Source of the DNA: Streptomyces coryli
Lineage (GTDB): Bacteria > Actinomycetota > Actinomycetes > Streptomycetales > Streptomycetaceae
Assembly (NCBI RefSeq): GCF_011044975.1
Contig: NZ_JAAKZV010000006.1
Span: forward strand, 36,546 to 100,545
Direction: 5' to 3'
Length of the DNA: 64,000 bases
Shown here: positions 1-64,000 of the stretch, in pieces
Layout: the number at the start of each line of letters is the position of its first letter
Position numbering within the stretch: the stretch's first letter is position 1
Notes under the pieces: generated by a model
Seen by the model: the letters and a program-made list of their open reading frames with translations, nothing else
Told to the model about the DNA's origin: nothing
Database searches by the model: none
Translations under genes and position numbers: made by a program

Positions 1-882
1 CGCGTCGTACCAGTCGCCGCCCACCAGGTCGCCGGCCGCGGCCGGGAAATAGTGCGCGCCGAGGTCGAGCCCCTCGGATCTGCCGGGCGGGAACCGCAGG
101 GAGCCGCGCCACGGCGGCAGCACGGCCTCCTGCAGCTCGACCGCAAGCCGGTGCTCGGTCCGCGCGATGTGCCGCTGGCGCTGCAGTGAGTCACGGGTCT
201 CGCTGAGCGCCTTTTCCGTGCGGCGCAGCTCGCTGACGTCGCGCAGCACCGCCCACATCGAAATGGTGCCGCCGACGGCGTCGAGCACGGGCTCGCCCAC
301 CATGTGCAGCGTGCGCTCCTCGCCGTCCGGGCGCACGATGCGGAACTCTCCGTCGATCGTCTTGCCGTCCACCAGGCAGTCGGTGACCATCCCGGCCAGC
401 CGGCGCTGATCCTCCGAATGGATCCAGGAAGGCAGTTCGTCGAGGGAGAGCGGTCCTTCGCCCGGGTCGCGGCCGAAGATCTCGTAGAGCTCCCCCGACC
501 AGTCGATGGTGTCCCGGCGCAGATCCCACTCCGCGCTGCCGACCCGGCCGCCGACGCTCTCCGGTGATACGGCGGGGGCGGCGGGCAGCGTCTGCCCGGC
601 CCCCTGGTCCTCCGGTGCGTACGAGTCCGCGGGCAGGCCCTCGCGCAGCTGGCCCAGCTGGGTGCCGAGGTCGTCGAGCTGATGCGCGGCGAGATCGCAC
701 AGCGCGCGCTGCCAGCGGGACTGCGGGTCGCCTGCTCCTTCTCCGGAGTCCTCGGCGAAGGTCTCCCGGCGCACGGAGTCCACGCCGGTGCGTAAGCGGC
801 GCAGCTGGGAGATCAGAGCGTCCACCGTGCTGCGCCCGGGGGGCCGGGCCGCGGGGCGGTCCGCGGAGAGATGGGACGGCAT
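1..882 (-). CDS. PAS domain SpoIIE-type serine phosphatase (partial, C-terminus off window)
   Basis: The reading frame is open from an ATG at 882 to the window edge, giving 294 codons of the N-terminal part. A PAS/PAC-like sensor region covers about residues 110-215 (WDLRRDTIDWSGELYEIFGR, then RPDGEERTLHMVGEP). A helical linker follows (ELRRTEKALSETRDSLQRQR). The last visible residues, LVGGDWYDA, are the hallmark start of the SpoIIE PP2C-like phosphatase domain, whose Asp binds the catalytic metal. Proteins of this family dephosphorylate anti-sigma-factor antagonists in partner-switching stress pathways. The N-terminal 100 residues are Arg/Gln-rich and I do not recognise them. The family call is firm; the substrate is unknown and the rest of the catalytic domain lies outside the window. 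Confidence 0.85.
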   Translation of the reverse strand, partial: MPSHLSADRPAARPPGRSTVDALISQLRRLRTGVDSVRRETFAEDSGEGAGDPQSRWQRALCDLAAHQLDDLGTQLGQLREGLPADSYAPEDQGAGQTLPAAPAVSPESVGGRVGSAEWDLRRDTIDWSGELYEIFGRDPGEGPLSLDELPSWIHSEDQRRLAGMVTDCLVDGKTIDGEFRIVRPDGEERTLHMVGEPVLDAVGGTISMWAVLRDVSELRRTEKALSETRDSLQRQRHIARTEHRLAVELQEAVLPPWRGSLRFPPGRSEGLDLGAHYFPAAAGDLVGGDWYDA

Positions 883-1087
883 GAGCGCACTCCGGTGTCT
901 GTCGAAGGGCCGCTATGACTGTTGCACAGGCCGGGGCGGCCCGTAAGCCATTTCGCAATACTCGGACTGATGGTGCCGCTGGCATATGCCCAAGGAGCTA
1001 CGTTTAGGCCACCCAGGACGGCGGAATACGAGCCTCCATGTACGCTGCCCGTCGGGCGCCTGGGATGACCAGCTCGCCCCTGATTCC

Positions 1088-1128
1088 ACGGAAATTCCGT
1101 TGCCAGCAGACCCCCCACACCGGATGCT
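1088..1128 (+). promoter_or_regulatory. Candidate leaderless promoter with inverted repeat upstream of the HEAT gene
   Basis: A 13-bp palindrome ACGGAA-A-TTCCGT lies at 1088-1100. TTGCCA (1100-1105), 17 bp and GATGCT (1123-1128) form a weak -35/-10 pair. The ATG at 1135 sits where the transcript would begin, so the mRNA could be leaderless. This is motif matching only. Confidence 0.3.
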
Positions 1129-1134
1129 GACGTC

Positions 1135-2586
1135 ATGTTCGAGCGATTCATAGCTGGTGCGGCGCCCAGTGGCACGCTCCTCGGCCTCCTGCAGCGGGGC
1201 CGCGGTGACGGGACCCTGCACGCGCTCGCCGCACCGCGGGCCGAGGCCCTCGATGCGCTGTACCACTGCGTGTGCAGCGATCCGCGGCGTGACTGGCAGG
1301 TCGAGAACCGATCGCTCTACTACGCCCGCCTCTGTCTCGAGCTCGACGCCGGGCTCGGTCCCGTCGAGGAGCACCTCTTCGCGGCGGACGACCTGATCGC
1401 CCCTGATGAGCAGCGCTGCGGTCTGGCCCTTGCGGTGCTCGGCCACCTGGCCGGATATGACCGTACGGACGCCCTCGTGCTGCTGCGCCGGTACGCAGCC
1501 GCCGGCGGCTGCTGGCAGTGGGCCCTCGATGAGCTGGCGCTGCGCGACGACGACGCCTCGCTGCGGGCGCTGGCCCCCGCCGTGCTCGGCCGCTTCCCGG
1601 AGACCGAGGAGGGCGACAAGGCCCTCGCCGAAGCGGTCAAGGAAGCCTTCGAACCCCGGCCCTGGATGCTGTGGGCCGATGACCCCGTGTACGGCCCGCG
1701 GGTGCGCGCCGCGCAGGAGCGGCGCAGCTTCGACCGCTGGCAGCGGCAGCTGAACTCGCGCGGCCCCCGCCCCGACTGGTCCGTCGGCGCCGTGCTGGCG
1801 TGGGCCGACGAGGCCCACGACGCCACCGGCGAGGAGGGCGGGCAGCAACGCCACTTCGCCGCCGCCGCCCGCTGCCTGGCCGCCGTGGCCGACCCCGAGG
1901 ACCGCCCGGAGCTTCTCGCCACGGCCCTGCACGGCTCCGCCGGGGCCCGCGCGGCCGCGATCGTGCATCTCGCGTCCGCCGGGGATCCGGACGCCCTCGA
2001 CCTCATCGAAGCCGCCACCGCATCGGGCTCGGAGGCGGTGGCCCATGCGGCCCTCGCCGCTTTTGCCCGGATGTGTTCCACCGCCGCCCTGGACCGCGCC
2101 AGGGCCTGGGCGGGCCGCGCCGACGACCTCGGCACCACCGCCGCCGTCATGTTGGCCTGCCGCGGCGCCGCGGCTGATGCCCCCGCCGTACGGGCCGCGC
2201 TGCTGCGCACCATCCGCGACCAGGGCCCGGACGCCGATGCCCTCTGGGCGCTCACCGAGGGCGCCGGGCGGCTGCGGGTGGCCGACGCCGCCCCGGTGCT
2301 GCGGCACATTTATCGCGAGACCACCTCCTCCCAGCTGCGCGGCCACGCCGCCAGGGCGCTCGCCGCCACCGACCCGTCCTTCGCCACCGGCTTCGCCGTC
2401 GAGTGCCTGTGGGACTGCGAGGAATCCACCCGGGAGATCGCCGCCCGGCATGCCGAGACCGCCGACGCCCGCGTCGTCGCGCAGCTGCGCCGGCTGGCCG
2501 CCGATCCGGCCGAGGAGGACGGCGTTCAGGACGTCGTCCGGACCCGCATCACGCCCGACGGGGCGGCGGGTAGCGCGGCCGGCTGA
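1135..2586 (+). CDS. HEAT-repeat domain protein
   Basis: The 483-residue protein is built largely of alpha-helical Ala/Leu/Arg-rich repeats of about 30-35 residues (for example ELLATALHGSAGARAAAIVH, DALDLIEAATASGSEAVAHA, ADAAPVLRHIYRETTSSQLR). This pattern is typical of HEAT/PBS-lyase-like solenoids that act as protein-binding scaffolds. No signal peptide or membrane segment is visible, so it is probably cytoplasmic. The ATG at 1135 is the first good start and may be translated from a leaderless mRNA. It lies alone between a divergent phosphatase gene and the glycosyltransferase operon, from which a hairpin separates it. The fold assignment is reasonable; the partner and role are unknown. Confidence 0.75.
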   Translation: MFERFIAGAAPSGTLLGLLQRGRGDGTLHALAAPRAEALDALYHCVCSDPRRDWQVENRSLYYARLCLELDAGLGPVEEHLFAADDLIAPDEQRCGLALAVLGHLAGYDRTDALVLLRRYAAAGGCWQWALDELALRDDDASLRALAPAVLGRFPETEEGDKALAEAVKEAFEPRPWMLWADDPVYGPRVRAAQERRSFDRWQRQLNSRGPRPDWSVGAVLAWADEAHDATGEEGGQQRHFAAAARCLAAVADPEDRPELLATALHGSAGARAAAIVHLASAGDPDALDLIEAATASGSEAVAHAALAAFARMCSTAALDRARAWAGRADDLGTTAAVMLACRGAAADAPAVRAALLRTIRDQGPDADALWALTEGAGRLRVADAAPVLRHIYRETTSSQLRGHAARALAATDPSFATGFAVECLWDCEESTREIAARHAETADARVVAQLRRLAADPAEEDGVQDVVRTRITPDGAAGSAAG

Positions 2587-2637
2587 ACGCCGGGGCGCAC
2601 GCGGGCGCGCACCGCGGCACCCAAATGCTCATGGGGT

Positions 2638-2674
2638 GTTCCCCGGAGGGTCAGCTTCGCGACCCCCGGGGAAC
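2638..2674 (+). terminator. Strong hairpin after the HEAT gene
   Basis: GTTCCCCGGAGGGTC (2638-2652) pairs with GACCCCCGGGGAAC (2661-2674) around an 8-nt loop, with one bulged A. No U tract follows, which is common for Streptomyces terminators. It lies 52 bp after the HEAT stop codon and 25 bp before the next gene. Confidence 0.6.
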
Positions 2675-2698
2675 CGTCTGTTCGGCGAGAACAGCGGT

Positions 2699-3820
2699 AT
2701 GCGTGTCGCGATCGTCACCGAATCCTTCCCGCCCGACGTCAACGGCGTGGCCAACTGCGCCATGCACACCGCCCGGCACCTCGTCCGGCGCGGGCACGAC
2801 GTCCTCGTCGCGGCCCCGGCCGCAACCGACGACTCCACCGCCGCCGAGACCCCCTGCCGTGTCGTACGGCTGCGCGCCGTTCCGCTGCCGGGCTACCGCC
2901 AGGTGCGCCTCGCCCTGCCCAGCCGCCGGCTCGCGGCGGAGCTGGCCGCGCACGGCAGCGAACTCGTCCACCTCGCCAGCCCCTTCGTCCTCGGGGGCCG
3001 CGGCGTCGCGGCCGCCGCCAAGCTCGGCATCCCGTCGGTCGCGGTCTACCAGACCGACCTCGGCTCCTACGCCCGTACCTACATGGGCGCCGGTGAGGCG
3101 CTCGCCTGGCGCCGGATCCGGCAGCTGCACTCCGCCGCCGACCTCACCCTGGCCCCGTCGACGGCGGCGCTGAGCCAGCTCGCCGGGCACGGCGTGCCCC
3201 GGGTCCGGCTCTGGCCGCGCGGCGTCGACTCGCTGCGCTTCCACCCGCTGCGGCGCGACGAGGCGCTGCGCCGGAAGCTGCTCGACGGCGCCAAGGTGCT
3301 CGTCGGGTACGTGGGACGGCTGGCGCCCGAGAAGCATGTGGCGCTGCTCGCCGCCACGCAGCAGCTGCCCGGCGTGCAGGTGGTGGTCGTCGGCGACGGG
3401 CCGAGCGCCGCCCAGCTGCGCGACGCGCTGCCCGAGGCGCACTTCATGGGCGCCCGCTCGGGGATGGAGCTGGCGAAGATCTTCGCCTCCCTGGACGTCT
3501 TCGTGCACACCGGCCCGTACGAGACCTTCTGCCAGACCGTCCAGGAGGCGATGGCCAGCGGGGTGCCCGTGGTGGCGCCGGCCGCGGGGGGTCCGCTCGA
3601 TCTCGTCGCGCACGGGAAGACCGGGTATCTGGTGCCGCCGCTGGACGCGATGGCTGTCCGGGACGCCGTCGACGGACTCGCGCAGGACCCGCTGCTGCGC
3701 GCCGAGTTCGGGCGGGAGGCGCGGGCCGCGGTGGCGGGCCGTACCTGGGAGGCGATCGGCGATGAACTGCTCGGGCACTACGCCGGCGTGCGCGCCGGCC
3801 GGGAGGCGGTGGCGGTATGA
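2699..3820 (+). CDS. GT4-family glycosyltransferase (mannosyltransferase-like)
   Basis: The product is a 373-residue GT-B fold glycosyltransferase. The N-terminal acceptor domain begins MRVAIVTESFPPDVNGVAN, a typical GT4 start with a glycine-rich loop. The C-terminal donor domain has VGYVGRLAPEKHV and the E-x7-E region ETFCQTVQEAMASGVPVV. The sequence resembles actinobacterial GDP-mannose-dependent enzymes of the MgtA/PimB' type, so mannosylation of a lipid or cell-envelope glycan is plausible but inferred. The ATG at 2699 was chosen because the conserved N-terminus begins there; a longer upstream frame overlaps the HEAT gene in another phase. The stop overlaps the next start as ATGA, so this is the first gene of a tightly coupled operon. 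Confidence 0.85.
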   Translation: MRVAIVTESFPPDVNGVANCAMHTARHLVRRGHDVLVAAPAATDDSTAAETPCRVVRLRAVPLPGYRQVRLALPSRRLAAELAAHGSELVHLASPFVLGGRGVAAAAKLGIPSVAVYQTDLGSYARTYMGAGEALAWRRIRQLHSAADLTLAPSTAALSQLAGHGVPRVRLWPRGVDSLRFHPLRRDEALRRKLLDGAKVLVGYVGRLAPEKHVALLAATQQLPGVQVVVVGDGPSAAQLRDALPEAHFMGARSGMELAKIFASLDVFVHTGPYETFCQTVQEAMASGVPVVAPAAGGPLDLVAHGKTGYLVPPLDAMAVRDAVDGLAQDPLLRAEFGREARAAVAGRTWEAIGDELLGHYAGVRAGREAVAV

Positions 3821-4992
3821 ACACCATGGAGACGGCTAATAGCGCGCTGCGGATTGTTCGCGTCGCGAACTTCATAGCGCCCACTTCTGGCGGCCTGCGC
3901 ACCGCGCTGCGCGAGCTCGGCGCCGGCTACCGGGAGGCCGGGCACGAGCCGGTGCTGGTGCTGCCCGGCGAGTACGCGGGCGACGAGCAGACCCCGCAGG
4001 GGCGGGTGATCACCCTCCCGGGGCCGCTGCTGCCCGGCACCGGCGGCTACCGAGTGCTGGCCGACCGGCGCAAGGTGGGGCGGCTGCTGGAGGAGCTCGG
4101 CCCCGACCGGCTCGAGGTCTCCGACCGCACCACCCTGCGATGGACGGGGGAGTGGGCCCGGCGCGCGCGGGTGCCGTCGGTGATGGTGTCGCACGAGAGC
4201 GTCGACGGCGTGCTGCGGACCTGGGGCGTGCCGCGCGCCGCCGCCGAGCGGGCCGCCGACTCGCTCAACCGGCGCACCGCGCACGCCTTCCGCAAGGTGG
4301 TGTGCACGACGGACTGGGCGGCGCGGGAGTTCGAGCGGATCGGAGCGCGCAATGTCGTACGGGCACCGCTGGGCGTGGATCTGGCGCGGCGGCATCCGGC
4401 GCGGCGCAGCGGTGAGTTGCGGGCGCTGTATGCCGCCGAGGGCGAGCTGCTGCTGCTCATGTGCTCCCGGCTGTCGCCGGAGAAGCGCCCCGCGCGGGCG
4501 CTGGAGACGCTCGCCGAGCTGCGCCGCCGCGGGGTCGCCGCGCGGCTGCTGATCGCCGGCGACGGCCCGCTGCGCGACCGCCTGGAGCGGCGCGCGGTGG
4601 CCGAGGGACTACCGGTGCGGTTCCTCGGCCACCTGCGCGGCAGCGAGCTCGCCGTGCACCAGGCGAGCGCCGATGTGGTGCTCGCGCCCGGGCCGGTGGA
4701 GACCTTCGGCCTGGCCGCGCTGGAGGCGCTCGCGTCGGGCACCCCTGTGGTGGCGAGCGAGAGCTCGGCGCTGCCCGCGGTGGTCGGCGAGGGCGGCGAG
4801 GCGGTGGCGGACAGCGGAGCGGCGTTCGCGGACGGGGTGGAGCGGCTGCTCGCCCGGCCCGAGGCGGAGCGGCGGGGCACGGCCCGTAACCGGGCGGAGG
4901 GCTATGGGTGGCCGGCGGCGGTCGACGCCTTCCTGGCCGCGCACGGCGCGCGGCCGCGCACCCGGCCCGCGGTGCTCGAGGGTGCGGCGTGA
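3817..4992 (+). CDS. GT4-family glycosyltransferase, second of a pair
   Basis: This 391-residue GT-B enzyme begins at an ATG overlapping the upstream stop by 4 bp. The N-terminal half contains [20 protein letters not shown], the typical GT4 acceptor-side loop. The C-terminal half has [17 protein letters not shown] and [20 protein letters not shown], the nucleotide-sugar binding region with the E-x7-E motif. Translational coupling to the preceding glycosyltransferase suggests that the two act in sequence on one acceptor, perhaps a mannosylated lipid. The donor and acceptor cannot be read from sequence. Its stop also overlaps the next gene. Confidence 0.85.
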
Positions 4993-5837
4993 GTGCCGAG
5001 CTGCGGTTCGCCGTGCTCGGCGACTCGCTCTCCGAGGGCGTGGGCGATCCGGCGCCCGGCGGCGGCTGGCGCGGCTGGTGCGAGCTGCTCGCCGGGGCGC
5101 TGGCCGCGGACCGGCCGGTGCGGGTGATCAAAGTGGCCCGCAGCGGCGCGCTCAGTACGGACGTGGCGTACCGGCAGCTGCCGGCCGCGCTGGCCGAACG
5201 CCCGCAGCTGGCCTCGGTGATGGCCGGCGGCAACGACACGCTGCGGGCCGGCTTCGACATCCACCGCACCGTGGCCGCGCTCGACCACACCATGGGCGCC
5301 CTGACGGAGTCCGGCGCGCGGCTGCTGACCGCGTGCCTGCCCGACGCGGGCCGCGCGCTCGGCCTGCCGTGGCCGCTGGCGCGCCCGCTCGCCCGGCGCA
5401 TGGACGCGGTGAACACGGCGGTGCACGCCCTGTCCGAGCGCTACGACGCGCTGCATCTGCACCTCGCCGTGCATCCCTGCACGGCGGAGCGCGGCGCCCG
5501 GAGCGTGGACCGGCTGCATCCGAGCGAGCTCGGCCATCGGGTCCTGGCGCGTGCCTTCCATGCCGAGTTGGTGGGCGCCGGTCTTGCCGCCGGGGCGCCG
5601 CCGGGCGCGGATCCCGAGACGCCCGCGCCGTCCGTGCTGGACGGTGCGCGGTGGCTGGCCTTCGAGGGCACCCGCTGGGTGGCGCAGCGGTGTACGGATC
5701 TGCTGCCCGGGCTGCTCGGTCTCGCCGTCGCGGAGAGCAGGTACTGGCTGCTGCGACGCGAGCACGAGCTGGAGGAACGGGCCCGCGGGGCCACCCTGGC
5801 GGCGCTGTCGGCGCCCGCTGCCAGAATGGCGGCATGA
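4989..5837 (+). CDS. SGNH/GDSL-family hydrolase
   Basis: The 282-residue protein starts at a GTG overlapping the upstream TGA (GTGA). Block I is [11 protein letters not shown] with the nucleophilic Ser, block III is GGNDTL, and block V is [10 protein letters not shown] with the catalytic Asp and His, so the triad is intact. No signal peptide is seen, so action inside the cell is likely. Family members are esterases, lipases or acyltransferases. Sitting between two glycosyltransferases and an oxoprolinase-like gene in an overlapping operon, it may deacylate the glycosyltransferase product, but that is inference. About 90 residues follow the DxxH block and do not match the usual short SGNH end. 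Confidence 0.85.
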
Positions 5838-8800
5838 CGGAGCGCTGGGAGTTCTGGATCGACCGTGGCGGCACCTTCACCGACGTCGTGGGCAAGCGGC
5901 CTGACGGCCGCCTGGTCGCGCGGAAGCTGCTGTCGCACGACCCGGAGCGGTATCGCGACGCGGCCGTCGCGGGCATCCGCCTGACGCTGGGGCTCGGGCT
6001 CGAGGAGCCGGTGCCGGCGGACCGTATCTCCGTGGTCAAGATGGGCACGACCGTCGCCACGAACGCGCTGCTGGAGCGCAAGGGCGAGCCCACCGCGCTG
6101 GTGATCACCGAGGGCTTCCGCGACGCGCTGCGCATCGCGTACCAGAACCGGCCCCGGCTCTTCGACCGGCACATCGTGCTGCCCGAGGCGCTCTACGACC
6201 GCGTCATCGAGGTGCCCGAGCGGATCGGTGCGCACGGCGAGACGGTCCGGGACTTCGCGGCGGAGCCGGTGCGGGAGCAGCTGCAAGCCGCCTACAGGGA
6301 CGGCATCCGCAGCGCCGCGATCGTCTTTATGCACGGCTATCGCCATCCGGCGCACGAGCGCGCGGCCGCCGAGCTGGCCAGGGAGGCCGGCTTTACGCAG
6401 GTCAGCTGTTCGCATGAGGTCAGCCCGCTGATGAAGCTGGTGCCGCGCGGCGACACGACCGTCGTGGACGCCTATTTGTCGCCGATCCTGCACCGGTACG
6501 TGGACGAGGTCGCAAGTGAACTGCAGGGCATCCGGCTGATGTTCATGCAGTCCAGCGGCGGGCTGCGGGAGGCGGCGCACTTCCGGGGCAAGGACGCCGT
6601 GCTGTCCGGACCCGCGGGCGGCGTCGTCGGGATGGTGCGCGCGTCGGGAGAGGCCGGCCACGAGCGCGTCATCGGCTTCGACATGGGCGGTACGTCCACG
6701 GACGTGTCGCACTACGCGGGCGAGTACGAGCGGGACTTCGGCACCGAGGTCGCGGGCGTGCGGATGCGGGCGCCGATGATGTCCATCCACACGGTCGCCG
6801 CCGGCGGCGGCTCGGTGCTGCACTTCGACGGCCGCCGCTACCGGGTCGGCCCCGACTCGGCGGGGGCGGTGCCGGGCCCCGTCTGCTACCGCCGCGGGGG
6901 ACCGCTGACGGTCACGGACGCGAACGTGATGCTCGGCCGCGTACAACCCGCGCACTTTCCCTCGGTGTTCGGCCCCGGCGGCGACCAGCCGCTGGACGCG
7001 GCGGCGGTGCGGGAGACGTTCGCCGCGCTGGCGGACGAGGCGGCGGCCGCGGTCGGCGACCGGCGCACCCCCGAGGAGGTGGCGGCGGGCTTCACCGAGA
7101 TCGCGGTGCTCAACATGGCCAACGCGGTGAAGAAGATCTCGGTGCAGCGCGGCCATGACGTCACCCGGTATGCGCTGACCAGCTTCGGCGGGGCCGGCGG
7201 GCAGCATGCCTGCGCGGTCGCCGACGCGCTGGGGATCAACACGGTGATCGTGCCGCCTTTTGCGGGCGTGCTGTCCGCGTACGGGATCGGGGTGGCGGCG
7301 GCCACGGCGATCCGGGAGCGGTCGGTGGAGGTGGAGCTGGGCGCTGCCGCTATGGACCGGATCCGCGGGGTGGCGGAGGAGCTGGCCGGGATCACCCGCG
7401 AGGAGCTGCGCGCCGACGGGATTCCGGACGCGGCGGTGTCGACGGCGGCGCGGGTGCATCTGCGGTACGCCGGCACGGACTCGAGCATTCCGGTGCCGCT
7501 GGGGGAAGCGGCGGACATGGCGGCGGAGTTCGCGCGGGTGCACCGCGAGCGGTACGCCTTCACGATGGACAAGCCGCTGATCGCGGAGGCGGTGTCGGTG
7601 GAGGCGTCGTCGGCGGAGCCGGAGGCGGGCTTCGGGATCGACGCGCCGGAGCGCCGGGAGGGCGCGTTGCGGCCGGCGGACCGGGTGCGGATCTTCACCG
7701 AGGGGCGCTGGCAGGACGCCGATCTGTTTGAGCGTACGGACCTGCGCCCCGGCGACGCCGTGACCGGACCGGCGATCATCGCGGAGGCCGACGCCACGAC
7801 GGTCGTCGACCCGGGCTGGGCGGCGGCGGCCGATGAGGGCGGCCATCTGCTGCTCGAGCGCGTGACGCCGCGGCCGGAGCGGGTGGCGGTGGGCACCGAC
7901 GTCGACCCGGTGATGCTGGAGGTCTTCAACAGCCTCTTCATGGCCATCGCCGAACAGATGGGCCTGCGGCTGGAGAACACCGCGCACTCGGTCAACATCA
8001 AGGAGCGGCTGGACTTCAGCTGCGCGCTGTTCGACGCGGACGGGAATCTGATCGCGAACGCGCCGCACATCCCGGTGCACCTCGGGTCGATGGGGGAGTC
8101 CATCAAGGAGGTGCTGCGGCGCAATGAGGGCACGATGCGGCCCGGGGATGTGTACGCGATCAACGACCCGTATCACGGGGGCACGCATCTGCCGGATGTG
8201 ACGGTGGTGACCCCCGTATTCGACGAATCCGGCGACGAGTTGCTCTTCCTGGTCGCCTCCCGCGGCCACCACGCCGAGATCGGCGGCATCACGCCGGGGT
8301 CGATGCCCGCCTTCAGCCGGACGATCCACGAGGAGGGCATCCTCTTCGACAACTGGCTGCTGGTGCGCGACGGGCAGTTGCGGGAGGCGGAGACCCGCGA
8401 GCTGCTCGGCTCCGGGCCGTATCCCTCGCGCGCGCCTGACGCCAACATCGCGGACCTGCGGGCGCAGATCGCGGCGAACGAGAAGGGCATCCGGGAACTG
8501 CGCAAGATGATCACGCAGTTCGGCCTGGACGTGGTGCAGGCGTACATGGGGCACGTGCAGGACAACGCGGAGGAGTCCGTGCGCCGCATCGTCGCCGGGC
8601 TCGAGGACGGCTCGTACCGCTACGAGACGGACGGCGGGGCGGTCATCGAGGTCGCGCTGCATGTCGACAAGGCGACCCGCAGCGCGGTGCTGGACTTCGC
8701 GGGCACGTCGGCGGAGCAGCCGGGGAACGTCAACGCGCCGAGCTCGGTGGTGATGGCGGCGGTGCTGTACGTCTTCCGCACCCTGATCGCCGACGACATC

Positions 8801-9430
8801 CCGCTCAACAGCGGCTGCCTGAAGCCCCTCGAAGTGCGCATCCCGGAGGGCTCGATGCTGGCGCCTGCCTACCCGGCGGCGACGGTGGCGGGAAACGTGG
8901 AGACCTCGCAGGCGGTGACCGGCGCGCTGTACGCGGCGCTCGGCGTGCAGGCCGAGGGGTCCGGCACGATGAACAACCTCACCTTCGGCAACGACCGCGC
9001 CCAGTACTACGAGACGGTGGCCAGCGGCTCGGGAGCCGGCGACGGCTTCGCGGGCGTGGACGCGGTGCAGACCCATATGACGAACTCGCGGCTGACCGAC
9101 CCCGAGGTCCTGGAGTGGCGCTATCCGGTGCGGGTGGAGGAGTTCGCGGTCCGCGACGGCAGCGGCGGCGCCGGCCGCTGGCGCGGCGGCTGCGGCGTGG
9201 TGCGCCGGCTGCGCTTCCTGGAGCCGATGACGGTGACGCTGCTGTCCGGCCACCGGCGGGTGCCCCCGTACGGCATGGCGGGCGGCGCGCCCGGCGCCCT
9301 GGGCCGTAACGCGATCGAGCGGGCGGACGGCTCGGTCAGCGCGCTGGAGGGGAGCGACACGCAGGAGGCCGGGGCCGGAGACGTGCTGGTGATCGAGACG
9401 CCGGGCGGCGGAGGCTACGGCACGCCGTAG
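5834..9430 (+). CDS. Fused hydantoinase A/B, 5-oxoprolinase-like ATP-dependent amidohydrolase
   Basis: The 1198-residue protein carries both subunits of the hydantoinase/oxoprolinase family in one chain. The HyuA-like half (about residues 1-670) starts with [12 protein letters not shown], the ASKHA-type phosphate loop, and contains [12 protein letters not shown]. The HyuB-like half starts near residue 690 ([20 protein letters not shown]) and ends in the glycine-rich TPGGGGYG motif. Length and order match eukaryotic-type 5-oxoprolinase (ATP-dependent 5-oxoproline to glutamate). Substrate specificity cannot be decided, since N-methylhydantoinases and acetophenone carboxylases share the fold. 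The ATG at 5834 overlaps the SGNH stop by 4 bp, making this the last gene of the operon. Confidence 0.88.
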
Positions 9431-9460
9431 CACCGTGCGCGCGCTGGGTCATTTCGGCCA

Positions 9461-9483
9461 TTGTCGGTGGCACCGCCTAATCT
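9461..9483 (+). promoter_or_regulatory. Perfect PafBC (RecA-NDp) DNA-damage promoter of the SMC-like operon
   Basis: TTGTCGGTG (9461-9469), 8 bp, then TAATCT (9478-9483) matches the published actinobacterial LexA-independent damage promoter TTGTCRGTG-N8-TANNNT at every defined position. The GTG start codon at 9491 lies 8 nt after the -10, where transcription should begin, so a leaderless mRNA is expected. The match is direct; PafBC control is inferred from the motif. Confidence 0.8.
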
Positions 9484-9490
9484 GTCCGTC

Positions 9491-11023
9491 GTGACCGCAC
9501 CAGCCATCGGCGCAGCCGACCCGCAGCCGCCGGCCTCCGTCGCGCCGCCCTCCCCGGCCAGGGGACCGGCCGCCGACGAGGGCCTGGCGCGGCGGCTGCG
9601 TGCGCTCGCCTGCACCGCCCCGCTGCACGACCTCGACACCCGCAAGGCCAATCTCGCGGGGGAGTACGGCATCTATGCCATGGCCGAGGTGGCGCTCTCC
9701 GCCATCGACCTGGTCACGCTGCAGATGGACTTCGACACCGGCGCCGATCACGAGCAGGTCATCAGCAAGTTGCTGCCGCGCGCCGCCGCGCAGGCCCCGC
9801 ACCGCCCGGCCGCCGAGCATGAGCGGGTGGCGCGCTGGGTGCTGGACAACCTGATCAATGTCGGCAGCGTCGACCGCGGCTTCCGCGCCGTTTACGGCAC
9901 TTTCGGCGTCGACGGCGAGTATGTCCGCCGGGACTACGACTTCAAGCTCGTCGAGGAGGTCCCGGGACCCGGCGGCGCCGTCTATCTGCGTACCACCGAC
10001 GAGGCCGTCAATGTCCTGGTCGGCGCCCTCGACACCGACGTCACCAGCGCGCAGATCGCCGCCGAGGTGAAGCTCGAGGTGCTGATCCAGCGCGGCCGCC
10101 TCGCCGACGCCCAGCTCGCCGCCGAGCAGGCGCGCTACCGGACGGTGCAGTACGCGGAGACGCTCCGCAAGGCGCTCGAGGCCACCCGCAGGAATGTCCG
10201 CGCGGTCGACTGGCTGCGCACCGTCCCCGACATGATCAACGAGGCCCTCGAGCACGTCGCGGACCGCTATCGCCACGAGAACGCGATCCTCACCAACATC
10301 CGCCGCTCCCGCGACGAGGCCGAGGACCCGGAGCACAAGCGCCGCGCCGCCGAGCTCGTCGACATCGTGAAGGACTGCATCCGCCGCCACACCCAGCTGC
10401 AGTCGCGGCTGCTGGACGCGGGCCCGCTGTTCCGCGCCGAGCAGGACCGGCAGGCCTTCGCGCCGCCCCGGGCGCACTCGGGCGTCGATCTCTACGGGCA
10501 GCTGCTGGCGCCCGTGCTGCCGCTGCCGGTCGGCGATGCCACGCGGGTGACCGACGCCTGGTTCGCGCACGGCACCGGGCTGCGCACCCCGCACACGCCG
10601 CGGATGGGCGACCTGGTCGAGCTGCTGTTCACGCCGCCCGTGGAGCGCGATCACCTGGGCTCGGAGATGCCGGAGCCGGATCTCATCGAAACCCCGGACG
10701 ACAGCCGCTTCAGCGAGGAGCAGCTCGCCTCGGCGATGGAGCTGCTCGATCTGCCCGTCGACGCCCCGCGGCGGCTGTCCGGGCTGCTCGCCGAGGCGCG
10801 CCGCCGCGACCCCTCGCTGCCGTATCTGATCGCGCTGCTGTCCGTGCACGCCGCCTCGCCGCCCGTCGGCTCGGCGTACCGGCAGGGCGAGCAGCGGCTG
10901 CTCTTCGCCGTCGACGACGGCACGGAGCTGGACGACCCCGAGTTCGGTGGCGCCGACCTGATCGTCGGCACCGCAGGGCTCGACGCGGCCGGGATGGCCG
11001 CGGACCGCGCGGAGGCGAGCTGA
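9491..11023 (+). CDS. MukF/JetA-like subunit of an SMC-type complex
   Basis: This 510-residue, largely helical protein is the first of three genes whose order and sizes (510, 301, 1534) match the kleisin/KITE/SMC sets MukF-MukE-MukB and JetA-JetB-JetC. The N-terminal part (VARWVLDNLINVGSVDRGF, YDFKLVEE) looks like a winged-helix region. Residues around 185-310 form long helices (AEVKLEVLIQRGRLADAQLA, EHKRRAAELVDIVKDCIRRH), as in the middle region of MukF. The last 80 residues may be a second small domain. The GTG at 9491 was chosen over the in-frame TTG at 9461 because that TTG lies inside the promoter motif and transcription should begin at the GTG. Subunit identity rests on context more than on residues, and a structure comparison would be decisive. 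Confidence 0.6.
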   Translation: MTAPAIGAADPQPPASVAPPSPARGPAADEGLARRLRALACTAPLHDLDTRKANLAGEYGIYAMAEVALSAIDLVTLQMDFDTGADHEQVISKLLPRAAAQAPHRPAAEHERVARWVLDNLINVGSVDRGFRAVYGTFGVDGEYVRRDYDFKLVEEVPGPGGAVYLRTTDEAVNVLVGALDTDVTSAQIAAEVKLEVLIQRGRLADAQLAAEQARYRTVQYAETLRKALEATRRNVRAVDWLRTVPDMINEALEHVADRYRHENAILTNIRRSRDEAEDPEHKRRAAELVDIVKDCIRRHTQLQSRLLDAGPLFRAEQDRQAFAPPRAHSGVDLYGQLLAPVLPLPVGDATRVTDAWFAHGTGLRTPHTPRMGDLVELLFTPPVERDHLGSEMPEPDLIETPDDSRFSEEQLASAMELLDLPVDAPRRLSGLLAEARRRDPSLPYLIALLSVHAASPPVGSAYRQGEQRLLFAVDDGTELDDPEFGGADLIVGTAGLDAAGMAADRAEAS

Positions 11024-11024
11024 G

Positions 11025-11930
11025 ATGTCCGACATGACCACCACCGAGCAGCAGTCCGCGGACGGATCAGGGACGGGTGCGCACCCGATCACCCCGGCCG
11101 ACACCGCCGACGCGGCCCGGCTCGTCGCCTTCGGCCTGCAGCCGAAGCTGCTCCCGGCCCGCGACCTGGAGTACGCCGAGCTGCTGCGCCGCTATCGCGA
11201 CGAGCCCGCTTTCGCGCGCCTCGCCGACGCCGTCGCCAGCGGCCTCGGCCTGATCGTGCTGGAGGTCTCCACCCGCGCCGGAATGGCCGTGACCGCCGCC
11301 GAGGACTCCGTCTTCGCGGTACGGATGGGCGACTACGCCCGCCGCGCCAGCACCGACGCCTCCGACCGCTTTCTGCACGGGCTCGCCCATCTCGCCGTCG
11401 CCGCGATGGCGTTCCCGCGCCCCGAGGACCTCGCCGACGACGGCTACATCGGCCGGATCACCGTCAACGGCGTGGACGCCTTCGTCCGCCAGGCCTGCCG
11501 CCGGCTGGAGGAGCGCGCCGACGCCGCGGGCGAGAACACCGACCCGGCCTCCGACGCGCCCGGGCTGGAAGCGGCCTGGCGGGTGTACGCGCGGCGCAGC
11601 GCCACCGGCGCCACCAAGGACGCCCGCCGGCTGGCCGGCTCCACCACCGGCATCATCGGCAAGGCCGTCGCCTTCCTCACCGACTCCGGCTTCCTCCAGC
11701 GCACCTCGGACGACGCCGGCGGTACGTATCGCACCACCGCTCGTTATCAGCTGCAGGTCCGCGACATGGCGGGCAGCGCCGCCATGTCCGAGCTGCTCGA
11801 GCTCGGTGTCGTGCCGGTGGGGGACGGCAGCGCCTCCCTGGTGCCCGCCGAAGAGCTCCTCGAGGAGGAGCTCGTTCCGGGGGCCGGGCTGCCCTTCTTC
11901 CCCGAGCAGCCCGGCCACCCGGACGCCTGA
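11025..11930 (+). CDS. MukE/JetB-like subunit of an SMC-type complex
   Basis: The ATG lies 1 bp after the previous stop, so translation is coupled. The 301-residue acidic protein has a central region (DRFLHGLAHLAVAAMAFPRP through DGYIGRITVNGVDAFVRQAC) and a later helix-turn-helix-like segment (LAGSTTGIIGKAVAFLTDSG followed by GTYRTTARYQLQVRDM). This is consistent with the tandem winged-helix KITE proteins that bridge kleisin and SMC heads. About 60 acidic residues form the tail (EELLEEELVPG). Position between the kleisin-like and SMC-like genes is the main support. It could alternatively be a MarR-like DNA-binding protein. Confidence 0.55.
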   Translation: MSDMTTTEQQSADGSGTGAHPITPADTADAARLVAFGLQPKLLPARDLEYAELLRRYRDEPAFARLADAVASGLGLIVLEVSTRAGMAVTAAEDSVFAVRMGDYARRASTDASDRFLHGLAHLAVAAMAFPRPEDLADDGYIGRITVNGVDAFVRQACRRLEERADAAGENTDPASDAPGLEAAWRVYARRSATGATKDARRLAGSTTGIIGKAVAFLTDSGFLQRTSDDAGGTYRTTARYQLQVRDMAGSAAMSELLELGVVPVGDGSASLVPAEELLEEELVPGAGLPFFPEQPGHPDA

Positions 11931-11967
11931 GTCCCCCGCCAGCCACCCGACGACCTGAAGAGAGTCC

Positions 11968-14900
11968 ATGTACGAGCTGTCCCGGATCCGCCTCTACTCC
12001 ATCGGGCCCGCCGGCGCGCGCTACGCGGACACCGTGCTGGACCTGCGCGGCGTCGGCGACCCGGTGGCGCAGCCGGCGCCCGCCCAGGGGGACTTCTTCG
12101 AGGACGAGCCGAGCGGGCCGCCGCGCCGGCCCGCGCCCGCGGGCGTGCTCTTCCTGGAGAACGGCGGCGGCAAGTCCGTACTGCTCAAGCTGATCTTCTC
12201 CGTCATGCTGCCGGGACACCGCAACACCCTGGGCGGCGCCAGCTCCGGCGTGCTGCGGAAGTTCCTGCTCGCCGAGGACTGCGGGCATGTGGCCCTGGAG
12301 TGGCAGCACACCCTCACCGGCGAGACGGTCGTCGTCGGCAAGGTGAGCGAGTGGCGCGGGCGGCAGGTCTCCAGCGACCCGCGGAAGTTCGCCGAGTCCT
12401 GGTACTCCTTCCGGCCTGGCCCCGGGCTGAGCCTCGACTCGCTGCCGGTCGCCGAGCGCGGCCGCCGCCGCACGATGAAGGGCTTCAAGGACGCGCTCAC
12501 CGAGGCCGGAAAGGCGTATCCGCACCTGGAGATCGGCTGGGAGGACATCCACGAGCGCTGGAACGAGCACCTCGGCGAGCTCGGCCTCGACCCCGAACTC
12601 TTCCGCTACCAGCGCGAGATGAACGCCGACGAGGGCGAGGCCGCGGGCCTCTTCGCCGTCAAGAACGACTCCGACTTCACCGACCTGCTGCTCCGCGCCG
12701 TCACCGACACCCGCGACACGGACGGCCTCGCCGACCTGGTGCACGGCTTCGCGCACAAGCTCGGCCGCCGCGCCGAACTCACCGCGGAGCGCGACTTCAC
12801 GGCAGGCTCCGTTGACCTGCTGCAGGCGATCGTGGAGGCCGCCGAGCGGCGCGACCGGGCCCGGGACATCCACGGCGGCGCCGAGCGCCGCACCCGCTCT
12901 CTGGTGCAGCGACTCGCCGCCCGAGCCGGGCAGGAGAGCGAGCGCGGAGCCGCGGTCGCCGGGCAGCTCGCCGACGCCGCGCACACGGTCGGCGATGCCG
13001 AGTCCCGCCGCGCCCGCAGCGAGGCGATCGCCGCCGAACTGGCCTACCGGCACGCCTCCCTCGCCCTCACCGCCGCCGAGAAGTCCGCCGCCCGCCTGAA
13101 GCGCGAGCTGGCCGACGCCCGTACCCAGCAGTCCGCCTGGCAGGCGGCGGAGGCGGTGCTCCGGCACCGTACGGCGGCGGACCGCGCGGCCAGGGTGTCG
13201 GCGGCGATCCACGAGGCGGAGCGGGACGCGGCCCCCGCGCTCGCCGCGCGGGCCAAGGCGGCCGGCGCCCTGATCCGCGCCCTGGACGCGGCCGCCGACG
13301 ACGGCGAACGGCGCGCCAACGAGGCGGACGAGCGCGCCGCCGCACTCCAGGAGGAGGGCGAGGCCGCCCACCGCGACGCCACCGCCGCCGCCACGGCCGC
13401 GCAGCGCTCGCGCAGCGAGGCCGACCACCTGGGCCAGCGCCTGGCGGAGGTCCAGGAGGAGACCGCCGAGGCGGTACGGGCCGGCTGGCTCGACGGCACC
13501 GCCCCCGACACGGACCCGGCCAGGGCCGCCCTGGCCGCGAGCGACGCGGAAAAGGCAGCGGTGGCGTCATGGGACGCGGCCCGCGAGCTGGCCACCCGCA
13601 CCGGCGAACGGGCCCAGGAAACCGCGGCGGAACTGGCCCGCGCGGAGCTGGCCGCGGCCCGAGCGGCGGACGCGGCGGAGGCCGCCGCGTCGGCGTACGG
13701 CGCGGAGCACGCGGAGGCGACGGCGCTGGCGGGGGAGGAGCGGCTGGCGGAGCTGCTGGGGTTGCCGGGCGGCGGAACCAACACTCAAGCCCGGCCGGCG
13801 CTTGAGGCCGAGGCGCGGAGCGCTGATCGGGGTCCGGTGCGGAGCCCCGGGAGCGACACCGGCCCTCTCACCGCCGAAGAGCTCGACCGCAACGCCGAAG
13901 CCCTCCGCGAACTCCTCGACGAATGCGTCGGCACCGCGGAGCGCCAGCTCTTCGACCTCCGCACCGCCGCCGCCGACGACGCCCGCATCCTCGGCGCCCT
14001 CGGCGACGGCGGCCTGCTCCCGCCGGGCCCGGACGTATTGCACACCGTCGAATTCCTCGGCGAGCACGGCGTCCCCGCCCTCCCCGGCTGGCGCTATCTC
14101 GCGCAGGCTGTCGACCCCGCCGACCACGCCCGCGTCCTCGCGGCCCGCCCCGAGCTCGTCGACGGCGTCGTCATCACCGACCCGGACACCCACGAGCGCG
14201 CCCGCGAGATCCTCGACGAGGCCGCGCTGCTGCCCCGTTCGGCCGTCGCTGTCGGCACCGCCGCCGCGCTGCTCGCCCCCACCGGCAAGGACGAGCGCGA
14301 CGGCGTCTTCCTGGTCCCGCCCAACCCGGCGATGCACGACGAACACGCCGCCGACGACGAACGCCGCCGGCTCCGCGACGACGCCATGGTCCGCGACGAG
14401 GACATCCGCGTCCTCGCGGCCCGCGTCGCCGAGGACCGCGCGCTCGCCGCCCGCCTCGCCTCCTGGCGTACGGGCTGCCCGCCGGGCCGCCTCGCCGAGC
14501 TGGCCGAGGCCGCGGAGACGGCCCGTACCACCGCCGCCGACACCGCCAAGCAGCTCGCCGAGGCGCACACCGCCCGCGACGAGGCGGCGGAGGCGGCCAC
14601 CGAGGCCGCGGCCGTACGGGAAGAGCGGCAGGAGGCCGCGCAGCGCGCCCGCCGCTCCGCCGACGCCCTCGCGGGCCTCGCGCACCGGCTGCGGGAGCGC
14701 TCCGCCTGGGCCGCCCGGGTACGTGAACTCACCGACGAGGCCGCCGAGTCCGAGACCAAGGCGGCCGCCTGCCTGGAGCGGGCCCGCGCCGCCGACGAGG
14801 AGCGCCGCACCGCGCAGCGCTCCGCCGACGACACCCGCCGCACCGCCCACGCCCTGCGCGCCGAGCGCGCCGAGATCGCCGGCAGCCCCGACGACATCGA

Positions 14901-16572
14901 CGACGAGCCGCCCACCGCCTCCCTCCCGGCACTCCGCGAGGCGTACCGGACCGCCTCCCAGGTCTACGAGAAGGTCGGCGTCGGCGCCGACCTGCGCGCC
15001 GAGCAGGCCCGCGCCGAAGGCGACGCCACCGCCGCCCTCACCGAGCTCGGCCGGCTCAGCAACAAGGTGCGCACCCGCGCCGAACAGCTCCTCGAAGGCA
15101 CCGAGGGCGCCGACGCCCCCTCCCGCCAGGCCGCCGCCGCCCGCGCCGAACAGCTCGTGCAGACCCTGGAGTCGCGCGCCTCGGCCGCCAGCGAGCAGCT
15201 CGGCCGGCTGCGCGGCGAGACCGAGCGGCTCGCCCCGGCCGACGGCGAGGCGCACGCCGAGCTCCCCGACGAGCTCGTCCCCGCCGATGCCGAGGAGGCC
15301 CAGTCCCGGCTCCGCACGGCGACCGCCGAAGTCGCCACGCACCACGCCGCCGTGGAGGAGGCCCGCGCGGCGCACGAGGAGCTCCTGTACACCCATCGCG
15401 CCGCGGACGAGGCGGCTCGCGGCTTCGAGGAGACGGCGGCCCAGCTGCGCGATCTGCTGCGCGGGCAGCCCGACGAGGAAAGCGACGCCGACGACGCGGA
15501 GCCGTACGCCGCGGCCCTCGAGCAGGCCCGCCAGGCCGCCGCCGAGGCCCGCCGCTCGCTGCGCGGCTGCGCCGCCGACCTGCAGGCGGCCGAGTCCGCG
15601 CTCCGCGACACCAGCGACATCCTCGTACGGCACGCCAACTCCACCCGCTACGAGGCCGTCCGCACCCCCGCCCGGCAGCAGATCCGCGAGCTGCCCGCGG
15701 CCGTGCTGCCCGACCACGCCGACAAGTGGCTGGCCGCCTTCGCGCCCCGGCTGCGCGTCCTCACCGACGAACTGGACCAGCTGGAGCGCAACCGCGACAG
15801 CATCGTCGACCGGCTGCGCGGCCTGGTCGAGTCCTCCCTCGCCACGCTCCGCTCGGCCCAGCGGCTGTCGCGGCTGCCGGAAGGGCTCGGCGAATGGTCG
15901 GGCCAGGAGTTCCTGCGCATCCGCTTCGACGACCCCGACCAGGCCGAACTCACCGAGCGCCTCGGCGAGGTCATCGACGAGGCCACTCGCGCCGCCGTCC
16001 GCAAGGGCGGCGACATGCGGCGCGACGGCATGTCGCTGCTGCTGCGCGGCGTCGACGCGGCGCTGAAGCCGCGCGGCGTCTCCGTCGAGATCCTGAAGCC
16101 GGACGCGGTGCTGCGCGCCGAGCGGGTCCCGGTCGGGCAGATGGGCGACGTCTTCTCCGGCGGCCAGCTGCTCACCGCCGCCATCGCCCTGTACTGCACG
16201 ATGGCCGCCCTCCGCAGCAACGACCGCGGCCGCACCACCGAATCGGAGCACCGCCACGCGGGGACGCTCTTCCTCGACAACCCGATCGGCCGCGCCAACG
16301 CCACCTACCTGCTGGAGCTGCAGCGCGCCGTCGCCGACGCCCTGGGCGTCCAGCTGCTGTACACGACGGGCCTGTTCGACACCACGGCGCTGGCGGAGTT
16401 CCCCCTCGTCATCCGCCTCCGCAACGATGCGGACCTACGCGCCGGCCTGAAGTACATCAGCGTCGAGGAGCACCTCCGCCCCGGCCTGCCCGAGCAGTCC
16501 AACGGCGAGACGGTGCACGGCGAGGTCACCGCCACCCGGATCTTCCGTAAGACGGCGGCTGTCGCGGAATGA
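11968..16572 (+). CDS. MukB/JetC-like SMC-type coiled-coil ATPase
   Basis: The 1534-residue protein has SMC architecture. Walker A ENGGGKS is at residues 64-70. Long Ala/Glu/Arg coiled-coil arms run over about 270-620 and 800-1300. A globular hinge-like segment lies near 640-800 (DVLHTVEFLGEHGVPALPGW). The C-terminal head has a signature-like FSGGQ near 1396-1400 and a Walker B-like TLFLDNP at 1433-1439. The residue after the Walker B Asp is Asn, not the usual catalytic Glu. Such ATPases bind and extrude or compact DNA with a kleisin and KITE partner. It is the third gene of the operon, 37 bp after the second, with GAAGAGAG ahead of its ATG. A Streptomyces palindromic repeat lies in frame inside the gene near the hinge. 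No JetD nuclease follows. Confidence 0.75.
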   Translation: MYELSRIRLYSIGPAGARYADTVLDLRGVGDPVAQPAPAQGDFFEDEPSGPPRRPAPAGVLFLENGGGKSVLLKLIFSVMLPGHRNTLGGASSGVLRKFLLAEDCGHVALEWQHTLTGETVVVGKVSEWRGRQVSSDPRKFAESWYSFRPGPGLSLDSLPVAERGRRRTMKGFKDALTEAGKAYPHLEIGWEDIHERWNEHLGELGLDPELFRYQREMNADEGEAAGLFAVKNDSDFTDLLLRAVTDTRDTDGLADLVHGFAHKLGRRAELTAERDFTAGSVDLLQAIVEAAERRDRARDIHGGAERRTRSLVQRLAARAGQESERGAAVAGQLADAAHTVGDAESRRARSEAIAAELAYRHASLALTAAEKSAARLKRELADARTQQSAWQAAEAVLRHRTAADRAARVSAAIHEAERDAAPALAARAKAAGALIRALDAAADDGERRANEADERAAALQEEGEAAHRDATAAATAAQRSRSEADHLGQRLAEVQEETAEAVRAGWLDGTAPDTDPARAALAASDAEKAAVASWDAARELATRTGERAQETAAELARAELAAARAADAAEAAASAYGAEHAEATALAGEERLAELLGLPGGGTNTQARPALEAEARSADRGPVRSPGSDTGPLTAEELDRNAEALRELLDECVGTAERQLFDLRTAAADDARILGALGDGGLLPPGPDVLHTVEFLGEHGVPALPGWRYLAQAVDPADHARVLAARPELVDGVVITDPDTHERAREILDEAALLPRSAVAVGTAAALLAPTGKDERDGVFLVPPNPAMHDEHAADDERRRLRDDAMVRDEDIRVLAARVAEDRALAARLASWRTGCPPGRLAELAEAAETARTTAADTAKQLAEAHTARDEAAEAATEAAAVREERQEAAQRARRSADALAGLAHRLRERSAWAARVRELTDEAAESETKAAACLERARAADEERRTAQRSADDTRRTAHALRAERAEIAGSPDDIDDEPPTASLPALREAYRTASQVYEKVGVGADLRAEQARAEGDATAALTELGRLSNKVRTRAEQLLEGTEGADAPSRQAAAARAEQLVQTLESRASAASEQLGRLRGETERLAPADGEAHAELPDELVPADAEEAQSRLRTATAEVATHHAAVEEARAAHEELLYTHRAADEAARGFEETAAQLRDLLRGQPDEESDADDAEPYAAALEQARQAAAEARRSLRGCAADLQAAESALRDTSDILVRHANSTRYEAVRTPARQQIRELPAAVLPDHADKWLAAFAPRLRVLTDELDQLERNRDSIVDRLRGLVESSLATLRSAQRLSRLPEGLGEWSGQEFLRIRFDDPDQAELTERLGEVIDEATRAAVRKGGDMRRDGMSLLLRGVDAALKPRGVSVEILKPDAVLRAERVPVGQMGDVFSGGQLLTAAIALYCTMAALRSNDRGRTTESEHRHAGTLFLDNPIGRANATYLLELQRAVADALGVQLLYTTGLFDTTALAEFPLVIRLRNDADLRAGLKYISVEEHLRPGLPEQSNGETVHGEVTATRIFRKTAAVAE
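13784..13852 (+). repeat. Streptomyces REP-like palindromic element inside the SMC gene
   Basis: CTCAAGC (13784-13790) and GCTTGAG (13800-13806) flank CCGGCCGGC. A GC-rich tail with GGTGCGGAGCCCCGGG follows. From recall, this palindrome plus tail is a common dispersed element between Streptomyces genes. Here it lies within codons about 606-628 and keeps the frame, adding a Pro/Arg-rich linker. Confidence 0.6.
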
Positions 16573-16675
16573 CCGCCCGGCGGTTGGTATATGCCAAAAG
16601 GCCCGAAGTTCCCCGGCACACCTGACCCGCCGGTTACTTTCGGCCCGGCAGTTCTGACCAGAAACGGGGGCGCCG

Positions 16676-17746
16676 GTGTCGGAACAGCGGCAGGGAAGCG
16701 GCCCGGGCTTCGGGCGCCGGGTGCTGGACGTCCTCTTCAGCGGACTCCCCGGCGAGCCCGGCACACCGAGGCGCGTGCGCTTCGTCGCCTGGGCGGTCCT
16801 CGTGACCGTGGGCATCACTGCCGGGCTCTGCGTCGGCTACTTCTGGATCGGGGCCGAGCAGCGGGCGGAACTCGCCCCGCCGCACAAGGACGCGGAGGCG
16901 TCCGCCGAGGACGACGCGCAGGACCGGCTCGACCGCAAGCAGGCGCCGTTCCAGGTACGGGGCGTGCGCTACGACTGGTCGTACCAGGACAAGGAGGTGT
17001 GGGCCTGGGCGCTCGACCGGAAGTTCACGGCCGCCGAGGCCGAGCAGCTCGAACGGCTCGGTGAGCACACCTTCCGGCGGCCCAGCGGCGGCGCGGACCC
17101 CGAGAAGGCCCTCAGGGACTGGCTCAGGTCCAAGGGCGCCCGGCCCATCCTGACCGGCGACCAGTGCGACGGAGTACGCGGCTGCTACCACCCCGCCCAG
17201 GGAATGGCGGCGGTGCAGGTCACGCTGAAGGGCACCCGGGACAAGCCCGTGACCATCACGGATTTCGAGGCGCGGCTGGACCGGAAGTCCTGCCGCCCGT
17301 CCGCGGCCGTGACCATCATCGACCGGGCGACGGCCGGCAGCCAGAGCGTGAAGGGCCTCACCTTCAACCTCGAGGAGCAGCCGGCGCCCGCGTGGACGAA
17401 GGCCACGCCGGACGCGGAGGCGGCGAAGTACACCGACGCCCAGTACGAATCGCTGTCCGTCAACGAACCCGACTCGCGGCTGAAGTTCGAGGCGGTCTGG
17501 AACGGCGGCTCCCGGTGGACCGGCGGCTCCCGCGATCAGGTCTGCGACTGGGTGATCGATGCGACGTACGAGGCCTCGGACAAGCAGGACACGCTGACGA
17601 TCGACGATCACGGAAAGCCCTTCCGCGTCGAAAGCGCCGCGGACTACGAAGAGCGGTGGACGCTGGGCATCGGCGAGACCTTCAGGTGCACGAAGGCCAA
17701 GCCCACCACGGCCACCCCGGACCAGGCGTGCGACCCGCGCTCGTAA
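16676..17746 (+). CDS. Membrane-anchored protein of unknown function
   Basis: The 356-residue protein starts at a GTG preceded by ACGGGGG. Residues 1-35 are basic and cytoplasmic. A single hydrophobic segment (FVAWAVLVTVGITAGLCVGY) spans about 35-56. An extracytoplasmic acidic domain follows, with Cys at CDGVRGC, KSCRPS, VCDWVI, FRCTKA and ACDPRS, suggesting disulfides. I do not recognise a family. It follows the SMC-like operon by 103 bp but has its own ribosome-binding site, and nothing in it resembles a Toprim nuclease. It could be co-transcribed, since no clear terminator lies in the gap, but no functional link to the SMC genes can be claimed. Confidence 0.7.
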   Translation: MSEQRQGSGPGFGRRVLDVLFSGLPGEPGTPRRVRFVAWAVLVTVGITAGLCVGYFWIGAEQRAELAPPHKDAEASAEDDAQDRLDRKQAPFQVRGVRYDWSYQDKEVWAWALDRKFTAAEAEQLERLGEHTFRRPSGGADPEKALRDWLRSKGARPILTGDQCDGVRGCYHPAQGMAAVQVTLKGTRDKPVTITDFEARLDRKSCRPSAAVTIIDRATAGSQSVKGLTFNLEEQPAPAWTKATPDAEAAKYTDAQYESLSVNEPDSRLKFEAVWNGGSRWTGGSRDQVCDWVIDATYEASDKQDTLTIDDHGKPFRVESAADYEERWTLGIGETFRCTKAKPTTATPDQACDPRS

Positions 17747-17753
17747 CCGCAGG

Positions 17754-18395
17754 TCATCCCGCGGCCGGCAGCCTGCCCAGCCGTTCCACCACGCCCTCGT
17801 CGTAGCCGTAACGGCCGCGCAGCAGTGCCTCCATGCGGTCGCGGAGCGTGCGGGCGCGGTCCAGGTGGCCGTCCTCGCGGCGCAGGTCCGCGTCCACCCG
17901 CAGCAGCTCGGCCGACTCCGCCTCGACCACGAAGCTGCGCAGCTCCGCGAGGTCGAGCCGGCGGTTCAGCTCGTACACCGCGTCCCGCCACTCATGCAGC
18001 AGCGCGACGAGCTCCGCGTGGCTGCGGTGCGCGAACACGCCGGACACCAGCGCCGTGTCCGTGGCCGAGAGCACCGGGCGCGGGAAGACCCGGTGCACGG
18101 GCCGGCCCGGGTCGAGGGGCTCGAAGCGGCGGTCGGTGAGGATCGCGGTGTTCTTCAGCAGCTCGTCCGTGAGCGCGTGCAGCGCCTGGCCCTCCCGCTC
18201 CTGCGCCGCCGCCCGCCGCTCGGCGAACACCCCGCTGATCGCCGCCACCAGCGCGAGCGTCTGGATCACCGGCTCCCACTTGGGCGTCGCCGTCACCAGC
18301 CAGCTGACGCACACGCCGAGCGCGACGGCCAGCGCGGTGAAGGTCAGTACGGAATACGCCGCCGAGCGCCGCCCGCTCGACCTGCCGCCCGCCAC
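17754..18395 (-). CDS. Two-helix membrane protein of unknown function
   Basis: The product has 213 residues with two N-terminal hydrophobic segments (VLTFTALAVALGVCVSWLVT and VIQTLALVAAISGVF). A cytoplasmic helical region follows, rich in Arg and Glu (LHEWRDAVYELNRRLDLAEL, LDRARTLRDRMEALLRGRYG). The GTG start lies only 5 bp after the stop of the upstream methyltransferase gene, so the two are probably co-transcribed and translationally coupled. No family is recognised and no catalytic motif is visible. It converges on the preceding plus-strand membrane protein with 7 bp between the stop codons. Confidence 0.65.
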   Translation of the reverse strand: MAGGRSSGRRSAAYSVLTFTALAVALGVCVSWLVTATPKWEPVIQTLALVAAISGVFAERRAAAQEREGQALHALTDELLKNTAILTDRRFEPLDPGRPVHRVFPRPVLSATDTALVSGVFAHRSHAELVALLHEWRDAVYELNRRLDLAELRSFVVEAESAELLRVDADLRREDGHLDRARTLRDRMEALLRGRYGYDEGVVERLGRLPAAG

Positions 18396-18400
18396 CGCGG

Positions 18401-19570
18401 TCAGGAGGCGAACGGGTTGGGCGTGGGCGGCTCGGCCGGCGGCTGCGGGCTGCTGGTCGCGGGGATGCCCGGCCGCAGCAGCATCAGGTCCATCCCGAAG
18501 CTCGGCCGGCCGAACGCCGCCGGGATCCGCGGCTGGTCGCTGTGGACCTCCTCGGCCCCCGCGTCGGCGATCATCTTCGCCAGCCCGTTGCGCGCGTACT
18601 TGCGCGTGATCAGCAGCCGGATCGTGTCCTGGTCGGGGAACTCCACGCTGCTCCGGTCCGGCAGCGTCAGCCGCAGCTGCTCGCCGGTCCTGTTCTGGTA
18701 GGTCACCTTCACCAGCACCGACCGGTCGTCCTCCACGAAGGGCGTGAACGACACGTGGTCCATGTTGATGTGCAGGTCGGTGAAGTGCATGACCGCGCTG
18801 GTCACGAACTCCCCGAAGCGCGGGCTGGCCTGATACTCCTGCGCCGCGGCCTGCGCGCTCTCCTCGTCGAGGCCGCCGGTGCTCGCCACCTCCAGCAGGA
18901 AGCGGTCCTGCGGCCGTACGAGCTCCTTGAGCAGCAGCTCCAGCAGCCCGGTGTCGTCCTCGAAGTTGGCGAGGGTGTTGCCCAGCAGCGAGTAGAGCAC
19001 CGGCTCGTCGCCGACCAGGTGCTCGACCAGCCGGCGCAGCTCGATCGCGTTCCGCGCGGTGGAGAAGTCCAGCTGCACCGGGACGACCTGGTCCAGTGAG
19101 ATGCCGGTGCCGCGCAGCGACTCGCGCTGGCCGAGCCGCAGCATCTCCGGGCTGATGTCCACGGGCAGAAAGCGCAAGTCCGGGTTGTGCGGGAGCAGCC
19201 GGTCCAGAATGGTCCGGTCCTTATGGCCGGTTCCCGTCCCCAGGCTCACATAGTGAAAGCGCTCCCCGTTCTGGCCGAGTTCGATGCGCGACCAGCGGCC
19301 ATGGAAGTTCTCGATGCTTTCCCGCATGACCGGATAGAACAGGTCCGAGCAGGCATGCACCCAGGCGACCGTCGATTCCACGCCCCAGTACGAGAAGCCG
19401 GAGGAAATGCGCTTGCCGTCGCCGGAGTCGGAGAAGGGCAGGTGCAGTTCGCCGGACAGCTGCGAGAACTTCTGCGACTGATCCTCGCCGACCAGGCACA
19501 GCGTCCACTTCGTCCCCGGACCGGTCAGCGCCCCCGCCAGGTCCTGGATCGCACTGCTGCCCGTGGCCAT
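18401..19570 (-). CDS. EgtD-like SAM-dependent methyltransferase (Methyltransf_33 type)
   Basis: The protein has 389 residues from the ATG at 19570. The SAM-binding motif is YVSLGTGTGHKDRTILDRLL, followed by RFLPVDISPEML (the acidic residue expected to bind the SAM ribose) and YSLLGNTLANFEDDTGLLEL. This order matches the histidine N-alpha-methyltransferase EgtD family. No ergothioneine genes (egtA, B, C, E) lie nearby, so a histidine substrate is not supported by context; other family members have unknown amine substrates. A Pro-rich tail ends the protein. A longer frame starts 63 bp upstream, but the ATG at 19570 has GGGGGGC ahead of it. A 23-bp repeat lies 105-170 bp upstream. Confidence 0.75.
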   Translation of the reverse strand: MATGSSAIQDLAGALTGPGTKWTLCLVGEDQSQKFSQLSGELHLPFSDSGDGKRISSGFSYWGVESTVAWVHACSDLFYPVMRESIENFHGRWSRIELGQNGERFHYVSLGTGTGHKDRTILDRLLPHNPDLRFLPVDISPEMLRLGQRESLRGTGISLDQVVPVQLDFSTARNAIELRRLVEHLVGDEPVLYSLLGNTLANFEDDTGLLELLLKELVRPQDRFLLEVASTGGLDEESAQAAAQEYQASPRFGEFVTSAVMHFTDLHINMDHVSFTPFVEDDRSVLVKVTYQNRTGEQLRLTLPDRSSVEFPDQDTIRLLITRKYARNGLAKMIADAGAEEVHSDQPRIPAAFGRPSFGMDLMLLRPGIPATSSPQPPAEPPTPNPFAS

Positions 19571-19675
19571 GGAGGCGCCCCCCGCGTGTTCGTCCCGAAG
19601 TCCCGTGCCGCGCCAGGTCATTGACGCGCGCAATCACCTGAGCCGACGCTACATCGTCACATCTGACGAGGGGTC

Positions 19676-19739
19676 GGAACAAGACGGATCATGGGGCCGG
19701 AACAAGACGGATCATGCTGCGGGAACAAGACGGATCATG
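19676..19739. repeat. Three tandem direct repeats with 23-bp period
   Basis: GGAACAAGACGGATCATG occurs exactly at 19676-19693, 19699-19716 and 19722-19739, separated by 5-bp variable spacers. The third copy contains the stop codon of the minus-strand membrane gene. The array lies upstream of the divergently read side of the methyltransferase gene, so it may be an iterated binding site. Confidence 0.9.
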
Positions 19740-20166
19740 CCTCGGACATCACCGTCCGCGCCGGCCTCCCACGCGCCTGCGCCCGCTGGGACCGCCGCTG
19801 CCTGCGCCGCTCCCGGCGCAGCCGGCGCGCCGCGCTGCTCGGGCTGGAGATGACGCCGTTCCGCTGGTTCCACACCTGCCGGGTCACCCAGACGTCCAGC
19901 ACCCCCCATGTGGCGGCGACGGTGCTCACCACGGAGGTCAGCAGCGCGGGGAAGGCGAACCACGATCCGGCGAGCGTGCACAGCACGGCGACCATGCCCA
20001 GCACCATCGTCACGGACACGATGATCACGGCACGCACCGCCGCGTTACGCACCGGATCGGGCAGCCGCGGGGTGCCCACGGGCTCGTCCACCCACAACTG
20101 GTCCCGCTCCTCGTACTCCTCATACTCCTCGTACGGTATTGCTTCAGCCATCTCTCTACCGGACAT
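19735..20166 (-). CDS. Small two-helix membrane protein
   Basis: The 143-residue protein starts at the ATG at 20166, with AGGAG 7 bp upstream. An acidic head contains a short Tyr-Glu repeat (PYEEYEEYEERDQLWVDEP). Two hydrophobic segments follow (AVIIVSVTMVLGMVAVLCTL and FPALLTSVVSTVAATWGVLD), and a strongly basic C-terminus (RRLRRERRRQRRSQRAQARG) could contact nucleic acid or phospholipid heads. I do not recognise a family. It is divergent from the conservon histidine kinase with a 169-bp shared upstream region. Its last codons lie in the 23-bp repeat array, so the repeat may have displaced or extended the original C-terminus. Confidence 0.65.
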   Translation of the reverse strand: MSGREMAEAIPYEEYEEYEERDQLWVDEPVGTPRLPDPVRNAAVRAVIIVSVTMVLGMVAVLCTLAGSWFAFPALLTSVVSTVAATWGVLDVWVTRQVWNQRNGVISSPSSAARRLRRERRRQRRSQRAQARGRPARTVMSEA

Positions 20167-20335
20167 ACCCACTCCTGTTCCCCCGCCAGGCCCGGACAAA
20201 AGCACCCAGCTCGCAGCGTTCATACGTTCCAACGTCCGGACGGGGCTACGAGTTGCATGGGACCAAGTAGTAGGCTCGCGCCGTTTACGGGGGGAGGCAG
20301 CAATGCCCGTGTGCAATCGGTGACCTGGGGAGTCC

Positions 20336-22756
20336 ATGCGTTTTCACGGGAAGTCCATTCGGCGCACCATGGTGGCGCTGCTGATAGTGCCGTTCGCGGC
20401 GCTGTCGTGTATCTGGCTGCTCACCACCGTGCTGTCGGCGCGGGACGCCGCGCGGCTCTCCTCGCTCAGTCCGGTGGTCGACGATCTGTCCGGGCCCGCG
20501 CAGGAGGCCCTGTGGGCGGTGCAGGACGAACGCCGGGCGGCGATCGTCTTTCTCGCCGACCCCCGCGCGCCCGGCGCCGAGGACAGACGGCTCGATGCCG
20601 AGCGCCGGGCCACCGCCGCGGTGGACGTGTTCCGCTCCAACGCCGCCGGGCAGGGGCTGCGCGACGACCTCGGTACCGGCTCCGAGAAGCGGCTGGACGA
20701 GGCGCTGGCAGCGCTCGACCGGCTCTCCTCCGTCCGCCGGGACGTCGAGACCCAGTCCCTCACCCGCAGCGCGGCACTGCAGGAGTACAACGGCGTGGTC
20801 GACCCGGGCTTCGGCTTCCTGTCCGCCGTGCACGACGTGGGCAATGTCGACCTCGACCGCCGCGGCCGCGCCATCACCCAGATCGTCCGCGCGCACGAGT
20901 CCATATCCCGCGAGGACGCCCTCTTCGCCGGCGCCCTGACCGCCGGCAGCATGACGCAGCGCGACATGCGCACCTTCACCGAGCTGGTGGCCGAGCGCCG
21001 CACCCTGTACAGCGCGAACCTGTCGGAGCTCCCGGAGACCGACCGCCGCGCGCTCGCGGCCTACTGGAAGGGCGCCGCCGCCGAGAACCTCACCGCCCTC
21101 GAGACCGCGGCGGTCGGGGCCGGCGCCGAATCCGCGCCCCGCGCCACCACCCCGGAGAAGTGGGCGACCGCGACGGAAGCGGTGTTCAACGGCACCGACA
21201 AGCTCACCGTCGGCGCCTTCCACTCCTACGAGGCCCGCGTCGACACCCTCGCGGGCCGCGCCGTCACCGAGGCCGCCGTCACCGGCGTGCTCGGCCTGCT
21301 GGCGCTCGCCGTCTCGGTGATCGTGCCGATGCGCATCGGCCGCCGCCTGGTCCGCGACCTGACCGCGCTCCGTAAGGACGCCCAGAACGCCGCCGACGTG
21401 CGGCTGCCCAGCCTGCTGCGGCGGCTGGCCGCGGGCGAGCAGGTGGACGTCGAGGCCGAGACGCCGCGGCGGCGCTACGGCGAGGGCGAGATCGGCGCCG
21501 TCGGGCAGGCCGTCGGCACCCTGCAGCGGGCCGCGGTGACGTCCGCGGTCAAGCAGGCCGGGATGCGCCGCGACGTCTCCGACGTGTTCGTCAACATCGC
21601 CCGCCGCAGCCAGGCGCTGCTGCACCGCCAGCTCAAGCTCCTGGACACCATGGAGCGGCGCACGGCCGACAACGCCGAACTCGCCGACCTGTTCAAGCTC
21701 GACCACCTCACCACCCGCATGCGCCGGCACGCCGAGGGCCTCGTCATCCTCTCCGGCTCGGCCCCGTCGCGGCAGTGGCGCCGCCCGGTGCCGCTGCTCG
21801 ACGTGGTGCGCGGCGCCATCGCGGAGGTCGAGGACTACGAACGGGTGGAGGTCGGTCCGCTGCCCGAGGCGGCGGTGCAGGGCCCGGCGGTGGCGGGCCT
21901 GATCCACCTGCTCGCGGAGCTGATCGAGAACGCGACCGTGTTCTCGCCGCCGATGTCCCCGGTCGAGGTGACCGCGGAGCTCGCGACCGGCGGGATGCAC
22001 GGCGACGGCATCACGCTGCGGATCACCGACCAGGGCCTCGGGATGTCCGAGGAGACGCTGCTGGACGCGAACCTGCGGCTGGCGGAGACCCCGGAGTTCG
22101 CGCTCGCCGACACCGACCGGCTCGGCCTGTTCGTGGTCAGCCGGCTCGCCAGCCGGCTCGGCCTGCGCGTGTGGCTGCGGCGCGCGGAGCGCGGCGGCGT
22201 CACCGCGGAGGTCGAGATGCAGCCGGCGCTGCTGGACCACTCCGAGCGGCTCCCGCCCGCCTCCACCCCCGGCGGCATGCCCCGCCGCCCGGCACCGCCG
22301 CCACCGGCGCCCGCGCCGGCCCCGCCGTCCGCCGCCGGGCTGCCGGTCCGGATGCCCGCGCAGCGCACCTCGGGCGACCTGCCGGTGCGCGGCTCCGGCA
22401 AGGCTCCCGGCCTGCCGCGGCGGCCTGATCTGTCGCCCGCGGCCGCGCCGGTACGGGTCTACGACCAGCACCAGCGCACCCGCGACGCGGCCCCCGCCGC
22501 CCAGCAGCCACAGCCCGCCGCCCAGCAGGCACAGTCCGCCGGGACCGAGCCGCGCACCGGCCGCGCCCCGCTGCCCCGCCGGGAGCCACGCCGCGGCACC
22601 GACCGGGTGAAGGCCGCGCAAGTGCCCGCCGCGGAAACCGAGGAGCGTGACGCGGACGAAGTGCGGAACCGGATGGCCGCCCTCCAGCGTGGTTGGAACA
22701 GGGCGCGCACAGACCACACTGATGCGGAAACGACACAGGAGGGAGAGGGCCGGTGA
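20336..22756 (+). CDS. Conservon-type sensor histidine kinase (CvnA-like, NIT sensor domain)
   Basis: The protein has 806 residues. Membrane segments lie at about 11-32 and 316-336 and bracket a helical extracytoplasmic region resembling the nitrate/nitrite-sensing NIT domain. A HAMP-like stretch follows (RRLVRDLTALRKDAQNAADV). The kinase region has FKLDHLTTRMRRHAEGLVIL, N box LLAELIENATVFSPP and G box ITDQGLGMSEE. The last 190 residues are Pro/Ala/Gln-rich and disordered. In Streptomyces conservons this protein works with a roadblock protein, a DUF742 protein and a Ras-like GTPase in a membrane signalling complex. The first two partners follow directly, with a 4-bp GTGA overlap to the roadblock gene. 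Confidence 0.88.
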   Translation: MRFHGKSIRRTMVALLIVPFAALSCIWLLTTVLSARDAARLSSLSPVVDDLSGPAQEALWAVQDERRAAIVFLADPRAPGAEDRRLDAERRATAAVDVFRSNAAGQGLRDDLGTGSEKRLDEALAALDRLSSVRRDVETQSLTRSAALQEYNGVVDPGFGFLSAVHDVGNVDLDRRGRAITQIVRAHESISREDALFAGALTAGSMTQRDMRTFTELVAERRTLYSANLSELPETDRRALAAYWKGAAAENLTALETAAVGAGAESAPRATTPEKWATATEAVFNGTDKLTVGAFHSYEARVDTLAGRAVTEAAVTGVLGLLALAVSVIVPMRIGRRLVRDLTALRKDAQNAADVRLPSLLRRLAAGEQVDVEAETPRRRYGEGEIGAVGQAVGTLQRAAVTSAVKQAGMRRDVSDVFVNIARRSQALLHRQLKLLDTMERRTADNAELADLFKLDHLTTRMRRHAEGLVILSGSAPSRQWRRPVPLLDVVRGAIAEVEDYERVEVGPLPEAAVQGPAVAGLIHLLAELIENATVFSPPMSPVEVTAELATGGMHGDGITLRITDQGLGMSEETLLDANLRLAETPEFALADTDRLGLFVVSRLASRLGLRVWLRRAERGGVTAEVEMQPALLDHSERLPPASTPGGMPRRPAPPPPAPAPAPPSAAGLPVRMPAQRTSGDLPVRGSGKAPGLPRRPDLSPAAAPVRVYDQHQRTRDAAPAAQQPQPAAQQAQSAGTEPRTGRAPLPRREPRRGTDRVKAAQVPAAETEERDADEVRNRMAALQRGWNRARTDHTDAETTQEGEGR

Positions 22757-23190
22757 ACGCGTACGAATCCCTGGCACGCAGTCAGCAGCCGGGGTCGGAG
22801 CGGCTCAACTGGCTGCTCGACGATCTCGTTGAGCGGGTGGCCAGCGTCCGGATGGCCCTGGTGGTGTCCGGCGACGGCCTCGCCATGGGCGTCTCGCAGG
22901 GCGTGGAGCGGGAGGACGCCGAGCATCTCGCGGCGCTGGCCTCCGGCTTCCACGGCCTCGCGAAGGGCGTCGGGGCCCGCTTCGACGCCGGCGCGGTCCG
23001 GCAGACGGTGGTGGAGCTCGACGAGCTGTTCTTCTTCGTCACCACGGCCGGCGACGGCAGCTGCCTCGCGGTGCTCGCCGAGGCGGACGCGGACATCGGC
23101 CAGATCGCGTACGAAATGACCCTCCTGGTCAAGCGCGTCGGCGACCACCTCGCCGCGGGACGGCGGGACGGCGGGACCGCCGGCGGGTAA
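22753..23190 (+). CDS. Roadblock/LC7 domain protein (CvnB-like)
   Basis: The 145-residue protein starts at a GTG overlapping the kinase stop. It has the roadblock/LC7 pattern: LNWLLDDLVERVASVRMALV, SGDGLAMG, EHLAALASGFHGLAKGVGAR and a C-terminal strand-helix pair with LAVLAEADADIGQIAYEMTL. Such proteins modulate Ras-like GTPases (MglB/MglA logic) and are the second component of conservons. It is cytoplasmic and presumably bound to the kinase at the membrane. The usual GTPase partner is not encoded next door. Confidence 0.9.
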   Translation: MNAYESLARSQQPGSERLNWLLDDLVERVASVRMALVVSGDGLAMGVSQGVEREDAEHLAALASGFHGLAKGVGARFDAGAVRQTVVELDELFFFVTTAGDGSCLAVLAEADADIGQIAYEMTLLVKRVGDHLAAGRRDGGTAGG

Positions 23191-23193
23191 CCG

Positions 23194-23622
23194 ATGCCCC
23201 AAGCCGACAGCTGGTACGACGACGAGGCCGGCCCGGTCGTCCGCCCGTACGCGATGACCAGGGGCCGTTTCAGCAGCGCTCCCGACCCGTCCCTGGACGA
23301 GCGCGTGGAGACGGTGCCGGACGCCTCGCCGCCGGAAGGGCTCGCTCCGGAACATCACCGGATCCGCGAGCTGTGCGCCGCCGGGCCGCGCTCCGCGCGC
23401 GGCATGGCGGCGGCGCTCGACCTGCCCGCGGTGGTGGTCCGGGTGCTCGTCACGGACCTGCTGACGGCGGGCATGCTGCGTACCACCGACGCCGAGCCGG
23501 ACGCCGCGACCCGGGCCGCCGAAGCCGCCGCCTCCGAGGAGGCGGCGGCGGTCGCCATGGGCGCGGCGGAGGTCGACGAGTCGCTGCTCCGCCAGGTGAT
23601 CGAGGGCCTCAAGGCCCTGTGA
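23194..23622 (+). CDS. DUF742 protein (CvnC-like)
   Basis: The 142-residue protein begins 3 bp after the roadblock stop. The DUF742 start WYDDEAGPVVRPYAMTRGR is clear. A winged-helix-like segment (EHHRIRELCAAGPRSARGMA, AALDLPAVVVRVLVTDLLTA) matches the usual domain. An Ala/Glu-rich insertion (TRAAEAAASEEAAAVAMGAA) separates it from the conserved end LLRQVIEGLKAL. In known conservons a GTP-binding CvnD follows with a short overlap. Here the next gene is glpK on the other strand, 22 bp away, so the cluster ends early. Confidence 0.88.
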   Translation: MPQADSWYDDEAGPVVRPYAMTRGRFSSAPDPSLDERVETVPDASPPEGLAPEHHRIRELCAAGPRSARGMAAALDLPAVVVRVLVTDLLTAGMLRTTDAEPDAATRAAEAAASEEAAAVAMGAAEVDESLLRQVIEGLKAL

Positions 23623-23643
23623 GCCGGACCTGCCGGAGCGGGG

Positions 23644-25155
23644 TTACGAGCCCTCGCCCTCCTCCCAGGCGAAGGTGCGCTCCACCGCCTTCTTCCAGTT
23701 GGCGTACTCGCGGTCGCGGGTCTGCGCCTCCATCCGCGGCGTCCACTCCTGGTCCTTCTTCCAGTGCGCCTTGAGCTCGTCGGTGCTCTGCCACACGCCG
23801 GTGGCCAGGCCCGCGGCGTAGGCGGCGCCGAGACAGGTGGTCTCGGAGACCACCGGGCGGATCACCGGCACGCCGAGGACGTCGGACTGGTGCTGCATCA
23901 GCAGGTTGTTGACGGTCATGCCGCCGTCCACCCGCAGATCGGTGATCTGCACGCCGGAGTCCTGGTACATGGCGTCGACGACCTCGCGGGTCTGCCAGCT
24001 CGTCGCCTCCAGCACCGCGCGCGCGAGGTGCGCCTTGGTCACGTACCGGGTCAGGCCGGTGATCACGCCGCGGGCGTCGGAGCGCCAGTACGGCGCGAAC
24101 AGGCCGGAGAACGCCGGGACGATGTACGCGCCGCCGTTGTCCTCCACGCTCGCCGCGAGCGGCTCGATGTCCTCGGCGTTCTGGATGATGCCGAGCTGGT
24201 CGCGGAACCACTGCACCAGCGCGCCGGTGATCGCGATGGAGCCCTCGAGACAGTAGACCGGCGCCTCGCTGCCGATCTGGTAGCCGACCGTGGTGATCAG
24301 GCCGGACTTCGAGGGGACGGGCCGGGTGCCGGTGTTCAGCAGCAGGAAGCTGCCGGTGCCGTATGTGTTCTTCGCCTCGCCGGGCTCGTAACAGGTCTGC
24401 CCGAAGATCGCCGCCTGCTGGTCGCCCAGCGCGGAGGCCACCGGCACGCCTGCCAGCTGGCCCGTGCAGGTGCCGTACGCCTCGGCCGACGGGCGGATCT
24501 CCGGCAGCATCGCCTCCGGGATGCCGAGCGCGCTGAGGATGGCCGGATCCCACTGGTGCGACTCGATGTTCATCAGCAGCGTGCGGGAGGCGTTGGTGAT
24601 GTCGGTGACGTGCCGGCCGCCGTCGACGCCGCCGGTGAGGTTCCAGATCAGCCAGGAGTCCATGGTGCCGAAGGCGATCTCGCCGTTCTGCGCGCGGGCG
24701 CGCAGGCCCGGCACGTTCTCCAGCAGCCAGGCGGCCTTGGGTCCGGAGAAGTACGTGGCCAGCGGCAGGCCCGTCTTGTCGCGGAAGCGGTCCTGGCCGT
24801 GTTCGGCGCCGAGCTCGTTGCAGAGCGCCGCGGTACGGGTGTCCTGCCAGACGATGGCGTTGTGCACCGGCTTGCCGGTGGCCTTGTCCCACAGGACCGT
24901 GGTTTCGCGCTGGTTGGTGATGCCGACGGCGCTGAGCTCGTCGGCGCGCAGGCCCGCCTTGGCGAGTGCGCCGGCCACCACGGCCTGGGTCTTGGACCAG
25001 ATCTCGGTGGCGTCGTGCTCCACCCAGCCCGGCTTCGGGAAGATCTGGCGGTGCTCGCGCTGGTCGACGGCGACGATGCCGCCGGCCTCGTTGAAGATGA
25101 TGCAGCGGCTCGAAGTGGTTCCCTGGTCGATTGCGGCTACGTACTTGTCGTTCAT
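23644..25155 (-). CDS. glpK: Glycerol kinase
   Basis: The 503-residue protein phosphorylates glycerol with ATP to glycerol-3-phosphate in the cytoplasm. FGGY-family features are the N-terminal [15 protein letters not shown] phosphate loop, [11 protein letters not shown], the glycerol-contact region [13 protein letters not shown], and [14 protein letters not shown] with the FGGY C-terminal signature. Length is normal for GlpK and all key motifs are present. No glpF facilitator or glpD lies beside it, so this looks like a solitary copy rather than part of a gyl-type operon. Its stop converges on the DUF742 gene. A candidate promoter lies about 145 bp upstream. Confidence 0.95.
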
Positions 25156-25298
25156 GCTTGCCCCCAGGTAGCTGGATGCGCGGCGACGTTCGACGACGTG
25201 CGGACCGGGCCGTCGCCAGTGGCGGCAGATCGCCGGAGGGGAACCGACGGCTCCACGCTACGGGGGCCGTCTGGCGGCGCTGCCAGCTGACATCGCGC

Positions 25299-25327
25299 AG
25301 TTTTCACCGGGGGTGTGAGGGCGTCAA
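25299..25327 (-). promoter_or_regulatory. Candidate promoter for glpK
   Basis: On the minus strand, TTGACG (25327-25322), 17 bp, then AAAACT (25304-25299) gives a good -35 and a weak -10. It lies about 145 bp ahead of the glpK ATG and abuts the 12-bp inverted repeat that ends the thiolase operon. Confidence 0.3.
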
Positions 25328-25367
25328 GACGGTGGACACGAAGGGTTGTTGTGTATGTCCACCGTCT
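25327..25367 (-). terminator. Perfect 12-bp inverted repeat after the thiolase gene
   Basis: AGACGGTGGACA (25327-25338) and TGTCCACCGTCT (25356-25367) pair perfectly around a 17-nt loop. It lies 15 bp past the thiolase stop, so a terminator is the simplest reading. No U tract follows, and an operator for glpK remains possible. Confidence 0.55.
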
Positions 25368-25382
25368 CGCGGCAGGGGCGGC

Positions 25383-26564
25383 TCAGCGGACGGCGACCAC
25401 CGACGAGCCGTGGCCGAATAGCCCCTGGTTGGCGGTGATGCCGGTACGCGCCCCCGGCACCTGGCGGCCGCCGGCCTGCCCGCGCAGCTGCCAGGTCAGC
25501 TCGCAGACCTGCGCGATGGCCTGAGCGGGCACCGCCTCGCCGAAGGACGCCAGACCGCCACTGGGGTTGACCGGAATCCGGCCGCCGAGCGCGGTGTCGC
25601 CGGCCCGCAGCAGCTTCGCCCCCTCACCCTCGGCGGCGAGGCCCAGCGCCTCGTACCAGTCGAGCTCCAGGGCGGTGGACAGGTCGTACACCTCGGCGGT
25701 GTCTACGTCGTCGGGGCCGAGCCCGGCCTGCTCGTACGCCGCCTGCGCCAGCTGGGCGCGGAAGGCGGTCGCGCCCGCGCCGTCCGCGTCGGTGGCGATG
25801 TCGGGGAAGTCGAGGTCGGAGCGCGGGTAGGCGGGGGTGCGGGTGGAGACGGCCCGGATCCGCACCGGCTTGTCGGCGCCGTGCCGGCGGGCGAAGTCGA
25901 GGCTGGTCAGGACCAGGGCGGCGGCGCCGTCGGAGGTGGCGCAGATGTCGAGCAGCCGCAGCGGGTCGGCGACGACGGCGGAGGCGGCCACCTCGGAGGC
26001 GTCGACGGCCTTGGGATAGCGGGCGTTGGGGTTCTGCGCGCCGGCTGCGGCGTTCTTGACCTTCACCTGCGCGAAGTCGTCGACTGTGTCGCCGTACAGG
26101 GCCATCCGGCGGCGGGCGTAGAGGGCGAAGTAGGCGGGGTTGGTGGCGCCCAGGAGGCGGAAGCGCACCCAGTCGGGGTCGTCGGGGCGCTCGCCGGCGT
26201 TCGGGGCGAAGAAGCCCTTGGGGGCCGACTCGGCGCCGATCACGAGCGCGACCTCGCAGTCCCCGGCGAGGATCTGGTCGCGGGCGGCGGCGATGGCCTG
26301 GGAGCCGGAGGCGCAGGCGGCGTAGACGGTGGTGACGCGGGTGGCGTTGAGGCCCATGGCGCGGGCGAAGGTGGAACCCGCGACGTAGCCGGGATAGCCG
26401 CAGCGGACCGACCCCGCGCCGACGACCGACTGGACGGCGTCCCAGGCGAGTCCGGCGTCGGCCAGGGCGGAGCGGGCGGCGGCGACGCCGTAACGGACGA
26501 AGCTCTGCCCCCACTTGCCCCAGGGGTGCATGGCGGCGCCGAGCACCGCGATCTCGCCGGTCAC
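25383..26564 (-). CDS. Thiolase-fold protein (acetyl-CoA acetyltransferase family, lipid-transfer type)
   Basis: The 393-residue protein starts at a GTG overlapping the upstream DUF35 stop (GTGA). The nucleophile region is TTVYAACASGSQAIAAARDQ with Cys in the thiolase position. The C-terminal part has NPSGGLASFGEAVPAQAIAQ and ITANQGLFGHGSSV. The pairing of such a thiolase with a zinc-ribbon OB-fold DUF35 protein is typical of acyl-CoA or steroid side-chain handling, where the two form a complex for retro-aldol or thiolytic steps. The substrate is unknown. It begins at GEIAVLGAAMHPWGKWGQSF, as SCP-x thiolases usually do. An operator-like palindrome lies ahead of the operon. Confidence 0.85.
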   Translation of the reverse strand: MTGEIAVLGAAMHPWGKWGQSFVRYGVAAARSALADAGLAWDAVQSVVGAGSVRCGYPGYVAGSTFARAMGLNATRVTTVYAACASGSQAIAAARDQILAGDCEVALVIGAESAPKGFFAPNAGERPDDPDWVRFRLLGATNPAYFALYARRRMALYGDTVDDFAQVKVKNAAAGAQNPNARYPKAVDASEVAASAVVADPLRLLDICATSDGAAALVLTSLDFARRHGADKPVRIRAVSTRTPAYPRSDLDFPDIATDADGAGATAFRAQLAQAAYEQAGLGPDDVDTAEVYDLSTALELDWYEALGLAAEGEGAKLLRAGDTALGGRIPVNPSGGLASFGEAVPAQAIAQVCELTWQLRGQAGGRQVPGARTGITANQGLFGHGSSVVAVR

Positions 26565-27022
26565 CGGGTTCCCTCCGTCGCGCGCTCGGGCTGCCAGTGC
26601 CAGGTGGTCAGGACGCGATCGGCGTCCTCGTGCAGCACCCCCGGCACCAGCTCCACCGGCATGCCCACCTCGAGCTCTTCGGTGCGCACCCCGGGCACGG
26701 CCTGCCCCATGACCACGATCCGCTCCTCCTTCAGCTCCACGGCGAGCAGCGCGTACGGCTCCCACTCCCGGTCCTGATCACGCGGATACGGGGGCGGCGG
26801 CGGGTAGCGGCAGTCGGTGTACGACCAGATGCGGCCCCGCGGCGACAGCGCCACCTCGATGAACTCGGTGCTGGTACAGCCGGGATCGCGGCAGAAGTCG
26901 TCCTCGCGCGGGAAGAACAGCGCCCCGCAGGCGGCGCACCGCGTCCCGAGCAGCCGGAAGCCGCGCGGATCGCCGTCCTCGGTGAACAGACCGGCGACGG
27001 CCGGCGTGCGGGTGGGCGCCAT
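26561..27022 (-). CDS. DUF35 zinc-ribbon OB-fold protein, thiolase partner
   Basis: The protein has 153 residues. The zinc ribbon is formed by CAACGALFFPREDDFCRDPGC (four Cys) near residues 29-49. An OB-fold follows, with GRIWSYTDCRYPPPPPYPRD, AVELKEERIVVMGQ and VGMPVELVPGVL. DUF35 proteins bind thiolases and supply part of the acyl-CoA active site. The gene precedes and overlaps the thiolase gene, so stoichiometric expression is likely. The ATG at 27022 is preceded by a GGAGGG element and, 20 bp further up, by a 17-bp palindrome. Confidence 0.88.
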   Translation of the reverse strand: MAPTRTPAVAGLFTEDGDPRGFRLLGTRCAACGALFFPREDDFCRDPGCTSTEFIEVALSPRGRIWSYTDCRYPPPPPYPRDQDREWEPYALLAVELKEERIVVMGQAVPGVRTEELEVGMPVELVPGVLHEDADRVLTTWHWQPERATEGTR

Positions 27023-27041
27023 GGCTTCCCTCCAGTAGTCA

Positions 27042-27058
27042 TCTGACGGCGTGTCAGA
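27042..27058 (-). promoter_or_regulatory. Candidate operator of the DUF35-thiolase operon
   Basis: TCTGAC-GGCGT-GTCAGA is a perfect 6-5-6 inverted repeat 20 bp before the DUF35 start codon and 50 bp before the divergent dipeptidase gene. Its size suits a TetR-type repressor of acyl-CoA metabolism. The regulator is not in the window. Confidence 0.5.
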
Positions 27059-27108
27059 AAGTCTGCTGCCTTACGGATACAGCCGGGGGAGTGATAAAGG
27101 AAGGGGCC

Positions 27109-27921
27109 ATGACGAGATCAAGCACCGCACTCCGCACCCTCGCCGTCACCTCCGCCGCGCTCCTCGCCGCCGCGACCGCCCCCACCACGGCGCAGGCCAA
27201 GCCCGAGCCCAAGGCGCCGAAGGAATTCGTCGCGCTGAACGACGTCGCCCCGACGATCATCCAGGAGATGCGCTACCTCACGCCGCACAACTTCGTCGGC
27301 GAGCCCATCGACGGCTACAAGAAGCCGATGTGCATCCTCACCGAGGACGCGGCGAAGGGCCTGCAGCGCGCCCAGCGCCAGCTGCTGAAGAAGGGCTACA
27401 GCCTCAAGGTCTACGACTGCTACCGCCCGCAGCGCGCGGTGAACCACTTCGTCGAATGGGCGAAGGACCTCGAGGACGAGCGGATGAAGGCCGAGTTCTA
27501 CCCGCGGGTGGAGAAGAACCGTCTCTTCGCGGACGGCTACATCGCCGAGAAGTCCGGGCACAGCCGCGGCTCGACCGTGGACCTCACCGTGGTGAAGCTG
27601 CCCGCGCAGCCCACCCGCCCGTACGTCCCCGGCGAGGAACTCGTCGACTGCGCGGCCCCGCAGGACGAGCGCTTCCCCGACAACTCCGTCGACATGGGGA
27701 CCGGCTTCGACTGCTTCGACACCCTGTCGCACACCCTCGACCCGCGCATCAAGGGCGAGCAGAAGGCGAACCGGCTGCTGCTGAAGGACACCCTGGAGGC
27801 CGAGGGATTCAGCAACCTGCCCGAGGAGTGGTGGCACTACACGTACAAGCCGGAGACCTTCCCCGGGACATTCTTCGACTTCCCGGTGGAGCGGCGGTCG
27901 CTGACGCCCGGACGGCGATAA
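27109..27921 (+). CDS. Secreted VanX-type D-alanyl-D-alanine dipeptidase (M15D)
   Basis: The protein has 270 residues from the ATG at 27109, with AAGGAAGGGG upstream. A Sec signal peptide covers about 1-28, with a basic start, a Leu/Ala core and an AQA cleavage site. The zinc-site motif SGHSRGSTVDLTV supplies His and Asp. EEWWHYTY supplies the catalytic Glu and the third ligand His. MRYLTPHNFVGEPIDGY is the family's substrate-side segment. These enzymes cleave D-Ala-D-Ala outside the membrane in wall turnover. No vanHA genes are nearby, so a wall-recycling role is more likely than glycopeptide resistance. Confidence 0.88.
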   Translation: MTRSSTALRTLAVTSAALLAAATAPTTAQAKPEPKAPKEFVALNDVAPTIIQEMRYLTPHNFVGEPIDGYKKPMCILTEDAAKGLQRAQRQLLKKGYSLKVYDCYRPQRAVNHFVEWAKDLEDERMKAEFYPRVEKNRLFADGYIAEKSGHSRGSTVDLTVVKLPAQPTRPYVPGEELVDCAAPQDERFPDNSVDMGTGFDCFDTLSHTLDPRIKGEQKANRLLLKDTLEAEGFSNLPEEWWHYTYKPETFPGTFFDFPVERRSLTPGRR

Positions 27922-28021
27922 TCCGGAAGGCCCTATTCGGGGCAATGTCCGTACGCGTGCGCGCTCCTGCGCTCATACTCGAAGGAGTGCGGCCGGGCGT
28001 GACGGCGCCCGACGCCGACAG

Positions 28022-28052
28022 GTGCCCTGCGGCGGGCGGCGCCGCAGGGCAC
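28022..28052. terminator. Bidirectional terminator between convergent genes
   Basis: GTGCCCTGCGGCG (28022-28034) and CGCCGCAGGGCAC (28040-28052) form a perfect 13-bp stem with a 5-nt loop. It sits between the convergent dipeptidase and membrane-protein genes. Confidence 0.8.
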
Positions 28053-28068
28053 TCGGCTGTCGTGCCGG

Positions 28069-28890
28069 TTATTCGGCCGGGACGAGGACCTCGTCCTTGA
28101 CCCCCGACGCCCGCTCGGCGAGCGCGTCGAGGTCGATGTCCGCGGGGGACTTGGTCATGGTGCCCGGGCTGCCGTCGACGATGGCGACGAGGACGCCGTC
28201 CTCGGTCCAGGCGCAGGTGGGCATCGACATCTTCTGCCCGTACTGCTCCTTGACCATCACCGCGCACAGCCAGGTCTCGCCGGATCCGGCCGGCTGGATC
28301 TTCTTGTGCTCGGTGCCCGGCGAGGTGCCGTCCGCCTCCTCGGCGCCGTTGAGGTACTCCTCGGCCGACTCGCTGTCACTGCGCGAGTCGACGCCGCCCT
28401 GATAGACGAGCTGGTCCGTGCCGCCGGTGTAGAGGCCGGAGCGCAGCTCGTCCGGCTGCGAGTCGCCCTGGGCCTTCAGGCCGTCCTTCATCTGCTGGGT
28501 GAGGTCCTGCTTGAGCTTCAGCTTGCCGCCCTCGAGGGTCTTCGGGAGCGTGACCTCGTAGTCGGGGGTGGAGGTGCCGACGCCGCCGCGGGTGAGCGCC
28601 GAGATGCCGGCGTAGGCAAGGATGATCACCAGGACGAGGGCGCCGCCGACGATGGCGAGGATCTTGCCGGTGTTCGACTTCTTCGGCGGCGGGGGCGGGT
28701 AGAAGCCGGGCTGCGGTTGGGCGCCATACGGGCCCGGCTGCTGGGGCGGCGCGCCGTACGGGGCGGGCTGCTGGCCGTAGGCCGGGGCGCCGTAGGCGGG
28801 GGGCTGCTGGCCGGGTTGCTGGCCGTACCCCGGTGCGCCGTATCCCTGTGGTGGCTGCTGTCCGTACGGACTCTGCGGCGGCGTGCTCAT
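28069..28890 (-). CDS. Pro/Gly/Tyr/Gln-rich single-pass membrane protein
   Basis: The 273-residue protein starts at an ATG after GGGGGGAACG. Residues 1-68 are a low-complexity cytoplasmic head with repeated YGAP/YGQQP units. A membrane segment (ILAIVGGALVLVIILAYAGI) lies near 74-95. An extracytoplasmic acidic domain follows, with two Cys (TWLCAVMVKE and MPTCAWTEDG) that may pair. Many Streptomyces proteins share this head-TM-globular layout. The outer domain is not a family I can name. The gene ends at the shared terminator with the dipeptidase gene. Confidence 0.75.
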   Translation of the reverse strand: MSTPPQSPYGQQPPQGYGAPGYGQQPGQQPPAYGAPAYGQQPAPYGAPPQQPGPYGAQPQPGFYPPPPPKKSNTGKILAIVGGALVLVIILAYAGISALTRGGVGTSTPDYEVTLPKTLEGGKLKLKQDLTQQMKDGLKAQGDSQPDELRSGLYTGGTDQLVYQGGVDSRSDSESAEEYLNGAEEADGTSPGTEHKKIQPAGSGETWLCAVMVKEQYGQKMSMPTCAWTEDGVLVAIVDGSPGTMTKSPADIDLDALAERASGVKDEVLVPAE

Positions 28891-28972
28891 CGTTCCCCCC
28901 GGTCCCCTCCGAATGAGTGTGCGGCCGCCACGGTAACCCACGCCCCGCCGGCCACCGCACCGACCTCCCTGC

Positions 28973-31093
28973 TCACAGCCCGCGCAGCCGCACCGGCCGC
29001 CCCGGCTCCGTACCGTCGTCGCGGGCCACGGTCACGCCGCCCGTCCGGCGCGCGGTGAAGCGCTCCAAGTGCACCTCGCCGCGGGCGTCCTCGACGGCGA
29101 GTGCGCCGGTGCCGGTACGGCCGGGCGCCGGCGCCCACACCTCCAGCACGACGCTGCCGTCCGCGCCCGTCACCGGCAGCACGCTGCCCGCCCTGGCCAG
29201 CACCGGGATGCGGTCCAGCGGCGCGTCGAGGACGGCCCGGCCGCCGCCGTGGGCGCGCCCGGTGGCGGTGTCGTACCAGCGGCCGGGGGGCAGCGGCACC
29301 TCGCGGCGCCGCTCGCCGGGGGCCAGGACCGGGGCCACCAGCAGCGCGTCGCCGAGCAGGAAGGCGTCGTCGCAGGCGCGCAGCGCGCGGTGCGACGAGT
29401 GGTGCCACCACAGCGGGCGGGCGTACGGGGCGCCGGTGAGGTGGGCGATGTGGGCGAGGGTGCGCAGGTACGGGGCCAAGCGCGCGCGGGCGCGCAGGAC
29501 GGCGCGGGCGTGCTCGGGCACCGGCTCGTGATGCTCCCAGGGGGCGGACAGGGTGCGGACGAAGGGGAGCAGGCAGCCGAGTTGGAGGGCGCGCAGATAG
29601 AGCTCGTCGTCCTCGGCGGCGACATCGAGGCCGGTGAACGGCACCCCGCACAGCCCGAGCCCCACCGTGCGGCGCACCGCGGCGCGCAGGGCGGCCCAGT
29701 CGGCGGGCGCCTCGGTCCAGGTGCCGCCGTAACGCTGCAGCCCGGCCCAGCCGGAGCGGGACAGCAGGAAGGGCGCCTCGCCGGGCCGCAGCGCGGTGAG
29801 CGCCTCGTGTCCCGCACGGGCCATGGTGAGTGCGTAGACGTTGTGTGCCTCGCGGTGGTCGCCGCCGCGGCTGTCCAGGCTGTGCCGGGCCGCGGGCGGG
29901 AAGGCGGCGGGTTCGTTACGGGTGTGCGCCACGCCGGCGAAGCCGAGGGCGGCGCCCTCGGCGTACAGACCGCCCCACCACTTGCGCGCCCGCGGGTCGG
30001 TGAAGTCCGGGAACGCCGTGCGCCCGCGGGCCTCGTGGACGAAGACATCGGCCTCGGCGCCCGCGTCGTAGACCGGATCCCCGGGCTCCGCGGGTACGTC
30101 GGGCGCCACCTCGCAGACCAGCCGCACCCCGTCCGCGCGCAGCCGCCCGGCCTGCACATACGGGACCGCGAACGGGCGCGGCCCGGCGGCGAGATGGACC
30201 GCGTTCAACGGCAGCTCCCGCTCGGCGTACCCGGCGGCCAGCCGCTCCAGCCGTTCCCCGTCGGCGATGCCACCCGCGTGGTGCCCGTGCGCCCAGGCCG
30301 GCGGCACGAGCGGGGCGCCCGTCAGCGCGGTCCAGCTGTGCAGGATGCGGGAAGGGCCGCCGGCGAGCACCCAGTAGCGCAGCGGCCCGCCGTCGATGCG
30401 CATCTCGCAGCCCGCCGCCCGGTCGTGACCGGAGCCCGCGCCCTCCTCGCCCGGGTACCAGGCCAGCCGCCCGTCCCAGGTGGTGTCGTGGAAGAGCAGA
30501 TGGCTGCCGGCGTCGGAGACGACCCACTGGACGGGCATGGTGATGTGCTGCCCATCGGACGGGAGGTTGTACAGCCGGTGGCTGCCGGAGATCTCGCCGG
30601 CCGGCCCGTAACAGCGGGAGTCCGCTGGCAGCCGCGAACGCTGCAGCCAGCGGGCCTCCTGGCCCGCAGCGCGCTCCCACCAGCGCGGCGGCTCCTGGCG
30701 GCGGAGCAGCGCGCCGCCCGGCGTACGGATCTCCACCGCCCCGTGCCGCGAGACCGCGACCAGGACCCGCTCGGAGACCACCCGCCAGCCGCCGTCCTTG
30801 TCCGGCTCGAGACCTGCGCGGGTGTCGGGCTCGGGGCAGCCGGCGGCGAGGGCGTACGACGGCTCGGGCTCGGCCCCGTCCCACCCGCAGAACACCGCCC
30901 CGCCCGACGTCACCCGCACCAGCAGCGACGACCGCGCGAAGTGCAGCAGCCCGCCGCCGGGCAGCGGCACGGCGTCCACCGCGGCGCCCGGCATCCGGGC
31001 CCGCTCGGAGCCCTGCCGGCCCACGGCGGCGGCGCCGGCGCGGTGCTGCCGGTAGGCCGTGCGCCAGGAGCGCAGCAGGGCACGAGCGTTCAT
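28973..31093 (-). CDS. Glycoside hydrolase family 31-like protein lacking catalytic Asp residues
   Basis: The 706-residue protein starts at the ATG at 31093. The GH31 scaffold is recognisable: a galactose-mutarotase-like N-terminal domain, FPDFTDPRARKWWGGLYAEG, SRSGWAGLQRYGGTW, GLGLCGVPFTGLDV, LGCLLPFVRTLSAPWEHHEP and a C-terminal beta domain. In active members the nucleophile lies in W-x-D-M-N-E-P and the acid/base Asp in W-x-G-D. Here the first reads A-H-T-R-N-E-P (Thr391, Arg392) and the second W-T-E-A-P (Ala462). Both catalytic Asp residues are missing, so hydrolysis is unlikely. It may bind a glycan or a partner. No frameshift or stop is present, so the gene is maintained. It is divergent from acetoacetyl-CoA synthetase. 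Confidence 0.85.
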   Translation of the reverse strand: MNARALLRSWRTAYRQHRAGAAAVGRQGSERARMPGAAVDAVPLPGGGLLHFARSSLLVRVTSGGAVFCGWDGAEPEPSYALAAGCPEPDTRAGLEPDKDGGWRVVSERVLVAVSRHGAVEIRTPGGALLRRQEPPRWWERAAGQEARWLQRSRLPADSRCYGPAGEISGSHRLYNLPSDGQHITMPVQWVVSDAGSHLLFHDTTWDGRLAWYPGEEGAGSGHDRAAGCEMRIDGGPLRYWVLAGGPSRILHSWTALTGAPLVPPAWAHGHHAGGIADGERLERLAAGYAERELPLNAVHLAAGPRPFAVPYVQAGRLRADGVRLVCEVAPDVPAEPGDPVYDAGAEADVFVHEARGRTAFPDFTDPRARKWWGGLYAEGAALGFAGVAHTRNEPAAFPPAARHSLDSRGGDHREAHNVYALTMARAGHEALTALRPGEAPFLLSRSGWAGLQRYGGTWTEAPADWAALRAAVRRTVGLGLCGVPFTGLDVAAEDDELYLRALQLGCLLPFVRTLSAPWEHHEPVPEHARAVLRARARLAPYLRTLAHIAHLTGAPYARPLWWHHSSHRALRACDDAFLLGDALLVAPVLAPGERRREVPLPPGRWYDTATGRAHGGGRAVLDAPLDRIPVLARAGSVLPVTGADGSVVLEVWAPAPGRTGTGALAVEDARGEVHLERFTARRTGGVTVARDDGTEPGRPVRLRGL

Positions 31094-31319
31094 GCTGGCC
31101 ACACTGCCACCGAGGGCAGGGGGTGAGGGAAGAGTTAAGCCGCCGTTCACCGCCTGGTGGCCCGTCATTGGCCCGAGGCGAGGCGGCTGGGGACCACATG
31201 GGCCGGTGGTGCGATGTGTGGCGGCCGCCCTGGTCAAGCAGTGGATCACATGGCATCGTCCCAGGCACAAGCCCTGGGCTCAGTGCCGAGCCCGCGACCC
31301 GGGAGCCGGAGCAACGCCT

Positions 31320-33314
31320 ATGTCACCCTCATCCGCACCCGCCCCTCTGTGGACACCGGATCCGGCCCGCGCCGACGCCGCGCGGCTGACCCGCTTCCAC
31401 GCCTGGGCCGCCGAGCAGCACGGCGCCCCCGCGCCGGTGCCGGGCGACCATCTCGCGTCGTACGGGGCGCTGCAACGGTGGTCGGCGGAGCAGCCGGCGG
31501 CCTTCTGGGGCGCCTTCGCGGCCTGGGCGGAGGTGCGGTTCTCCACTCCGTACGAGACGGTGCTGGCGGATGCGGGGATGCCCGGGGCACGGTGGTTCCC
31601 CGGCGCGACGCTGAACTATGCGGAGCACGCGCTGCGGGTCGCCGAGGACCCGGCGCGGGCGGGCGAGGCGGCGCTGCTGTACGCGACCGAGGACGCCGCA
31701 CCCGTGACCGTCACCTGGGCCGAGCTGCGCGCCCAGGTCGCCTCGCTGGCCGCCGAGCTGCGCCGGCTCGGCGTACGCCACGGGGACCGGGTCTCCGGCT
31801 ATCTGCCCAACGTGCCGCAGGCGACCGTGGCGCTGCTGGCCGCGGCCGCGGTCGGCGCCGTATGGACCTCCTGCGCACCGGACTTCGGCGCCCGCAGCGT
31901 GCTCGACCGCTTCCAGCAGGTGGAGCCGGTGGTGCTGTTCGCGGTCGACGGCTACCGCTACGGCGGCAAGGCGCACGACCGCACCGACACGGTGGCCGAG
32001 CTGCGCCGCGAACTGCCCACGGTGCGCGCCTTCGTGCACGTACCGCTGCTGGGGAGCGAGGCGCCGGAAGGCGCGCTGTCGTGGGACGCGCTGGTGTCGG
32101 GTGATGCGGAACCGGTCTTCGAGCAGGTGCCGTTCGACCACCCGCTGTGGGTGCTGTACTCGTCCGGCACGACGGGCCTGCCGAAGGCGATCGTGCAGTC
32201 GCAGGGCGGCATCCTGGTCGAGCATCTGAAGCAGCTGGCGCTGCACTGCGACCTGGGTCCCGGCGACCGCTTCTTCTGGTACACCTCCACCGGCTGGATG
32301 ATGTGGAACTTCCTCGTCTCCGGGCTGCTGGTGGGCGCCACGGTGGTGCTGTACGACGGCAGCCCCGGCTATCCGGCGGTGGACGCGCAGTGGCGGGTGG
32401 CGGAGCGTACCGGCGCGACCTTCTTCGGGACCTCGGCGGCGTACGTGATGGCGTGCCGCAAGGCGGAGGTGCACCCGGGCCGGGACCTGGACCTGTCGCG
32501 GGTGCGGTGCGTGGCCACGACCGGCTCGCCGCTGCCGCCCGACGGCTTCCGCTGGATCCACGACGAGGTCGCCGAGGACATGTGGATCGCCTCGGTGAGC
32601 GGCGGCACGGACGTGTGCAGCTGCTTCGCCGGCGCGGTGCCGACGCTGCCGGTGTACGTGGGCGAGCTGCAGGCGGCGTGCCTGGGCACGGATCTGCAGG
32701 CGTGGGACCCGCAGGGCAAGCCGCTGGTCGACGAGGTCGGCGAGCTCGTGGTGACGGGGCCGATGCCGTCGATGCCGGTGGGCTTCTGGAACGACCCGGA
32801 CGGGAGCCGCTACCGGGAGAGCTACTTCGAGATGTTCCCGGGCGTGTGGCGGCACGGCGACTGGATCACGCTGACGTCGCGCGGCACGGTCGTCATCCAC
32901 GGGCGCTCGGACTCCACGCTCAACCGGCAGGGCGTGCGCATGGGTTCGGCGGACATCTACGAGGCGGTGGAGCGGCTGCCGGAGGTGCGGGAGTCGCTGG
33001 TGATCGGCGTGGAGCAGCCGGACGGCGGCTACTGGATGCCGCTGTTCGTGGCCCTGGCGGAGGGCGCGGCGCTGGACGATGAGCTGCGCGACCGCATCAA
33101 GCGGACGATCCGCACGCAGCTCTCGCCGCGGCACGTACCCGACGAGATCATCGAGGTCGCGGCGGTGCCGCACACGCTGACCGGCAAGCGACTCGAGGTC
33201 CCGGTGAAGCGGCTGCTGCAGGGGACGCCGATGGAGAAGGCGGTGAATCCGGGGTCGGTGGACCGGGTGGATCTGCTGGGCTTCTACGAGAAGCTGGGGC
33301 GGGAGCGGGGCTAG
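31320..33314 (+). CDS. Acetoacetate-CoA ligase (acetoacetyl-CoA synthetase)
   Basis: The protein has 664 residues from the ATG at 31320, with GGAG 9 bp upstream. It activates acetoacetate with ATP and CoA to acetoacetyl-CoA in the cytoplasm. AMP-forming domain motifs are YSSGTTGLPKAIVQ (phosphate loop), YTSTGWMMWNF, SGGTDVCSCFAG, the hinge region GRSDSTLNRQGVRMGSADIY and the C-terminal catalytic Lys in LTGKRLEVPVKRLL. The long N-terminal part (FHAWAAEQHG, FWGAFAAWAEV) and overall length distinguish it from acetyl-CoA synthetases. It may use ketone bodies or supply acetoacetyl units. It is transcribed away from the GH31-like gene. Confidence 0.92.
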   Translation: MSPSSAPAPLWTPDPARADAARLTRFHAWAAEQHGAPAPVPGDHLASYGALQRWSAEQPAAFWGAFAAWAEVRFSTPYETVLADAGMPGARWFPGATLNYAEHALRVAEDPARAGEAALLYATEDAAPVTVTWAELRAQVASLAAELRRLGVRHGDRVSGYLPNVPQATVALLAAAAVGAVWTSCAPDFGARSVLDRFQQVEPVVLFAVDGYRYGGKAHDRTDTVAELRRELPTVRAFVHVPLLGSEAPEGALSWDALVSGDAEPVFEQVPFDHPLWVLYSSGTTGLPKAIVQSQGGILVEHLKQLALHCDLGPGDRFFWYTSTGWMMWNFLVSGLLVGATVVLYDGSPGYPAVDAQWRVAERTGATFFGTSAAYVMACRKAEVHPGRDLDLSRVRCVATTGSPLPPDGFRWIHDEVAEDMWIASVSGGTDVCSCFAGAVPTLPVYVGELQAACLGTDLQAWDPQGKPLVDEVGELVVTGPMPSMPVGFWNDPDGSRYRESYFEMFPGVWRHGDWITLTSRGTVVIHGRSDSTLNRQGVRMGSADIYEAVERLPEVRESLVIGVEQPDGGYWMPLFVALAEGAALDDELRDRIKRTIRTQLSPRHVPDEIIEVAAVPHTLTGKRLEVPVKRLLQGTPMEKAVNPGSVDRVDLLGFYEKLGRERG

Positions 33315-33333
33315 CCGGCCGCTTTTCCTGTCA

Positions 33334-33356
33334 CTGTCAGTGGCGGCGACTACTCT
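33334..33356 (+). promoter_or_regulatory. PafBC-type DNA-damage promoter of an unknown gene
   Basis: CTGTCAGTG (33334-33342), 8 bp, TACTCT (33351-33356) matches TTGTCRGTG-N8-TANNNT except for the first T. The predicted start near 33363 leaves about 30 nt of leader, containing GAGGGGGA, before the GTG at 33394. Confidence 0.7.
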
Positions 33357-33393
33357 CGGTGAGCATCGGGTTGGAGCTCATCGAGGGGGAGTC

Positions 33394-34269
33394 GTGGAGC
33401 GCAAGGGCGGACCAAAGGGCGTATCACCGCGGAAGCTGCTGCGCCGGGAGACGGCGAGCACGGTGGGGCTGCTGGCGGATGTCGACGACTACAAGTCGAT
33501 AAGGAGATATGCCTCCTTCAGGCACGCCGGCGACCACCTCGCGTATCTCCGCCATGTCGAGGGGCTGTTACGGGCGCTGGCCGCGCGCGGTGCGCCGGTG
33601 ACGGTCGCGCTCTTCGAGCCGGACGACTTCGCCGCCTACTGCGCCCGGCGCGGCATGGACCCGGACTCGGCGTCGTCGAGGGCGCGTTATACGTCCCAGG
33701 CGGCGGCGGCCCGCACCTCCGTGCCGTATGCGGGCCAGCCGATGGACCGCCTCCTGGACCAGCTCCTGCAGGAGGCGGTGCGCCGCCGCAGCGGCGAACA
33801 CGCGGCGACGCTGCTGGCCACGGCGGGGGAGTGCACCGACTGCGGCACCCACGTCGGGCGCGACGGCTTCGAGCGCGCCTCGGCGGCGCTGGCGGCGCTG
33901 TGCGAGCGGCTGGACGCCGGGATCCACCACGTGGTGGTGAGCGTCGAGGACGACCCAGAGGCCCCGCTGGTGGCGGCGGCGCATGTCTCCGCCGGCCGGA
34001 TCACGGAGGAGGAGGCGCTGCGCCTGTGCACGGTCCTGGCGGCGGGCTTTGTCACCGCGAGCCCGGGCGGCCTGGTCCTACGGAGCCAGGCCACTCCCGA
34101 CACGGTCCGCGCCTGGCGCGTGCACGACTCCTGGCTCGAGCCGATGACGGCGGCCGAGGTCTTCAACGCGTACTGCACGGACGCGACTACGGGCGACCCG
34201 ATCCCACCGGAACCGGGCGTGGACTACGCGGAGGGCTGGGCCCTCACGCCTCCGGAGGAGGAGGCATGA
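33394..34269 (+). CDS. Unknown protein, probably DNA-damage inducible
   Basis: The 291-residue protein starts at the GTG at 33394, preceded by GAGGGGGA. I do not recognise a family. The N-terminal 60 residues are basic (VERKGGPKGVSPRKLLRRET). A conserved-looking middle contains LRHVEGLLRALAARGAPVTV and FEPDDFAAYCARRGMDPDSA. A CTDCG motif with one further Cys downstream could bind metal. The rest is alpha/beta, without membrane segments. A PafBC-type promoter lies just upstream, so a role in the response to DNA damage is the best inference. It converges on ptsI. Confidence 0.7.
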   Translation: MERKGGPKGVSPRKLLRRETASTVGLLADVDDYKSIRRYASFRHAGDHLAYLRHVEGLLRALAARGAPVTVALFEPDDFAAYCARRGMDPDSASSRARYTSQAAAARTSVPYAGQPMDRLLDQLLQEAVRRRSGEHAATLLATAGECTDCGTHVGRDGFERASAALAALCERLDAGIHHVVVSVEDDPEAPLVAAAHVSAGRITEEEALRLCTVLAAGFVTASPGGLVLRSQATPDTVRAWRVHDSWLEPMTAAEVFNAYCTDATTGDPIPPEPGVDYAEGWALTPPEEEA

Positions 34270-34301
34270 GGGCCACGAGCACCGTGAGTCACCGGGCCGC
34301 G

Positions 34302-35972
34302 TTACTCGCCCGAGAGCACTGCCTGCGCGGCGCGGCGCGCCTCCTCGGCGCTGTCCGCCGCGCGCGCGGCCGCCGCCGCCCGCTCGCACTGCGCCAGCGT
34401 GTGCTTGGCCAGCGTCGCCCGGACGTAGGGAATCGCGGCGGCACCCATCGACAGGCTCGTAATGCCAAGTCCCGTCAGCACGCACGCCAGCACCGGATCC
34501 GACGCCGCCTCACCGCACACGCCGCAGCTCTTGCCCTCGGCCTTGGCCGCGTCCGCGGACATGGCCACGAGGTCGAGCAGCGCCGGCTGCCACGGGTCCT
34601 GCAGCCGCGATACGGCCCCCACCTCGCGGTCCGCCGCGAAGGTGTACTGGGCAAGGTCGTTGGTCCCCAGCGACAGGAACTCGACCTCCTGCAGGATCGA
34701 CCGCGCCCGAAGCGCCGCTGCCGGAATCTCCACCATCGCGCCGAACTTGGCGTTCAGCCCGGCCTCGCGGCAGGCGTCCGCGAAGTCCTTGGCGTCGATC
34801 CGGTCGGCCACCATCGGGGCCATGACCTCGAGATAGACGGGCAGTCCCGCGACCGCCTTCGACAGCGCGGTCAGCTGCGTGCGGAGCACGTCCGGATGCT
34901 TGAGCAGCGACCGCAGTCCGCGCACACCGAGCGCCGGGTTCGGCTCATCGGCGGGCGTCAGGAACTCGAGCGGCTTGTCCGCGCCCGCATCCAGTACGCG
35001 CACCACGACCCGGCCCTCGGGGAAGGCCTCCAGCACCTTGCGGTACGCCTCGACCTGCGCGGCCTCGGTGGGCGCGGACTTGCTGTCGTCCAGGAACAGG
35101 AACTCGGTCCGGAAGAGCCCGACGCCCTCGGCGCCCGCCTCCACGGCGGCCGGCACATCGGCCGGGCCGCCGACGTTCGCCAGCAGCGGCACCTTGTGCC
35201 CGTCGGACGTGGCGCCGGGACCGGTGGCGGCGGCCAGCGCCGCCTTGCGCTCCTCGGCCTGCTTGGCCAGCTCGGCGCGGCGGTCGGCGTCCGGATTGAC
35301 GAAGACCTCGCCGGTGGAGCCGTCCACGGCCACCACGGAGCCCTCGGGCAGCTCGCCCGCACCCGGCAGCGCCACGATCGCGGGCACGCCCAGCGCACGG
35401 GCGAGAATCGCGCTGTGGCTGGTCGGGCCGCCCTCCTCGGTGATGAAGCCGAGCACCAGCGCCGGGTCGAGCAGCGCGGTGTCGGCCGGCGCCAGGTCGC
35501 GGGCGATCAGCACATACGGCTCGTCGCTGTCCGGCACCCCCGGCATCGGCACCCCCAGCAGCCGGGCCACGATCCGGTTGCGCACGTCGTCCAGGTCGGC
35601 GACCCGGCCCGCCATGTACTCACCGGCGCCCGCGAGCAGTTCGCGGTAGGCGGCGAAGGCGTCGTAGACGGCGCGCTCGGAGGAGCTGCCGACGGTGATG
35701 CGGCGGTCCACGTCCGACATCAGCTCGGGGTCCTGCGCGATCATCGCCTGCGCCTCGAGCACCGCCTGCGCCTCGCCGCCGGCCAGCTGGCCGCGGGCCA
35801 TCAGGTCGGCGGCCACCGCCTCGACGGCCTTGCGGGCGCGCTCCTGCTCGCGTGGTGCCGCATCGGCCGGGATCTGCTTGGCCGGCGGCTCAAGCACCGC
35901 CGTGCCCATGTGCCGTACCTCGCCGATCGCCACCCCGTGGCTCACACCGACGCCTCGCAGGGTTGTCTCCAT
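34302..35972 (-). CDS. ptsI: PTS enzyme I (phosphoenolpyruvate-protein phosphotransferase)
   Basis: The protein has 556 residues. It takes phosphate from PEP and passes it to HPr at the head of the sugar phosphotransferase system. The phosphohistidine is His186 in GGPTSHSAILARALGVPAIV. The PEP-binding barrel has GVGLFRTEFLFLD, FLSLGTNDLAQYTFAADR and the Cys of SCGVCGEAASD. The ATG at 35972 gives the usual length with GGAGA 11 bp upstream; a GTG 9 bp earlier is possible but too close to that site. The gene follows crr by 91 bp, as in S. coelicolor, and the two are probably one operon. No HPr gene is in the window. Confidence 0.95.
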   Translation of the reverse strand: METTLRGVGVSHGVAIGEVRHMGTAVLEPPAKQIPADAAPREQERARKAVEAVAADLMARGQLAGGEAQAVLEAQAMIAQDPELMSDVDRRITVGSSSERAVYDAFAAYRELLAGAGEYMAGRVADLDDVRNRIVARLLGVPMPGVPDSDEPYVLIARDLAPADTALLDPALVLGFITEEGGPTSHSAILARALGVPAIVALPGAGELPEGSVVAVDGSTGEVFVNPDADRRAELAKQAEERKAALAAATGPGATSDGHKVPLLANVGGPADVPAAVEAGAEGVGLFRTEFLFLDDSKSAPTEAAQVEAYRKVLEAFPEGRVVVRVLDAGADKPLEFLTPADEPNPALGVRGLRSLLKHPDVLRTQLTALSKAVAGLPVYLEVMAPMVADRIDAKDFADACREAGLNAKFGAMVEIPAAALRARSILQEVEFLSLGTNDLAQYTFAADREVGAVSRLQDPWQPALLDLVAMSADAAKAEGKSCGVCGEAASDPVLACVLTGLGITSLSMGAAAIPYVRATLAKHTLAQCERAAAAARAADSAEEARRAAQAVLSGE

Positions 35973-36063
35973 GATGTTCACAGTCTCCGGTTGTTGCGGG
36001 GGAAGTGGGTCGTGCGCGCCGCGGTCTTCTGGCGCAGCGCGTGGCCGGATACGCCGGCGGCGG

Positions 36064-36516
36064 TCACTGCCAGCCGAAGAGCGTGTCCGCCCCGGCCTTC
36101 ACCGCGCCGCTGTCGACCACGTCGGACAGCGCCTCGGGCGTCGCCTCGAGCGCCACCACGGGGGAGATCGGCGACTTGCCGGCCTTCTCCACCTCCTCGG
36201 TGTTCCAGCGGATCAGGACCTGGCCCCGGCTGACCCGGTCGCCCTTGGCGACCAGCAGCTCGAAGCCCTCGCCGTTGAGCTGGACGGTGTCGATGCCCAG
36301 GTGGGTGAGCACGCCGTGCCCCTCGTCGTCGACGACCACGAAGGCGTGCGGGTGGAGCGACACGACCACGCCGTCCACCGGCGCGACGGCCTCTGACGGG
36401 CCGCGCTCGGGGTCGATGGCGGTGCCGGGGCCGACCATCGCGCCCGAGAACACCGGATCGGGCACGGCCGCCAGCCCAATGGCGGTACCGCTCAGCGGGG
36501 ACGAAACAGTGGTCAT
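36064..36516 (-). CDS. crr: PTS glucose-family EIIA component (Crr-like)
   Basis: The 150-residue protein starts at the ATG at 36516 with GGAGG 8 bp upstream; an in-frame ATG at 36531 has no such site. The EIIA-Glc fold is clear (SPLSGTAIGLAAVPDPVFSG, GGVV-like VDGVVVSLHPHAFVV). The phosphorylated His is His72 in GVLTHLGIDT, with its partner His in the preceding GHG. It receives phosphate from HPr and passes it to an EIIB; in Streptomyces it mainly serves N-acetylglucosamine uptake. It is upstream of ptsI in the same direction and divergent from the phosphatidyltransferase gene. Confidence 0.93.
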   Translation of the reverse strand: MTTVSSPLSGTAIGLAAVPDPVFSGAMVGPGTAIDPERGPSEAVAPVDGVVVSLHPHAFVVVDDEGHGVLTHLGIDTVQLNGEGFELLVAKGDRVSRGQVLIRWNTEEVEKAGKSPISPVVALEATPEALSDVVDSGAVKAGADTLFGWQ

Positions 36517-36728
36517 TCGGAGAGCCTCCATGTACTTGTGCGCGGGTGCACCGCCGCTGCCTGTCCTGGGCGGGACGCCGCACTCGAAGCGTAACCAAAA
36601 GGAGGTAAAGGTTCCGCACGGAGGAGCGCCAGACGGGGCGCGGGACGGAGGAGCCGCCCGGACCGCGCCGAAACGGTACGGGTAAGGTCAGGGGCATCGT
36701 CGGCACATGTGACCCGGGAGGAACGCGG

Positions 36729-37352
36729 GTGGAGGTCCAGGAGAACGAGGTCCAGACGGACCGGGTCCTCACCATCCCGAACATCCTCAGCATGGCGCGC
36801 CTCGTCGGCGTGCCGCTGTTCCTCTGGCTGATCCTGTGGCCGGAGTTCGGCGGGCCGAAGAACGACGGCTGGGCGCTGCTGATCCTCGCCCTGTCCGGCA
36901 TCAGCGACTATCTCGACGGCAAGCTGGCCCGCCGCTGGGGCCAGGTCTCCAGCCTGGGCCGGATCCTCGACCCGGCCGCCGACCGGCTCTACATCCTGTC
37001 CACCCTCGTCGGCCTGACCTGGCGCGAGATCCTGCCGCTGTGGCTGACGCTCGTGCTGCTCGCCCGGGAGGCGATGCTGGCGGTCGCCGTCCTGGTGCTG
37101 CGCCGGTACGGCTACCCGCCGCCCCAGGTGAACTTCCTCGGCAAAGCCGCCACACTCAATCTCATGTACGCCTTCCCGCTGCTGCTCCTCAGTGACGGAA
37201 GTGGTTGGCTGTCGTCACTCTCTGCTATTTTCGGATGGGCGTTCGCAGGCTGGGGTACTGCTCTGTACTGGTGGGCAGGAATCCTCTACATCATTCAGGT
37301 CCGCCGCCTGGTCAGAGCGGTACCCAAAGCGGAACCAGCCCCGGGCGGCTGA
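36729..37352 (+). CDS. CDP-alcohol phosphatidyltransferase
   Basis: The 207-residue integral membrane enzyme starts at a GTG with GGGAGG upstream. The complete active-site motif D-x2-DG-x2-AR-x8-G-x3-D-x3-D is present in SDYLDGKLARRWGQVSSLGR followed by ILDPAADRLY. Several hydrophobic helices surround it. The reaction transfers a phosphatidyl group from CDP-diacylglycerol to an alcohol. The acceptor (glycerol-phosphate, inositol-phosphate or other) cannot be read from sequence. Its position ahead of DUF881-sbp-DUF881 and garA matches pgsA2 (Rv1822) of M. tuberculosis, which supports orthology. It is followed after 59 bp by the ManC-like fusion. Confidence 0.9.
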   Translation: MEVQENEVQTDRVLTIPNILSMARLVGVPLFLWLILWPEFGGPKNDGWALLILALSGISDYLDGKLARRWGQVSSLGRILDPAADRLYILSTLVGLTWREILPLWLTLVLLAREAMLAVAVLVLRRYGYPPPQVNFLGKAATLNLMYAFPLLLLSDGSGWLSSLSAIFGWAFAGWGTALYWWAGILYIIQVRRLVRAVPKAEPAPGG

Positions 37353-37411
37353 CACCGCGGCCGACGCCCAGCGGCCGCTCGAGCGTTGTTCCTTAAGGAG
37401 GACGTTTCCGC

Positions 37412-39916
37412 ATGAAGGCCGTCGTGATGGCCGGAGGCGAAGGCACGCGGCTTCGCCCCATGACCTCGTCCATGCCCAAGCCGCTGCTGCCGGTCGTGAA
37501 CCGGCCCATCATGGAGCATGTCCTACGGCTCCTGAAGCGGCACGGACTCACCGAGACGGTGGTGACGGTCCAGTTCCTGGCGTCCCTCGTGAAGAACTAC
37601 TTCGGCGACGGCGAGGAGCTCGGCATGGAGCTCACGTACGCCAATGAGGAGCGCCCACTGGGCACCGCCGGCAGCGTGAAGAACGCCGAGGAGGCGCTGA
37701 AGGACGACGCCTTCCTCGTCATCTCAGGTGACGCGCTGACCGACTTCGACCTCACCGAGCTCATCCAGTTCCACAAGGAGAAGGGCGCCCTCGTCACGGT
37801 CTGCCTGACCCGGGTCCCCAACCCGCTGGAGTTCGGCATCACCATCGTCGACGAGGACGGCAAGGTCGAGCGCTTCCTCGAGAAGCCCACCTGGGGCCAG
37901 GTCTTCTCCGACACCGTCAACACCGGCATCTACGTCATGGAGCCCGAGGTCTTCGACTACGTCGACCCGGACGTCTCCGTCGACTGGTCCGGCGATGTCT
38001 TCCCGCAGCTCATGAAGGAGGGCAAGCCGATCTACGGCTTCGTCGCCGAGGGCTACTGGGAGGATGTCGGCACCCACGAGTCGTACGTGAAGGCCCAGGC
38101 CGACGTCCTCGACGGCAAGGTCGACATCGACATCGACGGCTTCGAGATCTCCCCGGGCGTCTGGGTCGCCGAAGGCGCCGAGGTGCACGCCGACGCCGTC
38201 CTCCGCGGCCCGCTCTACATCGGCGACTACGCCAAGGTCGAGGCCGGCGTGGAGATGCGCGAGCACACCGTCATCGGCTCCAACGTGGTGGTCAAGGCCG
38301 ACGCCTTCCTGCACAAGACCGTCGTGCACGACAACGTATTCATCGGCGCCCAGACCAACCTCCGCGGCGCCGTCATCGGCAAGAACACCGACATCATGCG
38401 CGCCGCCCGGATCGAGGACGGCGCCGTCATCGGCGACGAGTGCCTGGTCGGCGAGGAATCGATCATCCAGGGCAATGTCCGCGTCTATCCCTTCAAGACC
38501 ATCGAGGCCGGCGCCTTCGTCAACACCTCGGTGATCTGGGAGTCCCGCGGCCAGGCCCATCTCTTCGGCGCCCGCGGCGTCTCCGGCATCCTCAATGTCG
38601 AGATCACCCCGGAGCTCGCGGTAAGACTGGCCGGCGCGTATGCCACCACGCTGAAGAAGGGCTCCCAGGTCACCACCGCCCGCGACCACTCCCGCGGCGC
38701 CCGCGCGCTCAAGCGCGCCGTCATCTCCGCCCTCCAGGCCAGCGCCATCGACGTCCGCGACCTGGAGAACGTCCCGCTCCCCGTCGCCCGGCAGCAGACC
38801 GCCCGCGGCAGCGCCGGCGGCATCATGATCCGTACGACCCCCGGCGTGCCGGACTGCGTCGACATCATGTTCCTCGACGAGCGCGGCGCCGACCTCTCCC
38901 AGGGCGGCCAGCGCAAGCTCGACCGCGTCTACGCCCGCCAGGAGTACCGCCGCGCCTTCCCCGGCGAGATCGGCGACCTGCACTTCCCGTCCAGCGTCTA
39001 CGACTCCTATACGGGCTCGCTGCTGCGGGCCGTCGACACCACGGGCATCGCCGACTCCGGCCTGAAGGTCGTCGTCGACGCCGCGAACGGCAGCTCGGGC
39101 CTGGTCCTCCCCAGCCTCCTCGGCCGGCTCGGCGTCGAAGCCCTCACCATCAACCCGGGCCTCGACGAGGCCCGTCCCACCGAGACCGCCGAGACCCGCC
39201 GCGCGGGCCTGGTCCGGCTCGGTGAGATCGTCGCCTCCGCCCGGGCCGACTTCGGCATCCGCTTCGACCCGGTCGGCGAGCGGCTGTCGCTCGTGGACGA
39301 GAAGGGCCGGATCATCGAGGACGACCGCGCCCTGCTGGTCATGCTCGACCTGGTCGCCGCCGAGCGGCGCAGCGGCCGGGTGGCGCTGCCGGTCACCACG
39401 ACCCGTATCGCCGAACAGGTGGCCGCCTACCACGGCACCCAGGTCGAGTGGACGACCACATCGCCCGACGACCTCACCCGGGTCGCGCGCATGGACGGCA
39501 CCATCTTCGGCGGCGACGGCCGCGGCGGTTTCATCGTCCCGGAGTTCTCCTCGGTCTTCGACGCCACCGCCGCCTTCGCCCGGCTGATCGGCCTGGTGGC
39601 CCGCACCCAGCTCACCCTCAGCCAGATCGACGCCCGCATCCCGCGGGCGCATGTGCTGCGCCGCGACATCGCCACCCCGTGGGCGGTCAAGGGCATGGTG
39701 ATGCGCACGGTCGTGGAGGCGGCAGGCGAGCGCTCCGTCGACACCACCGACGGCGTCCGGGTCGTGGAGGCCGACGGCCGCTGGATCCTGGTGCTGCCGG
39801 ACCCGGCCGAGGCCGTCACCCATCTGTGGGCGGAGGGCCCGGACGACGCGTCCGCGCAGGCGCTGCTGGACGAGTGGACCGCGGTGGTCGACGCGGCGGG
39901 CACCAACGCCGCCTGA
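37412..39916 (+). CDS. Mannose-1-phosphate guanylyltransferase-like nucleotidyltransferase fused to a degenerate phosphomannomutase domain
   Basis: The 834-residue fusion is preceded by AAGGAGGA. Residues 1-240 are a sugar-nucleotidyltransferase: [20 protein letters not shown], then [11 protein letters not shown]. Residues about 250-370 are hexapeptide left-handed beta-helix repeats ([20 protein letters not shown]). Residues about 385-830 have the phosphoglucomutase/phosphomannomutase layout. The phosphoserine loop, normally T-A-S-H-N-P, reads IMIRTTPG (471-478), and the metal loop, normally D-G-D-x-D-R, reads FDPVGERL (618-625). The first enzyme should make GDP-mannose or a similar sugar nucleotide; the mutase part looks inactive. 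The gene lies between the pgsA2-like and DUF881 genes, an addition compared with the mycobacterial order. Confidence 0.85.
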
Positions 39917-39996
39917 CCGGCGCGCTGTCAAGGGCTGTTGGGGCATTCCGGGCAAAGCGGGGGCTGGTTCGGTTACGGGCCCCGTGGCGTGCAACG

Positions 39997-40923
39997 ATGT
40001 CCGGCATGCCCCAGCAGCGACCCGCCCGCGACGGTGCGTCCAGGCGCCCCCGCCCGGACGCCTCGATGTCGCTGCTCACCAACGTCGTGGAGCACAGCCT
40101 CGACGACGGTTACGCGGAGGCCGCCGCCCGCCGCCGGAAAGAGACCGGCTCCGGCGGCCGGCTACCCAGCCCGCTGCGCGCCCGCCTGGGGCTGGCCGCG
40201 GGCCTCGTGCTCGCCGGCCTCGTCGTCACCCTCGGCGCCGCCGAGGCGCGCGTCTCCGCGCCCGTGGTCGCCAAGGAGCGGCAGGAGCTCATCGACCGTA
40301 TCGAGACCGGGACGGCCGAGGCCGACCAGCTGCACGACGACGTCGAGGAGCTCGGCGACGACGTCGAGGCCCGCCGGGCGAAGGCCCTGGACACGCACGG
40401 CAACGGCCGCTCCGGCACCACCGGCCTGCTCGCCGGCTCCACGCCGGTGACCGGCCCCGGCATCAAGCTCGTCGTGGACGACGCCAAGGACGCCGACGGC
40501 GGCGAGGGCGGCGGCCCGCGCGAGTCCGGCGGCTTCTCCGATACCGGCCGGGTCCGCGACCGCGACATCCAGCGCGTGGTCAACGGCCTGTGGGAGGCCG
40601 GCGCCGAGGCGGTCTCGATCAACGGCCAGCGGCTCACCGCGCTCTCCGCCATCCGCGCCGCCGGCGACGCCATCCTGGTCGACAACAAGCCGCTCGCGCC
40701 GCCGTACACGCTGCTCGCGATCGGCGAGGGCGCCGAGCTGTCGGACGCCTTCCAGAACACCACGGACGGCCAGTACCTCTACGTCCTCCAGGAGAACTAC
40801 GGGGTCAGAACCAGCATTTCACCGCAGGAAGAGGTCAGCCTGCCGGGCGCGCAGGGCCTGACCGTACGCAACGCACAACCGGCACAGCAGCCGGCGGAAC
40901 ACTCGGGGAAGGGCACGTCGTGA
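39997..40923 (+). CDS. DUF881 membrane protein, first of two
   Basis: The protein has 308 residues from the ATG at 39997; an ATG at 40006 is equally possible and neither has a clear ribosome-binding site. A basic head is followed by a signal anchor (LGLAAGLVLAGLVVTLGAAE) near 64-84. A short coiled coil comes next (KERQELIDRIETGTAEADQL, HDDVEELGDDVEARRAK). The DUF881 domain has VTGPGIKLVVDDAKDA, LWEAGAEAVSINGQRL and PYTLLAIGEG. The DUF881-sbp-DUF881 trio also occurs in mycobacteria (Rv1823-Rv1825), where it is linked to cell division and the envelope. The stop overlaps sbp (GTGA). Confidence 0.85.
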   Translation: MSGMPQQRPARDGASRRPRPDASMSLLTNVVEHSLDDGYAEAAARRRKETGSGGRLPSPLRARLGLAAGLVLAGLVVTLGAAEARVSAPVVAKERQELIDRIETGTAEADQLHDDVEELGDDVEARRAKALDTHGNGRSGTTGLLAGSTPVTGPGIKLVVDDAKDADGGEGGGPRESGGFSDTGRVRDRDIQRVVNGLWEAGAEAVSINGQRLTALSAIRAAGDAILVDNKPLAPPYTLLAIGEGAELSDAFQNTTDGQYLYVLQENYGVRTSISPQEEVSLPGAQGLTVRNAQPAQQPAEHSGKGTS

Positions 40924-41252
40924 TCGCGGTACTGGGTCTCATCGTTGGGGTGGTGGTCGGACTGATCGTCCGCCCCGTGGTGCCGACGGTGGTCGAGCCC
41001 TATCTCCCCATCGCCGTCGTGGCGGCGCTCGACGCCGTCTTCGGCGGCCTGCGCGCCATGCTCGACGGCATCTTCGACGACAAGGTCTTCGTCGTCTCGT
41101 TCCTGTCGAACGTGGTCGTCGCCGCCCTGATCGTCTTCCTCGGCGACAAACTCGGGGTCGGCGCCCAGCTGTCCACCGGCGTGGTCGTCGTCCTCGGCAT
41201 CCGCATCTTCTCCAACGCGGCCGCCATCCGCCGCCACGTCTTCCGGGCCTGA
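40920..41252 (+). CDS. Small basic protein (Sbp family membrane protein)
   Basis: The 110-residue protein starts at a GTG overlapping the DUF881 stop by 4 bp, with GGGGAAGGG upstream. Three hydrophobic segments are visible (VLGLIVGVVVGLIVRPVVPT, YLPIAVVAALDAVFGGLRAM, SFLSNVVVAALIVFLGDKLG). The conserved end GVRIF-like GIRIFSNAAAIRRHVFRA is typical of Sbp. The family is found beside DUF881 genes across Gram-positive bacteria, often near division genes. Its biochemical function is not established. Confidence 0.88.
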   Translation: MIAVLGLIVGVVVGLIVRPVVPTVVEPYLPIAVVAALDAVFGGLRAMLDGIFDDKVFVVSFLSNVVVAALIVFLGDKLGVGAQLSTGVVVVLGIRIFSNAAAIRRHVFRA

Positions 41253-41256
41253 GCAC

Positions 41257-42105
41257 ATGACAGCGAACGACACCACCGAGCCAGAGCCGCGCCACGACGC
41301 GAAGCCGGTCCCCCCGCTGCCCGAGCAGCGGACGGAGGAGCCGCCCGCCGAGGCCCCGGCCCCCGCCGCGGAAGCCGACCCGGACGCCCAGGCCGGCCGG
41401 CGTCGCCTGAAAGCCGCCCTCTGGCCCCCGCGGGCCAACCGGGCCCAGGTCATCGTCGCCCTGCTGCTGTTCGTCCTCGGCCTGGGCCTAGCCATCCAGG
41501 TCCGCTCCACCAGCGAGTCCTCCGCCCTGCGCGGCGCCCGCCAGGAGGACCTGGTGCGCATCCTGGACGAGCTGGACGACCGCAAGGAGCGGCTGCAGGA
41601 CGAGAAGTCCAAGCTGCAGGACCAGCGCCGCGATCTGAAGTCCAGCTCCGACCAGGAGGAAGAGGCCCGTAAGCAGACCGAGGCCCGGGAGCGCCAGCTC
41701 GGCATCCTGGCCGGCACCGTCGCCGCCACCGGCCCCGGCGTCGAGGTCACCGTCAGCGACCCCGTCGGCGCCGTTAAGCCCGACCTGCTCCTCGACGCGG
41801 TCCAGGAGCTCCGCGCCGCCGGCGCCGAGGCCATCCAGGTGAACGGCGTGCGGATCGTCGCGGGCAGCTACTTCTCCGGCACCGCCGGCAAGGTCTCCGC
41901 CGACGGCAAGCGCCTGAAGCAGCCGTACGTCTTCAAGGCCATCGGCCGCCCCGAGGATCTGGAACCGGCTCTGAAGATCCCGGGCGGGGTGGTGCAGACG
42001 ATCGAGAAGGAGCAGGCTACGGTCGGTGTGCAGGCCCCGGACAAGGTCGTCGTGGACGCCTTGCGGGCGGCAAAGCGGCCTGACTACGCTCGGTCGTCGT
42101 CGTAG
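41257..42105 (+). CDS. DUF881 membrane protein, second of two
   Basis: The 282-residue protein starts 4 bp after sbp. A Pro/Glu-rich cytoplasmic head of about 60 residues precedes one membrane segment (AQVIVALLLFVLGLGLAIQV). A strongly predicted coiled coil follows (LDDRKERLQDEKSKLQDQRR). The DUF881 domain has AATGPGVEVTVSDPVGAVKP, LRAAGAEAIQVNGVRIV and KAIGRPEDLEPAL. It probably forms a membrane complex with Sbp and the first DUF881 protein. In mycobacteria gcvH follows this gene; here 179 bp of non-coding DNA follow before the FHA gene. Confidence 0.85.
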   Translation: MTANDTTEPEPRHDAKPVPPLPEQRTEEPPAEAPAPAAEADPDAQAGRRRLKAALWPPRANRAQVIVALLLFVLGLGLAIQVRSTSESSALRGARQEDLVRILDELDDRKERLQDEKSKLQDQRRDLKSSSDQEEEARKQTEARERQLGILAGTVAATGPGVEVTVSDPVGAVKPDLLLDAVQELRAAGAEAIQVNGVRIVAGSYFSGTAGKVSADGKRLKQPYVFKAIGRPEDLEPALKIPGGVVQTIEKEQATVGVQAPDKVVVDALRAAKRPDYARSSS

Positions 42106-42248
42106 GCTGTGACTCTTTAATTACGTGCGGTACAGGGGGTCGGCGCCGCGTCTCATGGTGCGTAGTGGAAACTTGTGGGGCGGCAGTGAACGTTCAGTGA
42201 CCGTAGCTGCTCTCAAAACGCCGGTGTGTTCATAGATAGTCCCTGCCC

Positions 42249-42287
42249 CACGGGCGGGTCTGTTTCGGTCAAGGGGAATCGCCCGTG
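42249..42287 (+). promoter_or_regulatory. Inverted repeat that can sequester the FHA gene start codon
   Basis: CACGGGCG (42249-42256) is exactly complementary to CGCCCGTG (42280-42287), whose last three bases are the GTG start at 42285-42287. An mRNA hairpin would hide the start codon. An in-frame ATG at 42585 with AGGAGG upstream would be free. Confidence 0.45.
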
Positions 42288-43112
42288 AAGTTGTTTGCGA
42301 AGTTGTTCGGGAAGGGCCAGAACGCGCAGGGCGCGGGACGGCACCGCGCCGCTACCGGCGGCCCCGACGAGTCCGGCGAGCGTCCGCTCTTCCGGGACCA
42401 GGTGGGCGCCGGTTCCGGGGCGAACGACATTTCGGGTGGTCAGGGCGCGTCTTCTGTTGACCCTGCGGGGTCGGGCCGCATAGGTTTCGAGGAACCATCA
42501 ACCTCAAGTACGGGTGGAGGGTTTGCCTCCGGTCCGTATGCGACCAACGCCGCTGCGTCCGATCCGCGGCAGGAGGCTCAGTCCATGGCCTTGCCGGTTT
42601 GCACCAGGTGCGGGCACACGAACGCCGAGGCGAGCAGGTTCTGCTCGAACTGCGGCGCTCCGCTGAAGCCCTCCGAGCGCCCCTCGGAGACCACCTCCAC
42701 GATCTCTATTTCCGGCATCGAGGCCTACGAGGCCGAGGTGGCCTCGCAGCAGCAGGGCACGCCGCCGCTCTCGCCCGAGGCGCAGGCCGCGGTCGACGCG
42801 CTGCCCATGGGCTCCGCGCTCCTGGTCGTGCGCCGGGGGCCGAACTCCGGCGCCCGCTTCCTGCTGGACGGCGACCTGACCACGGCGGGCCGCCACCCGC
42901 AGAGCGACATCTTCCTGGACGACGTGACGGTCTCGCGCCGCCACGTGGAGTTCACCCGGGGCCCGGACGGCGGCTTCTCGGTCGCCGACGTCGGCAGCCT
43001 CAACGGCACCTACGTCAACCGTGAGCGGATCGATTCGGCAGTGCTCGCCAACGGTGACGAGGTCCAGATCGGCAAGTTCCGGCTGGTCTTCTACGCCAGC
43101 CGGATGGGCTGA
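42285..43112 (+). CDS. garA: GarA/OdhI-type FHA protein with zinc-ribbon extension
   Basis: The protein has 275 residues from the GTG at 42285. The C-terminal FHA domain (about 180-265) has LLVVRRGPNSGARFLLDGDL, GRHPQSDIFLDDVTVSRRHV and GSLNGTYVNRERIDSAVLAN, almost as in mycobacterial GarA. The regulatory motif ETTS (135-138, Thr136/Thr137) is the phosphorylation site for PknB/PknG-type kinases. Phosphorylation makes the FHA domain bind its own tail and release 2-oxoglutarate-metabolising enzymes. Residues 106-123 form a zinc ribbon (CTRC and CSNC) that mycobacterial GarA lacks. A disordered Gly/Ser head precedes it. A start at Met101 (42585, with AGGAGG upstream) would keep ribbon, ETTS and FHA, so two forms are possible. 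Confidence 0.9.
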   Translation: MKLFAKLFGKGQNAQGAGRHRAATGGPDESGERPLFRDQVGAGSGANDISGGQGASSVDPAGSGRIGFEEPSTSSTGGGFASGPYATNAAASDPRQEAQSMALPVCTRCGHTNAEASRFCSNCGAPLKPSERPSETTSTISISGIEAYEAEVASQQQGTPPLSPEAQAAVDALPMGSALLVVRRGPNSGARFLLDGDLTTAGRHPQSDIFLDDVTVSRRHVEFTRGPDGGFSVADVGSLNGTYVNRERIDSAVLANGDEVQIGKFRLVFYASRMG

Positions 43113-43143
43113 GCTTCGAAGGGGCGACGGCACGGGAATCGCG

Positions 43144-43941
43144 ATGCGCAATACCGCCGCCGGCCGGCCGGGGGCCGCTGAGGACTCCGGCCGGCTGATG
43201 TCGATCGGGGCCGTGCTCGCCGAGCTGCGCGAGGAGTTCCCCGAGGTCACCATCTCCAAGATCCGCTTCCTGGAGGCGGAGGGCCTGGTGGAGCCGCAGC
43301 GCACGCCGAGCGGGTACCGGAAGTTCACCCGCGCCGACGTGGACCGGCTGGCCCAGGTGCTGCGCATGCAGCGCGACCAGTACCTGCCGCTGAAGGTCAT
43401 CCGCGAGCAGCTCGACGCCCAGGACCGCGGCGAGGCCCCCCGGCTGCCCGGCCCCTCCGGCCCGCACGCGGACGAGCTGTCCGCCGGTCTCGCGGCGGAC
43501 GCGGACCTCGACGGCCCTGTCACGCTCGACCGGGCAGGGCTGCTGGCCGCCTCGGACGTCAGCCCCGGCGAGCTGGCGGACTGGGAGTCGTACGGGCTGA
43601 TCGCCCCGGACGCCGGCGGCCGCTACGCCCCCGAGGCCGCCACCGTCGCCCGGCTGCTGTCCGACCTGGGGCGCTTCGGCTTCGAGCCGCGTCACCTGCG
43701 TGGCGTCAAAGCCGCCGCCGACCGCGAGGCCGGCCTGATCGAGGCGGTCGTCGCCCCGCTGAAGGTGCATCGCAATCCGCGCACCCGCGCCCGCGCCGAG
43801 AACACCGCGCACGAGCTGGTCTCGCTGGCCTCCCGGCTGCACGAAGCCCTGGTCCGGGCAGCCCTCGGAGCCGGTGGCGGCCAGCAGGGAAACCGCCCCG
43901 GATACCGGCCCGACTACCCAAACCGGCCGGGCACGGCCTAG
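43144..43941 (+). CDS. ftsR: FtsR-type MerR-family regulator
   Basis: The 265-residue regulator follows garA by 31 bp. The MerR winged helix is at about 19-95: LMSIGAVLAELREEFPEVTI, SKIRFLEAEGLVEPQRTPSG, YRKFTRADVDRLAQVLRMQR. A second helical region (SPGELADWESYGLIAPDAGG) resembles another MerR-like fold. In Corynebacterium the orthologue FtsR activates ftsZ, and Rv1828 occupies the same place next to garA in M. tuberculosis. No ligand-binding Cys pattern is seen. The gene symbol is by orthology and context; the Streptomyces targets are not shown here. Confidence 0.85.
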   Translation: MRNTAAGRPGAAEDSGRLMSIGAVLAELREEFPEVTISKIRFLEAEGLVEPQRTPSGYRKFTRADVDRLAQVLRMQRDQYLPLKVIREQLDAQDRGEAPRLPGPSGPHADELSAGLAADADLDGPVTLDRAGLLAASDVSPGELADWESYGLIAPDAGGRYAPEAATVARLLSDLGRFGFEPRHLRGVKAAADREAGLIEAVVAPLKVHRNPRTRARAENTAHELVSLASRLHEALVRAALGAGGGQQGNRPGYRPDYPNRPGTA

Positions 43942-43950
43942 GGTTGCTGT

Positions 43951-44424
43951 GTGAACGAGCTCGACGTTGTGGGTGTCCGGGTCGAAATGCCCTCGAACCA
44001 GCCGATCGTGCTCCTGCGTGAAGTGGGAGGCGATCGCTACCTCCCCATCTGGATCGGGCCTGGGGAGGCGACCGCGATCGCTTTCGCTCAGCAGGGCATG
44101 ACCCCCGCACGCCCACTCACCCACGACCTGTTCAAGGACGTACTCGACGCGGTCGGGCAGAGACTTACGGAAGTGCGCATCACCGACCTCAGAGAAGGCG
44201 TGTTCTACGCCGAGCTGGTGTTCTCCGGCGGCGCCGAGGTCAGCGCGCGCCCCTCGGACGCCATAGCGCTGGCGCTGCGCACCGGTACGCCGATCTACGG
44301 CAGCGACGGCGTGCTGGACGACGCGGGGATCGCCATCCCGGACGAGCAGGAGGACGAGGTGGAGAAGTTCCGCGAGTTCCTCGACCAGATCTCGCCCGAG
44401 GACTTCGGGACGAACCAGCAGTAG
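43951..44424 (+). CDS. Bifunctional nuclease family protein (DUF151)
   Basis: The 157-residue protein starts at a GTG 10 bp after ftsR. The BFN core is clear: LDVVGVRVEMPSNQPIVLLR, YLPIWIGPGEATAIAFAQQG, RPLTHDLFKDVLDAVG and RPSDAIALALRTGTPIYGSD. Members of the family have RNase and DNase activity in plants and a nucleic-acid or metabolic role in bacteria. An acidic tail (EQEDEVEKFREFLDQI) ends the protein. Position between the two MerR genes matches Rv1829. Confidence 0.9.
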   Translation: MNELDVVGVRVEMPSNQPIVLLREVGGDRYLPIWIGPGEATAIAFAQQGMTPARPLTHDLFKDVLDAVGQRLTEVRITDLREGVFYAELVFSGGAEVSARPSDAIALALRTGTPIYGSDGVLDDAGIAIPDEQEDEVEKFREFLDQISPEDFGTNQQ

Positions 44425-44467
44425 TGCCCGGCGCGCGCCCGAGCCAAACCACACTTAGGGTGATTAT

Positions 44468-44534
44468 CACTCGGCGTGCCGAGTGTGGCGTTCGTTGACG
44501 CACCCCGAGTGACTGCCTACCGTCATGTAGGCAG
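44468..44534 (+). promoter_or_regulatory. Strong housekeeping-type promoter with two palindromes upstream of the second merR gene
   Basis: TTGACG (44495-44500), 17 bp, TACCGT (44518-44523) is a near-consensus sigma-HrdB promoter. CTGCCTAC-CGTCAT-GTAGGCAG (44513-44534) is a perfect 8-6-8 palindrome over the -10. CACTCGGCGTGCCGAGTG (44468-44485) is a perfect 8-2-8 palindrome upstream of the -35. Both look like operators. Confidence 0.65.
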
Positions 44535-44554
44535 GTCAGGGAGCGGAGGTCGGC

Positions 44555-45178
44555 GTGGCAATCACCGGCGACGGAATGGCGGCGGGGGCGGGCGGACCCG
44601 TGCACCTTCCGCCTGGTCCCATTCGCCCTGGGCAGGGGCCCTCACCCGATGCGACAGCGGGGACACAGCCCGCGCGAGCGCCCCGGGAGACCGTGGGCTA
44701 CCGCGGGCCGACGGCCTGCGCGGCCGCGGGCATCACGTACCGGCAGCTCGACTACTGGGCGCGTACGGGCCTGGTCGAGCCCAGCGTGCGGCCGGCGTAC
44801 GGCTCCGGCACCCAGCGGCTCTACGGCGCCCGCGACATCGTCGTGCTCAAGATCGTCAAGCGGCTGCTGGACACCGGCGTCTCGTTGCAGAGCATCCGCA
44901 CCGCCGTCGCCCAGCTGCGGGCGGGGGACGCGGAGCGGCTCAAGCAGATGACGCTCATCTGCGACGGCGCCACGGTCTACGAGTGCGCCTCGCCGGACGA
45001 GGTGGTCGAGCTGCTGCAGGCCGGGCAGGGCATCTTCGGCATCTCGGTGGGCGCGGTGACCCGCGACGTCGGGGCCGCGCTGAAGGAGCTGCACGCGGAG
45101 CGGGTGGACACCGGCGAGACGCTGCTGGGGGACAACCCGTCGGACGAGCTGGCCCGGCGGCGGCACCGGGCGGGCTGA
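44555..45178 (+). CDS. MerR-family regulator, second of the locus
   Basis: The protein has 207 residues from the GTG at 44555, with GGAG upstream. A disordered Pro/Gly head of about 45 residues precedes the MerR winged helix (GYRGPTACAAAGITYRQLDY, WARTGLVEPSVRPAYGSGTQ, RLYGARDIVVLKIVKRLLDT). The C-terminal part (YECASPDEVVELLQAGQGIF) may sense a ligand. In M. tuberculosis Rv1830 holds this place and is described as a cell-division regulator. The paired palindromes around its promoter suggest autoregulation or control by FtsR. Confidence 0.85.
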   Translation: MAITGDGMAAGAGGPVHLPPGPIRPGQGPSPDATAGTQPARAPRETVGYRGPTACAAAGITYRQLDYWARTGLVEPSVRPAYGSGTQRLYGARDIVVLKIVKRLLDTGVSLQSIRTAVAQLRAGDAERLKQMTLICDGATVYECASPDEVVELLQAGQGIFGISVGAVTRDVGAALKELHAERVDTGETLLGDNPSDELARRRHRAG

Positions 45179-45196
45179 GTCCGCTGAGATCTCCGA

Positions 45197-45219
45197 TTGT
45201 CAGTGGCGTAAGGCAGCAT
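45197..45219 (+). promoter_or_regulatory. PafBC-type DNA-damage promoter of dinB
   Basis: TTGTCAGTG (45197-45205) is an exact match to the upstream element. After 8 bp, CAGCAT (45214-45219) is a -10 with one change from TANNNT. The GTG start at 45228 lies 8 nt further, so the dinB mRNA is probably leaderless, as for the 9461 promoter. Confidence 0.72.
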
Positions 45220-45227
45220 TACGGGCT

Positions 45228-46568
45228 GTGAAGGCCGCACCCACGATCCTGCATCTGGACATGGACGCGTTCTTCGCTGCCGTCGAGCAGGCCGCCAAGC
45301 CCAGCCTGCGCGGCAAGCCGGTGATCGTCGGTGGTCTGGGCGGCCGCGGCGTCGTCTCCACGGCGTCGTACGAGGCCAGGAAATTCGGCGTGCACTCGGC
45401 GATGCCGATGGCCCAGGCCCGCCGCCTGTGCCCCAATGCGGCGTACCTGGTGCCCCGCTTCAGCGCGTACCACCGGGTCAGCAAGCAGGTCATGGCGCTG
45501 CTCGGCGAGCTGTCGCCGCTGGTCGAGCCGCTCTCCTCGGACGAGGCCTTCGTGGACCTGGAGGCCGGCGGCAGCGCCTCCGACGCCCGCACCGCCCGCG
45601 AGGTGGGGGAGCGGCTGCGCGCGGACATCCGGCGGGTGACGGGCCTGACCGGCTCGGTGGGTCTGGCGGGCTCGAAGATGCTCGCCAAGGTCGCCTCCGA
45701 GATGGCCAAGCCGGACGGCCTGGTGGTGGTGCTGCCGGGCACGGAGCGGGAGCTGCTGGGCCCGATGACGGTGCGTACGCTCCCCGGCATCGGCCCGGCC
45801 ACCGCGGAGGCCCTGCGCCGGGCGGGGATCACGACCGTGGACCACATCGTCGAGGCGGGCGAGGACGAGCTGGTCCGGCTGCTGGGCGACTCGCACGGCC
45901 ACGGGGTCTATGCCATGTCGATGGGGCGCGACGACCGCCCGGTGGTGGCCGAGCGGGAGGCGAAGTCGGTCTCGGTCGAGGACACCTTCGACACCGACCT
46001 GACCGACCGGCTGCGGGTGCGCCTGGAGGTGGCCCGGCTCGCGGACCGCTGCGTGGAGCGGCTGCGCAAGGCCGGGCGCTCGGGCCGTACGGTCGTGCTC
46101 AAGGTGCGCCGCTACGACTTCTCCACCCTGACCCGCTCGGAGACGCTCCGGGGGCCCACGGACGACCCGGTGGTGGTCAAGGAGGCGGCGGAGCGGCTGC
46201 TGGAGGGCGTGGACACCACGGCGGGCGTGCGGCTGCTCGGGGTGGGCGTGAGCGGGCTCGCGGACTTCACGCAGGAGGACCTGTTCGCGCAGTTCGCGGC
46301 GGAGGAGCAGCCGGCGGAGCCCGCCGCCGAGCCGGAGCCGGAGCGGGCCGTGGCCGAGGAGCCGGCTCCCGAGCCCGTACGCCGCTGGCTGCCGGGCCTG
46401 GACGTGCACCACCCGGAGTACGGGCCCGGCTGGGTCCAGGGCAGCGGTGTGGGCCGCGTGACGGTCCGCTTCGAGCGCCCCGACAGCCCGCCGGGCCGGA
46501 TCCGCACCTTCGCGGCGGACGACCCGGAGCTGACCCTGGGCGAACCGCTACCGCTGGTGCCCGACTAA
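45228..46568 (+). CDS. dinB: DNA polymerase IV (Y-family translesion polymerase)
   Basis: The 446-residue protein copies damaged DNA with low fidelity. Palm residues are in LHLDMDAFFAAVEQ (Asp11, Asp13) and SSDEAFVDLEAGG (Asp105, Glu106). The finger motif SYEARKFGVHSAMPM, the helix-hairpin-helix LPGIGPATAEALRRAGI and the little finger (VSVEDTFDTDLTDRLRVRLE) are all present. A clamp-binding sequence QEDLF lies near residue 350, followed by about 95 extra residues with a Glu/Pro-rich linker and a basic end (GWVQGSGVGRVTVRFERPDS). The start was set by the damage promoter and the conserved N-terminus. It converges on the PRC-barrel gene with a 4-bp overlap. Confidence 0.95.
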   Translation: MKAAPTILHLDMDAFFAAVEQAAKPSLRGKPVIVGGLGGRGVVSTASYEARKFGVHSAMPMAQARRLCPNAAYLVPRFSAYHRVSKQVMALLGELSPLVEPLSSDEAFVDLEAGGSASDARTAREVGERLRADIRRVTGLTGSVGLAGSKMLAKVASEMAKPDGLVVVLPGTERELLGPMTVRTLPGIGPATAEALRRAGITTVDHIVEAGEDELVRLLGDSHGHGVYAMSMGRDDRPVVAEREAKSVSVEDTFDTDLTDRLRVRLEVARLADRCVERLRKAGRSGRTVVLKVRRYDFSTLTRSETLRGPTDDPVVVKEAAERLLEGVDTTAGVRLLGVGVSGLADFTQEDLFAQFAAEEQPAEPAAEPEPERAVAEEPAPEPVRRWLPGLDVHHPEYGPGWVQGSGVGRVTVRFERPDSPPGRIRTFAADDPELTLGEPLPLVPD

Positions 46569-46942
46569 CTCTCCCCGCCCGCCAGCCGGCCGAAGTCGCG
46601 GTCCGCGCCGCGGGCGCGGGGGTCCGCCGTCGGGAGGGTGAGGCCGTAGTGGTGGTAGAGCTGCAGCTCCTGCTCCGGCGAGAGGTGGCGGCCGACGCCG
46701 AAGTCCGGGGCGTCCTTGATCAGGTCGCGGTCGAACGGGATCCGCAGCGCCTCGGCCACCACCTCGCTCGGCTCCAGCGGCACGAACACGTCACGGTGGA
46801 ACAGCCCGGTCCGCACGGCCGCCCACTCCGGCCGCCCGGTCGCGTCGTCGAGGTACACCTCGTCGACTGTGCCGATCTTCGTGCCATGGCTGTCGAAGGC
46901 CTTGCGGCCGATCAGGCTCCGCGGGTCGATATCGGTCTGCAC
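46565..46942 (-). CDS. PRC-barrel domain protein
   Basis: The 125-residue protein starts at the GTG at 46942 with GGAGG 6 bp upstream. The PRC-barrel is RSLIGRKAFDSHGTKIGTVD, EVYLDDATGRPEWAAVRTGL and HRDVFVPLEPSEV. The remainder (ALRIPFDRDLIKDAPDFGVG, LSPEQELQLYHHYGL) is a common actinobacterial extension. Related proteins bind RNA or other proteins, and many are stress-associated in Streptomyces. A longer in-frame reading up to 47200 crosses the glycine riboswitch and is rejected. It is divergent from gcvP. Confidence 0.88.
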   Translation of the reverse strand: MQTDIDPRSLIGRKAFDSHGTKIGTVDEVYLDDATGRPEWAAVRTGLFHRDVFVPLEPSEVVAEALRIPFDRDLIKDAPDFGVGRHLSPEQELQLYHHYGLTLPTADPRARGADRDFGRLAGGES

Positions 46943-47062
46943 CGGGGTCCTCCAACGCGATCGAAGCTGGTCGCCTGGAACTACCAAAAGCCTAAATGCG
47001 CACAACGGCCACTCGGGGGAACCGACCGGGTCTGCGCTGATACGCTGGCCGTGGCTGTCGAC

Positions 47063-47260
47063 CCCGTGCGGGAGAGCCCCCGGACCCGGCCAGGGCCCGA
47101 GGCGCCGAAGGAGCAAATCCTCCCCGGAATCTCTCAGGCACCCGTACCGCACGGACGAGGTCACTCTGGAAAGCAGGGCAGGCCGCAGGCCTTTCCTCAC
47201 CGACGGTGAAAGCCCCTGAGCACGGCAGGGGTGAAGCTCTCAGGTTGTGATGACAGAGGG
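47063..47260 (+). ncRNA. Tandem glycine riboswitch upstream of gcvP
   Basis: Two aptamer cores are recognisable. The first has GCGGGAGAGCC, GCGCCGAAGGAGCAAATCC and GGAATCTCTCAGGCACC. The second has GGTGAAAGCC, GTGAAGCTCTCAGG and GATGACAGAG. The order and spacing match the cooperative glycine riboswitch, which turns on glycine cleavage genes at high glycine. It ends about 66 nt before the gcvP ATG. A -10-like TACGCT lies at 47041. The remaining 120 bp between 46943 and 47062 hold only the divergent promoter region. Confidence 0.93.
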
Positions 47261-47326
47261 GGAGGCCGTCCGGGTACCCGCCCTAGGTGCCCTCATAGGT
47301 CCACGCGACCAGGAGGCCTTCACACG

Positions 47327-50212
<2,886 letters not shown>

Positions 50213-50233
50213 GCGCTGAAGGGCGCCGGCCGT

Positions 50234-50440
50234 TCAGGCTGCCGTGATGACACTCTCGGTGCCGAGCGGCCGGTGCGGCGCGATCACGGAACCGTCGGGC
50301 AGCAGCTCGCCGGTGTCCTCGAAGAGCAGTACGCCGTTGCACAGCAGGCTCCAGCCCTGCTCCGGGTGGTGCGCGACGGGATGCGCCGCCTCCCGGTCGG
50401 CAGAGTCGGCGGACGGGCACTTCGGCTTGTGCTGGCACAT
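50234..50440 (-). CDS. DUF5999 small protein
   Basis: The product has 68 residues beginning MCQHKPKCPSADSADREAAH, the signature of the actinobacterial DUF5999 family. GWSLLCNGVLLFEDTGELLP follows. Three Cys and several His residues suggest metal binding. The Met at 50440 fits the family start. An in-frame ATG at 50488 with GGGGGG upstream would add 16 residues. Its function is unknown. It converges on gcvP. Confidence 0.85.
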   Translation of the reverse strand: MCQHKPKCPSADSADREAAHPVAHHPEQGWSLLCNGVLLFEDTGELLPDGSVIAPHRPLGTESVITAA

Positions 50441-50673
50441 GGATAGGATCTTTCGCTGCGTCTCGTCAGTCGTGCGGCTCGATGTCATCGTGGCCGCCCC
50501 CCGTTCCGGTCTGGTCGGACTCCAGTGTTGCCCCACGAGCGCCGATCCGCAGGGATTTTCCGGCAGCTCGTCTCGGAAGTTGGAGACGCATCACCCGTGC
50601 GGGCGGTTGCCTGCTATGGACCGTCCTGACGGGGGGCGGACCCAGCCGATACGGACTAGTTACTCGGTACCAT

Positions 50674-51267
50674 TCACACGGAAGAACGCAGCAGCCCGGC
50701 CGGGGCGGCCGGCACCAGCCGGTTGGACAGCAGCGGCATGAAGTCGGCGACGCGGTGCGGCCGGTGGGCGGCGAAGCCGCAGGGCGCGGGGGCCAGCGGG
50801 ATCAGCAGGTCGTCGGGATCGAGCCGGCCGGCGGCGCCGTCGGCCGCGGTGTCGGCGTGCAGCCAGAGCGTGAGCATATAGAGCCCCGGGATCGACAGCA
50901 GCCGGGGCTGCAGCGGCGTGGGCAGCGATTCCGCCTGTCGCAGGGCGCGTTCGGTGGAGGTGACGTACGGGCCCTCGAAGAAGTGTGAGAACGCCCAGCC
51001 GTCGGCCGTCAGCATCGCCTCCGCCGCTGCCACCACGCCGTCGTCACCGCGGATCTGGAACCGCCAGCCGCCGAGGCGGGTGGCGGGCACCCGGATGCCG
51101 TCGCCAGAAGTGTCCAGGACGTGCAGCGGCAGCGGGTGTTGAGGCGTTACGGATCCCTGGTGGCGGCGCAGCGCGGGGGTGGCTTTGCGTACGGCCGTGG
51201 GGGATGCAAGTGCCGCAAGGACGGTGCGCAGGGCGGGCGCGGGAGCGGGGGTTGCAAGCAGCGGCAT
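50674..51267 (-). CDS. Protein of unknown function
   Basis: The 197-residue protein starts at the ATG at 51267 with GAGAGG upstream. An Ala/Pro/Leu-rich head could be a weak signal-like stretch but lacks a clear cleavage site. The middle (GWRFQIRGDDGVVAAAEAML, TADGWAFSHFFEGPYVTSTE) and the end (RPHRVADFMPLLSNRLV) look like a folded alpha/beta domain. I do not recognise a family. It is preceded by about 480 bp of intergenic DNA. Confidence 0.65.
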   Translation of the reverse strand: MPLLATPAPAPALRTVLAALASPTAVRKATPALRRHQGSVTPQHPLPLHVLDTSGDGIRVPATRLGGWRFQIRGDDGVVAAAEAMLTADGWAFSHFFEGPYVTSTERALRQAESLPTPLQPRLLSIPGLYMLTLWLHADTAADGAAGRLDPDDLLIPLAPAPCGFAAHRPHRVADFMPLLSNRLVPAAPAGLLRSSV

Positions 51268-51749
51268 GGCGGATCGCCTCTCACTCGACAGAACTCGTGG
51301 CAGGGCGGGGTGCGGACGGCGCTGTCTGCGTGCGGGGCCAGAGGGGGTGTCCGCATCCAAGGGGGGCGCCAACTCTCTGCCTCGTTGGCGAAGTTTATAC
51401 GACGTTTGTTGACGCGTTGTTTCGTCTAGCGGCCGCCGATGTCACCGGCAAGGCGGAAATGAGCCGGACCGGACCCGGGCATTCAAGCGATTACCGCTGA
51501 TGGCGGCTGTGTGGCCTGCCATTTCGCGGGTCCCCCGGTCGGCCGAAAATAATCGGTGATTGTCACCAAGGGTGATCGCGGTGCGTGCGGTGCCACGTTA
51601 TGCCAGCGGAATGTGCCAGAGCCCGGTGACCCCTGGAATGTGCCGCAACGGCTGCCGTCAGCCTATCGTTCGCGGGACGCCGGAGGCGGCGTTATGGATC
51701 GGCTCGTCTGGGCATATTCCTTCCACCGCTACGCGAGGAGGGACACCCC
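51268..51749. other. Intergenic region between divergent genes
   Basis: No credible gene is seen. It holds an unusually AT-rich block at about 51390-51425, with TATAAA on the minus strand (51399-51394) as a possible -10 for the leftward gene. GGTGA-TTG-TCACC at 51555-51567 is a perfect short palindrome. I found no matched -35. The ribosome-binding site GGAGG for the rightward gene is near 51737. Confidence 0.5.
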
Positions 51750-53240
51750 ATGGGGGAGAAGGTGGAGGCCGGCGGGTTCGGCCTCGCCGAGCGACGGCGC
51801 TACCGGCAGCGGTTGCGGGAGTGCCTGGACGGGCTGGAGCGGCTGCTGGAGGAGAAGCGTTTCGACCGTCCGCAGAACCTCATGGGCATGGAGATCGAGC
51901 TGAATCTCGTGGGGGACGACGGGATGCCGCTGATGCTGAACTCCGAGGTGCTGGAGCGCATCGCGAGTCCCGATTTCCAGACCGAGCTCGGTCAGTTCAA
52001 TCTGGAAGTCAATATCGCCCCGCACCGGCTCCAGGGCCGGGTTCTTGATCAGCTCGCCGAGGAACTGCGGACCGGCCTCGGATATGCCGACCGCAAGGCC
52101 CAGGAAGTCGCCGCCCGTATCGTCATGACCGGCATTCTCCCCACCCTCACCGGTGAGGATCTGGTCCATGCGAATCTCACCGGAGCCGATCGTTATCTGC
52201 AGCTCAACGAGCAGATCATGACCGCCCGCGGCGAGGAGATATTCGTCGACATCGAGGGCATCGAGCGGCTCCAGTACGCCTCCTCGTCGATCGCGCCCGA
52301 GGCCGCCTGCACCTCGGTGCAGCTGCATCTGCAGGTCACTCCCGCGCGCTTCGCCGACGTGTGGAACGCCGCGCAGTGCGCGGTCGCCGTGCAGGTGGCG
52401 CTGGGCGCCAACGCCCCCTTCGTCTTCGGCCGGGAGCTGCTGCGCGAGTCCCGGCCCGAGCTGTTCCTGCAGGCCACCGACACCCGCACGCCGGAGCTGC
52501 GGGCGCAGGGGGTGCGACCGCGGACCTGGTTCGGCGAGCGCTGGATCACCGACGCGTCCGACCTCTTCGAGGAGAACCTGCGCTACTTCCCGGCGCTGCT
52601 GCCGATCTGCGGCGAGCAGGACCCGCAGCGGGTCATCGACGAGGGCGGGGTGCCGGACCTGGACGAGCTGGTGCTGCACAACGGCACCGTCTACCGCTGG
52701 AACCGCCCCGTCTACGGCGTCGCCGGGGGAGTGCCGCACCTGCGGGTGGAGAACCGGGTGCTGCCCGCCGGGCCCACGGTCACCGACGTCATCGCCAACG
52801 CCGCCTTCTACTACGGCCTGGTGCGCACCCTCGCCGATGAGCAGCGCCCGGTGTGGGGCCGGCTGGCCTTCGACGACGCCGCCGCCAACTTCGACCGGGC
52901 CTGCCGGGACGGCATCGACGCGGAGCTGCTGTGGCCGAGCCGGCGCCGGCTGGGCGGGGTGGCGCGGGTGCCGGTGGTCCGGCTCGTACGCGACGAGCTG
53001 CTGCCGATGGCGGCGGCGGGCCTGGACTCGTGGGGCGTGGACGCCGCCGACCGGGACCGCTACCTCGGGGTCATCGAGGAGCGCTGCCGGCGGCGGGTCA
53101 ACGGCGCCTCGTGGCAGGCCGCCGCGTACCACCGGGAGCTGGACCGCGGCCTGGACCGCTGGGCGGCGCTGGCCGAGACCACCCGCCGCTACTGCGAGCT
53201 GACCCGCACCGAGGAGCCGGTGCACAGCTGGCCCGCCTAG
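51750..53240 (+). CDS. Glutamate-cysteine ligase family (GCS2-like) carboxylate-amine ligase
   Basis: The 496-residue protein starts at an ATG with GGAGG 8 bp upstream. The glutamate-binding start MGMEIELNLVGDDGMPLMLN has the paired Glu residues that hold metal and substrate in this family. QFNLEVNIAPHRLQG and SVQLHLQVTPARFADVWNAA continue the ligase core. Streptomyces make mycothiol, not glutathione, so gamma-glutamylcysteine synthesis is not assured. EgtA-like or other gamma-glutamyl ligase activity is possible. No egt genes are adjacent. The family call is good; the substrate is unknown. Confidence 0.82.
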   Translation: MGEKVEAGGFGLAERRRYRQRLRECLDGLERLLEEKRFDRPQNLMGMEIELNLVGDDGMPLMLNSEVLERIASPDFQTELGQFNLEVNIAPHRLQGRVLDQLAEELRTGLGYADRKAQEVAARIVMTGILPTLTGEDLVHANLTGADRYLQLNEQIMTARGEEIFVDIEGIERLQYASSSIAPEAACTSVQLHLQVTPARFADVWNAAQCAVAVQVALGANAPFVFGRELLRESRPELFLQATDTRTPELRAQGVRPRTWFGERWITDASDLFEENLRYFPALLPICGEQDPQRVIDEGGVPDLDELVLHNGTVYRWNRPVYGVAGGVPHLRVENRVLPAGPTVTDVIANAAFYYGLVRTLADEQRPVWGRLAFDDAAANFDRACRDGIDAELLWPSRRRLGGVARVPVVRLVRDELLPMAAAGLDSWGVDAADRDRYLGVIEERCRRRVNGASWQAAAYHRELDRGLDRWAALAETTRRYCELTRTEEPVHSWPA

Positions 53241-53259
53241 CCGCGGCCCGAAGCAGCGG

Positions 53260-55050
53260 CTACTCCTCTTCCTTCATCTTCGTGCCCGCGTCCATCACGG
53301 CCTTGAGGATGACGGTGTTGATGTCCGCCGGGTCGTTCACCTGGTACGAGCCGCCGCCGGCCGCCCGCGCGATGCGCTTGCACGCCTCGCCGTCGGCCTC
53401 CGGGCCGATGGCGATCACGATGGGGATCACCGGACGCTGCGGGTCGACGGCCTTCTTCAGCTCGTCCTTGAGATCGGCCTCGGAGATGGAGCCCGGGTCG
53501 TCGTTCGCGCCGTCCGTCAGCAGCACCACGGCGTTGAACTTGCCGCTCGCGTAGCCCTCCACCGCCTTCTTGTACGCGGCGAGCATGGTGTCGTGCAGCC
53601 CGGTGGCGCCGTTCGGGACCGGTTCCAGGCCGCCGTAGGCGGCGGTCAGCCGGTCGCGCTGGGTCTTGCCGCCCGAGGTGGCGTCGGCCAGCCGGCGCGG
53701 CGGGGCGACCTCCTCGTAATCCTTGGCGCCGTCCAGGCGGGTGGAGAACCGCCACATCCCCACCTCGTCCTCGCCGGTGAACTGCGAAAGACCCTGGATC
53801 AGCGCGGCCTTCGTGATGTCCATCCGGTTCTGGCCCGGGCGCCCCGACACGGGCGCGGTCATCGACCCGGACACGTCCACGACCGTCATGAAGCGGGCGC
53901 TCTGGACCGTGATGGTCCACATGTTCAGCACCTGCCGGACGCTGCGGTACGGCGGCGGGCCCGCCGGGTCCTCGGTGATCGGCTGCGGCTCGGCGCCGCC
54001 CGCCGTCTTCGCCACCTGCACGTCGTCGGCGCCGTCCGTGGTGCGGAAGCCGTGGTCGTGCAGGGCCTCGCGGGTCTGCGCGTCGCCCATGAGGGTGAGA
54101 AAGCGGTTGGCGGCGCGGCTCTGCTCGGTGGTCTGGCCCTCGTCGTCGACGATCGTGTACGGGTAGTCGAGCGCCGCGGTGCCGTCCTTGGGGTAGAAGA
54201 GGTCGAGGCCCGGCGCGGACCCCTTCTTCTTGTTGTGGCTGAAGGCCGCCTGTTCGGAGAGGATCAGCGCCTGATTGCGCTTGGGGTTGCCGAGTTCGGC
54301 GGCGGTGGAGTCGTGCGGGAGGCTGGCGAGGACCTCCTCGTCGCCCGGCTGGATGCGCTGGGAGAGCTGCTTCGCGGTGCCGGAGGCGAGGGTGCCGCCG
54401 CCCTTGGTGCCGCCCGTCGACTTGGTGATGTAGGTGAGCGCCAGCAGCCCGGTCGCACTGCGCGCCGGGTCAGCGCTGCCCACCCGCAGCTCCTTGCCGC
54501 CACCGGCGGTCTTGGCGAGGTCCTTCCAGGAGTACGTCTTCTTCGGGAAGCCCATGCCCTTGGCCGCCGGCGGCACCGCCGCCAGGGCTATCGGCGAGGA
54601 CGCCACCTGGCCGACGCCGTCCACCTGCACGCCCTTCGGGGAGGCGGCGACGGTGTCCACCCACAGCGTGGAGTCCGGCAGCCATACCTGCACGTCCGGG
54701 GTGGTGCCGCGGCTGAGCTCGTCCGCCGTGTCGCTGGACGCCTCCGACTTCACCCGGATGTCCAGGCACTTGCCGGCGGTCTTGATCTTGTCCTCGCGGG
54801 CGCGCTCGGCGGTCTGCTTCGCGACCGGGGCGATGTCCGGGGAAGCGGCCACGTTCAGCCGCAGCCTGTCGCCGTCGCAGTTGCCGCCGAAGAACGGCAG
54901 CATGCCGCTCCGCGCGGCCACCACGGTGCCGGCGGTGACCGCCAGCACCAGTGCCGTGGAGATCGCGATCGTGCGGCCCCCCACGCCGCGGCGCTGCACC
55001 GCCCCGGTGCCGTACTCGTCGAACTCGTCAGGCATGCTGTGACGTCCCAT
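53260..55050 (-). CDS. Membrane-anchored substrate-binding plus von Willebrand factor A domain protein
   Basis: The protein has 596 residues from the ATG at 55050. A short cytoplasmic head precedes one membrane segment (TIAISTALVLAVTAGTVVAA). An extracytoplasmic domain resembling periplasmic substrate-binding proteins follows (RLNVAASPDIAPVAKQTAER, PDVQVWLPDSTLWVDTVAAS). The C-terminal VWA domain has an intact MIDAS: VVDVSGSM, the Thr in GATGLHDTM and LLTDGANDD. It probably binds a metal-dependent partner outside the membrane. Neighbours give no pathway. An in-frame ATG at 55035 is a possible alternative start. Confidence 0.85.
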   Translation of the reverse strand: MGRHSMPDEFDEYGTGAVQRRGVGGRTIAISTALVLAVTAGTVVAARSGMLPFFGGNCDGDRLRLNVAASPDIAPVAKQTAERAREDKIKTAGKCLDIRVKSEASSDTADELSRGTTPDVQVWLPDSTLWVDTVAASPKGVQVDGVGQVASSPIALAAVPPAAKGMGFPKKTYSWKDLAKTAGGGKELRVGSADPARSATGLLALTYITKSTGGTKGGGTLASGTAKQLSQRIQPGDEEVLASLPHDSTAAELGNPKRNQALILSEQAAFSHNKKKGSAPGLDLFYPKDGTAALDYPYTIVDDEGQTTEQSRAANRFLTLMGDAQTREALHDHGFRTTDGADDVQVAKTAGGAEPQPITEDPAGPPPYRSVRQVLNMWTITVQSARFMTVVDVSGSMTAPVSGRPGQNRMDITKAALIQGLSQFTGEDEVGMWRFSTRLDGAKDYEEVAPPRRLADATSGGKTQRDRLTAAYGGLEPVPNGATGLHDTMLAAYKKAVEGYASGKFNAVVLLTDGANDDPGSISEADLKDELKKAVDPQRPVIPIVIAIGPEADGEACKRIARAAGGGSYQVNDPADINTVILKAVMDAGTKMKEEE

Positions 55051-55195
55051 GCAATCCGTCCCCCGGGCCCTTTCCAGCCATGTGGCTCGTAACTCTTTTC
55101 GAGACCCTAGCGGTGGCGTGGTGCGTATGAGGAGGGGTTTCGGCAATCTTGCCGACGGGCGTCCGCATCCTGGACGAGGAGTGAAGATCGAGCCG

Positions 55196-55981
55196 ATGAC
55201 GGGAGCGGAGACACAGGTGGAGCCTCGCGAGCGGCGGCTGTTCGGCTACGAGACGGTGTTGGTGCTGGCGTTGTCGCTGGGTGCCAGCGCGGTGTCGGCG
55301 CTCATCAGTTTCATCGGCTCGGTGACGAAACCGGGCGGGCTGAAGGACCAGTCGGCGAACCTCAACACCTCCGCCGCGCCCGGCCGTCCGTGGCTTGATC
55401 TGTCCTGGCAGCTCTTCGGTGTGACCACGGCGCTGGTGCCGGTCGCGCTGGTGGCGTATCTGCTGGTCCGCGAGCATGCCGGGGGTCTGAAGGCGGTCGG
55501 CTTCGACCTCACCAGGCCGCGCTTCGACCTGGGTTGGGGCACGGCGATCGCGGCGGCGGTGGGCGGCAGCGGGCTGCTGCTGTATCTCGGGGCGCGGGCC
55601 GCCGGGTTCAACCTGACCGTGGTGCCGGAGTCGCTGCCCGACGTGTGGTGGAAGATCCCGGTGCTGATCCTCTCCGCGGTGCAGAACTCCGTGGTCGAGG
55701 AGGTCATCGTCGTCGGCTATCTGCTGCGCCGGCTCGGGCAGCTGGGCTGGACGCCGATGGCCGCGCTGGCGGCGAGCTCGCTGCTGCGCGGCTCGTATCA
55801 CCTGTATCAGGGCATCGGCGGGTTCATCGGGAACGCGGTGATGGGCGTGCTGTTCGTGCTCCTCTATCGCCGGTGGGGGCGGGTCGGCCCGCTGGTGGCG
55901 GCGCATGCCCTGATCGACATCGTGGCCTTCGTCGGGTACGCGCTGCTGGCCGGCAAGGTGAGCTGGCTGCCGACGGGCTAA
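55196..55981 (+). CDS. CPBP-family intramembrane metalloprotease
   Basis: The 261-residue polytopic protein is drawn from the ATG at 55196; a GTG at 55181 is also in frame. The CPBP motifs are VVEEVIVVGYLLRRLGQLGW (paired Glu), RGSYHLYQGIGGFIGNAVMG (His) and AAHALIDIVAFVG (His), forming the glutamate-histidine site. About seven hydrophobic helices are visible. Such proteases prenyl-process or cleave membrane proteins; the target is unknown. Its stop overlaps that of the convergent PhzF gene by 4 bp. Confidence 0.88.
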   Translation: MTGAETQVEPRERRLFGYETVLVLALSLGASAVSALISFIGSVTKPGGLKDQSANLNTSAAPGRPWLDLSWQLFGVTTALVPVALVAYLLVREHAGGLKAVGFDLTRPRFDLGWGTAIAAAVGGSGLLLYLGARAAGFNLTVVPESLPDVWWKIPVLILSAVQNSVVEEVIVVGYLLRRLGQLGWTPMAALAASSLLRGSYHLYQGIGGFIGNAVMGVLFVLLYRRWGRVGPLVAAHALIDIVAFVGYALLAGKVSWLPTG

Positions 55982-56781
55982 GGGCGCGCGAGCAGTTCGC
56001 CGTCGATGACCGTGACCGCGCGTCCGGTGAGTTCCACGCGCTCGCCTCGCAGCTTGGTGCCTACGAGGCCTGAGCGGGCCGAGGCCTGCAGGCCGGTCAG
56101 TTCGTCGCGGCCCAGGCGGGCGGACCACAGTGGGGCGAGCGCGGTGTGCGCGCTGCCGGTGACCGGGTCCTCGTCGATGCCCTGAGCGGGGTCGAAGAGC
56201 CGGGAGACGAAGTCGTAGCCGGCGGCCGGGTCCTTCGCGGCGGCCGTGACGATGAGGCCGTACGGGGCGAGGCGGGCCACGGCGGCAAGGTCCGGGGCGA
56301 CGGAGCGGACGGCCTGCTCGTCGCTCAGCTCCAGCAGCAGGTCGCGGATCCCGCCCCGGCATGCGTACGCCCGGACCGGCTCGGCGCCGATCGCTTCCTT
56401 CGCCTCGGCGGGGACGGGGGCCGGGGTGAGCCGGGCGACGGGGAAGTCGAGGGTGTACGCGCCGTCGGCGCGCGGGATCGCGGTCAGGATGCCGCCGCGG
56501 GTGCGGTAGCTGACCGGGGCGGACGGCGCGATGACGTGCGTCGTGGCGAGGGTGCCGTGGCCGCAGAGGTCGACCTCGCAGGCGGGGGTGAACCAGCGCA
56601 GCGCCCAGTCGGCCCCGTCGTCCAGCGGGTGCGCGAAGCAGGTCTCCGACGCGCCCACCTCGGCCGCGACCCGCTGCATCCAGGAGTCGGGCGGGAAGGC
56701 GCCGCCGTCGAGGAGCACGACTCCGGCGGGGTTGCCGGTGAAGGGCCGGTCGGTGAAGGCGTCGACGATCCGTATCCGCAT
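55978..56781 (-). CDS. PhzF-family isomerase
   Basis: The 267-residue protein has the PhzF start IRIVDAFTDRPFTGNPAGVV. The catalytic Glu lies in AAEVGASETCFAHP, and CEVDLCGHGTLATTHVI contains the conserved CGH motif. DEDPVTGSAHTALAPLWSAR completes the second half of the duplicated diaminopimelate epimerase-like fold. No phenazine genes are near, so this is one of the many general PhzF-like isomerases of unknown substrate. It is divergent from the padR gene, and their shared region carries the PadR operator candidate. Confidence 0.9.
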   Translation of the reverse strand: MRIRIVDAFTDRPFTGNPAGVVLLDGGAFPPDSWMQRVAAEVGASETCFAHPLDDGADWALRWFTPACEVDLCGHGTLATTHVIAPSAPVSYRTRGGILTAIPRADGAYTLDFPVARLTPAPVPAEAKEAIGAEPVRAYACRGGIRDLLLELSDEQAVRSVAPDLAAVARLAPYGLIVTAAAKDPAAGYDFVSRLFDPAQGIDEDPVTGSAHTALAPLWSARLGRDELTGLQASARSGLVGTKLRGERVELTGRAVTVIDGELLARP

Positions 56782-56806
56782 GTCAGGAGCTTATGCGGCG
56801 GGGTGC

Positions 56807-56835
56807 TTGCGTTCATATCGTTACCGATATATCGT
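56807..56835 (+). promoter_or_regulatory. padR promoter with internal operator
   Basis: TTGCGT (56807-56812), 17 bp, TATCGT (56830-56835) forms a promoter. ATATCG-TTAC-CGATAT (56815-56830) and the overlapping palindrome CGATATATCG (56825-56834) fill the spacer. A second pair, TCGCG (56843-56847) and CGCGA (56855-56859), lies at the start of the transcript. Autorepression by PadR is likely. Confidence 0.6.
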
Positions 56836-56895
56836 TGAGGCATCGCGAGTGATACGCGACAGATCAACGAACACATTGAGTGATAGGAGAGAACC

Positions 56896-57489
56896 ATGCG
56901 AGCACATGGACACGGACACGGATTCGGCAGTGGTGAATTCCGGCGCGACGTGCGCGAGGCCTTCGGTCCTTTCGGGCCGCCCTTCGGGCCCTTCGGCGGG
57001 CCGGGCTTCGGCGGCCGCGGCCGCGGCGGGCCGCGCGGGCGGGCCCGCAGGGGTGACGTCAGGGCGTCGATCCTGGCGCTGCTCAAGGATCGGCCGATGC
57101 ACGGCTACGAGATGATCCAGGAGATCGCCGAGCGCAGCGGCGGCGCGTGGAAGCCGAGCCCCGGCTCGGTCTACCCGACGCTGCAGCTGCTCGAGGACGA
57201 GGGCCTGATCACCAGCGCGACCGAGGGTGGCAAGAAGCTCTTCTCGCTGACCGACGCGGGCCGCACCGAGGCCGAGCAGGCCCCGGAGGCGCCCTGGGAG
57301 GCGGCAGGCCGCGGCGTCGACTGGGAGGCCATGCAGGAGATCGGGCAGGCCGGGATGGCCCTCGCGGAAGCGTTCCGCCAGGCCTACACGACCGGCACGC
57401 CGGAGCAGCGCGAGAAGGCCCTCGCGGTCGTCAACGAGGCGCGCAAGAAGCTGTACCTGATCCTCGCCGACGAGGACGGGGACGCGTGA
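56896..57489 (+). CDS. PadR-family transcriptional regulator
   Basis: The 197-residue regulator starts at an ATG with AGGAGA upstream. A 50-residue head rich in His, Gly, Phe and Arg (FGPFGPPFGPFGGPGFGGRG) precedes the PadR winged helix: RASILALLKDRPMHGYEMIQ, GGAWKPSPGSVYPTLQLLED, EGLITSATEGGKKLFSLTDA. A C-terminal dimerisation helix follows. PadR proteins of this size usually repress a transporter or enzyme gene and themselves. The likely targets are its own promoter and perhaps the divergent phzF gene. A strong terminator follows. Confidence 0.92.
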   Translation: MRAHGHGHGFGSGEFRRDVREAFGPFGPPFGPFGGPGFGGRGRGGPRGRARRGDVRASILALLKDRPMHGYEMIQEIAERSGGAWKPSPGSVYPTLQLLEDEGLITSATEGGKKLFSLTDAGRTEAEQAPEAPWEAAGRGVDWEAMQEIGQAGMALAEAFRQAYTTGTPEQREKALAVVNEARKKLYLILADEDGDA

Positions 57490-57498
57490 ACGACCGGC

Positions 57499-57543
57499 CG
57501 AGAGCCGGGGCGAGGAACACCCGCCCCCGGCTCTCGCTCTTTT
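57499..57543 (+). terminator. Rho-independent terminator of padR
   Basis: CGAGAGCCGGGG and its complement CCCCGGCTCTCG (right arm ending 57536) form a long stem, followed by CTCTTTT. It lies just after the padR stop and serves the plus strand. Confidence 0.85.
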
Positions 57544-57559
57544 GGATAGGGTCCGCGCC

Positions 57560-58126
57560 TCAGTCGCGCGGACCCCAGCCCTCCCGCAGCGGCCAGGCGT
57601 CGATCCGGCCGCAGTTGCAGACCTCGCCCGCCACCCACGCGACCTCGAGCCGGGTGCGGCTGTCCGGCGGGATCACCTCGAGCCGCTCCGGCTCCGGCCG
57701 GCAGCCACCGTCCACCGGGTCGGCCTCGCCCGGGACTTGCGAGGTGTGCAGGCCGCTCCAGGCGGAGTCGCCCGGCGTGAGGGTGAGCTGCTTCGGCGTG
57801 CGGGAGCGGTCGCGGATGACCATCGTGTGCAGATTCCGGCCGTCGGCGTCGACCAGCTGCAGGCCCGGCCAGCCCTGCGTACGGCAGCTGTGTCCTGAGG
57901 TGTTGGTGAGGACGAGCACGGTGTAGCGGTTGCCGGCGGCCGGGTTGAGCTGCCGGAGCGAGGCCGAGAGGTCGGACGTGGCGCACCAGGGGGTGCCGTC
58001 CGTCCCGTTGGCGGCCATCTGTCCCTGGCCGTCCATCCGGCTCCCGGCGGTCTGCGCGCATCCGGACGCCAGTAAGCCCGTCGCGGCCAGTGCGGCGAGG
58101 GCGGCGCGGGTGCGGTTCGGCTTCAT
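57560..58126 (-). CDS. DUF4232 lipoprotein
   Basis: The 188-residue protein has a lipoprotein signal peptide with lipobox LLASGC, lipidated at Cys23. The DUF4232 region starts at WCATSDLSASLRQLNPAAGN and continues RYTVLVLTNTSGHSCRTQGW. GCRPEPERLEVIPPDSRTRL ends it. Four further Cys may form disulfides. The family is common on the actinomycete surface with unknown function. It is divergent from an EamA transporter gene. Confidence 0.9.
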   Translation of the reverse strand: MKPNRTRAALAALAATGLLASGCAQTAGSRMDGQGQMAANGTDGTPWCATSDLSASLRQLNPAAGNRYTVLVLTNTSGHSCRTQGWPGLQLVDADGRNLHTMVIRDRSRTPKQLTLTPGDSAWSGLHTSQVPGEADPVDGGCRPEPERLEVIPPDSRTRLEVAWVAGEVCNCGRIDAWPLREGWGPRD

Positions 58127-58252
58127 GGTTCACCACCCAGACGTATGTCTTTTCCGGATATCTGCCCCTTTCTATGGGCAAGTACGTCGCCGGAATGTCT
58201 GTCATGAGCTACCCGCGTGACACTCCTGTCGTGGCGATGTCAGGATGTGCCC

Positions 58253-59242
58253 ATGCACATGGCACAGGGGAGGGGCGCCGGGCTCGGTCTCGCGCTCACA
58301 GCGGCAATAGCGTTCGGTGGGTCAGGAGTCGCGGCCAAGCCGCTGATCGAGGCGGGTCTCGACCCGCTGCATGTGGTGTGGGTGCGCGTGGCCGGTGCGG
58401 CCCTGGTGCTGCTGCCGCTGGCCTGGCGGCACCGCAATCTGCTGCGCGAACGGCCCGCTCTCCTCGCCGGCTTCGGCCTGCTGGCCGTCGCCGGGGTGCA
58501 GGCCTTCTACTTTGCCGCCATCTCCCGTATCCCGGTCGGGGTGGCGCTGCTCATCGAGTATCTGGGACCGGTGTTCGTGCTCGCCTGGATCCGCTTCGTA
58601 CAGCGGCGGCCGGTGTCCAAGGGCGCCGCGATCGGAGCCGTGGTCGCCATGGCCGGACTCGCGTGCGTCGTCGAGATCTGGGCCGGCCTCGGCTTCGATG
58701 CGCTCGGGCTGCTGCTCGCGCTGGGCGCGGCCTGCTGCCAGGCCGGCTTCTTCCTGCTGTCCGCCCAGGGCGGGGACGGTGAGGACGCACCGGATCCGCT
58801 CGGCGTGATCGCGTACGGGCTGCTCTTCGGCACCGTGGTGCTGACCGTCATCGCCCGCCCCTGGCAGATGGACTTCGCACTGCTCGGCGGCAGCGCGGAC
58901 ATGGGCGGTACGCAGACGCCCGCGTGGCTGCTCGCCGCCTGGATCGTGCTGGTGACCACCGTCGTCGCCTACCTCGCCGGAGTCACCGCCGTGCGACGGC
59001 TGTCGCCGCAGGTGGCGGGCGTGGTGGCGTATCTGGAGGCGGTCGTTGCGACCGTGCTCGCGTGGGTGCTCCTGCATGAGCACCTGTCCGCGCCGCAGAT
59101 GCTCGGCGGCGTGGTGGTGCTCGCCGGCGCCTTTATCGCGCAGTCGGCGACGCCGCGGGCTCCGGCCGCGGAGCCGGTGGCCGGGGCGCGGGCGGAGGGG
59201 CCGGAAAAAGAGACGTTGCCGCAGCCCACGGCCAGGCCGTAG
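58253..59242 (+). CDS. EamA-family (DMT) transporter, first of three
   Basis: The 329-residue inner-membrane protein starts at the ATG at 58253 (MHMAQGRGAG), with CAGGA upstream. It has ten hydrophobic helices in two EamA repeats, for example LTAAIAFGGSGVAAKPLIEA and VAGVVAYLEAVVATVLAWVL. Such carriers export amino acids or metabolites. A Pro/Glu-rich cytoplasmic tail ends it. The stop codon TAG lies inside the -10 of the next transcript. Substrate is unknown. Confidence 0.9.
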   Translation: MHMAQGRGAGLGLALTAAIAFGGSGVAAKPLIEAGLDPLHVVWVRVAGAALVLLPLAWRHRNLLRERPALLAGFGLLAVAGVQAFYFAAISRIPVGVALLIEYLGPVFVLAWIRFVQRRPVSKGAAIGAVVAMAGLACVVEIWAGLGFDALGLLLALGAACCQAGFFLLSAQGGDGEDAPDPLGVIAYGLLFGTVVLTVIARPWQMDFALLGGSADMGGTQTPAWLLAAWIVLVTTVVAYLAGVTAVRRLSPQVAGVVAYLEAVVATVLAWVLLHEHLSAPQMLGGVVVLAGAFIAQSATPRAPAAEPVAGARAEGPEKETLPQPTARP

Positions 59243-59245
59243 GGT
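59216..59245 (+). promoter_or_regulatory. Promoter of the leader-ORF/EamA unit
   Basis: TTGCCG (59216-59221), 18 bp, TAGGGT (59240-59245). The first three bases of the -10 are the stop codon of the upstream EamA gene. The ATG of the 12-codon leader ORF at 59253 lies at the expected transcript start. Confidence 0.55.
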
Positions 59246-59252
59246 CGGCCTC

Positions 59253-59291
59253 ATGCCTTTGACGCTCGTTCTCCCGCCCCCCGCCGCGTAA
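59253..59291 (+). CDS. 12-codon leader peptide upstream of an EamA transporter
   Basis: The ORF reads [12 protein letters not shown] and ends in TAA at 59289-59291. Its ATG sits at the predicted transcription start, so it would be read from a leaderless mRNA. Three consecutive Pro codons could slow the ribosome. A hairpin CCCGCC-GCGTAA-GGCGGG (59280-59297) encloses the stop codon, and a second pairing (GCTGGT/ACCAGC) follows before the EamA start. This has the layout of a translational attenuator; activity is not shown. Confidence 0.45.
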
Positions 59292-59397
59292 GGCGGGCCG
59301 CACCAGGAAGCCGCCGGGGCGCAGACCGCCCCCGCGCTGGTTGCCGCTGCCCGCACACGGGACCAGCCGACCACTTCCTCTTGCGCGGAGAACCAAC

Positions 59398-60369
59398 GTG
59401 TCTGCAACACCCTCTTCCCACCTGCCCGTGGCCCGTGGGCTGCTCTATCTGATCGTCGCCGGTGCCGCCTGGGGCACCTCCGGCGCGGCCGCCTCCCTGG
59501 TCTACGACTCCAGCGATCTCGGCCCCATCGCCCTGTCCTTCTACCGCTATCTGGGCGGCCTAGCGCTGCTCCTGGCGGTACGGAAGGTGGGTGCCCGCAA
59601 GCGCCAGGAGCGGGCGGCCGCGGCGGCCGACGAGCCGCGCCGCCGGCGGGCGGTGCGGCTGACCGTGACCGGGCTCGGCATGGCGCTGTTCTGGACCGCC
59701 TACTTCGGCGCCGTCGACGTGACCGGCCTCGCCGTGGGCACCGTCGTCACGCTCGGCACCGGACCCGTCCTCATCGCGTTCGGCGCCCGGCTGTTCCTGG
59801 GCGAACGCCTCGGCCGCGGCGGCCTCGCGGCCGTCGGCTGCGCCCTCGCCGGGCTCGCGGTACTGGTCCTCGGCGGCGACGCGGCGAGCGTCAAGCCGCT
59901 CGGCATCCTCCTCGCGCTGCTGTCGGCCGCGGGCTACGCCTCGATCACGCTGCTCACCCGCCGGATGGGCCGCGCGGGCGGCACGGACGCGCTGCAGACC
60001 ACCCTGTGGTCGTTCGTGATCGGCGCGCTGGCGCTCACGCCGTTCGCCGTGGCCGAGGGGCTGCTGCCGCATGCCGCCGACCTGGGTCGGGTGATCGTGC
60101 TGCTGATGTACGTGTCGGCCGTACCGACGGCGCTCGGCTACGCGCTGTACTTCGCGGGAGCCGCGGTCGTCCGCTCCACGACGGTCTCGGTGATCATGCT
60201 GATCGAGCCGGTCAGCGCCGCCGCGATCGCGGTCGGGCTGCTGGGGGAGCGGCTGACCGCGGCCATGCTCGCGGGCACGGTGCTGCTGCTGGCCGCGGTC
60301 ACCGCCCTGGCCTTCGCGGAGGCACGGACGGCCGCCGCGGCCAGGAACTCGCTGCCGTCATCCGTGTGA
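59398..60369 (+). CDS. EamA-family (DMT) transporter, second of three
   Basis: The 323-residue polytopic protein starts at a GTG preceded by CGGAGA. The EamA repeats include [40 protein letters not shown] and [21 protein letters not shown] basic loop ([20 protein letters not shown]) separates helices of the first repeat. It is preceded by a short leader ORF, so expression may depend on translation of that ORF. Its end overlaps the convergent PaiB-like gene by 12 bp. Substrate is unknown. Confidence 0.9.
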
Positions 60370-61002
60370 CGGCTGCCCGAGCCGGCGCATGACGTGCTCC
60401 CGGGCGGCGGCATCGAGCGGAGCGCCGCGCTCCGCCAGCCGCCGCCCGATCCGCTCGCGCACCGGCTCGGGCTTGTGCGACGCGTACTTGAACTTCGCGC
60501 GCACCCCGGTCACCTCGAGCCGGATGCCGCGGATCCTGGCGAGCATCCGGCCGTACGGGTCGGCGCCGGCCTCGATCGGCGCGTGGTCGCCATCCGGCTG
60601 GAAGTGACCGACCTGCCGACGCAGCAGCTCCGCCTTGCCCCCGGCGTCGTCGACCAGCCGGGCGGTGCAGCGCAGTTGGACGGCCGCGTAGAAGCTGGTC
60701 GGCACGCCGTGCTCCGGCGGGGCGTCCTCGGCGGCCTGCCACGGGCCGGGGATGAAGGCGTAGTCGTCGACCACGCTGAGCAGCACCTCGGGCGCTTCCG
60801 CGAGGGCGTCGCCGAGGGGGTTGGGGCGGGCGATGTGGGTGACCACCTCGCCGCGCTCCGGGTCGTACGCGAAGTGCAGCGGCTGCACGAGGGGCGGCTC
60901 GCCGGGTGGGCCGTTCACCGCCAGCTGGCCGAAGTCCCGTGCCGCGAGCCACTGCTGCCATTCGGCGTCGTCGCGGGGCTCGTCCCAGGGGTGGATGAGC
61001 AT
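60358..61002 (-). CDS. PaiB-type FMN-binding protein
   Basis: The 214-residue protein has the FMN_bind_2 (PaiB) pattern: [60 protein letters not shown] and [29 protein letters not shown] is the conserved second half. PaiB proteins bind FMN or heme and are described as negative regulators, but many act as flavin-dependent enzymes. It is 3 bp after another FMN-family gene and co-transcribed with it. Confidence 0.82.
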
Positions 61003-61004
61003 GA

Positions 61005-61685
61005 TCAGCTCCGGGTGGCGAGGAAGTCGGTGATGTGCGCGGGGACTTCGGTGCCGGGGGCGAGGCGGTCATCCGGCTGCGGGGTGCCGTACGCGGTGCG
61101 GACGGGGATGACGCCCGCCCAGTACGGGAGCTCGTAGTCCTCCGGCTCGTCGTTGACGCCACCGCTGCGGACCTTGGCGGAGACCTCGTTGAGGTCGATG
61201 GCCAGGACCGCGGTGGCGGCCAGCTCCTTGGCGTTGGCGCCGCGGGCGCCCTCGGTGCGGTCCGGGAGGACGTGGTTGACGAGCGCGTCCACGGCCTCGC
61301 GGCGGGCGTCGTCGCCTATGACCGGGCGGGCGGTGCCGTGGACGACCACCGAGCGGTAGTTGATCGAGTGGTGGAAGCCGGAGCGGGCCAGCACCAGGCC
61401 GTCGACATGGGTGACGGTCAGACACACCGGCAGGCCCGGGTCCTCGGCCTGGCCGGCGGCGCGCAGCGGGCGGGAGCCGGTGGAGCCGTGCACATAGAGC
61501 GTCTCGCCGACGCGGCCGTAGAGGGTGGGCAGCACGACGGGGGCGCCGTCGCGGACGAAGCCGAGGTGGCAGAGGTAGCCCTCGTCGAGGATCGCGTGCA
61601 CCAGTTCCTTGTCGTACGACGCGCGCTCGCGGGCCCGGGTGGGGACGGTGCGGTCGGTCGGCGTGTAGCCGGCGCTGCTGCTCAT
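61005..61685 (-). CDS. Pyridoxamine 5'-phosphate oxidase family FMN-binding protein
   Basis: The 226-residue split-barrel flavoprotein has LDEGYLCHLGFVRDGAPVVL, PTLYGRVGETLYVHGSTGSR and FHHSINYRSVVVHGTARPVI, typical of the PPOX-like family with FMN phosphate contacts. The reaction is unknown; true PdxH is not implied. It is divergent from the MocR gene with only 36 bp between the start codons, so MocR probably controls both. The PaiB-like gene follows in the same operon. Confidence 0.88.
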   Translation of the reverse strand: MSSSAGYTPTDRTVPTRARERASYDKELVHAILDEGYLCHLGFVRDGAPVVLPTLYGRVGETLYVHGSTGSRPLRAAGQAEDPGLPVCLTVTHVDGLVLARSGFHHSINYRSVVVHGTARPVIGDDARREAVDALVNHVLPDRTEGARGANAKELAATAVLAIDLNEVSAKVRSGGVNDEPEDYELPYWAGVIPVRTAYGTPQPDDRLAPGTEVPAHITDFLATRS

Positions 61686-61721
61686 TGGTGCTCTCCATTG
61701 TATTAGTGCATACTGTTCTTT
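61686..61721. promoter_or_regulatory. Short AT-rich divergent promoter between PPOX and MocR genes
   Basis: The 36-bp spacer is far richer in AT than its surroundings. TACTGT (61711-61716) is a -10 for the MocR GTG at 61722, which would give a leaderless mRNA. GTAT-TAGTGC-ATAC in the middle is a partial palindrome. Such compact spacers suit MocR autoregulation. Confidence 0.45.
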
Positions 61722-63053
61722 GTGCTAGGAGAGTATCGGATCAGCGGGCGGCGCGCAGCAGACATTGCGGCCGATGTCGAGGCGGCGGTGGGTTCCGGGG
61801 CGCTCAAGCCCGGTCAAGTGCTGCCGCCCATGCGGGAGTTGGCGGCCGAGCTGGGCGTCAATCCGAATACGGTCGCGGCCGCGTATCGCACGCTGCGGGA
61901 GCGGGGTGTGATCGAGACGGCGGGGCGGAGGGGCAGTCGCGTACGGCCGCGGCCGCAGACCACGGCGCGCGAGCAGGTGGTGGTCGAGGCGCCGCCGGGG
62001 GTACGGGACGTCGGCAAGGGGAACCCGGATCCGACGCTGCTGCCGCCGCTCGCCGATGCCCTGGCGGCAGCAGCCGCACGGGCGGCGGAGCGGCCGGTGA
62101 TGTACGGGGCCGCGGCGGTGGCGGAGGACTTCGCGGCGGCGGCCCGGGCCGCTTTCGATGCGGACGGGATTCCGGCCGGGCCGGTCGCGGCCGCGTCCGG
62201 CTCCCTCGATGCCATCGAGCGGCTGCTCGCCGCGCACCTGCGGCCCGGTGACGCGGTCGCGATCGAGGACCCGGGCTGGGGCTCGCTGCTCGACCTCGTG
62301 CCCGCGCTCGGCCTGAAGCCGGTGCCGGTGGCGCTCGACGACGACGGGCCGCTGCCCGCGGACGTGGAACGGGCGCTCGGCGCGGGCGCCCGCGCGCTGG
62401 TGGTGACCGACCGGGCGCAGAACCCGACCGGCGCGGCGGTGAGCGCCGCCCGGGCCGCGGAGCTGCGGGAGGTGCTGGCCGCGCATCCGCGGGTGCTGGT
62501 GATCGAGGACGACCATGGGCACGGCATCGTCGATCTGCCGCTCCATCCGCTGGCGGGAGTCACCGAGCACTGGGCGTTCGTGCGCTCGGCGGCCAAGGCG
62601 TACGGCCCTGATCTGCGGGTCGCCTCGCTCACCGGCGATCCGGTGAGCCTGGACCGGTTCTCCGGGCGGCAGCGGCTCGGTCCTGGGTGGGTGAGTCACC
62701 TGCTGCAGGACGCGCTCGTGCACCTGTGGCGTACGGGCTCGGTGGACCCGGCCGCGGTCGCCGCCGCCTACGCCGTACGCCGCGACCCGCTGTTGGCGGC
62801 GCTCGCCGAGCGGGGGGTCGCGGCGCACGGCCGCAGCGGGATGAACGTGTGGATCCCGGTGCCGGACGAGACCTCCGCGGTGGCCCGGATGCTCCAGGCC
62901 GGCTGGGCCGTGGCGCCCGGGGCGCGCTTCCGCATGGCGTCACCGCCGGCGGTGCGGGTGACCGTATCGCCGCTGGTCGCCGACGAGCTCGGGCCGCTGG
63001 CGGACGCGATCGCCGCGGCCGCGACGCCGGGTGCGGGGCGGCGATACGTATAG
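61722..63053 (+). CDS. MocR/GntR-family aminotransferase-like regulator
   Basis: The 443-residue protein has an N-terminal GntR winged helix (GALKPGQVLPPMRELAAELG, VNPNTVAAAYRTLRERGVIE) and a fold-type I aminotransferase domain. The latter has DRAQNPTGAAVSAARAAELR, VLVIEDDHGHGIV and the PLP Lys in FVRSAAKAYGPDLRVASL. MocR proteins use PLP as a sensor to control vitamin B6 or amino-compound genes. The GTG start lies next to a -10, so the mRNA is probably leaderless. The divergent PPOX gene is the obvious target. Confidence 0.92.
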   Translation: MLGEYRISGRRAADIAADVEAAVGSGALKPGQVLPPMRELAAELGVNPNTVAAAYRTLRERGVIETAGRRGSRVRPRPQTTAREQVVVEAPPGVRDVGKGNPDPTLLPPLADALAAAAARAAERPVMYGAAAVAEDFAAAARAAFDADGIPAGPVAAASGSLDAIERLLAAHLRPGDAVAIEDPGWGSLLDLVPALGLKPVPVALDDDGPLPADVERALGAGARALVVTDRAQNPTGAAVSAARAAELREVLAAHPRVLVIEDDHGHGIVDLPLHPLAGVTEHWAFVRSAAKAYGPDLRVASLTGDPVSLDRFSGRQRLGPGWVSHLLQDALVHLWRTGSVDPAAVAAAYAVRRDPLLAALAERGVAAHGRSGMNVWIPVPDETSAVARMLQAGWAVAPGARFRMASPPAVRVTVSPLVADELGPLADAIAAAATPGAGRRYV

Positions 63054-63102
63054 CGGCGGTACGTATAACGGCCAGGTCTGTCGCGCCTGTAACGGCTAGG
63101 TC
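63038..63102. repeat. Short direct repeats at the end of the MocR gene
   Basis: GCGGCGATACGTATAGCG (63038-63055) and GCGGCGGTACGTATAACG (63053-63070) differ at two positions. TAACGGCCAGGTC (63066-63078) and TAACGGCTAGGTC (63090-63102) differ at one. They lie between the convergent MocR and EamA genes. A local duplication is the simplest reading. Confidence 0.65.
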
Positions 63103-64000
63103 CGCCGCGCCCTGCCCTTGAGCTGTGTCAGTGCCGCACCCGCCAGGATGATCGCGGCGCCGACCGGCGTGTTCCAGTGCAGCGCCTCGCCCAGGAGCGC
63201 GACGCCCGCAACCGTCGCGATCAGCGGCACGAAGTACGTGACCATCGTCCCCGTCGTCGGCCCGACCTCGGCGACGATGCCGTACTGCAGCAGGAACGCC
63301 ACGCCCGTGCCCAGCGCGCCCAGGGCGAAGATCGCCAGCAGCGGCACCATCGGGTAGCTGTGCGGCACCGACGTGAACGCCGCGGTCGCGATGACCAGCT
63401 GCACCGTGCCGAGCAGCAGCTGGCCGCCGGAGAGCGCCAGGTTGGAGTGCCCGGTGGCGGCCATGTTGCGGCGGACGTAGAGCCAGCCGATCGCGTACGA
63501 GGCCGAGGCGCCGAGCGCCATCAGCACGCCCGCCGGGTCGTGGCCTGAGAAGCCCTGCCAGGCGCCGAGGACGACCAGCACGCCGGCGAAGCCGATGCCC
63601 AGGCCCGCGACCTTGCGCCGGGTCGGGCGGTCCTCGGACAGCGCCACGACGGACAGGGCCATGCCCCAGAGCGGGGTGGTGGCGTTGCAGATGCCGGCCA
63701 GCGACGACGGGATGGTCTGCTCGGCGTAGGCGAAGAGGGAGAACGGGAGGGCGTTGAGGAAGAACGCCGAGACCGACAGGTGCGCCCAGAGCCTCGGGGT
63801 CCGCGGGAGGCGCTCGCGCTTGAAGGCAAGCGCCGCCATGAGTACGGCCGTGCCGAAGACCATCCGCCCGAGGGTCACCTGCAGCGGGGCGTAGCCCTCG
63901 GTGCCCACCTTGATGAGGAGGAAGCTGAAGCCCCAGATCAGCGAGAGCACCGCGAAGCGGATGCGCCAGTCGACGGAGGGGCGGGGGGCGGCCGCTGCGG
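63096..64000 (-). CDS. EamA-family (DMT) transporter, third (partial, N-terminus off window)
   Basis: The frame is open from its stop at 63096 to the window edge, giving 301 codons. Helices include LSLIWGFSFLLIKVGTEGYA, SLAGICNATTPLWGMALSVV and TGTMVTYFVPLIATVAGVAL, the usual EamA order. An internal GTG at 63950 falls inside the first helix, so the true start lies beyond 64000, where AAAAPRPSVDWRIRFA continues upstream. Substrate is unknown. It converges on the MocR gene. Confidence 0.9.
   Translation of the reverse strand, partial: AAAAPRPSVDWRIRFAVLSLIWGFSFLLIKVGTEGYAPLQVTLGRMVFGTAVLMAALAFKRERLPRTPRLWAHLSVSAFFLNALPFSLFAYAEQTIPSSLAGICNATTPLWGMALSVVALSEDRPTRRKVAGLGIGFAGVLVVLGAWQGFSGHDPAGVLMALGASASYAIGWLYVRRNMAATGHSNLALSGGQLLLGTVQLVIATAAFTSVPHSYPMVPLLAIFALGALGTGVAFLLQYGIVAEVGPTTGTMVTYFVPLIATVAGVALLGEALHWNTPVGAAIILAGAALTQLKGRARRT

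Follow-up and report, generated by a model that had tools for sequence, protein, structure and literature searches.

Wadjet has been studied as a plasmid defence, while its regulation and its kinship to chromosomal SMC complexes are open questions. MukBEF and the MksBEF of Pseudomonas aeruginosa are three-subunit SMC complexes without a nuclease, and a review sees JetD loss as the origin of the chromosomal MksBEF in Pseudomonas, which would likely equal JetABCD minus JetD (PMC10586767). The same review names IFDR as the motif of contact between JetB and JetD in type I systems (PMC10586767). In actinomycetes, MksBEFG/EptABCD, from Corynebacterium and Mycobacterium smegmatis, are described as SMC-like plasmid restriction systems (PMC10123090, excerpt).

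In mycobacteria, PafBC is reported to be activated by ssDNA (PMC11804915, excerpt). PafBC homologues are encoded in Streptomyces, although, according to an initial search, conservation of the M. smegmatis PafBC motif does not seem to extend to S. venezuelae (both in PMC9380542). The RecA-NDp/PafBC-type motif is known upstream of recA in S. coelicolor and of the UV-inducible SCO6735 (PMC5087735, excerpt). No SMC-like or Wadjet operon is named as a member of the RecA-NDp/PafBC regulon in the literature excerpts consulted, and the open-access texts searched yielded no paper in which this regulation is connected to genes for Wadjet, Mks or condensin. One paper whose excerpt mentions both PafBC and Wadjet deals with BrxR, another WYL regulator, which is found near defence systems (PMC9122601).

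The operon described here, from a 64,000-nucleotide stretch of Streptomyces coryli DNA (the window), resembles type III Wadjet (JetA3-JetB3-JetC3-JetD3) in its gene order A-B-C and in the PADLOC matches of JetA and JetC; accessory Streptomyces relatives are JetABCD operons, and parts of loci L151, L156 and L159 were typed as III. Unlike type III Wadjet, however, it was found without JetD, is near-universal in Streptomyces and belongs to a separate JetD-less clade. With MksBEF and MukBEF it would share the nuclease-free, three-subunit composition, the identity of its JetB being weak, but it is type III-like, actinomycete and preceded by a damage-type promoter, and its action on the chromosome is putative. 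The same promoter motif also precedes some JetA1 (type I) operons of the class, as a link to MksBEFG/EptABCD, whereas the Corynebacterium system retains the nuclease MksG, and the window JetA matches JetA3 models only and no JetA1 model in PADLOC. Finally, the motif before jetA, its spacing and its distance from the start are as at Streptomyces recA and other repair genes of the RecA-NDp/PafBC regulon, although most Streptomyces jet promoters have a GAC variant instead of GTG.

Results

The operon consists of three genes on the plus strand of the window, separated by intergenic gaps of 1 and 37 nt. The first, jetA (9491..11023, 510 aa, GTG start), is predicted to encode a kleisin/MukF-like subunit of the Wadjet III type; jetB (11025..11930, 301 aa) encodes a putative KITE/MukE-like subunit, judged by its position, and jetC (11968..16572, 1534 aa) an SMC-like ATPase (DUF3584/JetC3). 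PADLOC assigned JetA to JetA3 (PDLC00567, E 2.8e-189) and JetC to JetC3 (E 0), which supports the original prediction of a MukF/MukE/MukB-like JetABC operon. JetB itself had no PADLOC match, and the JetB3 model was weakly matched by 7 of 29 aligned JetB relatives (E at most 0.1, the best 0.0011). Pfam and NCBIfam gave no match for any of the three proteins, and a profile search of the PDB returned none for JetA and only chance or coiled-coil matches for JetB and JetC. On inspection, the ATPase motifs of JetC are all intact: Walker A ENGGGKS (12157..12177, plus strand), closely similar in JetD-bearing relatives, the signature motif FSGGQ (16153..16167, plus strand) and Walker B FLDNP (16270..16284, plus strand), of which DNP is common to JetD-bearing relatives. 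In a plasmid collection, a JetC relative was present in only 9 records, none spanning 80% of the query.

Upstream of jetA, the complete motif TTGTCGGTGGCACCGCCTAATCT is found at 9461-9483 of the plus strand, composed of the -26-type box TTGTCGGTG, an 8-nt spacer and the -10 element TAATCT. It was named from the RecA-NDp/PafBC consensus, taken as TTGTCRGTG-N8-TANNNT (Gamulin 2004); with zero mismatches to it, the motif is by sequence an exact promoter of this type, as had been predicted together with an interval correctly starting at 9461, coding beginning at 9491. Even with two mismatches allowed, the window contains no second match, and shuffles lead one to expect 0.01. TAATCT ends 7 nt before the GTG at 9491, which makes the predicted leaderless start of jetA plausible, and in one genome a start codon likewise follows the motif after 5-10 nt at 20 of the 33 strict sites. 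In the window, ATTTCG (9451..9456, plus strand) occupies the position of a conserved GTTTSG element and deviates in its first base; in other Streptomyces the element spans -40 to -35 relative to the start codon, with GTTT columns of 0.89-1.0 (79 loci). The promoter had also been called LexA-independent, and no SOS-type box (CGAAC-N4-GTTCG) was found in the jetA promoter region at up to one mismatch. At this threshold the window holds 4 matches vs 3.1 expected by chance, the nearest lying inside jetA (10933).

The promoter was then compared among 80 Streptomyces jet loci (L001-L080; L111-140 and L240-269 were omitted for two JetABCD loci and possible species overlap). The relaxed form NTGTCRG-N10-TANNNT is present in 77/80 and the GAC variant (TTGTCRGAC or NTGTCRGAC) in 52/80, and jetA starts with GTGAC in all 80. 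The exact consensus (TTGTCRGTG type), correctly predicted for the window, is a minority form in the genus (15/80). An earlier 71-row alignment had been selected by motif, so that its 100% columns are partly built in; when repeated without the motif, from the start codon only, on 79 loci (the upstream of one being too short), the box stands at exactly -30 from the start codon in 71/79, box and -10 columns are mostly at or above 0.9, and mean identity is 0.82 over -48 to -1 vs 0.47 over -80 to -52. In other actinomycete lineages, 15 JetD-less operons were compared: none has the box within one mismatch (two mismatches in L170, three in L169), and 10 have TANNNT close before a possible start with the box absent. 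The same 15 genomes carry the motif elsewhere (125 matches vs 14 in the control). The motif control for the scan of the 15 operons used 330-base stretches of loci which contain real sites themselves, and the JetABCD scan described below about 460 bases, so that binomial figures are rough and were left unused.

In 8 Streptomyces genomes, the strict motif occurs at 242 sites vs 0 for the reversed motif, and many of these sites precede genes of DNA repair, among them recA, uvrA and uvrB. A Pfam scan of first genes in one genome covered 26 of its 33 strict and 4 of its 5 variant sites. Domains of repair, recombination, replication, DNA helicases or nucleases were found behind 17 of the 26 strict sites, while the four variant sites are followed by a ligase gene (at a distance of 202 nt), an SNF2 gene, an acetyltransferase gene and an aldo/keto reductase gene. 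One strict site stands before a TIR-domain gene (L209).

A point beyond the original prediction is that JetD is missing, both in the window and in relatives with visible downstream sequence. No JetD match was found among the ORFs after jetC, nine JetD proteins gave only chance matches to the whole window (E 0.48 or worse), and no JetD lies around L001-L080, 66 of which offer at least 1.5 kb beyond jetC. The operon is conserved across the genus: a JetA relative is present in 386/392 Streptomyces genomes, all at E < 1e-200 except in four (G380, G415, G605 and G655); a JetD relative is found in 36/392 (33 at E < 1e-7, including one short piece, and 3 weak), and the JetDs followed up adjoin divergent accessory jet operons. 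From these two counts in the same sample, jetABC is a core gene set in Streptomyces, in contrast to patchy defence systems. The JetD counts were taken from a JetD3 protein query because PF09983 is weak on type III: it finds JetD in C. glutamicum, but type III JetD only at E ~1e-6 (G120, G190, G251), it misses the JetD of G250, and as such a weak probe it found none in 8/8 Streptomyces genomes. A strong JetD_C gene is nevertheless carried by four JetD-less genomes (G064, G080, G119 and G206), with no type III Jet relative around it.

In the JetA tree, whose root is for drawing only, the JetD-less rows form a single clade (support 96/92), and one change of JetD state suffices for 17 rows without and 23 with JetD. 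The 17 are those in which sequence after jetC is visible, 9 of the 26 'no JetD' rows being too short there; one change is still sufficient when all 26 are taken. JetD was probably lost in this clade rather than never gained.

Nuclease-bearing JetABCD operons also carry the RecA-NDp/PafBC-type promoter, which is a new observation. We scanned 23 loci with jetA upstream, of which 21 belong to Streptomyces and two, L153 and L159, to other actinomycetes; L157, L160 and L228 were dropped for having no usable jetA upstream, L157 being another contig of the L156 genome on which the JetD of L156 lies. In the 21 Streptomyces loci the motif is exact in 7 (two of which, L151 and L220, are nearly identical), has one mismatch in 5 and two in 1; within two mismatches it is missing in the other 8 and in L153 and L159. 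The jetC frame is short in L220 and L225 (1007 and 1068 aa) and may be broken. Elsewhere in the class, the motif precedes 4 of 19 JetD loci (L278, the twentieth, was cut and dropped), and these four, the only ones typed, are of JetA1 type. The motif label requires five or more changes on the JetA tree, and the promoter has therefore been gained or lost repeatedly. Since nuclease-bearing operons of several clades share it, a repair role cannot be concluded from the promoter by itself: of the original argument from damage promoter to repair role, the promoter type stands and the step to repair is weakened.

Discussion

The genes, the motif, its conservation, regulon membership by motif, the single JetD-less clade and the intact ATPase motifs suggest a damage-inducible, nuclease-free Wadjet III descendant acting on the chromosome, a reading to which we would give an even chance. 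The kleisin-like JetA, the KITE-like JetB and the ATPase JetC would form a three-subunit SMC-like motor, derived from type III Wadjet after losing the nuclease JetD. ssDNA arising after DNA damage would switch on jetABC transcription through the RecA-NDp/PafBC pathway, together with recA, uvrA, uvrB, ruvC and others. JetABC would then most likely extrude or hold DNA loops on the damaged chromosome of its own cell, as a damage-inducible MksBEF-like condensin, and the benefit of such loop handling could lie in recombination repair or in the sorting of broken nucleoids. Several points speak against this: DNA condensation under antibiotic stress persisted in a triple SMC deletion of M. smegmatis (PMC6135046, excerpt), the promoter does not single out repair, the 15 JetD-less operons of other lineages lack the box within one mismatch although their genomes have the motif elsewhere, most Streptomyces jet promoters are of the GAC variant, which PafBC may use as well, and the initial search in S. 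venezuelae cited above (PMC9380542) points the other way.

The same promoter before JetABCD (exact in 7/21 Streptomyces loci, present in 4/19 elsewhere in the class), its repeated gain or loss and the TIR-domain gene behind a strict site are also what would be seen if ssDNA, the PafBC ligand (PMC11804915, excerpt), triggered the control of plasmids and phages. PafBC would here sense the ssDNA of rolling-circle plasmids, incoming DNA or phage, JetABCD would cut, and the JetD-less form would restrain circular DNA by extrusion or compaction, leaving it uncut. We hold this to be possible but rather unlikely, as the window operon is one of a nearly universal set that is free of the nuclease while defence genes are patchy, 8 of the 21 Streptomyces JetABCD loci as well as L153 and L159 lack the motif within two mismatches, and plasmid suppression in B. 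subtilis required all four subunits of the system tested there (PMC10586767, excerpt). The near-universal presence of jetABC would also suit a second condensin with steady housekeeping expression, for which damage control is minor; TANNNT without a box in 10/15 JetD-less operons elsewhere points the same way, and a title cited within PMC13121528 presents MksB as a condensin of mycobacteria. Such a constitutive organiser is improbable given that the conserved element in Streptomyces is a -26-type box, too near the -10 for an ordinary -35.

A complete Wadjet that obtains its nuclease in trans, from a gene elsewhere, is suggested by some strains that also carry a JetABCD operon and by the four JetD-less genomes with a strong JetD_C gene away from type III Jet relatives. 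With a JetD3 relative in at most 36/392 Streptomyces genomes and no PF09983 match in 8/8, weak as that model is for type III, this appears very improbable, though an unrelated nuclease might act instead. A chance motif or a decayed operon might be read from the rarity of the exact consensus among relatives, but the columns conserved in the motif-blind alignment, the 0.01 matches expected, the long open frames and the intact JetC motifs make it hardly credible.

The reading of jetABC as a damage-inducible chromosomal motor can be set in a wider frame, in which Jet complexes of both type I and type III have repeatedly come, in actinomycetes, under the control of PafBC as an ssDNA sensor that turns them on, JetABCD operons being inducible plasmid cutters and the nuclease-free Streptomyces clade having been domesticated as a damage-inducible chromosome folder. 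This wider proposal is tentative, and we think it somewhat more apt to fail than to hold; if true, a single signal and a single motor would serve both repair and immunity to plasmids. A nuclease-free Wadjet-like motor is near-universal in one genus and stands within a DNA-damage regulon defined by sequence, and its nuclease-bearing kin share the promoter. This links SMC immunity with the ssDNA-sensing damage response and makes 'domestication by nuclease loss' directly testable in Streptomyces. Furthermore, at the level of the motif, the counts argue strongly that Streptomyces has a regulon of the RecA-NDp/PafBC type, a matter left open in 2022 (PMC9380542, excerpt).

On the downstream side, neither a terminator nor a sigma-70 promoter pattern was detected at 16400-16800, and the 3' end of the operon is therefore unproven. 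An ORF at 16676 was considered as a fourth gene and rejected, having no Pfam, NCBIfam or PADLOC match and no relative in L001-L080. About 1 kb further on, a relative of an NIT-domain histidine kinase is present in 44 of 66 loci.

Results

A jetABC operon without jetD

The operon begins with jetA (510 residues), whose GTG start codon lies at 9491, 7 bases after the promoter motif, and continues after a 1-nt gap with a middle gene in the jetB position (301 residues) and, 37 nt further on, with jetC (1534 residues). The first and last proteins match the PADLOC models of the type III kleisin-like subunit JetA3 (E 2.8e-189) and the SMC-like ATPase JetC3 (E 0). The middle protein has no PADLOC match of its own, and 7 of its 29 aligned relatives weakly match JetB3; Pfam and NCBIfam returned no match for any of the three proteins. 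JetC keeps its ATPase motifs (Walker A ENGGGKS, signature FSGGQ, Walker B FLDNP), which are similar in JetD-bearing relatives. A gene for the nuclease JetD was not found in the window: the ORFs after jetC have no relevant matches, and nine JetD proteins compared with the whole window gave chance-level matches only. On the other side, a 1585-residue fused hydantoinase/oxoprolinase A+B protein (4673-9430) ends 30 bases before the jetA promoter; a homologue is present in 12 of 80 relatives, within the stretch covered per locus.

At least 481 JetA relatives were identified in 594 candidate stretches, and the 80 best come from Streptomyces (one named Kitasatospora). A JetA relative occurs in 386 of 392 sampled Streptomyces genomes, with E below 1e-200 in all except four, while only 36 of the same 392 hold a JetD relative, convincing in 33. 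Across a class-wide sample the JetA3 model matched in 43 of 296 genomes. The JetD_C domain (PF09983) was not found in 8 Streptomyces genomes and was matched in 10 of 42 further JetA-bearing genomes. Four of these ten (G120, G190, G251 and G259) carry JetD directly behind a divergent JetC; four others (G064, G080, G119 and G206) combine a strong JetD_C gene with a JetD-less jetABC, and no type III Jet relatives lie near these JetD_C genes (loci L174-L177); the remaining two matches are weak. A 49-row JetA tree has one branch (support 96/92) that sets apart the 26 rows labelled JetD-less, from Streptomyces and other lineages alike, and one change still suffices when only the 17 JetD-less rows with visible downstream sequence are kept. 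We infer from these comparisons a single loss of JetD. One locus of G190 (L160) has jetD and only the terminal part of jetC, with jetA and jetB not found, and is apparently a decayed JetABCD operon.

The jetA promoter and its variant box

The original prediction of an exact RecA-NDp/PafBC motif, the LexA-independent DNA-damage promoter of actinobacteria (consensus TTGTCRGTG-N8-TANNNT), was borne out: TTGTCGGTG-N8-TAATCT occupies 9461-9483 without mismatch and is the sole window match at two mismatches or fewer, with 0.01 expected. When 79 Streptomyces jetA loci were aligned on the start codon only, mean identity was 0.82 from -48 to -1 versus 0.47 from -80 to -52. Column identity is 0.91 to 0.99 for TGTC, G, TA and CT, short of full identity because the spacer is one base shorter in some loci, and 0.89 to 1.0 for a GTTT at -40 to -37. 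NTGTCRG-N10-TANNNT stands near the jetA start in 77 of 80 Streptomyces loci, as TTGTCRGTG (15), NTGTCRGTG (3), TTGTCRGAC (31), NTGTCRGAC (21) or other forms (7). The box itself is thus nearly fixed, and the exact consensus that had been predicted is a minority state (15/80).

A non-T base at the T of the GTG box occurs at 52 genome-wide sites in 8 Streptomyces genomes (control 23), and 24 of the 52 read AC. The GAC form (TTGTCRGAC-N8-TANNNT) may therefore be a genuine sister box to RecA-NDp that recurs in Streptomyces. Four such sites were scanned. One lies 202 nt upstream of a NAD-dependent ligase gene, one upstream of a SNF2 helicase gene, and the other two upstream of acetyltransferase and aldo/keto reductase genes. 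In another genome, the GTG form stands before a relative of this SNF2 gene (65% over 243 residues). GAC-form sites also recur with nearly identical spacers in several of the genomes G001-G008 (loci L181, L182, L184 and L185).

The motif across Streptomyces genomes

The strict GTG motif gave 242 matches across 8 Streptomyces genomes versus none for the reversed motif. In one genome with 33 strict sites, the first gene behind 26 of them was scanned for domains; 17 have repair, recombination, replication or DNA helicase/nuclease domains and 9 do not. The 17 include RecA, RuvC, UvrA, UvrB, a RadA-like ATPase, two UvrD-like and two RecD2-like helicases, O6-methylguanine methyltransferase, uracil glycosylase, MgsA and DnaX. 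Twenty of the 33 sites lie 5-10 nt ahead of the start codon chosen by the script, a geometry identical to that of jetA.

RecA-NDp is known at S. coelicolor recA and at the UV-inducible SCO6735 (PMC5087735), and an initial search described in PMC9380542 found the M. smegmatis motif apparently not conserved in S. venezuelae, leaving the question open. On the counts above, taken from Streptomyces genomes other than S. venezuelae, we argue that a RecA-NDp/PafBC-type motif is in use in the genus.

A second motif in the window, CTGTCAGTG-N8-TACTCT (33335-33356), lies close to the start of a 309-residue ORF (33340-34269) without Pfam match; this ORF may also belong to the damage regulon. In genome G001, a strict site stands 5 nt before a DUF1883-TIR gene (L209:779-1594), placing a defence-like gene behind a damage-type promoter.

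The motif on nuclease-bearing operons

The expectation that the damage promoter would be exclusive to the nuclease-free operon was ruled out, since JetABCD operons carry the motif too. Among 21 Streptomyces JetABCD loci with usable upstream sequence, 7 have it exactly (including the near-identical pair L151 and L220), 5 with one mismatch and 1 with two; it is absent within two mismatches from the other 8 and from two further loci of other actinomycetes. In 2000 stretches drawn at random from related loci, the counts at zero, one and two mismatches were 2, 3 and 11. Elsewhere in the class, 4 of 19 JetD_C loci, all four type I by JetA, have NTGTCRGTG-N8-TANNNT 6 to 68 nt upstream of jetA, and the coding strand of the stretches examined has no other such site. 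No box within one mismatch was found at 15 JetD-less operons of other lineages, 10 of which keep a TANNNT shortly before a possible start; elsewhere in those 15 genomes the motif has 125 matches versus 14 for the control. Mapping the motif label on the JetA tree takes 5 changes or more. This patchy occurrence argues that Jet complexes were repeatedly coupled to the damage promoter or uncoupled from it, in both nuclease-bearing and nuclease-free forms. Four JetABCD operons (L234-L237) have TTGTCAGTG (in L235 TTGTCATTG) at the correct spacing from a TNCACT in the -10 position, with an ATG close behind, which suggests a variant -10.

Discussion

PafBC, acting at a -26 element, works on the housekeeping polymerase, and in mycobacteria it is described as activated by single-stranded DNA (PMC11804915), so that the jetABC operon could be switched on by DNA damage, by stalled forks or by incoming DNA. 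As far as known systems tell (PMC10586767), a JetABC complex that lacks JetD would be expected to load and extrude DNA, not cut it. The main rival reading, in which the complex restrains plasmid or phage DNA, draws support from the nuclease-bearing JetABCD forms, which have the same promoter. Because the operon is near-universal in Streptomyces, the likeliest substrate would be the cell's own chromosome, and the operon would encode a damage-inducible Mks-like condensin. Pseudomonas MksBEF is held likely to be JetABCD minus JetD (PMC10586767).

The open-access literature searched yielded no description of a type III clade lacking JetD and shared by Streptomyces, and none of a Wadjet under RecA-NDp/PafBC control. 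Wadjet is described as enriched in Actinobacteria and, in Streptomyces, as located towards the chromosome ends (PMC10482375). Two genomes hold JetD twice, near both ends of a chromosome-sized contig, at C1:66711-67604 and 8038785-8039678 in G444 and at C1:15693-16694 and 9222599-9223441 in G387, as if the paired copies were carried in terminal inverted repeats.
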